Shown one piece after another: positions 1-64,000 of a DNA stretch of 64,000 nucleotides (its first letter is position 1; every line of letters begins with the position of its first letter). The stretch is taken from the NCBI GenBank assembly GCA_022822905.1, contig JAJDYE010000029.1, forward strand, positions 124,001 to 188,000, read 5' to 3'. This DNA is from Acidimicrobiia bacterium. GTDB taxonomy: Bacteria > Actinomycetota > Acidimicrobiia > Acidimicrobiales > Bin134. Below the pieces are notes generated by a model that ran no database searches, had not been told where the DNA came from, and saw only the letters and a program-made list of their open reading frames with translations. Both the position numbers and the translations under genes were made by a program.

Positions 1-433
1 CGCCGTCGCGGCCTCGGGGTATCCCGGCGCCCACCACGTCGCCGCCGGCTTCGGCCACCGCTTCCGATAGGCGCTTGGGCACCGCATTGAGCCGCTGGAG
101 CGCCGGCCCCTTCTCCCACACCAGTACCAGATCGGTGGTTTCCAACGGTTGCTCCAGATAGCTCAGCAGGGGGCCGAGCGAATCCACGGTGGAGAACCGG
201 CCCATCTCCCGGCCCACTACCACCCGCCGCTCGGTGAGGAACGGCGGGGTCTGAGCGGCGTCCACCAGCGGGGCGATGTGGTAGTCGTCGTCTTCTAGGT
301 AGGCGGCCTCGGTCAGCTCGGCCACCATCAGCGACCGGTCGCCGTCACCCACCAGATCAGCCACCCGGTCTCGCACCGCATTGGACAACAGCACCGCGTC
401 GTCGCCGTGAAACAGCACCACCGTGGCGCTCAT
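1..433 (-). CDS. holA: DNA polymerase III subunit delta (HolA), N-terminal part; 3' end runs off the window
   Basis: Reverse-strand translation from ATG at 433: MSATVVLFHGDDAVLLSNAVRDRVADLVGDGDRSLMVAELTEAAY...; conserved comEA-comEC-holA neighbourhood. Confidence 0.8.
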   Translation of the reverse strand, partial: MSATVVLFHGDDAVLLSNAVRDRVADLVGDGDRSLMVAELTEAAYLEDDDYHIAPLVDAAQTPPFLTERRVVVGREMGRFSTVDSLGPLLSYLEQPLETTDLVLVWEKGPALQRLNAVPKRLSEAVAEAGGDVVGAGIPRGRDG

Positions 434-468
434 TGGGAATCCTCCACACACTGAAAGGAGGCGCTCAT
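430..468 (-). CDS. Candidate micro-ORF (12 aa, MSASFQCVEDSQ) bridging to holA start
   Basis: Starts in ATGA overlap with preceding micro-ORF and ends in ATGA overlap with holA ATG; GGAGG Shine-Dalgarno-like motif before holA lies inside it. Confidence 0.35.
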   Translation of the reverse strand: MSASFQCVEDSQ

Positions 469-503
469 TGGGGGAGCTCCCAGCCGGTGATGGGCGCGCT
501 CAT
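465..503 (-). CDS. Candidate micro-ORF (12 aa, MSAPITGWELPQ) bridging folP stop and the next micro-ORF
   Basis: ATG overlaps folP stop (ATGA); its TGA overlaps the next ATG (CAATGAGCGCC). Translation not demonstrated. Confidence 0.35.
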   Translation of the reverse strand: MSAPITGWELPQ

Positions 504-1342
504 GAGTGATTCCGCTGTTGTTGGAGGAGGGCGCTCATGAAGTCGGCCACCCGGCGGGTGCCGGCCACGTCATGGGCTCGGAGAATCCGACTGCCCAGCC
601 CGACGCCCAGCGCGTGGGCCGCCAGCGTGGCCTCCCGTCGGTTGCCCACCTCGGTTCCGGTCAGCGCCCCCAAAAAGCCCTTGTTGGACACCGACAGAAA
701 CACCGGATAGCCCAATTCCACCAACTCCTGAGACCGGCGAAGCAGTTCGGCCGACATCTCGGGGGTCTTGCCCAGATCGTGGCCGGCGTCGAGCATGATC
801 CGCTGCGGGGGGATCCCCGCGTCCACCGCCCACTGAGCCCGCTCCGACAAGAATCGGCTCACCTCCCCCACCAGTTCGTCGTACACCGGCTCGGGATCGG
901 CCACCCTGGGAGCGAGGCGTACGTGGCAGGCCACCACCGAGGCTCCTGCTGCCGAGGCTTCATGGAGGAAATCGGGGTCGGCGAATCCGCTGATGTCGTT
1001 GCCCACCACCGCCCCGGCGGCGTAGCTCTCCCGGGCCACCGAGGCCCGCCAAGTGTCCACCGAGATGGGCAGGTCGAAGCGCTTCCGCAGCGCCTCGATA
1101 GCCGGTACCACCCGGTCCATCTCCTCTTCCTCGGTAACCTCGGGGCCGGGACCAGCTTTCACCCCGCCAACGTCCAAGAAGTCGGCCCCCTCGGCCACCA
1201 GCTCCTCGGCTTTGGCCAAGAAAGCGTCGAAGTCCCAGTACTGGCCAGCGTCATAGAAAGAGTCGGGCGTGCGATTCAAAATGCCCATGACCAGGGCACG
1301 GGTGGTCACGTCATAGCGATGCGGCCCCAGCTCCACGATCAC
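500..1342 (-). CDS. folP: Dihydropteroate synthase
   Basis: MGILNRTPDSFYDAG, DVGGVKAGPG, ISVDTW, GND motifs typical of the DHPS family; GTG start. Confidence 0.9.
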   Translation of the reverse strand: MIVELGPHRYDVTTRALVMGILNRTPDSFYDAGQYWDFDAFLAKAEELVAEGADFLDVGGVKAGPGPEVTEEEEMDRVVPAIEALRKRFDLPISVDTWRASVARESYAAGAVVGNDISGFADPDFLHEASAAGASVVACHVRLAPRVADPEPVYDELVGEVSRFLSERAQWAVDAGIPPQRIMLDAGHDLGKTPEMSAELLRRSQELVELGYPVFLSVSNKGFLGALTGTEVGNRREATLAAHALGVGLGSRILRAHDVAGTRRVADFMSALLQQQRNHS

Positions 1343-1352
1343 GCAGGCGACG

Positions 1353-3140
1353 CTACACCGCGCCGGTGACGATTTGGGATGCCAGCGGAGTGACCGCCAC
1401 TGCCAGGCGGGGATCGTGGGAAGTCACTTCTACAACGAGGCTGCCGATCAGGATTTGCTGGCCACTGCGGAAGGTTCGGGCGCCTCCGATGCGGTGGGCG
1501 GGTGGGGCGATGATTGTGCCTACGTACATGCGCTCTTGTAGCGAACGGATCTGGTCGCGCTGGGACTTGGTTCCCCGGTCGGCTACTGCCAAATCCACCG
1601 CGCCGACTCCGGCCCGGCGCAGGTCTTCCAGCAGCCGCTCGGTTGAGCGGCTGGGTCCGAGCACGACCACCACGGTCTGGTGGTGGCGCCACACCTCGAC
1701 TCCGGAGTCGAGCACGGTGTGGAACGGCGGGTCGGCTGTCCGCAGGGCCACCGCTGGCACCAGCAGCGCGGCAGCCAGACCGACAGCGGCCGCGGCGCGC
1801 AGAACGCGTCGGCGGGCCAGCCACCAGACCCCGGCGCCGATGGCCACCGCGATCAAATGGGGCGTCCGCAGCTCGCCGAGCCGGGCTGATGCCGACCAGC
1901 CGGCCACCCCCTGGATCCAGCCGATGCCCAGGTCGGTGGGCCAGTGGATGGCCTGAGCCAACGGTCCTCCCACCAGCCCGGCCACCAGTCCGGCCGAGAG
2001 GCTCCACATCATGATCGGCCCGGCCACCGGGGCGGCCAGCAGGTTGGCCGGCAGCGAGGCCACCGGCACTCCGCCGAATGTGGCGATCAGCAGGGGCGCC
2101 ACGGCCAACTGCGCCGACACCGTCACCGCCAGAGCGTCGGCCAGCAGCCGAGGTCCCCGCAGGCGCTCGGCCAGACGGGGGGCCCACAGGATGATGCCCG
2201 TCGAAGCGGCCACCGACAGCCGAAACGCCACCGAGTGCACCAGCAGCGGATCGACCAACACCAACAGGGCCACGGCCAGGGCCAGCACCCGGCGGCTGGA
2301 CGCCTCCCGGCCCAACAAAGTGGCGGTGGCCGCGATGGCCGCCATGACCGAGGCCCTCAGCACCGACGGCTCAAACCGGGTGACCAGGGCGAAGAAGCCG
2401 ATGGCCGCGAGGGTGAGCACCCAGCGGCCCCGGTAGTCGAACCGCTCGATCAGGGGTCGGGCCAGGATTAGAACGAAGGCCACGTTCTGGCCCGATACGG
2501 CCAGCAAGTGGGTGAGGCCCGCGGCCCGGAAGTCGTCGGACACCACCGGCGACTGGTGGCGGTCGTCGCCGTAGGACAGCCCGGTGAACAGAGCGAGGCG
2601 GTCGTCGTCCAGGGTCTGAGCGCCTCGGGCGATGGTGCGTCGCAGCCCATTGGCCATCCGATAGGGAAAGGGCCCATCCCGATAATCATGAACCTGGTCG
2701 ATGTTCAGCCGATTGGCCACGTGGCGGGCCGCTTGGTAGATGGGCAGGGGCAGGATTGGGCGGATGCTTCCGGTGATGCTGATGCGGTCCCCGGCCAGTC
2801 GGTCGCCCAGGTCTCGGGCGGCGCGCCCGTAGGCCCACGCCTCGTAGCGCCTCCCCTCCGCCTGCACGGAAACCCGCATCCCCTCGCCCACCGGCACCGG
2901 ATCGGACACCAGGGAGGCTTCGCCCTCGAAGACTGCGGGCTCCAGCGGATCGAGTCCCGCCCAGGCCCTCGCTCCCAGCGAAGAACTCAGCAGCAACACG
3001 CCAACCACCAGCACCCACGGCTTATGGACAACCAAGGCCGCTGCTACCAGGGCAATCGCCGGAATCAGCGGGACGGCCGCCGACCACCAAGCGCCGGCCA
3101 TGGCGGCAATGGCCAGTGCCACCGCGTGGCGGTCACTCAC
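1353..3140 (-). CDS. comEC: ComEC/Rec2 family DNA uptake protein
   Basis: GLSYGDDR...GLTHLLAVSGQNVAFV motif, multiple TM segments, next to comEA. Confidence 0.9.
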   Translation of the reverse strand: MSDRHAVALAIAAMAGAWWSAAVPLIPAIALVAAALVVHKPWVLVVGVLLLSSSLGARAWAGLDPLEPAVFEGEASLVSDPVPVGEGMRVSVQAEGRRYEAWAYGRAARDLGDRLAGDRISITGSIRPILPLPIYQAARHVANRLNIDQVHDYRDGPFPYRMANGLRRTIARGAQTLDDDRLALFTGLSYGDDRHQSPVVSDDFRAAGLTHLLAVSGQNVAFVLILARPLIERFDYRGRWVLTLAAIGFFALVTRFEPSVLRASVMAAIAATATLLGREASSRRVLALAVALLVLVDPLLVHSVAFRLSVAASTGIILWAPRLAERLRGPRLLADALAVTVSAQLAVAPLLIATFGGVPVASLPANLLAAPVAGPIMMWSLSAGLVAGLVGGPLAQAIHWPTDLGIGWIQGVAGWSASARLGELRTPHLIAVAIGAGVWWLARRRVLRAAAAVGLAAALLVPAVALRTADPPFHTVLDSGVEVWRHHQTVVVVLGPSRSTERLLEDLRRAGVGAVDLAVADRGTKSQRDQIRSLQERMYVGTIIAPPAHRIGGARTFRSGQQILIGSLVVEVTSHDPRLAVAVTPLASQIVTGAV

Positions 3141-3820
3141 ACTGCGACCAAGTCGCGGATCTGCTCCAGCTTGGCCGGGCCGATGCCGGACACGGCCAGC
3201 AGCCCGTCTACCGAGGCAAACCCGCCGATGCGCTGGCGATGCTCGACAATGGCCGCAGCCGTGGCCGGTCCCACCCCGGGCAGCGACTCAAGCTGTTCGG
3301 CAGTGGCGGTGTTGAGGTTCAGAGGCCCGGATCGAACCGACACCCCACCGTCCGCCAGCCCGCTTCCCCCTATGGGAGCGGGCACGGTGGTCTCGCCCAC
3401 GCGGAGGAAATAAACCCATTCCCCGTCGGACAGCGGAGCAGCAAGATTCACTCGGTTGTGGTCGGCGTCGGCGGTCAATCCCCCGGCCGCCTCCACCAAG
3501 TCGAATACCCGGGCCTCGCCCCGAAAGAGGTACACCCCGGGGGCGCGGACCGCGCCGGCGGCGTGTACCAAGATCGTCGTCGCCTCGGCAGCAGGAGTCG
3601 AGCGGGCGGGCAGCGGCGTTGCCATGGGAATCACTGCCTCGGGCCGAGGAGCGCTGCTAGCCCCCGCCATCAGATAGGCCGCCACCGCAATGGCGGCCAC
3701 CAGTCCGCCGCCGACCATCAACAGCCGGGGCCCGGTGATCAAGTGCCGGTAGTCATCCACCATCTCCCTGACCCTCTCTGCGGGGGTCAGCCGGGGAGGC
3801 GGCAATGAGGAGTCTTCCAT
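3137..3820 (-). CDS. comEA: ComEA family helix-hairpin-helix DNA-binding protein
   Basis: N-terminal TM, SLBB-like domain, C-terminal LNLNTATAEQLESLPGVGPATAAAIVEHR HhH motif. Confidence 0.9.
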   Translation of the reverse strand: MEDSSLPPPRLTPAERVREMVDDYRHLITGPRLLMVGGGLVAAIAVAAYLMAGASSAPRPEAVIPMATPLPARSTPAAEATTILVHAAGAVRAPGVYLFRGEARVFDLVEAAGGLTADADHNRVNLAAPLSDGEWVYFLRVGETTVPAPIGGSGLADGGVSVRSGPLNLNTATAEQLESLPGVGPATAAAIVEHRQRIGGFASVDGLLAVSGIGPAKLEQIRDLVAV

Positions 3821-3896
3821 TGGCCCGTCCGGGCGCGGCGCGCTATGCCAGTGGCGGGGGAAGCGGCTTCAGGGTATCAGCCGAAAATCAGAATCG

Positions 3897-3914
3897 ACAG
3901 GGCCGACGCCCTGT
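3897..3914. terminator. Perfect 7-bp-stem hairpin ACAGGGC-CGAC-GCCCTGT downstream of the thioredoxin-TPR gene
   Basis: Inverted repeat read directly; no U-tract, so terminator role is uncertain. Confidence 0.3.
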
Positions 3915-3934
3915 ACCCGGCTGCCTGCGGCAGC

Positions 3935-4639
3935 TCAGTAGAGCTGGGTGGTGAGGCGACGGCGGTAGACGGAGGTGCGGGGATCGTCGGAGCCCATGAT
4001 CTCCAATAAGTCCACGAACTCCTGGCGGGCGTCGGGATCGGCCTTCACCCGGCCCAGCAGATCGTCGAGCCGGGCCTCGACATCCCCATTGTCGGCCCCG
4101 CCGCCGGTGCGGGCCAGCGCGGCCACTCGGCGGACCTCGGCGGTCTCGGGGATCCGCTCCAGTAAATCGAGGGCTTCGGTGCCCCGGCCATCAGCCACCA
4201 TCAACTCGGCCAGCCCCACCACGGCGCCCTCGTGGTCGGCGTCTAGCTCCAATGCCCGCCGCAGAGAGGCCTCGTCGCCAGCGGCCACCAGAGCCTCCAC
4301 CTCGCTCTCCTGTTCGGTGGGAATCAGACCCTGCACGAACTGGGCTACCGCGGCCTCTCCCTGGGCGCCGATGAACCCGTCGACCACCTTGCCGTCGCGC
4401 ATGGCGTACACCGCGGGGATGCTCTGGACCTGAAAGGCCTGAGCAGTCTGGGGGTTGTCGTCCACGTTGACTTTGGCCAGCTCCACCGCCCCGCCGGTGG
4501 CCGCCACTGCCTGCTCCAGAATCGGCCCGAGCGTTTTGCACGGCCCGCACCACGGCGCCCACAGGTCCACCACCACCGCCACGGTGTGGGAGCGCTCGAC
4601 CACTTCAGTGGTGAACGTCGCATCAGTCACATCGGCCAT
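3935..4639 (-). CDS. Thioredoxin-domain co-chaperone with C-terminal TPR-like region (CnoX/YbbN-like)
   Basis: WAPWCGPCKTLGPILEQAV active site followed by helical repeats. Confidence 0.8.
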   Translation of the reverse strand: MADVTDATFTTEVVERSHTVAVVVDLWAPWCGPCKTLGPILEQAVAATGGAVELAKVNVDDNPQTAQAFQVQSIPAVYAMRDGKVVDGFIGAQGEAAVAQFVQGLIPTEQESEVEALVAAGDEASLRRALELDADHEGAVVGLAELMVADGRGTEALDLLERIPETAEVRRVAALARTGGGADNGDVEARLDDLLGRVKADPDARQEFVDLLEIMGSDDPRTSVYRRRLTTQLY

Positions 4640-4686
4640 CGGCTACCTCTCATCGAACCAGATTGAACGCTAGCGTGACCTCTCGC

Positions 4687-5721
4687 ATGGACCACATCCG
4701 AGGCATCCAGCACGACGCGGTCAGCGCGTGGTTCGAGGCCAACGTGCCCGGCGTCGCCCTGCCGCTGACGTTCGAGCTGATTGCCGGTGGGCATTCCAAC
4801 CTCACCTTCAAGGCCACCGATGCCGACGGCCGGCGTTACGTGCTGCGCCGGCCGCCGCTGTACCAGGTGCTGGCCACCGCCCACGACATGGGCCGAGAGC
4901 ACAAGATCATCGCCGCTCTAGCCGATACCGACGTGCCGGTGCCCCAAGCCTTCGGGTTGTGCGAAGACGAAGAGGTAAACGAGCGCCCCTTCTACGTCAT
5001 GGACTTTGTGGACGGGACGGTGGTGCGCAACCGCAAGCACGCGGCCGCGTTGGCCCCTGAGGTGCGCTGGACCGCCTCCCAGTCGATTGCCGAGACGCTG
5101 GCCCACATCCACGCAGTTGACGTGGACGAGGTGGGGCTGGGCGATCTAGGGCGCAAGGAGGACTACATAGCCCGCCAGCTCCGGCGCTGGCTGCGCCAGT
5201 TCGAGGAGTCCAAGACCCAAGACCGCCCCCAGATCCAGGAGGTTCACGACCACCTAGTGGCCCGCATCCCCGAACAAGGCCAAGCCGGGATCGTCCACGG
5301 CGACTACCGCTTGGACAACTGCATGCTGAGCGATGAAGGCGAAGTGCTGGCCGTGCTCGACTGGGAGCTGTGCACCTTGGGCGATCGCAACGCCGACGTG
5401 GCCCAGCTTCTGGTGTATTGGGCTGAGCCCGATGATTCGGAATTCGCGTTGGACGATCCCCCCACCGGCGAGGCCGGATTCGCCAGCCGAGCCGAGATGT
5501 TCGACCTCTACTCGGAGGTGTCCGGGCGCGAAATAGACAACTTCGGGTACTACATGGCCTTCGGCTATTGGAAGCTGGCCTGCATCCTGGAGGGCGTCTA
5601 CAGCCGGTACGTGGGCGGGGCCATGGGCGACAAGGCGCCGCCACAGGGGGCCGAAAGCTTCGTTGCCCGGGTGGATGCACTGGTTGAAATGGCCACATCG
5701 GCCGCGGAGCAAGTGGCATGA
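4687..5721 (+). CDS. Phosphotransferase family protein (APH/ACAD10-11 kinase-like)
   Basis: GGHSNLTFKATD, GIVHGDYRLDNCMLSDEGEVLAVLDWELCTLGD; ORF extends to 4663 but ATG at 4687 preferred. Confidence 0.8.
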   Translation: MDHIRGIQHDAVSAWFEANVPGVALPLTFELIAGGHSNLTFKATDADGRRYVLRRPPLYQVLATAHDMGREHKIIAALADTDVPVPQAFGLCEDEEVNERPFYVMDFVDGTVVRNRKHAAALAPEVRWTASQSIAETLAHIHAVDVDEVGLGDLGRKEDYIARQLRRWLRQFEESKTQDRPQIQEVHDHLVARIPEQGQAGIVHGDYRLDNCMLSDEGEVLAVLDWELCTLGDRNADVAQLLVYWAEPDDSEFALDDPPTGEAGFASRAEMFDLYSEVSGREIDNFGYYMAFGYWKLACILEGVYSRYVGGAMGDKAPPQGAESFVARVDALVEMATSAAEQVA

Positions 5722-6587
5722 GCAGCGAACTGGTCGCCGTGTACCAAGAGCCCGACCTGGCCGATCCCGTGCTGGTGGTGGCCTTGGACGGATGGGTGGA
5801 TGCCGGTTTCGGCATGCGCAACGCCACCGAGATCATGGTGCGGGGTGACGACGCCGTGCTGGTGGCCAGCTTCGATGCCGATCTGCTGGTGGATCACCGA
5901 GCCCGCCGCCCCACCATGACGGTTCGAGACGGCCGGGTGGATGAGATCAGCTGGCCGAACATCCGCCTCCAGCAGATCAGCGACCTGGACCAGCGGACGT
6001 TCCTGATGCTCCACGGACCGGAACCCGATTTTCGCTGGCAGGCATTCTGCACAGCCGTTGACGAGCTGGTGCAGCAGCTGGGAGTAGCTCGAGTAGTGTC
6101 TTTAGGGGCGTATCCCGCTGCGGTGCCCCATACCCGGCCGGTGCGACTGTCGGCCACCGGCACCTCCCAAGACCTGATCGAGCAGTTCGGATCTCCGGCC
6201 GGCACCCTGGAGGTACCCGCTGGGATCAGCGCGGCATTGGCCAAGCGATTCGAGGCCGCCGGACTGGAAACGGTGTCGGTATGGGCGCAGGTGCCCCACT
6301 ATGCGTCCGGCTCCCCGTTCCCTGCCGCCACCGCGGCGCTGTTCCAGGGTCTTCGAACCGTTGCTGACCTGCGGTTTGACCCCGCGCCGCTGATTGCCGA
6401 GGGGTTGGAGGTTTCCCGCCGGCTTGACACCATGATCGCCCAAAACTCCAGCCATAAGCGCCTGCTCGGCCAGCTGGAAAGCGCCTACGACACCAGCATG
6501 GGAGAGTCGGGCGAGGAAATACCCACCGGCGACGAGCTGGCCGAAGAGCTAGAGCGCTTCTTGCGCGACCAAGACGAATCCAAGTGA
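5718..6587 (+). CDS. PAC2 family protein
   Basis: LVVALDGWVDAGFGMRNATEIM, PHTRPVRLSATG; ATGA overlap with the upstream gene. Confidence 0.75.
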   Translation: MSSELVAVYQEPDLADPVLVVALDGWVDAGFGMRNATEIMVRGDDAVLVASFDADLLVDHRARRPTMTVRDGRVDEISWPNIRLQQISDLDQRTFLMLHGPEPDFRWQAFCTAVDELVQQLGVARVVSLGAYPAAVPHTRPVRLSATGTSQDLIEQFGSPAGTLEVPAGISAALAKRFEAAGLETVSVWAQVPHYASGSPFPAATAALFQGLRTVADLRFDPAPLIAEGLEVSRRLDTMIAQNSSHKRLLGQLESAYDTSMGESGEEIPTGDELAEELERFLRDQDESK

Positions 6588-6615
6588 CCCCGACCCCCAC
6601 CCGAGAGGACAGAGC

Positions 6616-7668
6616 ATGAAGCTAGACGGAGGCCTCGTTACCAGAGCGTCCAGAAAGGGCTCGGTTGGACCCTTAGGGGATGCCGCCGAAAACGCCCGCA
6701 ACTTGGAGGCCGCCGGCTACGACGGGATCTGGTCGGCCGAGCTCGACCACGACCCGTTCCTGCCGCTGGTTCTGGCCGCCGAGCACACCAGCCGCATTCA
6801 GCTCGGCACCTCGATTGCGGTGTCATTCGCCCGCAACCCGATGATCTTGGCCAACATAGGGTGGGACCTTCAGGCCTATTCCAGCGGGCGTTTCATTCTC
6901 GGCCTGGGCTCGCAGATAAAGCCCCACATCACCAAGCGATTCTCCATGCCCTGGTCTCACCCCGCCGCCCGCATGAAGGAGATGATCGACGCCATCAAGG
7001 CCATTTGGGACTGCTGGGAGACCGGGGAGAAGCTGAGCTTTCGGGGCGAGTTCTATCAACACACCCTCATGACGCCGATGTTCAGCCCCGGCGCCAATCC
7101 CTTCGGCCCACCCCCCATCCATCTAGCCGCGGTGGGCGACCTCATGACCGAGGCGGCCGGCGAGTCGTCCGACGGCTGGATCAGCCACGGGTTCACCACC
7201 CCGAGCTATGTGCGGGAGGTGTCGCTGCCCGCACTCGAGCGCGGGGCCGCTAAAGCAGGCCGCGATCCCATGGACATCGAGGTGTCGATGCCCGTGTTCA
7301 TTGTCACCGGCGAAACCGAGGAGGAGATGGCCTCGGCGGCCCAAGCGGCCCGCCAGCAGCTGGCCTTCTACGGTTCCACCCCCGCATACCGCCCGGTGCT
7401 CGAGCACCACGGCTGGGGCGATGCCCAAGACGAGCTGAACCGCATGTCCAAGCAGGGCCAGTGGGTTGAGATGGCCGACGTGATCGACGACACCATGCTG
7501 GAAACTTTTGGCGTGGTGGCCGAGCCCCAGAACCTGGCCAGCGGCGTGGCGGCCAGCTACGGCGGGCTTATCGACCGCATGTCGTTCGGTCAGGGTCTCC
7601 GTGCCAACGGACCCTGGGGCGAGGTGCGCGAGGCCCTACGGGCCATTCCGGGCCGTTCACATCAATAG
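6616..7668 (+). CDS. LLM-class (luciferase-like, F420-dependent) oxidoreductase, TIGR03617-like
   Basis: GYDGIWSAELDHDPFLPLVLAAEHTSRIQLGTSIAVSFARNPM; FILGLGSQIKPHITKRFSMPW. Confidence 0.85.
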   Translation: MKLDGGLVTRASRKGSVGPLGDAAENARNLEAAGYDGIWSAELDHDPFLPLVLAAEHTSRIQLGTSIAVSFARNPMILANIGWDLQAYSSGRFILGLGSQIKPHITKRFSMPWSHPAARMKEMIDAIKAIWDCWETGEKLSFRGEFYQHTLMTPMFSPGANPFGPPPIHLAAVGDLMTEAAGESSDGWISHGFTTPSYVREVSLPALERGAAKAGRDPMDIEVSMPVFIVTGETEEEMASAAQAARQQLAFYGSTPAYRPVLEHHGWGDAQDELNRMSKQGQWVEMADVIDDTMLETFGVVAEPQNLASGVAASYGGLIDRMSFGQGLRANGPWGEVREALRAIPGRSHQ

Positions 7669-7693
7669 AGCCGCCGCAATAGAGTCTCCTGCT

Positions 7694-8881
7694 ATGGATG
7701 CGCAGGAGCCGTCGGACTACCACGAGGGGTTGGCCCAAGCCGAAGAGGCGGCAATCAACCCCCACAAGGAGTGGGACCGGGGCCGAGCCGAACCCCACGA
7801 GGTGCGCGACGACGGCTTCGGCGGGCGCATCCTGAACCTGTACCGCCGCGACCACACCGAGGCGGTGCTGCGCAACAGCGCGGTGTTCTCCACCCGGGTG
7901 GTCGCCGAGTCGATGACCCCGTTCATGGGACCGCTGATGCTGGGCATGGACGGCGACGAGCACACCGCTTATCGGGGGCTGGTGTCCCCCGCGTTCCGGT
8001 CGTCGGCACTGGCCCGATGGGAGACAGAGCTGGTAGCGCCCATCGTCAATGAGCTGCTCGACGGCATCGCCCTTCGGGGGCGGGCCGATCTGGTGGCCGA
8101 GCTGACCCAGCGGTTCCCCACCAGGGTGATCGCCGGGATCATGGGGGTGCCGCTGGACGACGCCGACCAGTTCCGGCTGTGGTCCGAACAGGTAAGCGCC
8201 GGGCCGCTTTATCCCGAGCCGGGCCATGCCGCCTCACAAGCGATGCGCGACTACCTCCACCCCATCGTGGAAGACCGCAAGAAGAACCCTAAAGACGACC
8301 TGATCAGCGACATCATCCACTCCGAGATCAACGGGCAGCGTCTCGACGACGAGCACATCTACGGGTTCCTGCGGCTGCTGATGCCCGCGGGGGCCGAGAC
8401 CACCTCCCGGGAGATGGGCATCGCCTTGGCCGTGCTTTTGACCCACGAGGGTTGGATCGACCGCCTCAAAGCTGACTGGTCACTGCTGGATCAGGTTATC
8501 GAGGAAACCCTGCGATGGGAGAGCTCGGCGCCGCTGGCCACCCGGGAGGCCACCGAGGACATCGAGTTGGACGGCTGCCCCATCCCGGCCGGCACCCGAC
8601 TCATGATGACCATGACGTCGGCCAACCGCGACGAGCGAGTGTATGACGACGGCGCACGCTGGAATCCCGACCGTGAGCAGCCCGTTCCCCACATGGCATT
8701 CGGCTGGGGACGGCACCTGTGCCTGGGCATGCACTTGGCCCGCCTGGAGATGCGGGTGGCTCTGCCGGCCATCATCGAGCGCCTCCCGGGCCTGCGCCTC
8801 GACCCCGACGCCGACCCGCCGCTAATCCGGGGGGTGGCGTTCCGCGGCCCCGAAGAGCTTCACGTGGTTTGGGACGTCTGA
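7694..8881 (+). CDS. Cytochrome P450
   Basis: AGAETTSREMG, ETLRWESSAPLATREATEDIELDG, FGWGRHLCLGMHLARLEMR haem-binding loop; ATG at 7694. Confidence 0.9.
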   Translation: MDAQEPSDYHEGLAQAEEAAINPHKEWDRGRAEPHEVRDDGFGGRILNLYRRDHTEAVLRNSAVFSTRVVAESMTPFMGPLMLGMDGDEHTAYRGLVSPAFRSSALARWETELVAPIVNELLDGIALRGRADLVAELTQRFPTRVIAGIMGVPLDDADQFRLWSEQVSAGPLYPEPGHAASQAMRDYLHPIVEDRKKNPKDDLISDIIHSEINGQRLDDEHIYGFLRLLMPAGAETTSREMGIALAVLLTHEGWIDRLKADWSLLDQVIEETLRWESSAPLATREATEDIELDGCPIPAGTRLMMTMTSANRDERVYDDGARWNPDREQPVPHMAFGWGRHLCLGMHLARLEMRVALPAIIERLPGLRLDPDADPPLIRGVAFRGPEELHVVWDV

Positions 8882-8901
8882 GCGGCGCTGATAGAGGCCC
8901 G

Positions 8902-11373
8902 CTAGACCACCACGTTCACCAGTTTGGGCGGGCGGGCGATCACCCGTCGGGGCTCGCCGCCGTCGAGATACTGCTGGACTCGCTCTGACGCCAGCGCCAG
9001 CGCCTCGGCTTCGGCGCCGGCGATGTCGGCGGCCACCTCGAAGCGGTCGCGCACCTTGCCGTTCACCTGCACCACCATGGTCACCGTCTCCAGCACCAGC
9101 TTGGCCTCATCCGCAGTGGGCCACGGCTTAGTGTGGATGTTGCCGCCTCGGCGCATCTCCCACAGCTCGGCGCAGATGTGGGGCACCATCGGCGCCATCA
9201 CCAACAGCAGGGAGTCGATGGAAAAGGCCAGCGTGTCGTGGTGGGGTCCGTCGTCGGACTGCACGTAGCGGTACAGCTCGTTGGTGAACTCCATGCAACC
9301 GGCCACCGCGGTGTTGTATGACCAGCGGTCGAACTCCGAAGTAATGCGGTGGATGTGCCGATGGGTTGCCGCATCGATGGCCTGATCGACTTCGGAGACA
9401 GGGCCGGAGCGGGCCGGGTTGGCCCGCTCAGCGGTGCCCGCGGCCAGTCGCCACAGCCGGCCCAGGAAGCGGGCGCAGCCCTCAAGGCCGAAGTCCTCCC
9501 AGTCCACGTCCTCGGCGGGGGGCTTCACCTGCAAGATGGCCAGGCGCAGGGCGTCGGCGCCGTGGGCGTCGATGATGTCCTCGGGTGCCACCAAATTGCC
9601 CCGCGACTTCGACATCTTCCCCCCGCCCATTCGCACCATGCCCTGGGTGAACAGCCGCTGGAAGGGCTCCCGCAGCCCGGCGGGAGCCACTCCCAGATCA
9701 GACAGCGCCCGCGTGAAGAAACGGGCATACATCAAATGCAGAATGGCGTGCTCCACCCCGCCGATGTACTGGTCCACCGGCAGCCACCGCTCCAGCGCCT
9801 CGGTGCTGAACGGCAGCTCGGAGTTTTGGGGGTCGGCGAAGCGCAGGAAATACCAGGAGGAGTCCACGAATGTGTCCATGGTGTCGGTCTCCCGCCGGGC
9901 CGGGCCGCCGCAGGCGGGGCAATCGGTGTGCAAGAAGCCGGGGTGGTCCACCAGCGGGGAGCGGCCGGTGGGCATGAAGGCCACATCATCGGGCAGCCCC
10001 ACTGGCAAGTCTTCGTGGGGCACCGGCACGGCCCCGCACGCCTCGCAGTACACAATGGGGATGGGGCAGCCCCAGTAGCGCTGGCGGGACAGCAGCCAGT
10101 CGCGCAGCCGGTAGTTCACCTTGCGCTCGCCAATGCCCTGGGCTTCCAACCAGTCGATGGCCGCGGCCTTGGCCTCGTCCATCCACAGTCCGTTCAGCCA
10201 GTCGCTGTTGATCGACGGCCCGTCGCCGGTGTAGGCCTCGCCGTCGAAGTCCTCGGAGGGTTCCACGGTGCGGATGATGGGCAGGCCGTAGGCGGTGGCG
10301 AAGTCCCAGTCGCGTTGGTCCTCACCGGGCACGGCCATGATCGCCCCAGTGCCGTAGGTGGTGAGCACGTAGTCGGCCAAAAACAGCGGGATGGGCTGTC
10401 CGGTGAACGGGTTCACCACCCGGGTGCCGGTGTCCACCCCCCGCTTGTCGGCCGGGCCCTCTGCCGACAGACGCTCGAATTCGCTGCGCTCGCCCACCGC
10501 GGCGATGAACGCCTCCACCTCGGCTCGGCGATCCTCGGTCACCAGCTCGGGCACCCGGGCGTGTTCGGGGGACATAACCGCGAAGGTCATGCCGAAGCTG
10601 GTGTCGGGCCGGGTGGTGAACACCGGGATCCCGTCGATGTCCTCGCGGGGATTGCCGTCGGCGTCGGCAATCGGCAGGGTGAAGTCGGCTCCCTCGGAAC
10701 GGCCGATCCAGTTGCGCTGCATGGTCTTGACCCGGTTGGGCCAGTCCACGCCGTCAAGGCCCTCCAACAGCTCCTCGGCATAGGCGGTGATTCGGTAGAA
10801 CCACTGCTCCAACTCGCGTTGCTGGGCCAAGTTGCTGCAACGCTCGCAGGTGCCGTCGCCCAGCACCTGCTCGTTGGCCAACACCGTCTGGCAGCCGGGG
10901 CACCAGTTCACCGGGGCGGTGGCCCGGTATACCAGGCCGGCTTCGTAGAACTTCAGGAATATCCACTGGGTGAAGCGGATGTAGTCGGGGTCGTGGCTGC
11001 TCAGCGTCCGGCGCCAGTCGTATACCGCGCCGATGCGGCGCAGCGACGATGACAACCGCTCAATGTTGGCCTCGGTGTGCTCTCGGGGGTGGGTGCCGGT
11101 CTTTATGGCCGCGTTCTCCGCCGGCAGGCCGAAGCTGTCGAAGCCGATGGGCGACAGCACCCCGTCGCCCTGCATGGTGCGGTAGCGCACCAGCAGGTCG
11201 CCGAAGGTGTAGTTGCGAACGTGGCCGATGTGGGCCGGGCCGCTGGGATAGGGGTACATGCTCAGCACGTAGTACGGCGGCCGGGGATCGTCGTTGTCGA
11301 TGTCGTAGGTGGCGTCGTCAACCCAGCGCTGCTGCCATTTGGGCTCGATAGCCGCCGGGTCGTAGCCGTCCAT
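8902..11373 (-). CDS. leuS: Leucyl-tRNA synthetase
   Basis: [17 protein letters not shown] (HIGH region), [11 protein letters not shown] (KMSKS), CP1 editing domain; start likely [17 protein letters not shown]. Confidence 0.95.
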
Positions 11374-11465
11374 CACCGCTAAATCTACCGAGCCTCTGGA
11401 CAATGCCAATAACCGTTATCCCATGTGGGTCAGCCCTTTGACGGCTGGTAAAGTTCCCTCTTCGC

Positions 11466-11540
<75 letters not shown>

Positions 11541-11590
11541 CACCTGCCGTCGCCACTTCGCTGAATTCGCTCTACGAGCCGCTTAGGTTT

Positions 11591-11708
11591 ACCTCGGCGG
11601 CGTGGACCAAATCAGCGCTGGAGCGGGCGGTCCGCACTGTGTAGGTGCCGGGGTCGACGTACCAGCCGGGATCGGTCCGCTTCTCGGATTCCCCGGCGGG
11701 AACCGGAC
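11591..11708 (-). pseudogene. Fragment of a GH3 beta-glucosidase 3' end (C-terminal about 39 codons), diverged duplicate of 15008-15125
   Basis: Frame of ORF 11572-11850 reads PVPAGESEKRTDPGWYVDPGTYTVRTARSSADLVHAAEVNLSG; the intact gene ends PVPAGESNKRTDPGWHVDPGAYTIWTARSSADLVHAAEVSLGA. Confidence 0.85.
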
Positions 11709-12391
11709 AGTCCCCCCGAGGTGAATCGCTTGTGCTCTTGTCGGTGGTTATCGATGCCACCAGGCCAGACGTGGCCTGAGGAGTCGTCTGCGGGCAGCAG
11801 TTTGGAGTAGGCATGTTGGCGCAGGTACGAGTCTGCGGGGCCAGTGCCAAGGTCGTTGAGCATCGCGTGGTGCGCCGAGTGGGCGATGAAGTCTGTCATC
11901 TGAATCAGATGGCTCTCGGAGCTGGCATAGCCCCTCGGATCTTCGAGCACCCGGCGCGAGTACGGGAGAGTTCTGTGGACAGCTTGGTTAATTTGGGCCT
12001 GGTTATCTGCTGTGCCGTCGTACCAGATGACGGCGTGTGAGTCGTGGAACGCGCAGAACTCCTCGACGAATGCGACGAGCCGCGAGTAGAGCTTCCCCGA
12101 CCCCTCTGGGACTGGCGCGAACACGGTCAAGACCCGCAATTCCGCAATCGACCCGATCGTGCTGAAAGCAGCCTTCGTGATCCGGTTTCGATCGCCCGGT
12201 CTGAGCGCAGAAAGCTTGTCCCGTCCTGCATTTGAGTTGGTGCCAAGGTTCAGAGCGTGCAGCTCGGTGTTGGTCGGAATGCCATAGAATCGAGCCCTGG
12301 GAGCGTCGTGCCCGATGCCCCGGAGCTGGAGGCCTCGCAGCTCTTTTCTGGCCACCGGGCAGCCCGGCGTCAACCGATACTGTGTCCGCAT
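11612..12391 (-). pseudogene. DUF3800-like gene remnant whose 3' end runs out of frame into the glucosidase fragment
   Basis: SHAVIWYDGTADNQAQINQAVHR...YASSESHLIQMTDFIAHSAHHAM resembles the DUF3800 C-terminal part; the expected N-terminal DESG motif is absent; last about 35 codons are frame-shifted glucosidase DNA. Confidence 0.5.
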
Positions 12392-12713
12392 GGCTGTTAC
12401 CAGCGTCCCCAAAAGCTGGCTGCGGGAGTGGCGGCGCGCTCAGTTGCTCTCAATTTTCTTCGCTTCGGCGGTGATGATGAACGGCGTTTGGGCCCTGGTT
12501 ATGTGGACGTCGTTTGATTGGTTCAATGCTGTGACTCTTACCGGTTCCCCAGTGGGGGCGCTTGTGGGCACGATGTTCAGCAGCAAAAAGATGGCCTCAC
12601 GACATTTGCAAATGTTCTCTGATTTGGGGATCGAGCCCGAGAGCCCGGAGACGTTCGTGAAGTCTCCCCGCTCCATAGCCCGGAGACGCGCCAGGGCTAG
12701 GAGAACGGATTGA
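12390..12713 (+). CDS. Hypothetical small protein with hydrophobic segment
   Basis: MAVTSVPKSWLREWRRAQLLSIFFASAVMMNGVWALVMWTSFDW...; no family recognised; start shares CATG with the divergent DUF3800-like ORF. Confidence 0.4.
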   Translation: MAVTSVPKSWLREWRRAQLLSIFFASAVMMNGVWALVMWTSFDWFNAVTLTGSPVGALVGTMFSSKKMASRHLQMFSDLGIEPESPETFVKSPRSIARRRARARRTD

Positions 12714-13017
12714 ACCCCTGCCCGCGACGCTTTCGCTCGCGTTGAATGCCGAACCCCGCCAGAACCGCGCAAACGCCGAGCGCGACTAAGAGACTAAGAA
12801 GCGTCAGCCACCATGGCACTCCCCGTTTGACGGCATAGATGGCACCGGCCCCAGCAGCGACATAAAGCAGATAGGTGAGCGTGAATTTAAATGTCGAGCG
12901 CGCCAACGTCAGGGGGGTCTGTATCCATGCCCCCGGCTCCGAGAGGGCCAGATTCTTGGCCGGTTGCTCGGCGGTATCGGCCGGGCCGCTGCGGTGGGGC
13001 GGGGCGTGATCGCTCAC
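12697..13017 (-). CDS. Hypothetical membrane protein (two TM segments)
   Basis: FTLTYLLYVAAGAGAIYAV and WWLTLLSLLVALGVCAVLAGFGI. Confidence 0.5.
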   Translation of the reverse strand: MSDHAPPHRSGPADTAEQPAKNLALSEPGAWIQTPLTLARSTFKFTLTYLLYVAAGAGAIYAVKRGVPWWLTLLSLLVALGVCAVLAGFGIQRERKRRGQGFNPFS

Positions 13018-13065
13018 GCCCCCACCATACGCCAGGGTCGGGACTGGGGAGCTATCAGCAGCAGG

Positions 13066-13254
13066 TCAGAGGGCCGCCGCAGCGCGCGCCCTGACACGTC
13101 TAATGATTGATGAACACACAAGCACCAAGACGCCAGCGGCGGTGAAGATCATCGTCGCCGCGGTGTGGGAGTTGAACATGCCCATAAGCCACACCATGTA
13201 AAGCCAGAGCAGGGCAAAATGAGCGGCCAAAAAAAGAGTTGGGCGGCCCGCCAT
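13066..13254 (-). CDS. Hypothetical small membrane protein
   Basis: 62 aa, two hydrophobic segments; weak coding support. Confidence 0.3.
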   Translation of the reverse strand: MAGRPTLFLAAHFALLWLYMVWLMGMFNSHTAATMIFTAAGVLVLVCSSIIRRVRARAAAAL

Positions 13255-13331
13255 CTGGTTCGTGGGGCGGCCGAGGGGCTGACGAGATAGACCAGGACAC
13301 GCCCCGCGGCCCTAACCAAAACCGCGGCGGT

Positions 13332-13384
13332 GAGCCCTGAGCCTCGGGGGGCCGGGCCGGGCGGGGAGCCCTGAGCCTCGGGGG
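13332..13384. repeat. 34-bp-period tandem duplication (GAGCCCTGAGCCTCGGGGG x2)
   Basis: Identical 19-mers at 13332-13350 and 13366-13384. Confidence 0.85.
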
Positions 13385-13452
13385 ATCGGGCCGCCCCGTG
13401 TCGGCGGCAACAGCCGGGAATGTGTACCAGGCGGAACGCGCCCAAGGCGCCG

Positions 13453-13953
13453 TCAACTCAGGATTGAACTGCGTCCGAATGCGTCGATCGTCTGGCTAAC
13501 GAATTGGGGAGTGGGCACATTCCTCGCGCGGTAGACCGGCTGTCCCGCACGTCGCCCAACCGTCTCGATGTCTGTGGACTCCACCGGCGCTTGGGCATGA
13601 CCGCTGAAATAGACTTCAAGAACACCTCTCCACTTGGGTTTCGTGGGCAGGCAAATTGCCTGAATCTCATGATTGGTTCGATTGGTCGCCCTAGTGATGA
13701 TCGGATCCCGATAGTAGGAAACGCCGTACCCTCCCGTTGCCGTTCCATATGTGTACCTCGTCCTGATGTGGCTGGGACCGACAAGGCGGGGGAGTACCTC
13801 GTGGATCTCAGCAAAAGCACGAAGCGACTCTACGGATGCATTGTTCACGGCTTGTCGAGGCAGAGTTCTTCTATCGACTCTGGCTTCGCCATAGTCGTCG
13901 CGAATGTTGTCAAGGAGGATGTCGAGCGCCACCTGTTGTACCCGCTGTGTCAA
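13453..13953 (-). CDS. Hypothetical protein
   Basis: 166-aa ORF MTQRVQQVALDILLDNIRDDYGEARVDRR...; lower-GC accessory region; no family recognised. Confidence 0.4.
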   Translation of the reverse strand: MTQRVQQVALDILLDNIRDDYGEARVDRRTLPRQAVNNASVESLRAFAEIHEVLPRLVGPSHIRTRYTYGTATGGYGVSYYRDPIITRATNRTNHEIQAICLPTKPKWRGVLEVYFSGHAQAPVESTDIETVGRRAGQPVYRARNVPTPQFVSQTIDAFGRSSILS

Positions 13954-14094
13954 ACCGGCCTCCTCCGCAATCGCCTGTCCTTCGGTCGTGTCTTCCGATC
14001 CTGCTCACGATCATCATCAGAATTCGCGTCGAGTGATGGGAGCTCTGTCTAGGGGGAGGGCAGGTTAGCGGGAGTTGGCGATTGCGGCGAACTC

Positions 14095-14150
14095 CGGGTT
14101 TCGGGGGTATCCCGTCATGTGGTGGCGCTTTGGGGTAGCCCCGAAACCCG
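14095..14150. repeat. Perfect 12-bp inverted repeat CGGGTTTCGGGG / CCCCGAAACCCG, 32-bp spacer
   Basis: Arms 14095-14106 and 14139-14150, in non-coding DNA upstream of vapB. Confidence 0.8.
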
Positions 14151-14292
14151 CGCTGCAAAGGGCCGCAACCCCCAAGACCCCTGCCCTCAATTGCCCTAGT
14201 GTCGGCCGCGTTGTTCGCCAGCGCCCCTCTTGCCGCCACCAGGACAGCCAGCCCGCCCCCGCCAACTTCACCGCCGCCCTCGCCACATGCCT

Positions 14293-14322
14293 GTGTATAT
14301 ATGCTTGATGACGTGTATACAC
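14293..14322. promoter_or_regulatory. Candidate VapB operator: GTGTATATAT and palindrome GTGTATACAC, start-to-start distance 20 bp
   Basis: Repeats at 14293-14302 and 14313-14322 immediately upstream of the probable vapB GTG start (14331). Confidence 0.5.
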
Positions 14323-14330
14323 TCCCTACC

Positions 14331-14525
14331 GTGGCAAAGCACTTGGTCGACATCGACGAGAAGGCTCTTTCTGCGGCCCGGGTAGAGTTGGGCACCGACA
14401 CCATCAAGGCAACAGTCAACGCGGCGCTCCAAGCCGCATGCCATGCTCGCGCCTCAAGGGTCGCCGCCGCGCTCGATGCGCTGGCTGACGCGGAACTCGA
14501 CGACCGAGAGCACGCATGGCGCTGA
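14331..14525 (+). CDS. vapB: VapB-type antitoxin
   Basis: (GTG)AKHLVDIDEKALSAARVELGTDTIKATVNAALQAA, typical VapB N-terminus; an alternative ATG at 14301 would swallow the operator repeats. Confidence 0.75.
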   Translation: MAKHLVDIDEKALSAARVELGTDTIKATVNAALQAACHARASRVAAALDALADAELDDREHAWR

Positions 14526-14929
14526 CCCATTTGCTCGACACAAGCGTTTTGACCCGCTTGTCTCGGACTCCAATTCGAGAGGTGGTGGAGCCGATAGCCA
14601 GTAACGGCCGAGCAGCCCGGGCCAGCATCACCGACCTGGAGATCGGATTCTCTGCCCAAAACGCCCAGGAGTGGGACACCCTCACCCAAAGCCTCTCGGA
14701 ACTAGAACTCGTGGAGACCACCGCCGAGCACATGCGCCGGGCGCGCCAAACACAGCGCCTGTTGGCTGACCGGGGCTTGCAGGGTCGCAAGATCCCCGAC
14801 TTGTTGATTGCGGCCGCGGCCGAACAAGAACAGCTCACGCTTTTGCACTACGACTCCGACTTCGACCACATCGCCACGGTCACCGGCCTTAGGTGCGAAT
14901 GGGTCGTCCCACGGGGGTCAGTGGACTGA
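14516..14929 (+). CDS. vapC: VapC-type PIN-domain toxin (ribonuclease)
   Basis: HLLDTSVLTRL, ITDLEIGFSA, KIPDLLIAAAAEQEQLTLLHYDSDFDHIA PIN acidic motifs; overlaps antitoxin 3' end. Confidence 0.9.
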   Translation: MALTHLLDTSVLTRLSRTPIREVVEPIASNGRAARASITDLEIGFSAQNAQEWDTLTQSLSELELVETTAEHMRRARQTQRLLADRGLQGRKIPDLLIAAAAEQEQLTLLHYDSDFDHIATVTGLRCEWVVPRGSVD

Positions 14930-14991
14930 GCTTCTTGCTCCCTTGGAGAAGAGCGAACTCAGCAGTCGGCCTCCGCAAGTTGTGATGCAGA

Positions 14992-17514
14992 TCAAGCACC
15001 CAAGCTGACCTCGGCGGCGTGGACGAGGTCGGCGCTGGAGCGGGCGGTCCAGATGGTGTAGGCGCCAGGGTCGACGTGCCAGCCGGGATCGGTGCGCTTG
15101 TTGGATTCCCCGGCGGGAACCGGGCTGCCGATCTCCAGTCCTGGCGGCGACTGGTCGCCGGGGTCGTAGTAGGCGAAGGCCCGGTGGTTGAGCACGATGC
15201 GGGCGGTGGTGCGCTCGCCAGGGGCCAGATGGACCTTGGCGAATCCCTTGAGCTCCCGCACCGGGCGGTGCAGTAGCGACGGGGGCGGTTCCACGTACAA
15301 CTGCACCACGTCGCTGCCCGAGCGGTCTCCGGTATTGGCCACGTCCACCTCCACTACCACCGGGTCGGCCACCTCGGTGTCGCCCCCGCCCGACACCCGG
15401 GGCTCCGACCACTCGAAGGTGGCGTATGACAGCCCGTGGCCAAAGGGCACAGCCGGTTCAATGGCCCGGGCGTCGAACCAGCGGTGGCCGATGTACAGGC
15501 CCTCCCCGTAACGCACCACCCCGTTCTCGCCGGGATAGTTCAGATACGCGGGGCTGTGCTCGTAGCGGGCTGGCACGGTCATCGCCATGCGCCCGCCGGG
15601 GTCGGCCACACCGAACAGCACGTCGGCCACCGCGTAACCCATCTCCTGGCCGCCGAATCCGGCCACCAGCACCCCAGCAGACTGGTCGGCCCAGTCCAGG
15701 TTGCACGCTCCCCCGGTGTTCACCACCACCACGGTGTTCGGGTTGGCCGCCGCCACCCGGCGGATCAGCTCCGGCTGGTCGCCGGGCAAGTCGAACCAGT
15801 CGCGGTCGCGTCCCTCGGTCTCCCAGTCGGCGTTGGTGCCCACCACCACCACGGCCACGTCGGCGGCGGCTGCGGCCTCCTCAGCCTCGGCGATCAGGTC
15901 CCGGTCCACCTGCGACTTCACGCCCACCCGGGCCCCGCACAGCATGAAGCTGTCGCGGCTGGAGTACTCGATGACAATCGGCGTCTCCCGGCCCGCGGTG
16001 AGCTGCACCGGGGCGGAGATCACCTCTGAGCCCATGCCGAAGAAGTCGTCTCCCCGGTCGTAGTCGCCCTCGGTGGCGTCCAGCACCACCTCGCCATCGA
16101 GCAATACCCGGCAGCGTCCGAGCTGAACCAGGCCCATGGTGTGCTGGCCGGTGTCCTCGGCCACCAGCACTCCCGACGCCCGCACCGAGAACGCCTCGGG
16201 GTTCACCCCCGGTCCCGGCTCGCCGAAGAACACCATCTCGCCGGAGCCCGACTCGCGGGCGTGCACCGCCGGGCCCGACCAGTCGTGGCCGTTGAAGTAC
16301 TCCATGCGGAGCTTTCCCTTCAGCATCGGGGCCGACAGCGCGATCAGCGAACGCTCGATGTCGCAGCCCTGGGCGTAACGGACGTCGAGGTCGGGGTACT
16401 CCTCGCCCAGCGCGTCCATCAGGCTCACATTGCGATACGCCTGCACGGTGGCCGATCCCCCGCCCATGATCTGGGCCTTGCGGGCGTTGGGGCCGATCAC
16501 CGCCACCGACCCCGCCGTAGTCGGATCCAGCGGCAGCACCCCGTTGTTGGCCACCAGCACCGTTCCCGCGGCGGCCGCCTGGCGGATCAGCGCCCGATCC
16601 TCAGGACGGTCCAATTCATGCTCTTGGCCAGGCTCGCACCCGTCGACGCCTTCCAATGCCCCGGTGCGCTCCAGCAGGCGCAGCACGTCGCCGGCTATTC
16701 GGTCGAGATGGCCCTCGTCCATCTCCCCCGCGGCCAGCGCCTCGCCGATCGGGCCCCGGTTGTACCACTGGCCCGGCCCGGGCATCTCCAGGCTCAGCCC
16801 GGCTCGGGCCGACCCCGCAGTGGACCGGGCCGCGAACCAGTCGGAGATCACGAAACCGTCGAACCCCCACTCCTGGCGCAGCACCTGAGTGAGCAGCCAC
16901 TCGTTCTCTGAGCAGAACGTCCCGTTGAGCCGGTTGTAGGCGCTCATGATCCCCCAAGTGCCGCCCTCGGCCACCGCGTACTCGAACGGCACCAGATACA
17001 GCTCCCGGAGCGTGCGCTCGTCCACCTGGGAGTCGATGGTGTTGCGCTCGAACTCGGAGTCGTTAGCCACGAAGTGCTTGGGCGTGGTGGCCACCCCTCG
17101 AGCCTGCACCCCGCGTACGAACGCGGCGGCCACCAACCCAGACAGAATTGGATCCTCGCTGTAGCACTCGAAGTTCCGTCCCCCCAGCGGGTTGCGGTGC
17201 AGATTGATGGTGGGGGCCAACAGCACCCGGCATCCCTTGGCCCGGGCCTCGTCGCCCAGCACCCCGCCCAGCCGCTCCACCAGCTCGGGATCCCAGGTGG
17301 CCCCCAGCACCGCCCCGGCCGGAATGCAGGCTGTGGCCGTCCCGGTGCCCAGCAGCCCGCCGCCTCGGGCCCCATTGGGGCCATCGGTCACCCCGATGGC
17401 GGGAATGCCCGCCTCTGGGAAGCTCTTGGTGGTCCAGATGGCCTCACCGGCCACCAGGTCGGCCTTCTCCTCGATGCTCAGCGCAGCCAGCTGCGATTCA
17501 ACGGATTCCGACAT
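14992..17514 (-). CDS. Glycoside hydrolase family 3 beta-glucosidase with PA14 and fibronectin III-like domains
   Basis: VTDGPNGARGGG, KHFVANDSEFERNTIDSQVDERTLRELYL, GFVISDWFAARST, C-terminal FnIII-like region. Confidence 0.9.
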   Translation of the reverse strand: MSESVESQLAALSIEEKADLVAGEAIWTTKSFPEAGIPAIGVTDGPNGARGGGLLGTGTATACIPAGAVLGATWDPELVERLGGVLGDEARAKGCRVLLAPTINLHRNPLGGRNFECYSEDPILSGLVAAAFVRGVQARGVATTPKHFVANDSEFERNTIDSQVDERTLRELYLVPFEYAVAEGGTWGIMSAYNRLNGTFCSENEWLLTQVLRQEWGFDGFVISDWFAARSTAGSARAGLSLEMPGPGQWYNRGPIGEALAAGEMDEGHLDRIAGDVLRLLERTGALEGVDGCEPGQEHELDRPEDRALIRQAAAAGTVLVANNGVLPLDPTTAGSVAVIGPNARKAQIMGGGSATVQAYRNVSLMDALGEEYPDLDVRYAQGCDIERSLIALSAPMLKGKLRMEYFNGHDWSGPAVHARESGSGEMVFFGEPGPGVNPEAFSVRASGVLVAEDTGQHTMGLVQLGRCRVLLDGEVVLDATEGDYDRGDDFFGMGSEVISAPVQLTAGRETPIVIEYSSRDSFMLCGARVGVKSQVDRDLIAEAEEAAAAADVAVVVVGTNADWETEGRDRDWFDLPGDQPELIRRVAAANPNTVVVVNTGGACNLDWADQSAGVLVAGFGGQEMGYAVADVLFGVADPGGRMAMTVPARYEHSPAYLNYPGENGVVRYGEGLYIGHRWFDARAIEPAVPFGHGLSYATFEWSEPRVSGGGDTEVADPVVVEVDVANTGDRSGSDVVQLYVEPPPSLLHRPVRELKGFAKVHLAPGERTTARIVLNHRAFAYYDPGDQSPPGLEIGSPVPAGESNKRTDPGWHVDPGAYTIWTARSSADLVHAAEVSLGA

Positions 17515-17518
17515 GGAC

Positions 17519-18937
17519 TTAGCGTCTCACACTGGATTGGCCGCCCCGCAGTCCACGCCGAAGGAGGGCGGTCCCAGAGGGGAAGGCCACCATGATCACC
17601 ACCGCCGAGGCCGCGTAAGTGGCGATGACCCAGATCCAGGCTCGCTGGAATCCGCCCAGCGGGTCGCCGCTGGGTGCGGAGTTGAACAGGGCGATCACCA
17701 CGGCGATGCCCAGGGCGAAGCACACCTGTTGAACGGTGCGGGTGGTGGCGTTGGCGATGGCGAAGCGGGGCGGCGGAACATCGCTCATGGCCGCGCTGAC
17801 GAACGTGGCGATGGACAGTCCCACGCCGATGCCCAAGATCACGTTGGCGGGAAGGAATACCGAGAAATAGGCCGACGACTCCCCAGCCCAAGCCAGCAGC
17901 AAAGCGTAAGACAGCCCGCACAGCACCACCCCCGAGGTCAGCAGCCATCGGTGCCCCCAGCGGTCGGCCATCCGCCCGATGGGAACCGACAGCGCTGAGG
18001 CAATGATCGGCCCCGGCGTAAGACCGAGCCCAGCCTCCAGCACAGTGAGGCCCCACAGGTCTTGCAGCAGCAGCGAGCTCATCAAGAACCCGGGCACGAA
18101 CCCCAACGCGTACAAGCCGAAGGAGGCGGTGGCCGCCGAGAACGAGCGATAGCTGAACAGGCTCAGGTCGAGCAGCGGGTTGGGGTGCGAGCGCGACCGC
18201 CAGATCACCAACGGCAGCAGCACGACAGCGATCGAGGCGAAGGCAATGATGCGCTTGTCGTCGTAGCCCCACCCCTCGCCTTGGACGATGGCCACCATCA
18301 CCAACGCCAGGGCCAAAGTGCCCATAGGCACCCCCACCACGTCGAGGCGGCCCTCGGTCTCTTCGTCGCGCGACTCCCGCACCAGCCGGGCGGTGGCCAA
18401 GAAAACCAGGGCGGCGATGGGCAGGTTGACGTAGAAGATCCACCGCCAGCCCAGGCCGTTGATCAAGAGCGCCCCGATAGTCGGGCCGAATGCCGCTCCC
18501 AGCGCGCCCATCGCCCCCCACATCCCGATAGCCGCCGAGCGGCGGGACACCGGGAACTCGGGCAGAACCATGGCCAGCGACGACGGCATGATCAGCGACC
18601 CGCCCAACGCCTGCACCACCCGGGCCGCGATCAACACCTCCACTTGGGGCGCTATCCCACAGAACAGCGAGCCGACGGCAAAGATGGCCAGCCCGAGATT
18701 GAATATCTTGCGCCGGCCCCGTCGGTCGGCCAAGCGCCCCGAGAGCAGCAAAAACGACCCCACTGTGATGGAGTAGCCGCTCACAATCCACGACAGCGCG
18801 GCGCTGGACGCATTCAGGGACTTCTGGATGGAGGGAAAGGCCACGTTGACGATGGAGACGTCCACCACCACCATGAACGCCGCCGCAGTGGCCGCCCCCA
18901 GGGCCAGCCAGGAGCGGCGTTCAACCGGCTCTACCAC
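17519..18937 (-). CDS. MFS transporter, DHA2/EmrB-QacA-like drug efflux family
   Basis: MVVVDVSIVNVAFPSIQKSLNASSAALSWIVSGYSI, SGRLADRRGRRKIF; many TM segments; GTG start. Confidence 0.85.
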   Translation of the reverse strand: MVEPVERRSWLALGAATAAAFMVVVDVSIVNVAFPSIQKSLNASSAALSWIVSGYSITVGSFLLLSGRLADRRGRRKIFNLGLAIFAVGSLFCGIAPQVEVLIAARVVQALGGSLIMPSSLAMVLPEFPVSRRSAAIGMWGAMGALGAAFGPTIGALLINGLGWRWIFYVNLPIAALVFLATARLVRESRDEETEGRLDVVGVPMGTLALALVMVAIVQGEGWGYDDKRIIAFASIAVVLLPLVIWRSRSHPNPLLDLSLFSYRSFSAATASFGLYALGFVPGFLMSSLLLQDLWGLTVLEAGLGLTPGPIIASALSVPIGRMADRWGHRWLLTSGVVLCGLSYALLLAWAGESSAYFSVFLPANVILGIGVGLSIATFVSAAMSDVPPPRFAIANATTRTVQQVCFALGIAVVIALFNSAPSGDPLGGFQRAWIWVIATYAASAVVIMVAFPSGTALLRRGLRGGQSSVRR

Positions 18938-18953
18938 AGGCTGCCTTCCATCG

Positions 18954-18971
18954 GGGCCACGCTAGTGGCCC
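18954..18971. promoter_or_regulatory. Palindrome GGGCCAC-GCTA-GTGGCCC in the divergent MFS / D-aminoacylase intergenic region
   Basis: Perfect 7-bp arms, 16 bp upstream of the MFS start codon. Confidence 0.45.
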
Positions 18972-19055
18972 ACCTGCAAATGGACGGAGTGTCGAAATCA
19001 TCGGTGTCTCGCCCCTTCACTATGCTGAGCTTCACCGCACACCCAGGGGGACGAG

Positions 19056-20753
19056 ATGATGACGTACGACACGATCATTGCCGGTGGAATGGTGATCGAC
19101 GGGACCCGGGCTCAGCGGCTGCGGGCCGACGTGGGCATCAAGGACGGCAAGATCGCCAAGATTGGCCGGCTGCGGGCCTCTGATGCCGATGAGGTGCTGG
19201 ACGCTGACGGGATGATCGTGGCCCCCGGCCATATCGACCTCCACACCCACTACGACGCCCAGCTCTTCTGGGATCCGTACTGCACATTGTCGGGCTGGCA
19301 CGGGGTGACGTCGATAGTCATCGGCAACTGCGGTTTCGGGTTCGCCCCGGTGGCCCCCAAGGACCGGGAACGGGCCATGCTGACCATGACCCGCACCGAG
19401 GCCATTCCCTTCGACGCCATGGCCGCGGGCATGCCTTGGGACTGGGTCACCTATCCCGAGTTCTTGGATGCGGTAGACCGCACCCCAAAGGCGGTCAACA
19501 TGCGGAGTTTCTTCCCGCTGAACCCCGCGCTCAACTGGGTACTGGGCTACGAGCGGGCCAAGGCCGGCGAGATGCCCACCGACGAGGAGCACGCCCAGCT
19601 CCGGGCGCTGCTGCACGAGGCCATGGACGTTGGCGCCGGCGGCTGGTCAGTGCAGCGGCTGCGAGACTCCAACGTCCAGCGCGACCACGACGGCAACCCA
19701 ATGAATACCGACGTGATGCCCAACGAGACGCTGTTCCAACTGGCTGAGGTTCTGGCCGAGCGCAATCAGGGGTTCATCCAGGCCACCTTCGCCCCCGACC
19801 CCGCCGACGAGACCCGCACCGAGCACCGCCGCACCTATGAGCGCCTGGCCGACATCAGCGGCCGCCCGGTGCTGTTCAACGTGATCACCCCCAACGCTCA
19901 GCGCCCCGAGCAGCACCTCAAGCAGATCGAGTGGGTGGAGAACTGCCGGCTGCGGGGCCTGCCGATCTACGGCCAGGCTGTGACCACTGACGTGGGACTG
20001 GCCTTCACCTTCGAGGAATGGAATCTCTGGGACGACATGGAGGCGTGGCGGGAGGCCACGCTGGGCACGGTTGAGGAGCGCCGGGCCAAGCTGGCCGACC
20101 CCGCCCGCCGTCCGGCGTTGCGGGAATCCGAGTCGATTGCCGTCACCTGCCCGATCGCCGACATCGTGCTATTGGAGACCGCCAACCCGCAGTACCAGCG
20201 CTACGCCGAGACCCGGGTGGGCGACATCGCCGCCGATCTGGGAGTCCACCCGGTGGACGCCATGCTCGACATCGCGGTGGCCGACAACCTGGCCGCCACG
20301 TTCTACGCCAGCGGCTCGTTCAACAACCCGGACCACCTGGTCGACCTGTTGAACTACCAGTGGGCGCTGCCCGGCGTGTCCGACGGTGGAGCCCACACCC
20401 GCTTCCTCACCGCCGGCCGGTGGCCCACCGAGTTGCTCATCAATGGCGTGCGCGACCGGGAGATCATCTCGCTGGAGGACGCCCACTGGCGCATGGCCGG
20501 GCTTCCTGCCCAGTGCGCCGGGTTCACCGACCGGGGAACCCTGACGCCGGGCCAGGCCGCCGATGTGATCGTGTACAACCTCGACAGCCTGGCCATCGGC
20601 CCGAGCGAGAAGGTCCACGACATGCCCGCCGGCGAGTGGCGCCGAGTGCAGCGGGCCTCGGGCTACCACTACGTGCTGGTCAACGGCGAGGTCACCATCC
20701 AAGAAGACAAGGAAACCGGCACCTCCCCCGGCCGCCTCCTGCGCGAGCAGTAA
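19056..20753 (+). CDS. Amidohydrolase family N-acyl-D-amino-acid deacylase (D-aminoacylase-like)
   Basis: GMVIDGTRAQRLRADVGIKDGKIAKIG, APGHIDLHTHYDAQLFWDP, SDGGAHTRF, GTLTPGQAADVIVYN. Confidence 0.85.
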   Translation: MMTYDTIIAGGMVIDGTRAQRLRADVGIKDGKIAKIGRLRASDADEVLDADGMIVAPGHIDLHTHYDAQLFWDPYCTLSGWHGVTSIVIGNCGFGFAPVAPKDRERAMLTMTRTEAIPFDAMAAGMPWDWVTYPEFLDAVDRTPKAVNMRSFFPLNPALNWVLGYERAKAGEMPTDEEHAQLRALLHEAMDVGAGGWSVQRLRDSNVQRDHDGNPMNTDVMPNETLFQLAEVLAERNQGFIQATFAPDPADETRTEHRRTYERLADISGRPVLFNVITPNAQRPEQHLKQIEWVENCRLRGLPIYGQAVTTDVGLAFTFEEWNLWDDMEAWREATLGTVEERRAKLADPARRPALRESESIAVTCPIADIVLLETANPQYQRYAETRVGDIAADLGVHPVDAMLDIAVADNLAATFYASGSFNNPDHLVDLLNYQWALPGVSDGGAHTRFLTAGRWPTELLINGVRDREIISLEDAHWRMAGLPAQCAGFTDRGTLTPGQAADVIVYNLDSLAIGPSEKVHDMPAGEWRRVQRASGYHYVLVNGEVTIQEDKETGTSPGRLLREQ

Positions 20754-20778
20754 TTGACTGAGATTTACTGACAATATT

Positions 20779-20794
20779 GAAAACGTCAGTTTTC
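20779..20794. terminator. Hairpin GAAAAC-GTCA-GTTTTC after the D-aminoacylase gene
   Basis: Perfect 6-bp stem with T-rich 3' arm, 25 bp downstream of the stop. Confidence 0.4.
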
Positions 20795-20812
20795 CAAGTA
20801 GGGTTCAGACGC

Positions 20813-20881
20813 GCCGCGGGTCCCCGTCCGGCGCCTACGGGCAAAAATGCTCTGACCACCGCCGGATCGGGGACCCGTGGC
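20813..20881. terminator. Long stem-loop (arms 20813-20833 / 20860-20881) between convergent genes
   Basis: CGGGTCCCCG-TCCGGCG pairs with CGCCGGATCGGGGACCCG (one bulged base), extendable by 4 pairs including one G-T. Confidence 0.5.
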
Positions 20882-20899
20882 CACTGTATCGGGTTGCCG

Positions 20900-21280
20900 T
20901 TACGACGACAACGGATTTGGCGTCAAGGTGGGGCAGTCTTTCCATAGGAGGTCGAGGGCGTAGTAGTCGCGGGCTGAGGCGGTGAAAATGTGGACCACGA
21001 AGTCGCCGTAGTCCATCAGCACCCACTCGTAATCCGACAGTCCCTCGATGCAGATGGGCTTGGGGCCGCCACCGAGATCCACTGCTTCCTCGATCCGCTC
21101 GGCCAGCGCCCGCACGGCCCGGGTGTTGGCACCGCTAGTGATCACGAAGTGATCGGTGATTACCAGTACGTCGCCCACATCAATGATGACTGTGTCAGCG
21201 CCGGGACCTTCTTCCGCCGCGGCCGCTGCGGCCTTTACCCAATCCCACACGACCGCTTTGTCAGCGGTGCTGACGCTCAT
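20900..21280 (-). CDS. rsfS: Ribosome silencing factor (RsfS/Iojap)
   Basis: DTVIIDVGDVLVITDHFVITSGANTRAVRALAERIEE, YEWVLMDYGDFVVHIF; next to nadD. Confidence 0.93.
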   Translation of the reverse strand: MSVSTADKAVVWDWVKAAAAAAEEGPGADTVIIDVGDVLVITDHFVITSGANTRAVRALAERIEEAVDLGGGPKPICIEGLSDYEWVLMDYGDFVVHIFTASARDYYALDLLWKDCPTLTPNPLSS

Positions 21281-21287
21281 GTGGCGA

Positions 21288-21332
21288 TCACGTCATTGTC
21301 CGCAATTGTCGTGGGGCGGGCTTTGCGCTCAT
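21288..21332 (-). CDS. Candidate micro-ORF (14 aa, MSAKPAPRQLRTMT) upstream of rsfS, from a diverged duplicate of the rsfS start region
   Basis: CGCTCATG at 21274 and 21326 (minus strand CATGAGCG); TGA lies 7 nt before the rsfS ATG. Confidence 0.25.
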   Translation of the reverse strand: MSAKPAPRQLRTMT

Positions 21333-21352
21333 GCAGGCATCACGCTCTCACT

Positions 21353-22522
21353 CTAACCATCTCCCGTCAGCAGATGGGAGAAATCTGCGCCGAAGGTCAC
21401 CGTGATATCAGCGGAGGCATTGGGCAGCTCTTCGGCGATGGCCGATCCGGTGCCCAAGGCGTCTCGGTAAGCCTCGGCGTGGGCGGCGAAGCCAACATCG
21501 TGATAGGCGACTTTGGTGGTTTCCCATCCGAACTCCGCGGCATTTCCGATCCGCGTGATCTGCGCACCGGCCCGGCTGAGCTCTCGGGCCGCAGTCTTGG
21601 TGAGCTCAAGGTCTCCGACGCCGTTGAGCAGCCGAACTCTGGGCAAGCTCCCGCTCGAAGCCGAGATGGGAAACGGGATGACCTCCCTCACCTGCCTGCC
21701 AACCCGCTCCGGATTCACTACCACTGCCCCACTGTCATCGACCCCCCCGATGATCGTGCTCATGAACACCTCACCCGCAGCGAGGGCCCGCCCGAATCGG
21801 CCCATCCCTCGATCAGTCTCGCCAGGAATGACGTTGGGCGCGGTCGACTCCCCTACCTGCCTCAGCCAACCCCCCCAGAACGACAGGTGACGAGACAAGG
21901 CATCGAACGGCGACTCGCCCGGACTGCGCCCTGCCAAATAAGGCCCGACATCGGCTGCGGCCAAGTTCACCAGTCCGGCCCCGAACCGGGTCTCCCCATC
22001 AGGCCCAACGAGCGGAACAGCACTGATGAAGGCAATAGGCTCCACCGCCGACACCAACGCCGCCCAGCTGCCATCGTCCACCACCTGCGTCTCGCCAGGA
22101 CGGACATCTAACAACTCGGCAATCGAGTCGGCTACTCCCGCGCTGGCCGACTCGACCCAGAGTTCGCTTATCGACCCTCCAGAGGTCAACGTCTCAGGGG
22201 GAATGAACAGAACCGCCCCTTCGACTCTGGGGTCAGTCAGCGCCAGCAGTGTGACCCCGTGGAGAAGTTCGCCGTTGGCATGGATCAATAGCAGCGTGGG
22301 CGTGGGGTCTACAAAAGCCTCGTATCCGGGGGCGGCGGGATCGACCGGGGTATTCACCTCCGTGCCGTCGCTGCTGCTGGAAATGGCCGACCACCCCAGC
22401 CACACCAGCAGCGGCACCGCGGCGGCTAGACCCAACACCAGCAGCGGCCAGCCCCAGCGCCACCAGCGTGGCGACCCCTTCCTCGGCGCCGCGCCACCGG
22501 CGCCTGGCGTGGAATCACCCAT
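21353..22522 (-). CDS. LytR C-terminal-domain (LytR_C) membrane-anchored protein
   Basis: N-terminal TM; VRLLNGVGDLELTKTAARELSRAGAQITRIGNA LytR_C motif. Confidence 0.75.
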   Translation of the reverse strand: MGDSTPGAGGAAPRKGSPRWWRWGWPLLVLGLAAAVPLLVWLGWSAISSSSDGTEVNTPVDPAAPGYEAFVDPTPTLLLIHANGELLHGVTLLALTDPRVEGAVLFIPPETLTSGGSISELWVESASAGVADSIAELLDVRPGETQVVDDGSWAALVSAVEPIAFISAVPLVGPDGETRFGAGLVNLAAADVGPYLAGRSPGESPFDALSRHLSFWGGWLRQVGESTAPNVIPGETDRGMGRFGRALAAGEVFMSTIIGGVDDSGAVVVNPERVGRQVREVIPFPISASSGSLPRVRLLNGVGDLELTKTAARELSRAGAQITRIGNAAEFGWETTKVAYHDVGFAAHAEAYRDALGTGSAIAEELPNASADITVTFGADFSHLLTGDG

Positions 22523-23087
22523 ACAGCCTCTTTTGGCGGCAGTAGGCCAGCGCCGCGGGAGGGACCAGGCCGTCGAGCGGCTGGCCGGCGTCAGCCCACG
22601 CCCGCACCTGAGTGCTGGACAAGTCGACCAGCGGACAGTCCACCACCCGGTGGGCTACCGGCGGGCGCTCCCCCATAGCACCAGGCCGGTCCACTACCAC
22701 CACTTCGGCCATCTCGGCCATCTCCTCATAACGGTGCCAAGTGTCCAGGCCTCCGGCGGCGTCGCTGCCCAGAATGAGGAACAGGGAGCCATCGGGGTCG
22801 GCGGCCCGGTAGGCCTCCAGAGTGTCCACCGTGTAGGTAAGCCCACCCCGGTCGATCTCCACCGATGAGGCCGCCACCCCGTCAATGCCCTCAACCGCAG
22901 CCTCCACCATGGCCAGTCGATCCTGAGCGGGACTGAGCTGGGGTCGGTCCAGCTTTTGCCACGGCTCGTGAGCTACCACCAGATCAACCCGATCGAGCTC
23001 TAGCGCTGCCCGCACCCGAACGGCAACCGCGATGTGACCGACATGTACGGGGTCGAACGTGCCCCCGAAAATCCCGATGTGGCTCAC
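22515..23087 (-). CDS. nadD: Nicotinate-nucleotide adenylyltransferase
   Basis: GIFGGTFDPVHVGHIAVA, LGSDAAGGLDTWHRYEEM, DLSSTQVR. Confidence 0.95.
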   Translation of the reverse strand: MSHIGIFGGTFDPVHVGHIAVAVRVRAALELDRVDLVVAHEPWQKLDRPQLSPAQDRLAMVEAAVEGIDGVAASSVEIDRGGLTYTVDTLEAYRAADPDGSLFLILGSDAAGGLDTWHRYEEMAEMAEVVVVDRPGAMGERPPVAHRVVDCPLVDLSSTQVRAWADAGQPLDGLVPPAALAYCRQKRLYG

Positions 23088-23247
23088 AGTTTGCAGTGTA
23101 CGAAACCTAGGGCCAGTTCCTTGTTACCCCCCGAGCAGCCGCGAGCCGAATAATTCGTGCGGGCATCAGTGCAACCCAACGGTAATTTCGCGAGTCAATA
23201 GTGAAAGGCAACCGGGAACAAATGAGGGGGCAAATCGGTTGCAGTTC

Positions 23248-24105
23248 ATGAAGACAACAAGACAGGAAAAAATGGACGATTCAACAGGCCAATACCTCAA
23301 CGCAATCGGCTTGGTGCCGCTCCTCACCAAAGAAGACGAAGTAAGGCTTGCCCAAACAATCGAGCAGGGCCGCGAGGCTCAGGCTCGATTGGACGCCGGA
23401 GAAAGCAATCCCCGGCTGCACACCCAAGTGCGGGAAGCAGCCAAGGCCAAGGAACGCTTCATTCGAGCCAACCTTCGCTTGGTGGTGAGCGTGGCCAAGA
23501 AATACCCCCTGCCCACCGGCATGGAGCTGCTCGACCTGGTCCAAGAGGGAAACCTGGGCCTAGACCGGGCAGTGGAGAAATTCGACTGGCGCAAGGGGTT
23601 CAAGTTCTCCACCTACGCCACGTTCTGGATCCGCCAGTCCATCGGCCGGGCCCTCGATCAGAAGGCCAATCTGATCCGGCTGCCCGGAGAGCGGGCCGCC
23701 AGCCTGCGGGCTGCGGTGCGCCAAGCCACTGGGGGTGGTGAAGAGCTGGACTCAGAGCACGCCCTGCTCCATCGGCTCACCTCGCTCACATCGTTGAACA
23801 CAACGGTGGGCGACAACAACAACAGCGAACTTATGGACCTTCAGCCCGATGGCGGTCCAGGCCCCGAAGACCTAGTGCTGGCCGCTGACCGGACCGAAAC
23901 CCTGGCTGAGCTGCTCGGCACACTGGACGACCGGTCTCGCTTCGCCCTGGAAATGCGCTACGGGCTCATCGACGGCCAAAGGCACAGCTACCGGGAGATC
24001 GGCGAGGTCCTCGGACTCACCTCGGAGGCGATACGCCGCATCATCGGGCGATCGCTGGACATGGTGCGGGACCGAGCCGAGCTATTGGACATCGACGCCG
24101 CTTAG
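23248..24105 (+). CDS. RNA polymerase sigma-70 family factor (primary-like, group 2)
   Basis: RFIRANLRLVVSVAKKY, LLDLVQEGNLGLDRAVEKFDWRKGFKFSTYATFWIRQSI, SYREIGEVLGLTSEAIRRI. Confidence 0.9.
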   Translation: MKTTRQEKMDDSTGQYLNAIGLVPLLTKEDEVRLAQTIEQGREAQARLDAGESNPRLHTQVREAAKAKERFIRANLRLVVSVAKKYPLPTGMELLDLVQEGNLGLDRAVEKFDWRKGFKFSTYATFWIRQSIGRALDQKANLIRLPGERAASLRAAVRQATGGGEELDSEHALLHRLTSLTSLNTTVGDNNNSELMDLQPDGGPGPEDLVLAADRTETLAELLGTLDDRSRFALEMRYGLIDGQRHSYREIGEVLGLTSEAIRRIIGRSLDMVRDRAELLDIDAA

Positions 24106-24162
24106 GGGTCCGTCTGTCTAATTGGTTTTGCCCCATGGGCGGCGACAGGCGACGATTTTGCT

Positions 24163-25536
24163 ATGAGTTCGGCCCCAGTCGAGGCGGCAGGCATGCCTAG
24201 GACCGCTTGGCATCCCGCGTCCTGGCGCGACCGACCCGCGGCCCAACAGCCGCAGTGGCCCGACCAGGCCTCGTTGGACCAGGTTCGCAAGACCCTTGCC
24301 GGCCTGCCCCCTCTGGTCTTCGCCGGAGAGGCCCGCCAGCTCCAAGCCCAACTCGCAGAGGCCGCCGCGGGCCGGGCATTCGTGCTCCAGGCTGGGGACT
24401 GCGCCGAGTCGTTCGACGACATGAGCGCCGACAACATCCGCGACAAGCTGAAGGTCATCTTGCAGATGGCGGTGGTGCTGGCCTTCTCCGCCGGCGTGCC
24501 CACGGTGAAAATCGGCCGGATCGCCGGCCAGTTCGCCAAGCCCCGTTCGTCTTCCACCGAGGTGGTGGACGACGTGGAGCTGCCCTCCTTCCGAGGGCAC
24601 ATGGTGAACGATGCCAGCTTCTCCGAGGATTCTCGCGCTGCTGACGCCGAGCGCCTGGTGAGGGCCTACCACCAGTCGGCCTCCACACTCAATCTGTTGC
24701 GGGCGTTCACCAAGGGGGGTTACGCCGATCTCCGCCAGGTACACATGTGGAATCAGGAGTTCATTGCCGCCAGCCCTGAAGGGCGGCGCTACGAGCGGGT
24801 GGCCGACGGCATCGACTCCGCCCTGCGATTCATGGCCGCCTGCGGGGTATCCACCGATGCGCCGGAGCTGCACCAGGTTGACTTCTACACCAGCCACGAG
24901 GCGCTGGTGCTGGACTACGAGGAGGCCCTCACCCGGGAAGACTCCATCACCGGCCAGTGGTACGACTGCTCGGCCCACATGCTGTGGATCGGCGAGCGGA
25001 CTCGCCAGCTCGACGGCGCCCATGTGGAGTTCATGCGGGGCATCAAGAACCCGCTGGGTTGCAAGCTCGGGCCCACCACATCGCCGGCTGAGGTTCTCGA
25101 GCTGTGCGAGGTTCTCAACCCGGATCGCATACCCGGCCGACTCACCCTCATCAGCCGCATGGGCGCCAAAAAGGTGTCCGATGTGCTGCCTCCGCTGTTG
25201 GCTGCGGTGCGCGATGCCGGCCACCCGGTGCTATGGGAATGCGATCCCATGCACGGCAACACCTACACCACCGCCGGCGGGCGCAAGACCCGTCACTTCG
25301 AGGACGTGATGGCCGAGATCGACCGCTACTTCACCGCCCATGCCGAGGCTGGCACCTGGCCGGGTGGCATCCATGTGGAGATCACCGGGGATGACGTGAC
25401 CGAATGCGTGGGCGGGGCCGAGGCCATCAGCGACGACGACTTGGAACTCCGTTACGAGACCATGTGCGATCCCCGGCTCAACGGCCCTCAGAGCCTCGAA
25501 TTGGCCTTCCGACTGGCCGAGCGGCTCAGCGACTGA
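24163..25536 (+). CDS. aroG: 3-deoxy-7-phosphoheptulonate synthase, class II
   Basis: AFVLQAGDCAESFDDMSADNIRDKLKVILQMAVVL, RIAGQFAKPRS, CDPMHGNTYTTAGGRKTR, GGIHVEITGDDVTEC. Confidence 0.95.
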   Translation: MSSAPVEAAGMPRTAWHPASWRDRPAAQQPQWPDQASLDQVRKTLAGLPPLVFAGEARQLQAQLAEAAAGRAFVLQAGDCAESFDDMSADNIRDKLKVILQMAVVLAFSAGVPTVKIGRIAGQFAKPRSSSTEVVDDVELPSFRGHMVNDASFSEDSRAADAERLVRAYHQSASTLNLLRAFTKGGYADLRQVHMWNQEFIAASPEGRRYERVADGIDSALRFMAACGVSTDAPELHQVDFYTSHEALVLDYEEALTREDSITGQWYDCSAHMLWIGERTRQLDGAHVEFMRGIKNPLGCKLGPTTSPAEVLELCEVLNPDRIPGRLTLISRMGAKKVSDVLPPLLAAVRDAGHPVLWECDPMHGNTYTTAGGRKTRHFEDVMAEIDRYFTAHAEAGTWPGGIHVEITGDDVTECVGGAEAISDDDLELRYETMCDPRLNGPQSLELAFRLAERLSD

Positions 25537-25569
25537 CGCGGCGACAATTTCCTTTTTCGGATAAATCAG

Positions 25570-25591
25570 ATCAAATCACTCGGGATTTGAT
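25570..25591. promoter_or_regulatory. Inverted repeat ATCAAATC-N6-GATTTGAT upstream of sulfite reductase
   Basis: Perfect 8-bp arms (25570-25577, 25584-25591). Confidence 0.5.
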
Positions 25592-25615
25592 TTCAGGCCG
25601 CTACCCTGATAAACA

Positions 25616-25645
25616 ACTAATCGGATCAAAGTAGTCCGATTTAGT
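25616..25645. promoter_or_regulatory. Second inverted repeat ACTAA(-)TCGGA ... TCCGATTTAGT upstream of sulfite reductase
   Basis: ATCGGA (25620-25625) / TCCGAT (25635-25640) core, extendable with one bulge. Confidence 0.45.
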
Positions 25646-25694
25646 TCCCCGCCTGAACCCCACCCAAATCCCATACACCGAAGAAGAGAGCCCG

Positions 25695-27479
25695 ATGGTC
25701 ACGGTCCAGATCGACAACACCGCGGTAATCGACCCGGCCCAGCAGGCCGACATCGACAAGTTCGAGCGGATGCTGGCTCGCTACAAGGCCGGGGAGATCC
25801 CTGAAGACGTCATGCGGGTGTTCCGCCTGAACAACGGCATCTACGGCCAGCGCCAGGGCGGCACCAACCAGATGGTGCGGGTCAAGATCCCCGCCGGCAT
25901 CATCTATCCCGAGCATTTCGAGGCCTTGGCCCACATCGCCCGGACCTATTCCCGGGGCTGGGGCCACATCACCACTCGCCAGAACATCCAATTCCACTAT
26001 GTGGACATCGAAGACGTCCCCGACGTCATGCGGGTTCTAGCCTCGGTGGGGCTCACTACCCGGGAGGCCTGCGGCGACACCGTCCGCAACGTGCAGGGCT
26101 GCCACCTGGCCGGCGCCTGCCCCCACGAAGTGCTGGACATCACTGCCTGGGCCCGGGCCACCGCACTGCACTTCCTGCGCCACCCCTATGCCCAGCGCCT
26201 GCCCCGCAAGTTCAAGATCAACTTCTCGGGGTGCGCCACCGACTGCGGCCAGGCGATGTTCAACGACGTAGGCGTAATAGCCGCTACCCGCGAGGTGGAC
26301 GGCGGCGTGGAGGCCGGGTTCCGGGTGTACGTGGCCGGCGGCTTGGGGGCCAACCCCCATCCGGCTCTGGCCCTGGAGGAGTTCACCTCCCGCGAGGATC
26401 TGCTCCCCACCATCGAGGCCTGCCTGCGGGTGTTCGACCACGACGGCTACCGGGACAACAAGCTCCGAGCCCGTATGAAGTGGCTGGTAGAGAAGCTGGG
26501 CTTCGAAGAGCTCCAGCGCCGCATCTTCCGGGAGCGCAAGTTCCTGCTGGCCTCCTCCAGCTGGCCCGGCGGGATCCCCGATTTGGTGAGGGTCCACGGC
26601 GACGCCCCCGCCGGCCGCCATGCCGAGGTGGAGGCCACCCCGGTGGGCCAAGGGGTTCCGGTGTCCATCGGCGGCCGGGCACCCTACGAGAAGTGGGAGC
26701 AGGCCAATGTGGTGCGGGGCGCGGCCAAGGGCACGGTGTCGGCTTATGCCTGGGCTCGGCTGGGCGACATCACCGCCGACCAATTCGACTCCCTGGCCGA
26801 CATCCAGCGGGAGCTGGGTGCAGAGTGCCGGGTGACCAATCGCCAGAACATCGTTTTCCGCGACTTGAGCGAGCACCAGCTGCCCCGGCTCTTCGAGGCG
26901 CTGTCGGCCATCGGCATGGCCGAGGCCGGTGCCGAACTGCTGCGCGACGTGGTGGCCTGCCCCGGCGCCGACACCTGCAACCTGGCCGTCACCCAATCGC
27001 GGGGGTTGGCCGACGCCATCGGCAATCGCCTAGACGAAGAGGGCTTGGCCGAGGTGGGCGGTTTGAGGATCAACATCTCCGGCTGCACCAACTCGTGCGG
27101 CCAGCACCACGCTTCCGACATCGGGTTCTTCGGGGCTGAACGCCGGGCTCACGGCCGCTCTGCGCCGGGCTACCAGATGCTGCTCGGTGGCTATGTGGGC
27201 GACTCGCAGATCCACTTCGGCACCAAGGCCCTGCGTCTTCCCGCCCGCAATGCTCCCGAAGCGGTGGTGCGGGTGGTGCGCCAATTCACCGCCGAGAGGG
27301 AGGCCGGCGAAGAGTTCCGCCACTGGTTGGAGCGCAAGGGCGGGTCTCGAGAGGTGGGCAAGACGCTCGCCGACCTGGACGAGTTCCCCGCCCCTGAGGT
27401 CGGCCCCGACTACTTCGTCGATTACGACGAGACCGGCCCCTATGAAGCCGTGATCGGCGACTCTGAATGCGCAACCTGA
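25695..27479 (+). CDS. sir: Assimilatory sulfite (nitrite/sulfite) reductase, sirohaem/4Fe-4S
   Basis: GWGHITTRQNIQFHYV, FKINFSGCATDCGQ, VVACPGADTCNLAVTQSRGLADAIG, RINISGCTNSCGQHHASDIGFFG; followed by cysH. Confidence 0.9.
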   Translation: MVTVQIDNTAVIDPAQQADIDKFERMLARYKAGEIPEDVMRVFRLNNGIYGQRQGGTNQMVRVKIPAGIIYPEHFEALAHIARTYSRGWGHITTRQNIQFHYVDIEDVPDVMRVLASVGLTTREACGDTVRNVQGCHLAGACPHEVLDITAWARATALHFLRHPYAQRLPRKFKINFSGCATDCGQAMFNDVGVIAATREVDGGVEAGFRVYVAGGLGANPHPALALEEFTSREDLLPTIEACLRVFDHDGYRDNKLRARMKWLVEKLGFEELQRRIFRERKFLLASSSWPGGIPDLVRVHGDAPAGRHAEVEATPVGQGVPVSIGGRAPYEKWEQANVVRGAAKGTVSAYAWARLGDITADQFDSLADIQRELGAECRVTNRQNIVFRDLSEHQLPRLFEALSAIGMAEAGAELLRDVVACPGADTCNLAVTQSRGLADAIGNRLDEEGLAEVGGLRINISGCTNSCGQHHASDIGFFGAERRAHGRSAPGYQMLLGGYVGDSQIHFGTKALRLPARNAPEAVVRVVRQFTAEREAGEEFRHWLERKGGSREVGKTLADLDEFPAPEVGPDYFVDYDETGPYEAVIGDSECAT

Positions 27480-27529
27480 GACGCTCTGCAACTTTCATTC
27501 CGATCGGCGACTCTGAATGCGCAACCTGA
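27452..27529 (+). repeat. 50-bp-period tandem duplication (perfect 28-mer GATCGGCGACTCTGAATGCGCAACCTGA x2) at the sir/cysH junction
   Basis: Copies at 27452-27479 (sir stop) and 27502-27529 (cysH start). Confidence 0.98.
27467..27529 (+). CDS. Candidate micro-ORF (20 aa, MRNLRRSATFIPIGDSECAT) bridging sir and cysH
   Basis: Overlaps sir stop by 13 nt and cysH start by 13 nt; created by the 50-bp duplication. Confidence 0.35.
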   Translation: MRNLRRSATFIPIGDSECAT

Positions 27530-28191
27530 CCGTACCGTCGTTCACCGACAAAGAGTTGGCTGCTCTCAACGAAGATTTCGAGCACCTGCCTGCGGAAAAG
27601 GTCATCCAGTGGGGCGTGGACAACTTCTCGCCCCACCTGGCGCTGGCCGCATCGATGACCGACGCGGTGATGATCGACTTGGCCGTGAAAGTGGACCCCG
27701 CCATCGAGGTGGTGTTCATCGACACCGGCTTCCACTTCCCCGAGACGCTGGAGACGGTGGAGCGGGTGCGCCGCCACTACGGCTTGAACCTGCGGCTGAT
27801 GACTGTGGCCCGCCATGACCCCGATCTCTGGAACATGGACCCAGAGAACTGCTGCTCGGCGGTCAAGGCCGGACAGCTCGACCGGGCGCTGGCCGGCAAA
27901 TCAGCGTGGATGAGCGGCCTTCGCCGGGTGGAGGCCGTCACCCGGGCATCGGCCCCCATCGTGGTGCGCGACTTGCGGGGTCTGGTGAAGCTGAACCCCA
28001 TCGCCACCTGGACCGACGAGCAGGTGAACGACTACATGGCCGAGCACCGGGTGCCGTTCAATCCTCTGTTGGAGCGGGGCTATCCCTCAATCGGCTGCAT
28101 GCCCTGCACCAAACCAGTGGCCCCCGGCAACGACCCCCGCTCCGGCCGCTGGGCTGGCACCGACAAAACCGAGTGCGGCCTGCACGATTAG
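27517..28191 (+). CDS. cysH: Assimilatory adenylyl-sulfate (APS)/PAPS reductase; Cys motifs favour the 4Fe-4S APS type
   Basis: VFIDTGFHFPETLETVERV, MDPENCCSAVKAGQLDRAL, GYPSIGCMPCTKPV, TDKTECGLH. Confidence 0.92.
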   Translation: MRNLTVPSFTDKELAALNEDFEHLPAEKVIQWGVDNFSPHLALAASMTDAVMIDLAVKVDPAIEVVFIDTGFHFPETLETVERVRRHYGLNLRLMTVARHDPDLWNMDPENCCSAVKAGQLDRALAGKSAWMSGLRRVEAVTRASAPIVVRDLRGLVKLNPIATWTDEQVNDYMAEHRVPFNPLLERGYPSIGCMPCTKPVAPGNDPRSGRWAGTDKTECGLHD

Positions 28192-28251
28192 GCGCTTTCG
28201 GCCTCTCGATTGAAGTCATCTTCATCCCGGCCACCGCGTAGGGTGTCCGCC

Positions 28252-29019
28252 ATGTCTGCTTTGGATATGTCGCCGAATACCGGGGTCGTGGTCACTGGAG
28301 GGGGGTCCGGAATAGGTCGAGCCTGTGCTCGCTCCCTTGCCGAGGTTGGACGACCGGTGTCGCTGTGGGACCTCAACGGCGAGGGGGCGGCCGAAGCGGC
28401 GGCCTCCATCTCAGCCGACTGCGGGGTGGCAACCCACTCGGTTGGCTTGGACGTGACCGACAGCGCGGCGGTGGCTGTCGCGGTGACCTCCGCCCGGGAG
28501 GCGCTGGGCAGCATCGGAGGCCTGGTCCATGCTGCTGGCATCGTGACCGCCATGGACATCGACCATCTCACTGAAGAGATCTGGGACTCGGTGCTAGGGG
28601 TGAACTTGCGGGCCGAGGTGTTCGTGGCCAAGGCCCTGTTGGGCGACCTGCGCAGCCATGAGGGGTCGGCCATTGTGGGAATCGGCTCCATCATGTCGGT
28701 GGTGGGCAATGCGACCATCCCGTCGTATACCTCCTCCAAACACGGCGTGGTCGGGCTCACCAAGTCGCTGGCCAACCACCTCGGCCCCGACGGCATCCGG
28801 GTGAACGCCGTGTGCCCCGGCTACATCGAAACCGCGATGACGGCCCCGATGATGGCCGACCCCCCGAGCAAAGCCGCCTGCGTGGACAAGTCCCCGCTCG
28901 GCCGGGTGGGCGCCCCCGAAGACATCGCCAAGGCGGTTCGCTTCCTGATGTCGGATGAGGCTGGCTTCGTCACCGGCACCACCCTCATCGTCGACGGGGG
29001 CGTCACCAGCCACGACTGA
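28252..29019 (+). CDS. SDR family oxidoreductase
   Basis: [20 protein letters not shown]-x3-K (YTSSKHG), [12 protein letters not shown]. Confidence 0.9.
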
Positions 29020-29032
29020 GACTGCGTCCCCA

Positions 29033-30679
29033 ATGGAAAGGGCAATGCTGTCATCGGCTCTGGGGCCGACTGATATACCGCTGTTGGAGGAGACCATCTC
29101 GGCCAACTTGGCCCGCACCGTGGCAGAGCACGGCGACCATGAAGCGCTGGTGTCGGTTGAGCAGGGGCTGCGCTACACCTACCGAGAGTTCGCCGACGCG
29201 GTCGACGAGGTGGCCGCCGGGCTGATGGCCGTGGGCGTGCAGGTGGGCGACCGGGTGGGGATCTGGAGCCCGAACTCGGCCGAGTGGGTACTGGTGCAAT
29301 ACGCCACCGCCCGCATTGGAGCCATCTTGGTGACCATAAATCCGGCCTATCGGGTTGCCGAGTTGGAGTATGTGCTCAACCAATCGGGCATCAGTGTGCT
29401 GGTGACGGCGGAGTCGTTCTCCCACAGCGACTACCGGCGCATGATCGAGGAGGTGTGGGACCGGGTACCCGCTCAGCAAGTGGTTTATCTCCAGACCTCT
29501 GATTGGGAGGACTTGTTGGATGCTGGAGCGGTGATATCCGCCGACCAGCTTGAGGAGCGCGCCGCGGGCCTTCGCCCAGACGACGCCATCAACATCCAGT
29601 ACACCAGCGGGACCACAGGTTTTCCCAAAGGGGCCACGCTGAGCCATAGCAACATTTTGAACAATGGCTTCTTCGTGGGCGAGGCCTGTGGTTATACCCC
29701 CGCCGACCGGGTGTGCATTCCGGTGCCCTTCTACCACTGCTTCGGCATGGTGCTGGGCAACCTGGCCTGCACCACCCACGGGGCGGCCATGGTGGTGCCC
29801 GCGGCCGGGTTCGACGCCTCAGCCGTGCTGCGGGCCTGCGAGGCGGAGCGCTGCACCAGCCTCTACGGGGTGCCGACCATGTTCATCGCCGAGCTGGGCG
29901 AACCCGACCTTGACCGCTACGACCTGTCGTCGCTGCGCACCGGGATCATGGCCGGCTCACCGTGCCCCGTGGAGGTGATGAAGCAGGTGGTAGACCGCAT
30001 GAACATGGCTGAGGTGACCATCGCCTACGGCATGACCGAGACGTCGCCGGTTTCCACCCAAACGTCGGTCGACGACTCCCTCGACAAGCGGGTGGCCACC
30101 GTGGGCCGGGCGCACCCCCACGTGGAGGTCCGCATCGTCGACCCCGACACCGGCGAGACCGTTACTCGGGGTGCGGCTGGCGAGTTCATGACCCGGGGCT
30201 ATTCGGTGATGCTGGGCTACTGGGACGACGAGGCCCGCACCACCGAGGCCGTCGACGAAGAAGGCTGGATGCACACCGGCGACCTCGCGGTGATGGACGA
30301 CGACGGGTATATCAACATCGTGGGGCGCATCAAGGACATGATCATCCGCGGCGGCGAGAACGTGTACCCCCGGGAGATCGAGGAGTACCTCTACCGCCAC
30401 CCCGACGTGGTCGAAGTGCAGGTGATCGGCGTGCCCGACGCCCGATACGGAGAGGAGATCATGGCCTGGGTGCAACTACGGGACGAGGTCTCGTTGGACG
30501 CCGACGACATCAAAGAGTTCTGCCGGGGCCAGATCGCCCACTACAAAGTCCCCCGCTACGTGAAGTTCACCGACGAGTTCCCGATGACCATCACCGGCAA
30601 GATCCAGAAGTACCTCATGCGGGAGAGGTCGGTGGAAGAGCTCGGTTTGGGAGAGGCGGCCAAGGAGCGGCACGCTTGA
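29033..30679 (+). CDS. AMP-binding fatty-acyl-CoA synthetase family protein
   Basis: [69 protein letters not shown]. Confidence 0.92.
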
Positions 30680-30683
30680 TGGC

Positions 30684-31949
30684 GTGGGCAAGCAAGTAGG
30701 CACAGCCATAGAACTAGCCGGCCACCTAGAGCGCCCGGACTGGGTGCGGCGGATAAACCTGTTTGGAATCGCAGTGGGCGATCCGGCCCGCCTCGTGAGC
30801 TTGGATGCCGACGAGATGCTGGCGGTGGCTGTTGAGTCAGTAGGGCTGTCGGACTTCGGCGACGAGCCGGGCTGGGAGGCCGGGTACCGGGCACTGTGCG
30901 GTGCGCTTGATGAGAATGCCCAGCTGAATGTGGTGGGGCGGCTCAGCGCCCGGGGGGAGATCATCCGCAACCTGCAAAACCGGCTGCGTCTCGTGCACTA
31001 CTGGCAGGCCAATCCTGAAGCCCTCGCGGCTGAAGTTTCCACGCCGGTGTTCGTCTCCGGTCCGCCTCGCACCGGGACCACGATCTTGCTGGAGTTGCTG
31101 GCGCTGGATCCCAACTTGCGGGGTGTGCGGGGACATGAGGCCCACTTCCCGCTGGGCACGCTGCCGGGAACCGGGGCCGACCCGCTGGCATGCAGCGAGC
31201 CCGAGCAGGAGTTCTGGGCCGACATCCAGCCCGAGTTCATGACCATGCACGAGCTGCGCGGCGACCTGCCGGTGGAGTGCATCCACTTCTGCCAACCCGA
31301 GTTCCGCAGCTGGCACTGGCCGATGATGCACGCCATCGGCGATCTTGCCGAACGGGGGGTGCCCGCCGACTTTGACGCGGTGTACCGGTGGCACAAGAAC
31401 TTCCTGCAAACCTTGCAGCACGTCGACGGCGCTCCGGCTCAGTTCCTGTTGAAGTCGCCCGCCCACATGGGAACGCTCCCGGACCTGTTTGCCGCCTACC
31501 CCAATGCTCGGGTGATCCTCACCCACCGCGACCCGGTCAGATTCGTTGGGTCGGTGGCCAACATCACCACCACCATGCATTGGATGCGAAGCGACGCGGT
31601 GACCCCAAGCGAGAACGGGCCGATCATGTTGTTCGTCTACCAGATGATGATGGGCATGGTGATGGGCCAGCGGGCTTCGGGGGAGGTCCCCGACGACCAG
31701 ATCGCCGATCTGCTATTCCGCGACCTGATGAGCGACCCGGTTGCCGCGGTGCAGGCCGCCTATGACCGCCTCGGCTTGGAGTTCTCCGACGTGTTGGCCG
31801 ATGCCATCCCCGCGTACCTAGCTGAGAAACCCAAGGACAAGTTCGGCAAGCACGTCTACGACCCGGTCGCCCTTGGCCTCGACGAGTCCACCATCCGCGC
31901 CGGCTTCGCCGACTACATCACCCACCACAACATCCCCTTGGAAGGCTGA
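30684..31949 (+). CDS. Sulfotransferase family protein
   Basis: VSGPPRTGTTILLELLALDP PAPS-loop-like motif; NARVILTHRDPVRFVGS. Confidence 0.85.
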   Translation: MGKQVGTAIELAGHLERPDWVRRINLFGIAVGDPARLVSLDADEMLAVAVESVGLSDFGDEPGWEAGYRALCGALDENAQLNVVGRLSARGEIIRNLQNRLRLVHYWQANPEALAAEVSTPVFVSGPPRTGTTILLELLALDPNLRGVRGHEAHFPLGTLPGTGADPLACSEPEQEFWADIQPEFMTMHELRGDLPVECIHFCQPEFRSWHWPMMHAIGDLAERGVPADFDAVYRWHKNFLQTLQHVDGAPAQFLLKSPAHMGTLPDLFAAYPNARVILTHRDPVRFVGSVANITTTMHWMRSDAVTPSENGPIMLFVYQMMMGMVMGQRASGEVPDDQIADLLFRDLMSDPVAAVQAAYDRLGLEFSDVLADAIPAYLAEKPKDKFGKHVYDPVALGLDESTIRAGFADYITHHNIPLEG

Positions 31950-31956
31950 GGCGAGC

Positions 31957-32331
31957 ATGGAATCACTGGTCAGGGCGGTCACCCACGTGCAGGTGGCGAT
32001 CCCGGCAGGAGGCGAGGATGAGGCTCCAGTCTTTTATGGCGGCCTGTTGGGGTTGGTTGAAGTCGCCAAGCCGCCCGAGCTGGCCAAGAGGGGCGGGTGC
32101 TGGTTCGAGTTGCCCGAAGGGACTTGCGGGCAGCTGCACTTAGGGGTTGACCCGGACTTTCGGCCGGCCAAGAAGGCCCACGTGGCCTTTGTTGTCTCGG
32201 ATGTGACGAAGCTCGCCGAGACGGCTCGACCTCAGGGTTACGAAGTGCTCGAGGTTCAGGACGACGAAACCGAACAGGTCTACATCTATGACCCGTTTGG
32301 GAACCGCCTAGAGTTCCGCGCCGATGATTGA
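31957..32331 (+). CDS. VOC (glyoxalase-like) family protein
   Basis: VTHVQVAIPAGGEDEAPVFYGGLLGLVEV..., YIYDPFGNRLEFRADD. Confidence 0.85.
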   Translation: MESLVRAVTHVQVAIPAGGEDEAPVFYGGLLGLVEVAKPPELAKRGGCWFELPEGTCGQLHLGVDPDFRPAKKAHVAFVVSDVTKLAETARPQGYEVLEVQDDETEQVYIYDPFGNRLEFRADD

Positions 32332-33520
32332 TGCCGCGCCGCTGGACAACCCGGACACGTTTGTCGCTGGGCTGCCGCTGGAGTTGTTGGCCCAGCTTCG
32401 AGAGGAAGACCCGGTGCACTGGCTCCCCCACCGCCGGGGCGGGGGGCGCTATGTGGTGACCAGCCATCGGTATGTGCGGGAGTTCAATCGGGACTGGCAG
32501 CAGTTCTCCTCTTCGCAGCTGGCTGTTTCGGGGGGCGAGGGTGAGCACCGCGGTCAGGGTGCCATAACCTTGTTGGAGTTCGATCCTCCGGACCACACCG
32601 CGCTGCGGCTGTTGGTGAACCGGGGGTTCACACCTCGGGCCATCCGCCGACTGGAAGACTGCGCCCATCGCATCGCCGGGGAGCTGGTTGATGGTTTCTT
32701 GGCCAACGGCGGGGGCGACGCCGCCGAGATGCTGGCCGCGCAGCTGCCTTTGCAGGTGACCGGGGAGATGTTGGGCATCCCCGTGGCTGACCGGGCCGAC
32801 ATCTTGGCCTGGACCAACACCGCCATCGGAGCGTTCGACCCCGAGATGTGCCCCACGATGGACGATGCCCGGGCGGCCATGGCCAACTTTGCCGCCTACG
32901 GCCAGGCCCACATCTCCCGCCGGAAGGCCGAACCCGGCGACGACGTGTTCAGCAGCCTCGTCCACGCCGAATACGAGGGACGGCGGCTCACTGATGAAGA
33001 GCTGGGCGGATGGTGGCAACTGCTGGTCACCGGCAGCACCGAGACCACCCGCAACCTGTTGAGCAGCGGTTTGATGCTGCTGTTGGACCACCCCGACCAG
33101 GCCGCGGCGCTGGCGGCCGACGAGTCGCTGCTCGACGGGGCCATCGACGAGATGCTGCGGGTGGTGACCCCGGTCATGCACCACCAACGCCGGGTGACGT
33201 CTCCGATGGAGCATGAGAGCGGGGCCAGCTTCGAGCCCGGCCAGATCGTGGATCTGTGGATGACGGCGGCCAACCGCGACCCCGAGGTGTTCGACAACCC
33301 TGACGCCTTCGACATCCGCCGCGACGCCAGCGGCCAATTGTCGCTGGGCTCCGGCGGCCCCCACTACTGCCTGGGCGCCAACCTGGCCCGCACCGAGGCC
33401 CGAGCCTACTTCTCCGCGCTGGCCCCCCACCTTCACCGCCTGGAGCGGTCCGGCCCCGAGGCGCGGCTCCGCACCACCCACTTCAACAGCCTCAAACACC
33501 TGCCGGTGGCGGTGAAATAG
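32324..33520 (+). CDS. Cytochrome P450
   Basis: DPPDHTALRLLVNRGFTPRAI, TGSTETTRNLLSSG, LSLGSGGPHYCLGANLARTEARA. Confidence 0.92.
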   Translation: MIDAAPLDNPDTFVAGLPLELLAQLREEDPVHWLPHRRGGGRYVVTSHRYVREFNRDWQQFSSSQLAVSGGEGEHRGQGAITLLEFDPPDHTALRLLVNRGFTPRAIRRLEDCAHRIAGELVDGFLANGGGDAAEMLAAQLPLQVTGEMLGIPVADRADILAWTNTAIGAFDPEMCPTMDDARAAMANFAAYGQAHISRRKAEPGDDVFSSLVHAEYEGRRLTDEELGGWWQLLVTGSTETTRNLLSSGLMLLLDHPDQAAALAADESLLDGAIDEMLRVVTPVMHHQRRVTSPMEHESGASFEPGQIVDLWMTAANRDPEVFDNPDAFDIRRDASGQLSLGSGGPHYCLGANLARTEARAYFSALAPHLHRLERSGPEARLRTTHFNSLKHLPVAVK

Positions 33521-33573
33521 AAGAGCCGCCCCCTGGATTGCACCTCTTGAGATGGCGGCTGATTTCGCCGGAC

Positions 33574-33605
33574 CATGACATGATCTTCGAAAGGGAGTTG
33601 TCATG
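33574..33605. promoter_or_regulatory. Inverted repeat CATGACA-N18-TGTCATG overlapping the start of the ArsI/CadI-like gene
   Basis: Perfect 7-bp arms, 33574-33580 / 33599-33605. Confidence 0.3.
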
Positions 33606-34034
33606 AGATTGCAGCTTGCGCTGAACGTGTCCAACCTTGATGAAGCCGTGGAGTTCTACTCCCGCCTCTTCGGCGTAGACCCGGCCCGGCGGCGGCCGGG
33701 GTACGCCAACTTCGCCATCGACCAACCGCCCCTCAAACTGGTGTTGTTCGAGGCCGGCCACGAGTGCAGCGACGACGAAGGATGCTTCAACGGCGTTGGC
33801 GGCACAATCAACCACCTCGGGGTAGAAGTCGAGACCACTGAGGAAGTCCTCGACGCCGAACGCCGTCTTAGCGGGTCGGGCCTAGCCACCACCGGGGTTG
33901 ACGACACCCAGTGCTGCTTCGCCGAGAAGACCGAAACCTGGGTCACCGACCCCGACGGCACCGCCTGGGAATGGTACGTCCGCACCGGCGACAGCGAAGT
34001 CCTAGAGAACGTGGTGATCGCCACCCGCAGCTGA
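33603..34034 (+). CDS. ArsI/CadI-like VOC family protein
   Basis: MRLQLALNVSNLDEAVEFYSRLFGVDPARRRPGYANFAIDQPPLKLVL, vicinal CC (TQCCFAEKTETWVTDPDG). Confidence 0.8.
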   Translation: MRLQLALNVSNLDEAVEFYSRLFGVDPARRRPGYANFAIDQPPLKLVLFEAGHECSDDEGCFNGVGGTINHLGVEVETTEEVLDAERRLSGSGLATTGVDDTQCCFAEKTETWVTDPDGTAWEWYVRTGDSEVLENVVIATRS

Positions 34035-34046
34035 AACTGGGCCGTT

Positions 34047-35507
34047 TCACACGAGGTTTTCTACGAAGCCTTCTAGTTGGCGGAGGTTGCGGACTTCGAA
34101 GACTCCGTCGCAGTGGACGCCGTATTCGGAGACGATGGAGTCGCCGGTGTCCCAGTAGGCGCCGGGTTCGGGGTTTAGCCAGAAGACTTTGCGGGCCCGG
34201 TGCTCGATCTCTTTGAGGATCCAGGCCTGGGAGGCGTGGTAGTTGTTGCGGGCGTCGCCCAGGATCATCACCGTGGTCTTGGGACCGACGTCTTTCCCGT
34301 AGCGCTCCCAGAACACCTCGAAGGCGTGGCCGTAGTCGGAGTGGCCGTCCACCCACACCACGTCGGCCTCAGCGTTGACTCGGTGGACGGCCTCGCCGAT
34401 GTCGTCCACCCCCTCGAAGAAGCTGGTCACCTCGTCGAGGCCGTCTATGAACACAAATGAGCGCACCTTGGAGAACTGGTTGCTGATGGCGTACACCAGA
34501 TGGAGGGTGAACCGGGCGAAGGCGGCCACTGACCCGCTCACGTCGGCCACCACCATGATCTCGGGCTTGGCCGGACGGGGATAGCGGAACTTGGGCTCGG
34601 CGGGCACCCCGCCGTAGGAGAGCGAGTGGCGCATGGTGTTGCGGAAATCCAACGGGCCCTTGCGGCCGTGGCGCCGCTTGCGGGCCAGCCGCACAGCCAG
34701 TTTGCGGGTGAGCGGGTAGATGGCCCGGCGAAGGGCCATCATCTCCTCCCGGCTGGCGTGCATGAAGTCCACGTCTTCGGGCAGGGGCTTGCGGAGCGTT
34801 TTGGCCATGGCCTCCACTCCCCGGTCGGCCACCAGCCGGCGGCGGATCTCGGCCTCCACCTCCTTGCGGAGCTGGTCTACGCGAGCCTCGAACTCGTCAC
34901 GCTCCAGCCGCTCCTCCAGGGGAGTGAGGTCGCCGGGGGCGTCCTGGCGGGCCTGGTCCATCAAGCGCTCCAGAACCCCGTCGAGGTCGAGGTTTCGCAG
35001 CGTGCGATATAGGTAGTAGGTGCCGCCTACCGGCCGGCCGGGCTCCATGCCGGCGTAGCGCTGCACCGCTTGGCGGGCGATGGCCCGCATGAGGGCGTCG
35101 TCGCCCCGCATCAGCGCTTGAAACAGCATCTCGGCCAGCTGCTCGGCCGACATGGCCTCGCCGCCACCCCCACCCTGGCGGCGCTGCTGGCCGTCCATGC
35201 CGTCGACGAAGTCGGACAGGTCCATGCCTTCGGGCCACTCGCCATCGATGAGGTCGTATTCGGCCCCCCGCAGCGAGAAGTACACCTCGAACACCGTCTC
35301 GAAGGCTCGCCAGTGGGCGTGGTTCTTCACCAGGGTGGCGGCCAACGCGTACTTGAACGCATCCCGGTCTTCAATGGGGATGTGCTGGATTGCCTCCATG
35401 GCGTCCAGGTTCTCGGTGAGACTGACCGGCAGCCCCGCGGCCCGCAGCTCGGAGATGAACCCGGCCAGAAGCGCCAGCAGCGGGGAGGTGGCGGGCTCGA
35501 CCTTCAT
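34047..35507 (-). CDS. VWA domain-containing CoxE-like protein
   Basis: MVVADVSGSVAAFARFTLHLVYAISNQF, RNTMRHSLSYGGVPAEPKFR; paired with a MoxR ATPase. Confidence 0.85.
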   Translation of the reverse strand: MKVEPATSPLLALLAGFISELRAAGLPVSLTENLDAMEAIQHIPIEDRDAFKYALAATLVKNHAHWRAFETVFEVYFSLRGAEYDLIDGEWPEGMDLSDFVDGMDGQQRRQGGGGGEAMSAEQLAEMLFQALMRGDDALMRAIARQAVQRYAGMEPGRPVGGTYYLYRTLRNLDLDGVLERLMDQARQDAPGDLTPLEERLERDEFEARVDQLRKEVEAEIRRRLVADRGVEAMAKTLRKPLPEDVDFMHASREEMMALRRAIYPLTRKLAVRLARKRRHGRKGPLDFRNTMRHSLSYGGVPAEPKFRYPRPAKPEIMVVADVSGSVAAFARFTLHLVYAISNQFSKVRSFVFIDGLDEVTSFFEGVDDIGEAVHRVNAEADVVWVDGHSDYGHAFEVFWERYGKDVGPKTTVMILGDARNNYHASQAWILKEIEHRARKVFWLNPEPGAYWDTGDSIVSEYGVHCDGVFEVRNLRQLEGFVENLV

Positions 35508-35576
35508 GGCAGGCTCAGGGCTGAACCGTAAAGGGCTTGCCAGTGAGGCCAGTGACCTTGCGTCTAACCCGGAGGA

Positions 35577-36491
35577 TCACGAGGTTGCGACCGGGGCGGC
35601 AAATTCCTCGTCGGAGGAGGCGAACTCCTTCAGCGCCTTTTCGATGTCGCTGCGGTACTTGAGCAGGATGTTCACCGTCTCGGCCGCGGTGTCGGCGTCG
35701 ATGTGCTCCACTCCTAGCAATACCAGGGTGCGGGCCCAATCCAGGGTCTCCGACACCGACGGGGCCTTTTTCAACTCGATCTGGCGTACCGAACGCACGA
35801 TGCGGGCCACCTGGTCGGCCAGGCTCTCGCCCACACCGGGCACCTTGGCCAGCACGATCTCCTTCTCCCGGTCGAGATCGGGATAGTCGATGTGCAGAAA
35901 CAGGCACCGCCGCTTGAGGGCCTCCGACAGCTCCCGGGTGTTGTTAGAGGTGAGGAACACCAGTGGGATCTGGCTGGCGGCCACCGTGCCTAACTCGGGG
36001 ATGGACACCTGGTAGTCGGACAGGATCTCCAGCAGCAACGCCTCGGTCTCGATCTCCACTCGGTCGACCTCGTCGATGAGCAGCACAACCGGCTCGGCGG
36101 CGCGGATGGCCTCCAGCAGCGGTCGGGTGAGCAGAAACTCCTCGGAGAACAGATCGTCCTCGATCTGCTGCCACATGCCCTCGCCCTCGGGATCCTCTCC
36201 CTGGCGCTCGGCCTGGATGCGCAGAAGCTGCTTCTTGTAGTTCCACTCATACAGAGCCTTGGACTCGTCGAGACCCTCGTAGCACTGGAGGCGGATGAGC
36301 CGGGCGCCAGTGGCCTCGGCCACGCTCTTGGCCAACTGGGTCTTACCAGTGCCGGCTGGACCCTCCACCAGCACCGGCTTCTGCAAGCGCTCGGCCAGAT
36401 AAACCACCCCGGCGATGCCCTCATCGGCCAGATACTGCACATCGCTCAGGCCCTTGCGCACTGAGTCGACGTCAGCGAAGGAGAAACTCAT
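35577..36491 (-). CDS. MoxR-family AAA+ ATPase (CoxD-like)
   Basis: VEGPAGTGKTQLAKSVAEATG, LLIDEVDRVEIETEALLLEILSDYQVSIPE. Confidence 0.9.
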   Translation of the reverse strand: MSFSFADVDSVRKGLSDVQYLADEGIAGVVYLAERLQKPVLVEGPAGTGKTQLAKSVAEATGARLIRLQCYEGLDESKALYEWNYKKQLLRIQAERQGEDPEGEGMWQQIEDDLFSEEFLLTRPLLEAIRAAEPVVLLIDEVDRVEIETEALLLEILSDYQVSIPELGTVAASQIPLVFLTSNNTRELSEALKRRCLFLHIDYPDLDREKEIVLAKVPGVGESLADQVARIVRSVRQIELKKAPSVSETLDWARTLVLLGVEHIDADTAAETVNILLKYRSDIEKALKEFASSDEEFAAPVATS

Positions 36492-36516
36492 GGCTGAAGG
36501 CTACGTCTCGCTCGAT

Positions 36517-36550
36517 CTAGCCCCGAAATCAGTAAGGGCCTAGCCCCGAA
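36517..36550. repeat. 23-bp-period duplication (CTAGCCCCGAA x2) containing the proA stop codon
   Basis: Copies at 36517-36527 and 36540-36550. Confidence 0.8.
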
Positions 36551-37796
36551 TTTGGCCCTCGCCCCGGACCACATACTTGGTGGTGGTGAGCTGGCGCAGC
36601 CCCATCGGGCCCCGAGCGTGCAGCTTCTGGGTGCTGATGCCGATCTCCGCGCCGAAGCCGAACTCTTCGCCGTCCACAAACCGGGTGGAGGCGTTGACCA
36701 GCACCGCGGCGGCGTCCACCTCGGTGCAGAACCGGTCGGCAGCGTCGAGATCGGCGGTGATGATGGCCTCGCTGTGACCGCTGCCGGTGTCGTTCACGTG
36801 GGCGATGGCCTCGTCCAAGCTGTCCACCACCTTCACCGACAGCTTCAGGTCCAAGAACTCAGTGAAGTAATCCGCCTCGGTGGCCTCGCCGATGCGATCC
36901 GGCCCCAAAATGGCCCGGGCCGCCTCGTCGCCTACCAACTCGACACCAGCCAGGTCGTCGGCCAGCGGGGGGAGCAGCTCGGCGGCAATCGACTGGTGTA
37001 TCACCAAGGACTCGGCCGCGTTGCACACCGAGGGGCGCTGGGTCTTGGCGTTGACCACGATGCGACGAGCCATGTCCAAGTCGGCCGAGGCGTCCACGTA
37101 CACGTGGCAGTTGCCGTCGCCGTCGATCACATAGGGCACGGTGGCGTTTTCCAGAATGGAGGCGATCAGTCCGGGACCGCCTCGGGGGATGAGGCAGTCG
37201 ATGCTGTCCCGCAGCTGCATGAACTCGGCCGCCGCGGAATGGCTGATATCGCTTACCAGAACCAGGGCATCGCTGGGCAACCCGGCCTTCTCGTACGCGT
37301 CCCGCATCACTCCGGCGATGGCCAGATTGGAGCCCAGAGCGCTGGACGATCCCCTTAAGAAGGCGGCATTGCCCGACTTGAGGCACAGACCAGCGGCATC
37401 GCTGGTCACGTTGGGGCGGCTCTCATACACGATGGCCACCACGCCCAGCGGCACTCGCACCTGGCTGATTCGCAGGCCGGAGGGCACTACCCAGCCGCCC
37501 ACGATCTCCCCCACCGGGTCGGCGAGGCCAGCGACCTTACGCAAACCGCCAGCCATTCCCTCCAACCGGGAGTCTGTCAGCCGAAGCCGGTCCACCAGCG
37601 TGGCACTCATGCCCGACGCGGTGGCCGCCTCCACGTCGGCCTGGTTAGCCTCCAACAGATCGTCTCGGGCCTGCTCCAGCTGGTCGGCGGCCAACAGCAG
37701 GGCGTGGTTTTTGGTCTCGGTATCGGCAGTGGCCAAAACCCGGGCTGCGGCCTTGGCCCGGTCGGCCAACTCGGCCATGGGTATATCGGCGCTCAC
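36540..37796 (-). CDS. proA: Gamma-glutamyl-phosphate reductase
   Basis: GVVAIVYESRPNVTSDAAGLCLKSGNAAFLRG, NAKTQRPSVCNAAESLV, EIGISTQKLHARGPMGLRQLTT; GTG start. Confidence 0.95.
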   Translation of the reverse strand: MSADIPMAELADRAKAAARVLATADTETKNHALLLAADQLEQARDDLLEANQADVEAATASGMSATLVDRLRLTDSRLEGMAGGLRKVAGLADPVGEIVGGWVVPSGLRISQVRVPLGVVAIVYESRPNVTSDAAGLCLKSGNAAFLRGSSSALGSNLAIAGVMRDAYEKAGLPSDALVLVSDISHSAAAEFMQLRDSIDCLIPRGGPGLIASILENATVPYVIDGDGNCHVYVDASADLDMARRIVVNAKTQRPSVCNAAESLVIHQSIAAELLPPLADDLAGVELVGDEAARAILGPDRIGEATEADYFTEFLDLKLSVKVVDSLDEAIAHVNDTGSGHSEAIITADLDAADRFCTEVDAAAVLVNASTRFVDGEEFGFGAEIGISTQKLHARGPMGLRQLTTTKYVVRGEGQIRG

Positions 37797-37889
37797 GGCG
37801 CGAGCGTACCCGACTGCACCCGTTGCTCCGGTAGCGTGTTTTGGCATTCCACCGGTTGAACAACGACTCAACGGCCCGATCGACGCTCC

Positions 37890-38033
37890 GCGGTCTGGCG
37901 GCAAAGGGGCGATCCAGAGACAAGACGATGGCTGACACATCTACCTCCGAGCGCCCCAGCGGCAAGGGAGCGAGGCCCGACCCGCCTGGTACCCACAACA
38001 CCGACGCCCCGCGCCCCAGCGGCAGGGGAGCGA
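37890..38033 (+). repeat. About 60-bp-period repeat (GCGCCCCAGCGGCARGGGAGCGA and a diverged upstream copy) at the murJ 5' end
   Basis: Copies near 37890, 37951 and 38011; the last two encode RPSGKGA / RPSGRGA. Confidence 0.7.
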
Positions 38034-39656
38034 TCCTGGTGGGTGCGGGGATTTTCGTGTCCCGCGTTTCGGGTATCGGCCGGGAGGTGGCGGTGGCCGC
38101 GTTCATCGGCGCAGGCCGCATCGGCGATGCCTACCGGGCCGCTTTGACCATTCCCCGCCTGCTGCAAAACCTGCTGGGCGAAGGGGTGCTGTCGGCCTCC
38201 TTCATCCCCATCTACTCGCAACTGGTGGAGCAGGGGCGGCGCAAGGACGCGGGGCGTCTGGGCGGAGCAGTGTTCGGGCTGTTGGCGGTGGTCACCGGGC
38301 TATTGGTGCTGGCCGGGTGGATGTTGGCCGAGCCGGTGGTGTCGCTGTTGTTGTGGCGGCTGTCCGACGACACCGCTGATCTAACCGTGGAGCTGGTGCG
38401 GGTGATGTTCGCCGGGATCGGGTTCATCGTGCTGGCGGCGTGGACCCTGGGGGTGCTGAGCGCCCACCGCCGGTTCTTCTTGTCCTTTGCCGCCCCGGTG
38501 ATCTGGAACGCCGCCCAGGTGGCGTTCATGGTGGGGGCTTGGCTGGTGTGGCACGACGTGGACCCCACCACCCGGGCCTCCGACGTGGCCAAGATGGCGG
38601 CTTGGGGGGTCGTGGTGGGCGGCGCCCTCCAATTCTTGGTGCAGGTACCGCTGGTGCTGCGGCTCGTCCCGTCGCTTCGGCTCAGCCTGAACTGGCGGCG
38701 CCCCGATGTGCGGACGGTGCTCAACCGGTTCGGGCCGGCGTTCATCGGCCGGGGGGTGGTGCAGGTGTCGGCCTACGTGGACTTGATCCTGGCCGGGCTG
38801 CTCGCCGGCGGGGCCATCGCCGCGTTGGGGTTCGCCCAGGTGATCTATTTTCTGCCCATCAGCCTGTTCGCAATGAGCGTGGCGGCCAGCGACCTGCCGG
38901 AGATGGCCCGAGAACAAGGCGACCCCGAAGCGCTGGTGCGACGGCTCCAAGCCGGCCTCGACCGGATCGGGTTCTACGTTCTGTACTCGGCGGTGGCGTT
39001 CATCACCCTGGGCGGGTTGATCGTGGGGGCGCTGCTGGAACGGGGGCAGTTCAACGGCGACCAGACCGTGCAGGTGTGGTGGATCCTGGCCGCTTACTCC
39101 TTGGGACTAGTGGCCTCGGCGTCGTCTCGCCTGCTTCAGAACGCCTGCTTCGCGGCAGGCGATGCCAAAGGCCCGGCCCGGGTGGCGGTTGTCCGGGTGG
39201 TGCTGGCCGCCGGGGTCGGGATTCTGCTCATGTTCGGCTTCGACTCTTACGCGGTGGTCAACGGCAGCGTGGAGCGGCTGGGCGACTTCCAGGTGCTGTC
39301 AGCGCTGTCGGATGCCGAGCGGGCCGAGGGCGCGGTGCGGCTGGGGGCGGTGGGGCTGGCCCTGGGCAGCACGGTGGCAGCATGGGTGGAGTACGGCATC
39401 CTGCGCCATCGGATCCGCTACCTGCTGCGCCGCCGCCAGCCGGTGCGGGGTCCGATGAGACGCCTGGCGGTTGCCGCTCTGTCGGCCGCGGTGCTGGGCG
39501 GAGTGCTGGCCTGGGGCTTTGAGCCCCTGCCACTGTTGGTGGCCGCGCCGGTGGCTTTGCTGGTAACTGGAGGGGTGTATGTAATCCTCGGGCGGGGCTC
39601 CGGGGTGGCCGCGGCTGAGGAAGCCGCCATCCTGATGGAGCAGGCCATGGCCCGCG

Positions 39657-42348
<2,692 letters not shown>

Positions 42349-42359
42349 CGTTCGCTCCT

Positions 42360-42665
42360 CTACGCCTTGATCGCCGTGATCTGAATGCGGGACTTGCGCT
42401 GGCGATGGCCCCACCGCCGACGCTGGTTGCTCTTGTTCTTGTAAGTGAAACCGTTGATCTTGCGGTCTTTGACCGAGTCCACCACTGTGACGGTGACCTT
42501 GGCCTTGCCGAGCTGATCAGGGGCGGCGGTCACCGAGTCGCCGTCCACCAACAACAGCGGGATCAGCTCGACCTCAGCCCCGGGTTCGCCCAGCAGCTCC
42601 ACATCGAGGATCTGGCCCTCTTCAACCTTGTACTGCTTTCCGCCGGTGCGGATGACGGCATACAC
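42360..42665 (-). CDS. rplU: 50S ribosomal protein L21
   Basis: [46 protein letters not shown]. Confidence 0.96.
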
Positions 42666-42675
42666 CTGTCCAAGG

Positions 42676-44337
42676 CTACCCGTCTCGACGGGTTCTTACT
42701 AGCTGTCGGTCGAGCTCCAGGCCCCGCCCCTCGCAGGTGGGGCAGACCGAAGAGCACGACTCCAGCAGGCCCTCGCCAATGCGCTTTCGGGTCATCTCCA
42801 CCAAGCCCAATTCGGAGATGTCCAGCACCTGGGTGCGGGTCTTGTCCCAAGCCAGGGACTCCCGGAATACCTTCATGAGCTCTTCGCGGTTGCCCCGCTT
42901 CTCCATGTCCACGAAGTCGATCACGATGATCCCGCCGATGTCGCGCAACCGAAGCTGCCGGGGGATCTCCTGAGCCGCCTCCAGGTTGTTGCGGAACACG
43001 GTCTCCTCCAGGTTGGAGTCGCCGACGTTCTTGCCGGTGTTCACGTCGATGACGGTGAGCGCTTCAGTGCTCTCGATGATCAGCGATCCGCCACCCGGGA
43101 GCCACACCTTCTTGTCCAGAGCCTTGACGAACTGCTCGTGTACGTGATGGCGCTCCAACAAGCTGAGATGCTCGCTCTCGGCGTCGTAGTACTCGAGCCG
43201 CTCCACCAGTTCGGGGGCCACGCTGGACACGTAGTCGTGTACCTCGTCGAACAGGCGGCGATCATCGATGTGGACCGACCGGAAGTCCTGATTGAACTCC
43301 TCCCGGATGACCCGAACCGCCATCTCGGGCTCCCGGTAGAGCAGACCGGGCACCTTCGCCTTCTTGGTCAGGGCCTCGATCTCCTCCCATTGCGACACCA
43401 GCCGCTTCACGTCGCGCTCCAGTTCCTCAGCGGTGATCTTCTCGGCGGCGGTGCGCACGATGATCCCGTGCTCTTCCGGCTTGCACCGGTCGAGCACCTT
43501 TCGCAGCCGCTTGCGCTCCTTGTCAGTAAGCCGCTTGGAGATGCCGTAGGTCTTGGAGTTGGGCACCAGCACCACGAACCGGCCCGGCAGCGACACCTCC
43601 TGGGTCAGCCGGGCCCCCTTGTGGGCGATGGGGTTCTTGGTGACCTGGCACATGATGGTCTGGCGGGCCTCCAAGAGGTTCTCGATTCGGGGCGAACCGT
43701 TCGAGGTCTCCACATCGTCGGGGTCGAACACCACATCGCCCCGGTACAGCACCGCATTCTTGGGAGTGCCGATGTCCACGAAGGCGGCCTCCATGCCGGG
43801 CAGCACGTTTTGGACCCGACCCAGGTAGATGTTGCCGTGGATCTCCCCGACGTCGTCGGCCGGACGGGACACGTAGTGCTCAATAAGCGCACGGCCCTCC
43901 AACACTGCGATCTGGGTGACTTCCGGGCGGACTTGGACCAGCATCATGTAGCGGCCCACCGGCCGGCCCTTGCGACGGCGGCCCCGTCGGCGTTCCAGAG
44001 TCTTCTCGTCCAGCTCTACCGGACCGTCCGATACCCGGTGCTCCACCGGCTGCACCGGACGGCTGCCTCCTCCGCGGCCCCGCCCGCCTCGACGGCGACG
44101 GCGCTTGCGACCTGATCCGGAACCGCTCCCGCCGGAGCCTGAGCCTGAACCTGAGCCCCCGCCGGAGCCTGAGCCCGAGCGCGATCCATTCCCGCTCGGC
44201 GCGGGTCGGGAATCGCCAATCTTGGGACGGCTGTCAGAAGGCGGTGGAGCGGGGCGAGTATCGCCGATCTTCGGCTTACCGCCAGAAGAAGCAGGCGCGG
44301 GGCGAGTATCGCCGATCTTTGGGCGACTTTCGGTCAT
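42676..44337 (-). CDS. Rne/Rng family ribonuclease E/G with repetitive N-terminal extension
   Basis: GNIYLGRVQNVLPGMEAAFVDIGTPKNAVLY, STEALTVIDVNTGKNVG, IDFVDMEKRGNREELMK, CPTCEGRG. Confidence 0.93.
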   Translation of the reverse strand: MTESRPKIGDTRPAPASSGGKPKIGDTRPAPPPSDSRPKIGDSRPAPSGNGSRSGSGSGGGSGSGSGSGGSGSGSGRKRRRRRGGRGRGGGSRPVQPVEHRVSDGPVELDEKTLERRRGRRRKGRPVGRYMMLVQVRPEVTQIAVLEGRALIEHYVSRPADDVGEIHGNIYLGRVQNVLPGMEAAFVDIGTPKNAVLYRGDVVFDPDDVETSNGSPRIENLLEARQTIMCQVTKNPIAHKGARLTQEVSLPGRFVVLVPNSKTYGISKRLTDKERKRLRKVLDRCKPEEHGIIVRTAAEKITAEELERDVKRLVSQWEEIEALTKKAKVPGLLYREPEMAVRVIREEFNQDFRSVHIDDRRLFDEVHDYVSSVAPELVERLEYYDAESEHLSLLERHHVHEQFVKALDKKVWLPGGGSLIIESTEALTVIDVNTGKNVGDSNLEETVFRNNLEAAQEIPRQLRLRDIGGIIVIDFVDMEKRGNREELMKVFRESLAWDKTRTQVLDISELGLVEMTRKRIGEGLLESCSSVCPTCEGRGLELDRQLVRTRRDG

Positions 44338-44352
44338 CTCTGTAGTCCTTTC

Positions 44353-45084
44353 TCATTGCACACCAACCGGGGTGTGCTGAGCAGGGGCTGCGCCGACCAT
44401 TAGCGGCTCCAAGCGGGCGCCATCCTGCTCAATCCATTGACGAGTGCGCTGAATCAGCACCGGGCGGTACTGCGGTTCAAAAACAGTCAAGAGCTCCGAC
44501 GGTCGAGCTGCCCGCGGTTGGGTGCCCAGAGTGGCCAAAAGGCGAACCCCCCGACTCGTCGATTCACCGACCTCCAATGCCCGTATCTGAGGGGCGAGGT
44601 CGTCGGTGATCTGCTGTCCCTTGCGTTCTCGCGTAATCACTATCGTAGCCGCACCGCGCACCCGATCTACCCATTCGGCGAGATCGTCGGCGGTCACGTC
44701 GATCAGCTCGATGTCCCAATCGCAGATGGTCACCGCCTGCTGCAACGACATCGCGCCGGGCAATAGCACCGATCCCCCAGTGGCGGCGATCCCGTCCGGC
44801 AACACGCTGACCAGGGCATCCAGCACGTCTGGCACCGCGACATCGGCGCACTTGAAGTCGACGTCCAGATACTCGGCCTCCGACTCATAGCCGGTGGCCA
44901 ACGCCAGTCCGAAGTGCAGCTTGGCCCGGGGCGAGAATCCCTCGGTCTGAGCCACCGGCAGCCCAGTTCGCCGCAGTGAGCGCTCCCAGATCCTGGCCAC
45001 ATCCCGATGGCTGGTGAACCGGATACGCCCCGCTTTGCTGTACCGCAGCCTAATCCGGGTGCGGGGTGCTTGATTCGGGTTCAC
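44353..45084 (-). CDS. TIGR03936/DUF2344 radical SAM-linked protein
   Basis: RIRLRYSKAGRIRFTSHRDVARIWERSLRRTGLPVAQTEGFSPRAKLHFGLALATGYESEAEYLDV; GTGA overlap with partner. Confidence 0.9.
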   Translation of the reverse strand: MNPNQAPRTRIRLRYSKAGRIRFTSHRDVARIWERSLRRTGLPVAQTEGFSPRAKLHFGLALATGYESEAEYLDVDFKCADVAVPDVLDALVSVLPDGIAATGGSVLLPGAMSLQQAVTICDWDIELIDVTADDLAEWVDRVRGAATIVITRERKGQQITDDLAPQIRALEVGESTSRGVRLLATLGTQPRAARPSELLTVFEPQYRPVLIQRTRQWIEQDGARLEPLMVGAAPAQHTPVGVQ

Positions 45085-47030
45085 GATGAGGCCCTTTCGC
45101 CAACGCCGGAAAGCTGCACCTCCACCGCCCGGGGGGGCTGGTAGCCAGTGGGAACTTGACCAGTGCCCTGGCTGCCCCCGGCCGGCGGCACCGCAGAGGC
45201 CACGATGTGCTCGATGCTGTAGCCGGTGCAGGCCCCGCAGTCGTAGCACGGGGTCCACCGGCAGTCCTCCAGGCCCACCTCGTTGAGGGCATCCCGCCAG
45301 TCCTGCCACAAGAAATCCTTGTGCAAGCCCGCCGATATGTGATCCCAGGGCAGAACCTCGTCCTCTGTGCGGTGCCTATGCACATACCAGTCCACCGACA
45401 GGCCGTGTCGGTCCATGGCCTGCGTCCAGCGGTCGTAGTCGAAGTGCTCAGACCATTCCTGGAACGTGCCCCCCTGTCGCCACACCTCCTCGATAACCCG
45501 CCCGATGCGGCGGTCGCCTCGGCTGGCGATGCCCTCCACCAGGCTGGCCTTGGGATCGTGCCACTTCATCTGCACACCCCGGTTCCGCTTGATGTCGTCG
45601 CGCAGCAAGAAGATCTTGCGTTGCAGCTCGGACACCGTGTTCTGGCCGAACCACTGGAAGGGGGTGAACGGCTTGGGCACGAACCCGCCCAGCGACACCG
45701 TTACCGAGGGGTTCTTGGTGTGGGCCCGGCCCAGCTCAACGCAGTTGCGGGCCAGCTCTCCGATGGCCAGAGTGTCCACGTCGGTCTCGGTGGGAAGCCC
45801 GGTGAGGAAGTAGAGCTTCATGCGCCGCCACCCCTGGGAGAAGGCCGATTCCACTGCTCCGTAGAGATCCCGCTCGTCGATGAGCTTGTTGATCACTTGG
45901 CGCATCCGCCACGACCCGGCTTCGGGAGCGAAGGTCAGGCCAGTGCGCCGGGCCCGCTGGATCTGGGCAGCCAGCCCCACGGTGAAGGCATCCACCCGCA
46001 GACTGGGCAGCGACACCGACACCTCGCCGGCACCGCAGTCCATGGTGGCGGACACCACCTCGGTGATCCCGCTGAAATCGGCGGTGGACAGCGAGGTGAG
46101 CGCCACCTCGTCATAGCCGGAGCGAGCCAGACCGTCGGCCACCATGGTGCGGACCTGCTCGGCGGGCCGCTCCCGCACCGGACGGGTGATCATCCCCGCC
46201 TGGCAGAACCGGCATCCCCGGGTGCAGCCTCGGAACACCTCCACGTTGAGCCGATCGTGAACCACCTCGGTGAGCGGTACCAGTTGCCGCTTGGGGTAGG
46301 GCCAGGCGGCCAGATCGGCCACGGTGCGCTTCTCCACCACCGCGGGCACATCGGCGAACCGAGGGGTGATCGAAACCAGTGCGGGGCCGTCGTAAACCAC
46401 GTCGTAGAGCGATGGCACGTATACGCCCTCCACCGCGGCCAAAGCCCGCAGCACCGACTGGCGCGACCTCTTGCCCGCCCGCTTCCAGTCGCTGATCGCG
46501 GCGTTGATCTCGGAGACCACCTCCTCGCCATCGCCCAGCACGAAGAAGTCGACGAAGTCGGCTAGCGGCTCGGGGTTGTAGGTGCAGTGCCCCCCCGCGC
46601 CGATCAGCAGATCGCCATCGGCCCGCTGTTCGGCTCGCACCGGGATCCCGGCCAGGTCGATGCAGTTGAGCAGGTTGGTGTACACCAACTCGGCCGACAG
46701 GTTGAACGCCAGCACGTCGAAATCTCCGGCCCGACGATGGGTGTCCACCGAGAACAGCGGCAGGCCCGCCGCCCGCATCTCGGCCTCCATGTCCACCCAG
46801 GGGGCGTAGGCCCGCTCAGCCACCGCATCGTCCCGTTCGTTGAGGATCTCGTAGAGAATCTGGAGGCCCTGATTGGGCAGTCCTATCTCATAGGTGTCGG
46901 GATAGGCCAGAAGCCAGGCCACCTTGGACGGATGGTGCTCCGGTTCCACCATGCCGCCTTCGCCGCCGATGTAGCGCGCCGGCTTCGACACTTCGGGCAG
47001 CACTAGCTCCAATTCAGGCCAAATGGACAT
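45081..47030 (-). CDS. TIGR03960 family B12-binding-domain radical SAM protein
   Basis: VEVFRGCTRGCRFCQAGMITRPVRERPAEQV (CxxxCxxC), LTFAPEAGSWRMRQVINK. Confidence 0.92.
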   Translation of the reverse strand: MSIWPELELVLPEVSKPARYIGGEGGMVEPEHHPSKVAWLLAYPDTYEIGLPNQGLQILYEILNERDDAVAERAYAPWVDMEAEMRAAGLPLFSVDTHRRAGDFDVLAFNLSAELVYTNLLNCIDLAGIPVRAEQRADGDLLIGAGGHCTYNPEPLADFVDFFVLGDGEEVVSEINAAISDWKRAGKRSRQSVLRALAAVEGVYVPSLYDVVYDGPALVSITPRFADVPAVVEKRTVADLAAWPYPKRQLVPLTEVVHDRLNVEVFRGCTRGCRFCQAGMITRPVRERPAEQVRTMVADGLARSGYDEVALTSLSTADFSGITEVVSATMDCGAGEVSVSLPSLRVDAFTVGLAAQIQRARRTGLTFAPEAGSWRMRQVINKLIDERDLYGAVESAFSQGWRRMKLYFLTGLPTETDVDTLAIGELARNCVELGRAHTKNPSVTVSLGGFVPKPFTPFQWFGQNTVSELQRKIFLLRDDIKRNRGVQMKWHDPKASLVEGIASRGDRRIGRVIEEVWRQGGTFQEWSEHFDYDRWTQAMDRHGLSVDWYVHRHRTEDEVLPWDHISAGLHKDFLWQDWRDALNEVGLEDCRWTPCYDCGACTGYSIEHIVASAVPPAGGSQGTGQVPTGYQPPRAVEVQLSGVGERASS

Positions 47031-47044
47031 CAGTACCAATCTAC

Positions 47045-47166
47045 CGCCGGCCCCCTGCCTACCAGAACCAGTTCAGACGAATCGCCACATAGCCACCAGG
47101 CCAGACCACCTCAGGTAAACCGCCGCATGGCCACCAGACCAGATCACCTTAGGTAAACCGCCGCAT
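47045..47166 (-). repeat. 38-bp-period tandem repeat (about 3 units) re-copying the rodA 3' end
   Basis: Minus strand: ATGCGGCGGTTTACCTAA (47166-47149), ATGCGGCGGTTTACCTGA (47128-47111), ATGTGGCGATTCGTCTGA (47090-47073). Confidence 0.9.
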
Positions 47167-48309
47167 GCGGACGTTTAGCACCAAGCCGAGGCCAATGAGG
47201 GTGGCAATGGCTGAAGAACCCCCGTAAGACACCAAAGGCAGCGGAATTCCGGTGATGGGGGTGATGCCCAGGGTCATGCCCACCGCCTCGAACATCTGGA
47301 ACAGGATCATGGCGAAGATCCCCGAGCAGATTAGCGCTCCGAACCGGTCTTTGGCCAGCCTGGCGGCCTGGAGTATCCGCAGCAGCAAGATGGCATAGAG
47401 CCCCAAGGTGGTGGCCGAGCCGACAAACCCGAACTCCTCGCCGATCACGGTGAATATGAAGTCGGTGTGCTGCTGGGGCACCAATCCGCTGAGCGTCTGG
47501 GAGCCCTCGCCGTAGCCCTTGCCGCTCACCCCGCCGTTGCCGATGGCGATCTGGGCCTGGCGCTGCTGGAAGCCGGCCTCGGTGATGCCGGTGGTGGGAT
47601 CGACGAAGGTTCGGAGCCGGTTGGTCTGATATTCCTCCAACATGTTGGAGTTCACCATCAGGGTCACCACCGTGACGACGATCAGGGCAATGCCGAGCAC
47701 CTGGCGAAAGCGGATGCCGCCGATCAGCAGCAACACGAACCCAATGAACACGTAGATGAGCGCGGTGCCCACATCGGGCTGGAGCAGAACCAAGAGTCCG
47801 GGCCAAGCCACGATGCCCACGGCAAAAAACACCCGAGGCACGGTCATGTGGTCCTCGTATCGGGACAAGAAGGCCGCCACCGCAACGATCACGGCGAGCT
47901 TCTGGAACTCGGAGGGCTGAAGCTGGAAGTCGCCGAACCGGTACCAAGATCGAGCGCCGTTAACCTCCTCGCCCAGAGGGCTCAACACCACGATCAGAGC
48001 CAAGAGCCCTGCCACATAGATGGCCATCGCGAACTTGGACAGCTCCTGGTAGGGGAACCAGGCCGCGAACACCATGAACAACGCGCCAGCCACCGCAAAC
48101 AGCGTCTGGCGCTCCAAGAAGAAGGAGTCGAAGTTCTCTGGATCTCGGCCCCGGGTAGTGCTGTAGATGGCCGCGATCCCGATCGCGGCCAGCCCGGCCG
48201 CGGCCAGAACCAGGAGCACATCGATATGCATCCACGGTGCGTACGGACTGCTCCGGGGGTTCATCTCCCGTTCCCGCGGGCGGCGTTCCTCCAAGGAGAT
48301 AACTGCCAT
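47149..48309 (-). CDS. rodA: Rod shape-determining protein RodA (SEDS glycosyltransferase)
   Basis: GARSWYRFGDFQLQPSEFQKLAVIVAVAAFLSR, LLQPDVGTALIYVFIGFVLL, GIPLPLVSYGGSSAIATLIGLGLVLNV. Confidence 0.94.
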   Translation of the reverse strand: MAVISLEERRPREREMNPRSSPYAPWMHIDVLLVLAAAGLAAIGIAAIYSTTRGRDPENFDSFFLERQTLFAVAGALFMVFAAWFPYQELSKFAMAIYVAGLLALIVVLSPLGEEVNGARSWYRFGDFQLQPSEFQKLAVIVAVAAFLSRYEDHMTVPRVFFAVGIVAWPGLLVLLQPDVGTALIYVFIGFVLLLIGGIRFRQVLGIALIVVTVVTLMVNSNMLEEYQTNRLRTFVDPTTGITEAGFQQRQAQIAIGNGGVSGKGYGEGSQTLSGLVPQQHTDFIFTVIGEEFGFVGSATTLGLYAILLLRILQAARLAKDRFGALICSGIFAMILFQMFEAVGMTLGITPITGIPLPLVSYGGSSAIATLIGLGLVLNVRMRRFT

Positions 48310-50339
48310 CAGGCCGCTCCCTCCGATTCTGCGGCGTCGACTTCATCTTCGGCCTCGTCTTCACCGATCGTTCCGCCCAGTTCGGCGAGATCGTCGATGG
48401 TGCGCACCGCCGGTACCGAGTTGGTGGCGATTGGCTCCAATACCCGGCGAACCGCGGGAGCAGCCACCGATGCCCCGAATCCCGACTCCTCCATGATCGC
48501 TACCACCACATACTCGGGATTCGGGTTGGGGCCGAAGGCCACAAACAGCGAGTTGTCCGCTTGGCCTACCACCTCGGCCGTGCCCGTCTTCCCCGCCACC
48601 GGCCACTCCTCATGGGGGAAGCCGTAGAAAGCCGAGTGAGCGGTGCCGTCCAGTTCCGCGGTAACCCCGAGCAGCCCTTCGAGGATCGGCACTCGGATGG
48701 CGCCCGGCAAGTAGATCTGGCTGAGCACCCGGTCGGCGAACCCCTGGATCACCTCTCCGGTAACCGGGTTCTCCACCCGATCCACCATCTTGGGGGCATA
48801 CAGCGTGCCGCCGTTGGCGAACGCGGCGTAGCCGTTGGCCAGCTGCAACGGTGTGGCCCCCAGCAAGCCCTGACCAATGCCCAAAACGATGGAATCGCCG
48901 GTTCGCCAGGGCTCTCCTGCGGCTTCCGCCACCGACGGGGAGGGCACCCTGCCCCCGCCCTCGCCGGGTAGGGCAATACCCGAAGGCGCTCCGAACCCGA
49001 ATAGCTGAGCGGTCCGCTGGATTCCCTCCCGGTCGAAGCGATCGGCCCGGTCCATGGTGTCGGCCAAGTAGTAGAAGTAGACATCGGATGACACGATGAT
49101 GGCCCGGACCAGATCCACCGGCCCATAGATGGCCTCTTCGGCGTTTTGGAAGGTACACGAGGCGATCACGTCCTCCTCGCAAGACGGCACTACGTAAGTG
49201 CCGGTGTCCTCGTAGAGGGTGCGAACGTCCAGCACGCCCCGCGGGCCGATTACCCCGCTGTTCAGCGCGGCATAGGCGGTGAACAGCTTGAATGTTGACC
49301 CCGGTGGATAGATGCCAGCCAAGGCCCGGTTGTGCAGCGGTTGGTGGTTGGCCGGGTCTTGGAGTTGAGCCCACCGGGACTCGGAAAAGCCGCTCACGAA
49401 CTCGCTGGGCGAGTAAGTGGGAAAAGACGCCATGGCCAATACCTCGGCGCCGTTGGGATCCAGCACCACAAGGGCGCCGCCGGGGGCCCTGAACGGGGGA
49501 TCGTTCGGATCATCGGTCTCCTGCTGGCGAGCTTCAGCGAGGCCGGCCAAGAGCTCTTTTTCGGCCAGCGCCTGGACGTCGATATCCAAAGTGAGGTGTA
49601 CGTCGGCCCCGGCAACGGGATCAACTTGCTCCAGCACCTGCACCGGATCGCCGACGTTGTCCACCTCCAGCCTCTTGAAGCCTGGCGTACCCCGGAGCAC
49701 CGACTCGAAGGATGCCTCGATTCCGGTCTGGCCGATCTCGTCATTGCGCCGATAGGTCTTGGGATCATCGGCTACCAACTCGTACTGCTCCTCGCTGAGC
49801 AAGGAGACATAGCCGAGAATATGAGCGGCCAGGTCGCCATACGGGTATGTGCGGACGCTGCGGATCACGGTGCCCACACCGGGGAACTCGTCGGCCCGCT
49901 CAGCCAGAACGATTTCGAAGTTCTCGGTAACGTCGTCGGCCACCGGCACGGAGTCGAGAGGGCCATATCGGGGGTCGTCGAGCGCTTCGTTTATCTCGAA
50001 TATCTTGGTGAGCCGCCCAGCCTGGCTGATCTCGGTGGCCAGGCGAAGCACCAGCTCTTCTTGCCCTTCCTCGTCGAATTCGGTGTCGTAGGTGAACCGG
50101 TCCACCGTCACCACCAGCGACTCCCGATTGTCCACCAGCACGTTGCCGCTGCGGTCGAAGACTCGCCCCCGTGGAGCGGGCTCATAGATAACCCGGACGG
50201 TGTTGGATTGAGCCTGGGCCTCAAACTCCTCAGAACTCAAGACCTGGAGGAACCACAGGCGGGCCACCAGCGCACCGAAGGCCAGCAGGGCCAATAAGGC
50301 CAGGAAGCTCAACCGCAAGCGAAGAGACTCGGGGCTCAA
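48309..50339 (-). CDS. mrdA: Penicillin-binding protein 2
   Basis: PGSTFKLFTAYAAL (SxxK), SSDVYFYYL (SxN-like), AGKTGTAEV (KTG). Confidence 0.93.
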   Translation of the reverse strand: MSPESLRLRLSFLALLALLAFGALVARLWFLQVLSSEEFEAQAQSNTVRVIYEPAPRGRVFDRSGNVLVDNRESLVVTVDRFTYDTEFDEEGQEELVLRLATEISQAGRLTKIFEINEALDDPRYGPLDSVPVADDVTENFEIVLAERADEFPGVGTVIRSVRTYPYGDLAAHILGYVSLLSEEQYELVADDPKTYRRNDEIGQTGIEASFESVLRGTPGFKRLEVDNVGDPVQVLEQVDPVAGADVHLTLDIDVQALAEKELLAGLAEARQQETDDPNDPPFRAPGGALVVLDPNGAEVLAMASFPTYSPSEFVSGFSESRWAQLQDPANHQPLHNRALAGIYPPGSTFKLFTAYAALNSGVIGPRGVLDVRTLYEDTGTYVVPSCEEDVIASCTFQNAEEAIYGPVDLVRAIIVSSDVYFYYLADTMDRADRFDREGIQRTAQLFGFGAPSGIALPGEGGGRVPSPSVAEAAGEPWRTGDSIVLGIGQGLLGATPLQLANGYAAFANGGTLYAPKMVDRVENPVTGEVIQGFADRVLSQIYLPGAIRVPILEGLLGVTAELDGTAHSAFYGFPHEEWPVAGKTGTAEVVGQADNSLFVAFGPNPNPEYVVVAIMEESGFGASVAAPAVRRVLEPIATNSVPAVRTIDDLAELGGTIGEDEAEDEVDAAESEGAA

Positions 50340-50842
50340 CGCTCTTCACCTAGCAGCCTGGGCCACGACCAGTGCCACAAACCCAGCAAAGGCAGGCTCA
50401 GCACCAAGTTGTAGGCCGCGGCCACGATCATGACCGTGTAGAGGCGGTCGGTGTACAGATTGACCTCGCCCAACAACTCCCCGAGCACGGCGTAGACCAA
50501 CAGCCCGCCCGCGGTGGCCGCCGCGGTGACCAAAACGTTTATCCACCAGGCGCTGCGGAAGATCCGCTCTTCCAATAGTCCAACCGCGTAGCCCCAGACG
50601 GTGTAGATGAGCGCAGACAGCCCGAACAGCGTGGGGAGATAGAGATCGATGCCCAACCCGATTGCGAATCCGGCGATTGCTCCCCTCTCCGGTCCGCCCA
50701 CCAGTCCGGCGGTGACTGCTAAGGCCAGAGGCACCTCGGGAGCAACCCCCAGCACCCGCAGATCGGAGAACAGCGCCAAATGGAGCACCAGCGCGGTTAA
50801 CAGGAACAACCCGCTGCGAACGTACGCGCCGGCCATGGTCAT
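50336..50842 (-). CDS. mreD: Rod shape-determining protein MreD
   Basis: Small multi-TM protein between mreC and mrdA; start at 50842 (MTMAGAYVRSGLFLL) preferred over 50896 because the upstream segment is a duplicated start region. Confidence 0.85.
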   Translation of the reverse strand: MTMAGAYVRSGLFLLTALVLHLALFSDLRVLGVAPEVPLALAVTAGLVGGPERGAIAGFAIGLGIDLYLPTLFGLSALIYTVWGYAVGLLEERIFRSAWWINVLVTAAATAGGLLVYAVLGELLGEVNLYTDRLYTVMIVAAAYNLVLSLPLLGLWHWSWPRLLGEER

Positions 50843-50894
50843 CAGCCGGCCCTCAACCCGCTGCGAACGTACGCGCCGGCTGTGGTCATCAGCC
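50807..50894 (-). repeat. 47-bp-period tandem duplication at the mreC/mreD junction
   Basis: CAACCCGCTGCGAACGTACGCGCCGGC at 50807 and 50854, then TGGTCATCAGCC in both copies. Confidence 0.95.
50842..50889 (-). CDS. Candidate micro-ORF (15 aa, MTTAGAYVRSGLRAG) bridging mreC and mreD
   Basis: ATG overlaps mreC stop (TGATG); its own TGA overlaps the mreD ATG (TGATG). Confidence 0.35.
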   Translation of the reverse strand: MTTAGAYVRSGLRAG

Positions 50895-51734
50895 ATCCTC
50901 CAGCGGGTCGTAGAGCAGCACGGTGACGAAGCTCAGGCTGTCGGTGTTGGCCGAGGGCGCCACGGTGAGTAGCTGGAGCAGGCGTGCCTCGTCGAAGTCG
51001 ATATCGGTAACGGTGCCGATGGGAATTCCCGGGGGATAGCGGCTGCGATCCACCCCGCTGGTGACCACCTCATCCCCAACAGCCACCTCGGTATCGATTT
51101 CCAGCCCCTTCGTCACCATTAGAGGCTCGCCGCGACCGCCCCCCGAGGCCAGGGCCACGTCTTCGGTGCCCACTACCAGCACCCCGACCTCGAAGCTGGG
51201 GTCGGTGAGCAGCGTGACCCGGGAATGCCCTCGGCCCGGATCGCCGTCGATCCTCCCGATCAGACCACCCCTGGTGACCACCGGCATCCCGTTGCGGATC
51301 CCGTCTTCAGCCCCGCGGTTGATCTGTACCGAGTACCGGTCGAAGTTCCCCACATTGGCGGTAACTACCTCGCCCACCACGTTGGGGATGTCCTGCACGT
51401 AGGGCAGGCCCAGCACATCGAGCAGCGACTCCAAGCGAATGGCCGCGTCGGAGTCCAATATCTGCTGGCCCTCCAGCTTTTGCAGCTCTTGGCGCAGCGC
51501 ATCGTTCTCGGATTCCAACTCGTCGTAGCCGGTGACTCCGGCCCAGGCGTCGCCCACCGGTTCGAACACCCGATCGGCCCCCGACCGCAGCGGCGAGATC
51601 AGATCGGAGAGGGTTTCCTCGGTTCGCTGGAGAGGCTCGAAGTCACGGGCGTCCAGGGTGAGCAGCGTCGCGGAGGTGAGCAGCAGGAAGATGAGCGTGA
51701 ATCGCGACCGCCCTGTGCGGGTGCCCGTTGCCAC
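50889..51734 (-). CDS. mreC: Rod shape-determining protein MreC
   Basis: GEVVTANVGNFDRYSVQINRGAEDGIRNGMPVVTRGGLIGRI; between mreB and mreD. Confidence 0.93.
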   Translation of the reverse strand: MATGTRTGRSRFTLIFLLLTSATLLTLDARDFEPLQRTEETLSDLISPLRSGADRVFEPVGDAWAGVTGYDELESENDALRQELQKLEGQQILDSDAAIRLESLLDVLGLPYVQDIPNVVGEVVTANVGNFDRYSVQINRGAEDGIRNGMPVVTRGGLIGRIDGDPGRGHSRVTLLTDPSFEVGVLVVGTEDVALASGGGRGEPLMVTKGLEIDTEVAVGDEVVTSGVDRSRYPPGIPIGTVTDIDFDEARLLQLLTVAPSANTDSLSFVTVLLYDPLEDG

Positions 51735-51751
51735 GGGGCCGAACCGAGCGA

Positions 51752-52795
51752 TCAGTCGTACGACGACGAGAAGAGGAGCCCCTCAAGCGCGTCGAACTCC
51801 TCCAGCGATTGGCCCGAGCCAATGGCAACTGCGTGGAGGGGGTTGGGTGCCAACCGGACCGGCATTCCCGTCTCTTCCTCGATCCGGGGGGACAGGTCGT
51901 TCAGCAGAGCCCCACCGCCGGCCAGAACGATCCCCGCCTCCATGATGTCGGCGGCCAACTCGGGGGGAGTCTCATCCAGCGTCACTTTGACCGCGTCGAC
52001 GATGGAGCGCACCACCTCGGAGATGGCCTCGCGAATCTCAACGGTGGAGGTCACCACCGTCTTGGGCAGGCCGGTGATCATGTCTTGGCCTCGGACCTCG
52101 GCATAGCGGTTATCGCTACCGGCCCACGCTGCACCCAACACCATCTTCACTTCTTCGGCCGTGCGGCTGCCGACAGTGAGGTTGTGCTCCTTCTTCAGGT
52201 AGGCAATGATGTCTTCGTCCATCCGATCGCCGCCCATGCGGATCGACTGACCGGTGACCACCCCGCCCAGCGAGATCATGGCCACCTCGGTGGTTCCGCC
52301 GCCGATGTCCACGATCATGCTGCCCGAGGCCTCCTGTACCGGCAGACCGGCACCGATGGCCGCGGCCATGGGCTCTTCGATGATGTAGACCGGCTTCTTC
52401 GCTCCGGCGGAGATCGCTGCCTCCTGCACGGCCCGCTGCTCCACGGGAGTGATGCCCGAGGGAACGCAGATCACCATTCGAGGTCGGATGAACCTCGCCG
52501 GAGACACTCTTTGGATGAAGTACCGCAGCATCTTCTCGCAAATGTCGAAGTTGGCGATGACCCCGTCTTTGAGCGGGCGGATGGCCTGGATGTGAGCCGG
52601 AGTGCGCCCCAACATCCGCTTGGCCTCAGAGCCCACCGCCAGAGGCACGCCCTCGTGGGTGACCGCCACGACCGAGGGCTCGTTGATCAGGATGCCCTCG
52701 CCGCGAACATAAACCAGCGTGTTGGCGGTACCCAGGTCGATTGCGATATCGCGGCCAGCCAGACCGCTGCTGGAAGAGAACCGCCGCTTCACCAT
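51752..52795 (-). CDS. mreB: Rod shape-determining protein MreB
   Basis: GRDIAIDLGTANTLVYVRGEGILINEPSVVA, IVDIGGGTTEVAMISLGGVV, AGGGALLNDL. Confidence 0.97.
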   Translation of the reverse strand: MVKRRFSSSSGLAGRDIAIDLGTANTLVYVRGEGILINEPSVVAVTHEGVPLAVGSEAKRMLGRTPAHIQAIRPLKDGVIANFDICEKMLRYFIQRVSPARFIRPRMVICVPSGITPVEQRAVQEAAISAGAKKPVYIIEEPMAAAIGAGLPVQEASGSMIVDIGGGTTEVAMISLGGVVTGQSIRMGGDRMDEDIIAYLKKEHNLTVGSRTAEEVKMVLGAAWAGSDNRYAEVRGQDMITGLPKTVVTSTVEIREAISEVVRSIVDAVKVTLDETPPELAADIMEAGIVLAGGGALLNDLSPRIEEETGMPVRLAPNPLHAVAIGSGQSLEEFDALEGLLFSSSYD

Positions 52796-52923
52796 GGGGC
52801 AAGGTTAGAACAGCCGATCCCGGTTCGCACACCGGCACAGGCGCGGGCCAGGAAGCAGTTCGCACACCGGCGTGAGTAGCAGGTCGGGAAGGAATTCGCA
52901 CACCGGCAAACGCACGGGCGCAT
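52789..52923 (-). CDS. Candidate 44-aa Cys-rich ORF bridging ndk and mreB (MRPCVCRCANSFPTCYSRRCANCFLARACAGVRTGIGCSNLAPW)
   Basis: Starts 1 nt after ndk TGA (TGAGATG) and ends at a TGA inside mreB codons 2-3; built over a 35/36-bp tandem repeat. Translation unproven. Confidence 0.3.
   Translation of the reverse strand: MRPCVCRCANSFPTCYSRRCANCFLARACAGVRTGIGCSNLAPW
52824..52907. repeat. Three direct copies of TTCGCACACCGGC at 35/36-bp spacing upstream of mreB
   Basis: Copies at 52824-52836, 52859-52871, 52895-52907. Confidence 0.95.
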
Positions 52924-52924
52924 C

Positions 52925-53332
52925 TCACAATTCGGGGAAGAAGATGGCGATCTCCCGCTCGGCGGAGGCATTGCTGTCGGAGCCGTGAACCAGGTTCTCG
53001 GTGATCTCCAGCCCATAGTCGCCCCGAATGGTGCCGGGGGGAGATTCCAGAGGGTTGGTGGCCCCCATCATGGAGCGGACGACGGCATAGACGTCCTCAG
53101 GCCCTTCGATCACCAGAGCCACCGACGGTGAACGGCCGATGAATGCCACCAAGTCGGGATAGAACGGACGGTCCACGTGCTCGGCGTAATGGCGGGAGGC
53201 CAGATCGGCGTCGATGGCGACCATGCGCATGGCTGCGATCCGCAAACCCCGGTCCTCGAAACGGGACACGATGGCGCCCACCAGACCACGCTCCACCGCA
53301 TCGGGTTTGCACAAAACCAGCGTCCGATTCAC
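52925..53332 (-). CDS. ndk: Nucleoside-diphosphate kinase
   Basis: RTLVLCKPDAVERGLVGAIVSRFEDRGLRI, GATNPLESPPGTIRGDYG, NLVHGSDSNASAEREI; GTG start. Confidence 0.96.
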   Translation of the reverse strand: MNRTLVLCKPDAVERGLVGAIVSRFEDRGLRIAAMRMVAIDADLASRHYAEHVDRPFYPDLVAFIGRSPSVALVIEGPEDVYAVVRSMMGATNPLESPPGTIRGDYGLEITENLVHGSDSNASAEREIAIFFPEL

Positions 53333-53370
53333 CGCCAGAACCCTACCGATCTCAACCCGCCATTCAACAC
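53329..53370 (-). CDS. Candidate micro-ORF (13 aa, GTG start, MLNGGLRSVGFWR) bridging to ndk
   Basis: Starts in the duplicated TAGGGTTCTGGCGGTG unit and terminates in GTGA overlap with ndk start. Confidence 0.25.
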   Translation of the reverse strand: MLNGGLRSVGFWR

Positions 53371-53405
53371 CGCCAGAACCCTAATGACCCCGAACCCTAC
53401 TGATC
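53330..53405. repeat. Degenerate repeat at the folC/ndk junction (CACCGCCAGAACCCTA at 53330 and 53368; GAACCCTACTGATC at 53392)
   Basis: 38-bp offset between the first two copies; the third contains the folC stop TAG. Confidence 0.85.
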
Positions 53406-54746
53406 TTGTGATGCCATGTGAAGGCGGGCCGCACCCGCGGTGTAGAGGGAGCCGGTGACTACCACCGCGTCTTCCTCGGTGGACAGGGCCAGCGCCCGGT
53501 CCACCGCCTCGCTCACGGTGCCGGCCACCTCGGCTTCGATCCCTCGATTTCGGGCCGCGGCGGCCAGATCAGCAGCGGGCAGGGCCCTCGGCCAATCAGG
53601 AGCGCAGCACACCACCAGATCGCAGCGGGCACCGGAGGCGTCGATGGCGGCCAGCATGGCGTCGGGGTCCTTGTCGCTCATCATGCCCACCACCCAGGTG
53701 ACTGCGCCCAAGACCGTGAACTGGTCGGCCAGCGTGTCCGCCGCCGCCGTCAATCCGTCGGGATTGTGGGCCCCGTCGATCACCACCAAGGGCTGGCGGG
53801 CCACCACCTCGAACCGGGCTGGCATCCTCACATCCCCCAAGGCGTCCAAGAGCGGCTCATCCAGCGCCTGACCCACCAGGGCTTCGAACCCGGCGATAGC
53901 CAGCGCCGAGTTCTGCCCTTGGTGGGCGCCGAACAGACTGACGTAAACCTGCTCGTAGCGGCTATGGGAGGTGCGCACCGAGACCAGTCGCCCGCCCACC
54001 GCCGGCTGATTCTCCAGCAACTCGAAGTGCTGGCCGGCTGCCAGCAATTCTCCGGGGTTCTCCTGGGCGGCAATTGCCACCAGCTCGGGGGCCATGGGCC
54101 CCAGCACCGCGGTGGCGCCAGGATGGATGATGCCTGCCTTCTCTCCCATCACCTCCCGCTCCCAGCCGGGGCGGCCGTCGGTGTGGTCGCGGCCGATGTT
54201 GGTGATCACCGCCACTTCGCTGTTCACCACATTGGTGGCGTCGTAGCGGCCCAGCTTCCCCACCTCCACCACCGCCAAGTCCACGGCCACGTCGGCGAAC
54301 CAGCGCAGGGCCGCCGAGGTGACCAGCTCAAACCACGAGGCCACAGAGCCAGCCCGCTCCGCGACCAGATGGTGCTCCACCAGCCGCAAGTGCCCGAGAA
54401 GTTCGGCCAACTCGGAATCGCCGATGGGGTCGCCGCCCAAGGCCATGCGCTCGTTGATGCGCTCGACATGGGGGCTCGTGTAAGTCCCGACGGTCATCCC
54501 CCACGCCCCGGCCAGCGCGGCGATGAGCGCGGCTACCGAGCCCTTCCCGTTGGTACCGGTTATGTGGACTGCCGGGTAGTCGGCTTGGGGGTCACCCAGC
54601 GCCTCGAGCAGTTGGCGCATCGGGGCCAGCGACAGGCCGTCGGTATCGCCAGCCGTAGCTTCCAGATTGACGTGGCTGTCCAGCCACGCCTGGAGGTCAG
54701 CTAGCTTGGCGCCGGGACCGGTCGGTTGAACGGGCCTTGGCCGCAT
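53397..54746 (-). CDS. folC: Bifunctional folylpolyglutamate/dihydrofolate synthase
   Basis: [50 protein letters not shown]; start probably ATG 54746 ([14 protein letters not shown]), inside the clpX 3' end. Confidence 0.92.
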
Positions 54747-55968
54747 TGAGCAGCTGGGGGGTTTCCTCGCCGCGGACGGTTGCCGCGCTGACCACACACT
54801 GAACCACGTCGTCGCGGCTGGGCAACTCGTACATCACGTCGAGCAGCACCTCTTCCAAGATCGCCCGCAGCCCCCGGGCCCCGGTATTGCGGCTGAGGGC
54901 CAACTCGGCCACCTCGGCCAGCGCGTCGTCGCTGATCACCAGCTCAACGTTCTCGAACTCGAAGAACTTGCAATACTGCTTCACCAGAGCGTTCTTGGGC
55001 TCCACCAGGATCCGCACCAGCATGTCCCGCTCCAGATGCGAGACCACCCCGACCACCGGCAGGCGTCCGATGAACTCGGGGATGAGGCCGAACTTGATCA
55101 GATCCTCGGGCTGGACTTGGTTGAAGAGCTGACCGTGGTCGCGCTCGGCATCAGAGCGGATCTCGGCCCCGAAGCCGACACCGACATTTCCCACCCTGTT
55201 TTCGATGATCTGTTCTAAACCGGCGAATGCGCCACCGACGATGAACAGCACGTTGGTGGTGTCGATCTGGATGAACTCCTGATGGGGATGCTTGCGCCCA
55301 CCCTGGGGCGGCACCGATGCGGTGGTGCCCTCCAGGATTTTCAACAAGGCCTGCTGGACGCCCTCACCGGAGACGTCCCGGGTGATCGACGGGTTCTCGC
55401 TCTTGCGGGAGATCTTGTCGATCTCATCGATGTAGATGATGCCGGTCTCCGCCTTCTTGACGTCGTAGTCCGCAGCCTGGATCAGCTTGAGCAGGATGTT
55501 CTCCACGTCCTCGCCCACATACCCGGCCTCAGTCAGCGCGGTGGCATCCGCAATGGCAAACGGCACGTTCAGCATCCGGGCCAGGGTCTGAGCCATCAGC
55601 GTCTTGCCGCATCCCGTGGGTCCGAGCAGCAAGATGTTCGACTTGGACAGCTCCACCTCCGGGTCGGAAGAGCCCATCTGGACCCGCTTGTAGTGGTTGT
55701 ACACCGCCACCGACAAGATCCGCTTGGCGTGCTCTTGGCCGATGATGTAGTCGTTCAAGAAGGAGTAGATCTCCTGGGGTTTGGGCAACTCCTTGAATCC
55801 GACGTCGGTGCCTTCGGCCAACTCCTCCTCGATGATCTCGTTGCAGAGGTCGATGCACTCGTCGCATATGTAGACGCCGGGGCCGGCAATCATCTTCTTG
55901 ACCTGCTTCTGGGTCTTGCCGCAGAAGCTGCACTTCAAGAGTTCGCCGCCCTCTCCGAACTTAGCCAC
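54697..55968 (-). CDS. clpX: ATP-dependent Clp protease ATP-binding subunit ClpX
   Basis: Zinc finger [71 protein letters not shown]. Confidence 0.97.
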
Positions 55969-55982
55969 GGTTCCTGTCCCCC

Positions 55983-56615
55983 CTACCGGATGGCCGTTAT
56001 GGGGCCGGCGGTCTCGACGGCGTCACGCGACGAGATGACCTCGTCGATGAGCCCGTACTCCTTGGCGTCCTCGGCCGTCATCACGTAGTCGCGGTCGGTG
56101 TCCTGCTTGACCTTCTCGAGATCCTGGCCGGTATGGCGGGCCAGAAGCTGCTCAAGCTGGTCTTTGAGCCGCTGGATCTCCCGCGAGGCGATCTCGATAT
56201 CGGAAACCTGCCCGGACGCCCCGGCGTAGGGCTGGTGGATCAGCATCCGGGAATGGGGCAGCGCCAGGCGCTTGCCGGGGGCGCCCGCGGCCAAGAGCAC
56301 CGCGGCCGCCGAGGCCGCTTGCCCGAAGCAGATAGTGGTGATGTCGGGCTTCAGGTACTGCATGGTGTCGTAGATGGCGAACATGGCGTTGATGTCGCCG
56401 CCCGGACTGTTGATGTAGAGGTTGATGTCTTTGTCGGGGTTCTCCGACTCCAAGTGCAGAAGCTGGGCGCAGATGAGGTTGGCCACCGTATCGTCGATCG
56501 GAGTGCCCAAGAAGATGATGTTCTCCTTGAGCAGGCGGGAGTAGAGGTCGAACGAGCGCTCACCCCGGTTGGTCTGCTCGACCACGACTGGCACCATGTA
56601 GTTTTGAGGGTTCAT
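55983..56615 (-). CDS. clpP: ATP-dependent Clp protease proteolytic subunit ClpP
   Basis: [58 protein letters not shown]. Confidence 0.97.
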
Positions 56616-57979
56616 GTGGTTTGGCTCTCGATGGTGTTGGGGGGAAGGTCAGACTCGTCGTCGGGGTTCAGGCTAGACCGCTGAATGGGGTTTCCGTCGG
56701 GATCTTTTATCTCAACCCGCTCCAACACCCATTCCCGGGTCTTGCGCATCTTTGCGTCCAATCGTACCCCCTTGAGACTGCTCTCATCGGCAGCGAATAC
56801 CGATGACTTGAGCTCGTCCACGGTCTGGCCCACCTGCGCGGCCAGCATGGCCAGCTCGAAATCCACGTCTTCATCGGTGGCTTCAATGGACTCCGCGGCG
56901 GCCACCGCCCGCAGAGCCAGATCGGTTTTTGCCTCCTGAAGGGCGGGTTCGCGCAGCACTTCGGCCATCTCCTCAGCGGTCTGGCCAATGGCCTCCAAAT
57001 AGGCGTCCATCTCGATTCCCTGGCTGCCCAGGCGCATTTGGAGGGTCCGCAGGCGATGCTGGACTTCTGAGTCCACTAGTGCGTCGGGGATGTCGTCGGT
57101 CACCAGTTCGGCGAGCTGTTCTCCCACCTGGGTGCCCAAGGAAGCCAAGGCGTTGGCCCGCTTGGCCCGGGCGATGTTGTCGCTGACGTCGGTCCGCAGT
57201 TCTTCAGCGGTGTCGAACTCCGAGGCCTCCTGGGCGAATTCGTCGTCGAAGTCGGGCAGAACCGTCTCCTGCACCTCTTTGACCAGGATGCGGAACCGCA
57301 ACAGCCCGTCTTCGTCGGGATCGGGATGCTGGGCGTTGAACTCCAAGATTTCGCCCGCTTTAGAACCTCGGAGCTCTTCGTCGATCTCCGGCACCACAGC
57401 ACCTTGGCCCACCTCGTAGGCGTAGTCGTCCACGGTGAGGCCCTCGACTTCCTCGCCGTTGTAGGTCCCGTAGATGTCCATGGTCACGGTGTCGCCGTCG
57501 ATTGCCGGGCGGGTGACCGGGCCCAGCTCCCCGAACTGCTTGCGGAGCTGGTCCACCTGCTGGTCGATTTCCTCGTCGGTGGGTACCGGGCTGGGCACCT
57601 CGGCTTTGAGCTGGTCGTATCCGGTGATGGTGATCAGGGGGCGAACCTCCACCACGGCGTCGAAGCTGACCGGCCCCTCTTCGGCCCCGCCAGTGATGTC
57701 GATCTCCGGTGGGGAGATCACGTCTACGTCGTGGTCGTTCACCGCCTGGGCGTAATACTCGGGAACGGCGTCGCTGAGGGCCTCTCCCCGAGCCGCCTGA
57801 GGGCCCAGCCGGGCCTCCAACACCCGGCGGGGGGCTTTGCCGGGGCGGAACCCGGGCAGGCGCACTTGGCGGGCGAGTTTGCGGAAGGCCTCGTCTAGCT
57901 TCTGCTCGAATTCCTCGGCATCGATGTCCACCGACACCTTGACCCGGTTGTCGTCCAAGACCTCGACTGTGCTCCTCAC
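56612..57979 (-). CDS. tig: Trigger factor
   Basis: [59 protein letters not shown]. Confidence 0.95.
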
Positions 57980-57996
57980 AGGAGTGGCAGTTTACC

Positions 57997-58033
57997 GGCG
58001 ACCCCCCAATTCCTCGTGTCGTAGCCGGTCGCC
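57997..58033. other. Inverted repeat GGCGACC ... GGTCGCC between tig and tRNA-Gly
   Basis: Perfect 7-bp arms; role unknown. Confidence 0.35.
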
Positions 58034-58065
58034 AGAACGGGTAGATATCATGAACGACCAGCCCT

Positions 58066-58136
58066 GCGGGTGTAGTTCAGTGGTAGAACCCCAGCCTTCC
58101 AAGCTGATGACGCGAGTTCGATTCTCGTCACCCGCT
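58066..58136 (+). tRNA. tRNA-Gly (anticodon TCC)
   Basis: GCGGGTG...CACCCGC acceptor stem, CTTCCAA anticodon loop, GAGTTCGATTCTC T-arm; no encoded CCA. Confidence 0.93.
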
Positions 58137-59522
58137 CTCTTCGAAGTCCCACCTCTCCCGGGCCACCTCCACGACCTTCTCCGCTACCCAGGCCGACCCC
58201 GTGCGGTTGAAATGGACTCCGTCTTCTTGCCGCACCCTAACCGGGTCGCCTCCCCAGGGCGGAGGGAGGCTCTCCTGATAGGGGCCGTCGCCGCCGAACA
58301 GATCCCAGACGTCCACCATGGTCACACTGGGACGCACCAGGGTCACCGGCCATGAGATCTCGTTGATTAGTGGATTTCCGATGCTGAACGGCTCGGTCCG
58401 GGCCGGGGGCAGGCCAACCCACACCACATGGCGGTGGGAGGCAACAAGGGTGTCGAAAGTGATGTGCATGCGCCAGGTCCACTCCGACCGCCATGCGTCG
58501 GACCCTGGGATCAGCACCACTCCATCGGCTGACTGCATGGCCTGCCAGTCGTTTCCTCCCATGATCAGCACAACCAGCTCGGGGTCGTGTTCGGCCACGA
58601 TTTCGAGGAACTCGGCTGGCCAGTTGAAGAAATCGGGCCGGGCCAGTCCGGTGCCGTTGCGCGAGTCCACAGTCACATCGAGCATCCCGCCGTCAACTGC
58701 CCCGGCCAATGCGTGACCGGGGTAGAAGGCCTGGCTATCGCCAGCCACGTATACCCGCAATGGATCTTCAGGGGTGACGGCGCGGATCTTTGGAGGCAGC
58801 AGCAGCTCGGGGTTGGCAGGGGGAAGAGGTGGCAGGGGCTCACCCGCATCGTCGAAGCCGAGCTGAAGATCGGGGGATGCTCCGGTCAGCTCGGACTCTC
58901 CGTTCGGGATGTCGCCACTCGTGGGCGTCGGGCTCCCGTCTGGGTCTGAGCTGACAACCGGAGTCGGGTCCCCGTCCGGAGCGGGACCTCCAGCCAGAGA
59001 CGGTGTCCCAGACTGGTCCGAGGGGCCGGCGTCTTTCTCTGCTTCGGGAATCGATGGCTGGTCGTTCTGCGCCGGCGATTCCGTTCGTGCCGGGGCGCTG
59101 GTAGCCGCGGGAACCGTAGAAGTGGCTGTCGGAGGCGCAAGGGTTGCCGTCGGCGCCGCAACCGACGACGACCTCCGCTCCCGAGCCAAGTTGGCGGCCA
59201 CCGCTTGGATGCTGTCCACCTTTTCGCCGGCGTCGGTGCCCACTCCCCGGATGTCGGTGATGAGGTCATAGGGCCGGTTCAACGCCAAGAAGTTGGCCAC
59301 CCGGTCGACTCCTTCGGCTATGTCTAGCCACCGGTCCCGGCTATCGCCCAGCGGCTGGCGTTCGGCGATCTCCACCAGCTTGCCGCTCACCAAGAACACC
59401 GCCAGCAGCAGGCAGCCCACAACTCCTGCTGTCATCCTCGTCACGCTGGAGGTGCCGCGTCCAAGTCCGGGGCCACCCATGTCAGTGCCGGTAGTACCGA
59501 TGTCGGAGCGGGAGGTACTCAT
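58128..59522 (-). CDS. DUF459/SGNH-hydrolase-like secreted protein with long Pro/Ser/Thr linker (putative O-acyl transferase partner)
   Basis: N-terminal TM, long disordered linker, VYVAGDSQAFYPGHALAGAVD, VVLIMGGNDWQAMQ, DGVHFNRTGSAWVAEKV; ATG 1 nt after the MBOAT stop. Confidence 0.8.
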   Translation of the reverse strand: MSTSRSDIGTTGTDMGGPGLGRGTSSVTRMTAGVVGCLLLAVFLVSGKLVEIAERQPLGDSRDRWLDIAEGVDRVANFLALNRPYDLITDIRGVGTDAGEKVDSIQAVAANLARERRSSSVAAPTATLAPPTATSTVPAATSAPARTESPAQNDQPSIPEAEKDAGPSDQSGTPSLAGGPAPDGDPTPVVSSDPDGSPTPTSGDIPNGESELTGASPDLQLGFDDAGEPLPPLPPANPELLLPPKIRAVTPEDPLRVYVAGDSQAFYPGHALAGAVDGGMLDVTVDSRNGTGLARPDFFNWPAEFLEIVAEHDPELVVLIMGGNDWQAMQSADGVVLIPGSDAWRSEWTWRMHITFDTLVASHRHVVWVGLPPARTEPFSIGNPLINEISWPVTLVRPSVTMVDVWDLFGGDGPYQESLPPPWGGDPVRVRQEDGVHFNRTGSAWVAEKVVEVARERWDFEESG

Positions 59523-59523
59523 G

Positions 59524-60969
59524 TCAGAACTGGAAGTAGATGTAGTCGGCCACCCCTTCGGGGCCGAGGGCGACAACCACCATGGTCCACATCGAGAAAC
59601 CCACCGCGGTCAAGCCGAGCGGAGTTCTCTCCAGTGCCTCCGATCCCTTCTCGGTCCAAGACCGGGGGAAGAACTGAGCGGCGAGGGCAGCCACGATGGC
59701 CAGGGCCACCAGTGGGTTCAACAGTTCAGGGCCGGTGCCCCACCCGGTGAACAGCCGTAAAAGCACGTCGCCGGCGCGGCCCAGCGTCTCGCTGTTGAAC
59801 AGTACCCAGCCCAGGCACACGAAATGGAAGACCCAGAACCGCCGCACCCACAGCCGGGTGGTGTCCGACGGGGTCCAGCGCCAGCCCAACAGAGCTAGTT
59901 CCCGCGGTTTTGGGCCATGGCCGGTTCCGCTCCGCCATCGCTCCACCGCCAAGCCCGCCCCGTGGTAGACGCCCCAGACGATGAACACTCCGGCCGCGCC
60001 ATGCCACAGGCCCCCCAGGGCCATGGTGATGAGCAGGTTCCGGTAAGTGGCTAGGCGACCGCGGCGATTGCCCCCCAGAGGAATGTAGAGGTAATCCCGC
60101 AGCCAGCGAGACAGGGTCATGTGCCATCGTCGCCAGAAGTCCTGAATGGAGTCGGACACATAGGGCACGTCGAAGTTCCGGGGGAAGCGGAACCCCATCA
60201 GCAAGGCGATGCCAATGGCCATGTCGGTGTAGCCGGAAAAGTCAGCGTAGATTTGCACGGCATAGCCGTAGATCCCGGCGAGAATGTCTAGGGCGCCGTG
60301 CTCGCCGGGGGATTCAAAGGCGTCTTTCACCACTGCTCGGGCCAAGAAGTCGGCGATGACCACCTTCTTGAACATGCCCCGGCCGATGAGCCTGACAGCA
60401 TGGGCCACCTCCGCCCGGTCGGGGCGGGCTTCGAAGCGTAGCTGGGGCATGAATTCGGTGGCCCGAACGATAGGGCCGGCTACCAGCTGGGGGAAGAACG
60501 ACAAGTAGACCGCGAAGTCGAGCAGCATCGCCTCTTCGGTGCGGCCCCGGTGGACATCCACCATGTAGCTGATGGCCTGGAAGGTGAAGAACGACACCCC
60601 CACCGGCAGCACGATGTCGAGAGCGGGACTGGAGATTCCCAGGTTGCGGTCGAGGCTGTCGGTGAAGAAGTCGTAGTACTTGAAAAAGGCCAGAACCCCG
60701 AGCGAAAGCGTCACCCCGCTGGCCACCGCAAGCTTGCGAACCCGTTCGCTGTTGGCGCGCACGTTGATTGCGGCAGCAATCGCATTTCCCAAGGTCATGC
60801 CCACCAGCAGCAGCACGAAGCGAGCGTCCCAAGCGGCGTAGAACCAGTATGAGGCCCCCAGCAGAAACAGCTTCCACAGCACCGGCCACCGCCGCAGTGC
60901 CCATGCCACTGGCAGCACCACAGCAAAGAACGCAGCAAAGCTGAAAGTGGGAAAAAGCACCCTCGCCAA
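59524..60969 (-). CDS. MBOAT family O-acyltransferase (AlgI-like)
   Basis: FFTFQAISYMVDVHRGR, FFPQLVAGPIVRATEFMPQL, FWRRWHMTLSRWLRDYLYIPLGGNRRG, GGLWHGAAGVFIVWG. Confidence 0.92.
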   Translation of the reverse strand: MARVLFPTFSFAAFFAVVLPVAWALRRWPVLWKLFLLGASYWFYAAWDARFVLLLVGMTLGNAIAAAINVRANSERVRKLAVASGVTLSLGVLAFFKYYDFFTDSLDRNLGISSPALDIVLPVGVSFFTFQAISYMVDVHRGRTEEAMLLDFAVYLSFFPQLVAGPIVRATEFMPQLRFEARPDRAEVAHAVRLIGRGMFKKVVIADFLARAVVKDAFESPGEHGALDILAGIYGYAVQIYADFSGYTDMAIGIALLMGFRFPRNFDVPYVSDSIQDFWRRWHMTLSRWLRDYLYIPLGGNRRGRLATYRNLLITMALGGLWHGAAGVFIVWGVYHGAGLAVERWRSGTGHGPKPRELALLGWRWTPSDTTRLWVRRFWVFHFVCLGWVLFNSETLGRAGDVLLRLFTGWGTGPELLNPLVALAIVAALAAQFFPRSWTEKGSEALERTPLGLTAVGFSMWTMVVVALGPEGVADYIYFQF

Positions 60970-61080
60970 CCTATAGCCAGCTAATGCCGGGCTACACAGC
61001 GCACCCCGGGCGTCATAGGTGTTGTCAACGTTGGGGCTGCCCCAGCGCAGAGCCTTCTGCGGGGAGAGCAGGTGGCTGGG

Positions 61081-63513
61081 TTAGTGGGCCTCTTGGCGCC
61101 AGCGGTGGTAGGCGGCCCAGATGACCAGCATCGGGGGCAGCACCACTACTGCGGCGATGAGCGAGTAGATGACGGTGATGGCAGTGAGCAGACCGAACTG
61201 GCCCATCGGCGCGATGGGGCTGAACATCAGCACCATGAACCCCAGCGCCGTAGTGAGCGCCGAGCCGATGAGCGCCCCACCGGTGGTGCTCATCGTGGTG
61301 TTGATGGCCTCGCTGATCGATTTGCCGTGGTCCACCTCCTCGATGAAGCGGTGGGTGACGTGGATGGTGTAGTCCACGCCGATGCCGATAGACAGCGCGG
61401 TGATTAGAGCAGTTATCACGTTGTAGCTGTAGCCCAGCAGCACCATGGTGCCCAGCACCCACACCAGCACCAGCAGAATGGGCAGGACCGACAAGATGGC
61501 CAGCATGGGCCGGAACTCGGTGATCCAGAAAAACAGGATCAGCACCGCCAAAGCGGCCAGGATGGTCAACATGATGGAGGTGGCCTGGCTCTCGGTGAGG
61601 CTGTCGGTAACCTCCAGTGAGGTGATCTCATTGGCCACCGGGGTGATGTCGCCGTCGCTGCCGAACCACAGCCCGTCCACGTCGGCGAACAGCTCGCGGG
61701 TGCGGTCGGCGTCTCCGGTGAGGGCGTTGAACTGCAAGATGGTGCGGTCATCGCTGCCCGCCGCCCCCAGTGCCACCACCGAGTCGAAGCGGGCTGGGTC
61801 ATGGTCGCGCATCAACTCGAGCACGCTGTCGATGGTGGCCCTGTCGATAACCAGAGGGCTCGAATCGTCAAGCGTCAGCTCTTCTCGGATTCGGGCCTGC
61901 AACTCCGCGGGCAGGTCGGCGAAGTAGGTGCCCAGCGAGTTGGTGATAGCGCTGCTCACCGCCTCGGGCCGCTGAGAGGGGTCTTCGATGGCCGCGGAGA
62001 AGTCCAGCAGGTTGCGCAACGTGCGGTCGTCGGACAGGTCGGATTCCACCAGCACGGTCACCGGCTCGGTGTTGCCGCCCAGGTTCTTGGTCATAAACAC
62101 CGCGTCTTCTTTGCTCTCGGTGCCGTCGGGGATGAAGTCGGTGGAGTTGAACTCGGTGCCGAGCTGGGTGGTCAGAGCCATGAAGACCACGGTGACGATG
62201 CCGGTGGCCGCCAAGATGACCGAGGGGCGGCGCACCGTGGCGCCGCCGATGGACTGCACCAGCTTGCCGGCGCCGGGGATGGCCTGGTCGATGGGCCGGA
62301 TCTGGGGTGTTTTGCCCTTGGCCTCGCCTCGGCGGTCCAACAGCGAGCGCGCCGCAGGAACCGCGGTCAAGAACACGGTCAGGCCGCTGAACACGCCCAC
62401 CGCGGCCACCACGCCGAAGTCGGCCAGCCCCGAGATATCGCCGAACAGGTTGGTGAGGAAGCTGACGATAGTGGTCACCCCGGCCAATCCCAGGGGCAGC
62501 ATCACCCCGGCCACCGACTTGGAGATGCCCTCGGTGGTATCGGCCCCTCCGGAGCGCACCTCGCGATAGCGGGAGGTGACCTGTATGCCGTAGTCCACGC
62601 ACAGCCCGATGAGCATCACCGGCACCATCTGGGCCAGCACGCTGGGGGATCCGATCAGGCCGAGTCCGTCGGGGCCGAGCAGCCCTTGGAAGCCGAGCGC
62701 CCACACGATGGTGAGGATCAGCCCGCCCATCGACAACAACACGTCGGATAGCTGCCGGTAGAACAGCACCAGCAGTACGGCGATCACCAGAAACGCCACC
62801 AGCATGAGGTTGCGGGTGGAACTCTGGCTGGAGTCGTCGGACTCCTTGTCGCTCTTGCCCTGAGAGGCGGCGCGGGCCGATCCCAGCTCGGCCAGCGGCA
62901 CCTGCTTCACCGCCTCGTCCACCGCTAGCTGCGCCTCGGCCAGCCCGTCGGGGTCGCCGTAGGCGTTCACCGTGACGATGCCGATGCCGCCGATTACTCG
63001 GCCCGCATCGTCGCGGGCCACGATCTCGTCCAGGAACACGGCCAGCGCGGCGTTGGACTCGTCGGCGATGGCAGCGTCGATCTCCCCCTGCGGGACCGAT
63101 GCCAGATCCACGCTGCGGGGGTCCCCGCCGGGACCGGCCAGCATCTCGGCCAGCACATGGCCGGGCGATGTGGCCGGCCGGTCTTGGAACAGGTAGCCGG
63201 CCAGTTCCGGGTGGGCGGCGGCGGTGTTGGTGGCCGCGGCGGCATCGGCCGCGCCAGCGGGGCTCAGCACATCGCCCCGCAGCACCACCTGCATCACCTC
63301 GAGCTCAGCGGAGTCGGGAAAGCTCTCGGCCAAGTTGTCGATGGCCTCCACCAGCTCGCTGCCCTCGGGCAGGAACGCATCCTCCACGTCCGCGGTGTCG
63401 GAGGTTCTGGTGAAGCCAACCACCGCTATCACGGTCACCACCAGCATTGCCGCCAGCGCCGTCCACGGACGGAGCCCAACCCAACGACCGTAAACCTGGA
63501 ACAACTTGCTCAT
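61081..63513 (-). CDS. RND superfamily MMPL-type transporter
   Basis: Two MMPL-type repeats with large extracytoplasmic loops; GLCVDYGIQVTSRYREVRSGG, IGIGVDYTIHVTHRFIEEVDHG. Confidence 0.9.
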   Translation of the reverse strand: MSKLFQVYGRWVGLRPWTALAAMLVVTVIAVVGFTRTSDTADVEDAFLPEGSELVEAIDNLAESFPDSAELEVMQVVLRGDVLSPAGAADAAAATNTAAAHPELAGYLFQDRPATSPGHVLAEMLAGPGGDPRSVDLASVPQGEIDAAIADESNAALAVFLDEIVARDDAGRVIGGIGIVTVNAYGDPDGLAEAQLAVDEAVKQVPLAELGSARAASQGKSDKESDDSSQSSTRNLMLVAFLVIAVLLVLFYRQLSDVLLSMGGLILTIVWALGFQGLLGPDGLGLIGSPSVLAQMVPVMLIGLCVDYGIQVTSRYREVRSGGADTTEGISKSVAGVMLPLGLAGVTTIVSFLTNLFGDISGLADFGVVAAVGVFSGLTVFLTAVPAARSLLDRRGEAKGKTPQIRPIDQAIPGAGKLVQSIGGATVRRPSVILAATGIVTVVFMALTTQLGTEFNSTDFIPDGTESKEDAVFMTKNLGGNTEPVTVLVESDLSDDRTLRNLLDFSAAIEDPSQRPEAVSSAITNSLGTYFADLPAELQARIREELTLDDSSPLVIDRATIDSVLELMRDHDPARFDSVVALGAAGSDDRTILQFNALTGDADRTRELFADVDGLWFGSDGDITPVANEITSLEVTDSLTESQATSIMLTILAALAVLILFFWITEFRPMLAILSVLPILLVLVWVLGTMVLLGYSYNVITALITALSIGIGVDYTIHVTHRFIEEVDHGKSISEAINTTMSTTGGALIGSALTTALGFMVLMFSPIAPMGQFGLLTAITVIYSLIAAVVVLPPMLVIWAAYHRWRQEAH

Positions 63514-63577
63514 GCCTGCCCGCCTGTTATCGCCTTGAGTGGCTGTTTCTAACCCTCGTGAAGGTTACAGGACAACG

Positions 63578-63594
63578 GTGTCAATTTCGGACAC
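63578..63594. promoter_or_regulatory. Inverted repeat GTGTC-N7-GACAC upstream of the MMPL gene; minus strand contains TTGACA
   Basis: Read directly; 65 bp from the MMPL start. Confidence 0.3.
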
Positions 63595-63660
63595 AAGCCC
63601 AAGGCTTCGATCCGAGTCCAACCGCGCGCCAACAACAGATTCGGCGGCGTGTGCAAGAGC

Positions 63661-64000
63661 CTAGAACTCAACCACCGTGAGGTCGTCGCCCACGATTATC
63701 TCACCCTCGAAGTGCTCGGCGGCCAGCGCCCGCCACTCATCCTCTTGGCCCGCGGGCAGCGACGGGATGTAGTGGGTCAGCACCAACCGGGCCACCCCGG
63801 CCCGCGCCGCGGTCCGCGCCGCGTCCTGCACCGTTGAGTGGTAGTCCAAGATGTCGAGGAACCGCTCGGAGGGAACGAGCCGCACTAAGTCGTCGCGCAT
63901 CACGGTCTGCACATAAGCGTCGGCCCCATCGCACAGCTCGTCGAGCTCGTCGCAGGGAACTCCGTCGCCGCCCAGCACTGCCACAACGCCCTCATGCTCC
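63661..64000 (-). CDS. Metallo-beta-lactamase-fold hydrolase (RNase Z-like), C-terminal part; 5' end off window
   Basis: DYHSTVQDAARTAARAGVARLVLTHYIPSLPAGQEDEW; open to the window edge. Confidence 0.7.
   Translation of the reverse strand, partial: EHEGVVAVLGGDGVPCDELDELCDGADAYVQTVMRDDLVRLVPSERFLDILDYHSTVQDAARTAARAGVARLVLTHYIPSLPAGQEDEWRALAAEHFEGEIIVGDDLTVVEF

Follow-up and report, generated by a model that had tools for sequence, protein, structure and literature searches.

Whether ribosomes that have terminated on one gene can cross a gap to the next start, or need the two genes to overlap, has so far been debated on the strength of reporter constructs from two organisms. The junction between folP and holA in Candidatus Poriferisocius (Acidimicrobiales)—a genus that, judging from its name, we take to consist of sponge symbionts—is a natural test of how strictly the translation of neighbouring genes is coupled. 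In the window, a 64,000-nt stretch of a 3.8-Mb draft genome (G000), two short frames lie between these genes, each joined to its neighbours by an overlap of stop and start codons. The question is how such frames arise and what preserves them.

Anatomy of the folP–holA junction

The junction comprises the following features of the window, all on the minus strand:

500–1342, minus: folP, dihydropteroate synthase (Pfam PF00809, Pterin_bind, E 1.5e-62; open reading frame list)
538–500, minus: tail of folP, its final 12 codons and stop, forming the first 35-nt step (open reading frame list)
500–503, minus: ATGA, stop of folP and start of mini-ORF 1 (sequence; NTGA at the folP stop in 20/20 species)
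465–503, minus: mini-ORF 1, MSAPITGWELPQ and stop (sequence; peptide identical in G019, G003, and G005)
477–481, minus: GGGAG, weak Shine-Dalgarno-like patch for mini-ORF 2 (duplex -6.5 kcal/mol)
465–468, minus: ATGA, stop of mini-ORF 1 and start of mini-ORF 2 (sequence)
430–468, minus: mini-ORF 2, MSASFQCVEDSQ and stop (sequence; ortholog in G020 MSASFQCVEDSP and stop; absent from G019, G003, and G005)
441–445, minus: GGAGG, Shine-Dalgarno-like site for holA (duplex -9.3 kcal/mol)
430–433, minus: ATGA, stop of mini-ORF 2 and start of holA (sequence; NTGA overlap at the holA start in 20/20 species)
1–433, minus: 5′ part of holA, DNA polymerase III delta subunit (Pfam PF06144, DNA_pol3_delta, 1.8e-4)

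The holA gene runs past the window edge, where its Pfam match is cut, and has 337 codons in its own genome. Each 35-nt step at the junction starts with ATGAGCGC; read on the minus strand, the steps begin with ATGAGCGCC (538), ATGAGCGCG (503), ATGAGCGCC (468), and ATGAGCGCC (433), at a spacing of exactly 35. The frames follow one another in the order folP (ending in MSALLQQQRNHS and its stop), MSAPITGWELPQ, MSASFQCVEDSQ, and HolA, which opens with MSATVVLF. The first-pass annotation had placed GCTCAT on the plus strand at 428, 463, 498, and 533 and had each TGA overlapping the next ATG as ATGA, both of which can be read directly in the sequence; its figure of about 57% identity between two units is reproduced by recomputation (20 of 35 bases in the two mini-units). 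Its chain of four units is right as to the 35-nt steps and the peptides, but two of the four are mini-ORF units, the outer two being the folP C-terminus and the holA start.

Similarity at a lag of 35 is raised in this array (z 2.2 and 2.6); divergence between the units is too great for Tandem Repeats Finder to call it. Within the same genome, the junction is the only place with the pattern TGAGCG-N20-48-TGAGCG-N20-48-TGAGCG (two overlapping matches; control 0). In other genera the triple pattern marks mostly unrelated repeats. Being unique in its genome, and with its architecture recurring across the genus, the window array is not a chance pattern.

Copy number across the genus

Twenty-two genomes of the genus were examined, and 20 (G000 included) hold a complete folP–holA junction. 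Units were traced by following frames from the folP stop rather than by motif search, and the species are phylogenetically non-independent. Six species have no mini-frame (G011, G015, G002, G021, G016, and G004), nine have one (G019, G003, G005, G008, G018, G013, G014, G001, and G010), and five have two (G000, G020, G006, G007, and G012), so that the architecture is present in 14 of 20. The unit length is 35 nt in 18 of the 19 units, with a single 44-nt unit in G010. All 19 are open and NTGA-linked, with ATG, GTG, or TTG as start codon. Instead of the fixed chain of three frames first described, the junction thus presents a series of gains and losses, with zero, one, or two units that tandem duplication and deletion probably produced.

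On a tree of folP and holA, whose backbone is poorly resolved, about eight changes in copy number are needed. G000 and G019 encode identical FolP proteins and differ by only 0.03 at folP fourfold sites, yet they carry two units and one, respectively; gain or loss therefore occurs on short time scales. Among other Acidimicrobiia, a direct NTGA overlap without a unit is the usual state. A separate lineage of that class (L119, JAKAQW010000134) carries an independent folP–holA chain with steps of 125, 44, 44, and 44 nt, its repeats near-identical and GTGAGC-linked. Within the genus, G016 (L020) has a longer FolP C-terminal tail that differs from the rest (297 codons counted), and no mini-unit.

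Probable birth of units by tandem duplication

The 44-nt unit of G010 is a chimera of the holA head and the folP tail (43/44 identity) and thus a fresh tandem duplication. Similar chimeras of a downstream head and an upstream tail are found at other junctions of the genus, namely L215 (35/35), L065 (41/41; G005:C167, rbfA-truB, named from protein sequence), L071 (38/38), and L219 (33/35), and all five have a length of 2 mod 3. Such chimeric mini-ORFs are what results when a tandem duplication spans the overlap. Neighbouring units also resemble each other above chance in G007 (32/35), G006 (26/35), and the window; in G012 (13/35), similarity above chance was not found.

Older units bear a weak likeness to their own folP tail, with 9.6 of 27 interior bases matching in phase against 7.2 when rotated, and it is on account of this weakness that we infer, rather than read off, a duplication origin for them. 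The holA head was considered as a source of the 35-nt units and rejected (6.5 in phase versus 7.2 rotated), MSATV in G008 and G018 being the exception. The motif ATGAGCG stands both in the folP tail and at the holA start, and the two copies lie 35 nt apart even where units are lacking (G002, G011, and G015); hence the unit length of 35 nt. Duplications of 0 mod 3 yield an N-terminal extension of the downstream protein (L072 and L073), whereas those of 2 mod 3 yield a relay. The sole 1 mod 3 case seen is a 37-bp ×3 duplication at another gene junction (L067; G014:C1:1879910), which stays linked by GTGA and TGATG overlaps in alternation (peptides VSD and MERWTPSWW, each with its stop).

What is conserved within units

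TGAGC, at unit positions 2 to 6, is invariant in all representative units, whereas only 1 of the 27 interior positions is: a G at position 27, part of a purine patch that lies 9 nt upstream of the following start. Position 1 varies between A, G, and T, as start-codon bases do. Interiors of the representative units share a mean identity of 38% and are thus nearly saturated, and between close species they change at about the pace of fourfold sites (unit 1 of G000 and G020, 7/35 versus 0.26–0.28; G008 and G018, 4/35 versus 0.14–0.20). Because TGAGC is invariant while the interiors drift at this pace, boundary and frame are held and the peptide is not. The openness of the interiors is weak evidence by itself, since the chance of being open is 0.68–0.96 per unit and its product over 11 units is 0.087. 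A strong, conserved Shine-Dalgarno site in each unit was also sought and discarded, the signal over all units being modest (KS p 0.013); a strong GGAGG does precede holA in G000 and G020.

The proposal of selection on frame made in the first-pass annotation therefore has to be divided. Comparison of the 20 species reveals no frame-breaking indel in any unit, and all 19 retain their frame and link despite changes in copy number, which supports selection on the link across the genus; the conserved features are the TGAGC boundary and the step length, and not the 12-aa peptides.

Mini-ORF 2 (window 468–434; L008, L003) is identical at 34 of 35 positions between G000 and G020, though unit 1 matches at 28 of 35 and fourfold divergence is 0.26–0.28. 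The same mini-ORF is missing from G019, G003, and G005, all of which are closer to G000 than G020 is. Interspecies recombination or a special constraint are both possible. The fourfold divergences of folP and holA also disagree (L003, L004, and L005), at 0.06 versus 0.13 between G000 and G005 and 0.17 versus 0.11 between G000 and G003, which hints at recombination close to the junction.

A proposed translational relay and its alternatives

The mini-ORFs probably arise by tandem duplication across the NTGA overlap and relay ribosomes by termination-reinitiation, with selection keeping the link. This proposal builds on the anatomy, the copy-number variation, the invariance of the link, and the fresh duplications of G010 and other junctions, all of which are observed; ribosome traffic along the relay, a dependence of HolA output on it, and a like origin for the older, diverged units are inferred. 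The ATGAGCG copies in the folP tail and at the holA start would serve as short direct repeats for slippage, and a duplication of 2 mod 3 would create a new short frame running from the old overlap to the copied one. A ribosome finishing folP would then reinitiate, translate 12 codons, terminate, and reinitiate again until it reached holA, with no untranslated stretch to cross on the way. Duplication would add units and deletion between the ATGAGCG repeats would remove them, with selection acting on the link (NTGA and frame) and not on the peptides.

In Escherichia coli two-reporter work, a gap of +38 nt lowers reinitiation by 80%–100%, and the final 15 nt of the upstream gene are enough for it (PMC10666635); a 35-nt insert that stayed untranslated should thus break the coupling to holA, and 12 codons should suffice. 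Gene pairs differ in how far reinitiation depends on a Shine-Dalgarno sequence and in how efficient it is, and it often falls short of completeness (PMC6728339). Several observations run counter to the relay: holA has its own GGAGG here and may be initiated de novo; over all units, the Shine-Dalgarno signal is modest; chance openness is high; and an outgroup genome contains 27 NTGA chains per 400 kb without duplication similarity. The relay is the simplest account of why solely link-preserving arrays are seen, and ribosome passage along it is a prediction from sequence.

An unlikely alternative is that the units are a neutral leftover, i.e., decaying spacer duplications upstream of a holA whose own Shine-Dalgarno site drives de novo initiation, with open frames incidental in G+C-rich DNA. 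Interiors evolving at roughly the fourfold rate, the high chance openness of each unit, and the strong GGAGG upstream of holA in G000 and G020 would all be expected on such grounds; the TGAGC boundary that stays invariant amid saturated interiors, the 18 diverged units without an indel, and the exact ending of every unit in NTGA would not. The number of units might also act as a dosage rheostat that governs what share of ribosomes arrives at holA, with each reinitiation losing some of them and selection on the HolA level relative to FolP adjusting the number. Such a rheostat would come on top of the relay rather than replace it, and would suit both the two-against-one difference between G000 and G019 and the incomplete, pair-specific nature of reinitiation; copy number, however, shows no sign of tracking anything, and its gains and losses are trendless, which leaves such tuning quite improbable.

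That the 12-aa peptides are functional small proteins is very doubtful: four species share MSAPITGWELPQ, their coding sequences differing by a single synonymous change, and MSASFQCVEDS is the same in G000 and G020, but those four species are very close, units are gained and lost, and between clades no similarity extends beyond MSA. Least credible of all are ATGAGCGC boxes acting as protein or RNA binding sites 35 bp apart with the frames as a by-product, for although the period is regular and conservation extends two bases past the stop codon (TGAGC), the boxes always lie at frame ends, their first base varies as in start codons, the period becomes 44 in G010 with the frame kept, and six species have no extra box.

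On the relay reading, evolution has repeatedly put 35–44 nt between coupled genes, and the overlap chain is kept in every surviving case seen. If translation confirms it, the junction would provide in vivo evolutionary evidence for the overlap requirement and a simple birth route for small ORFs.

Comparison with known systems

The MIRUs of Mycobacterium are apparently mobile elements that insert at gene starts and carry an ORF coupled at -4, probably with little effect on expression (Supply et al. 1997, via review PMC12548453). The units described here are likewise short repeats at the start of an operon gene, with a small ORF coupled at -4 to the next gene, and are probably tolerated since expression of that gene is kept. 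As in MIRUs, the small ORF sits at a DTGA stop/start overlap and overlaps both neighbours (19 units, 14 genomes), and copy number varies between species (zero, one, or two units). MIRU units measure roughly 46–101 bp, and the present ones, at 35 nt, are set apart by their size. A dispersed repeat or mobile element was rejected as an explanation, a 241-nt junction query returning one match in its own genome, and the arrays are not classed as MIRUs because of this result. The other relays of the genus are unrelated, locus-specific sequences; MIRUs are related elements at many loci, whereas the Poriferisocius arrays are local and would derive from tandem duplication of the junction itself. The junction would be a local, duplication-born relay, MIRU-like in its action at DTGA sites without being a dispersed element.

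Termination-reinitiation (TeRe) at ATGA overlaps (PMC6728339, PMC10666635) shares the NTGA overlap, the expected mechanism, and a strict distance requirement. Judged from sequence alone, the junctions have the overlapping or very close stop and start of a TeRe pair, with NTGA at every junction and in 20/20 species at holA. TeRe usually involves one overlap between two genes; here, up to three are chained via 12-codon ORFs, and how many differs from species to species. Ribosome-delivering short upstream ORFs (review PMC12548453; synthetic, PMC13255528) similarly feed the next start, their peptide being dispensable, but they start de novo, whereas the present ones would be fed by termination on folP. 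Minisatellites (VNTRs) likewise gain and lose tandem copies of a unit of constant length; by contrast, the units here have diverged to 38% interior identity while keeping frame boundaries and a length class of 2 mod 3. The similarity of neighbouring units expected of a tandem duplication array is seen in G007, G006, G010, and the window, but not in G012.

Generality beyond folP–holA

ATGAGCG pairs 20–50 nt apart, counted in the genus with folP–holA excluded, are spaced at 2 mod 3 in 37 of 56 cases (35 of these open), against 26 of 128 among the matches listed for other genera of the order. Fisher probabilities (4e-9, or 3e-7 with obvious orthologs merged by hand, among the matches listed) are no more than indicative because the outgroup consists of matches listed, some genus matches are intragenic, and the rows are non-independent. 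In 400-kb samples of two genus genomes (G007 and G014) and an outgroup (G027), enrichment of NTGA chains as such was not seen (25 and 32 versus 27 per 400 kb); many of these chains are chance, being about as common in G027. Chains whose duplication similarity, taken at the length of the step, reaches z ≥ 2.2 number 4/25 in G007, 9/32 in G014, and 0/27 in G027. Overall, intact tandem duplications are no more frequent in the genus than in the outgroup, with 9 and 21 per 400 kb versus 32 in G027.

A genus-wide duplication relay is thus a lead rather than a result. Tentatively, and with a little less than even confidence, NTGA-spanning tandem duplication may be a general and continuing route in this genus to translated 10–15-codon ORFs between coupled genes, with selection retaining lengths of 2 mod 3, which give a relay, or of 0 mod 3, which extend the N-terminus, and coupling deciding which insertions survive. 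A literature search, with most subscription journals outside its scope, found no earlier reports of local NTGA-spanning duplications.

Further NTGA-linked mini-ORF relays in the genus include L065 (G005:C167), L064 and L063 (G010), L071 and L066 (G021), L215 (G010:C86), L219 (G000:C23:178187), L225 and L217 (G018 and G009), and L218 (G005), several of which are perfect tandem duplications of their junction. Elsewhere in the window, at 47091–47166, a 38-bp tandem duplication lies at a gene end, with the stop CTAA on the minus strand.
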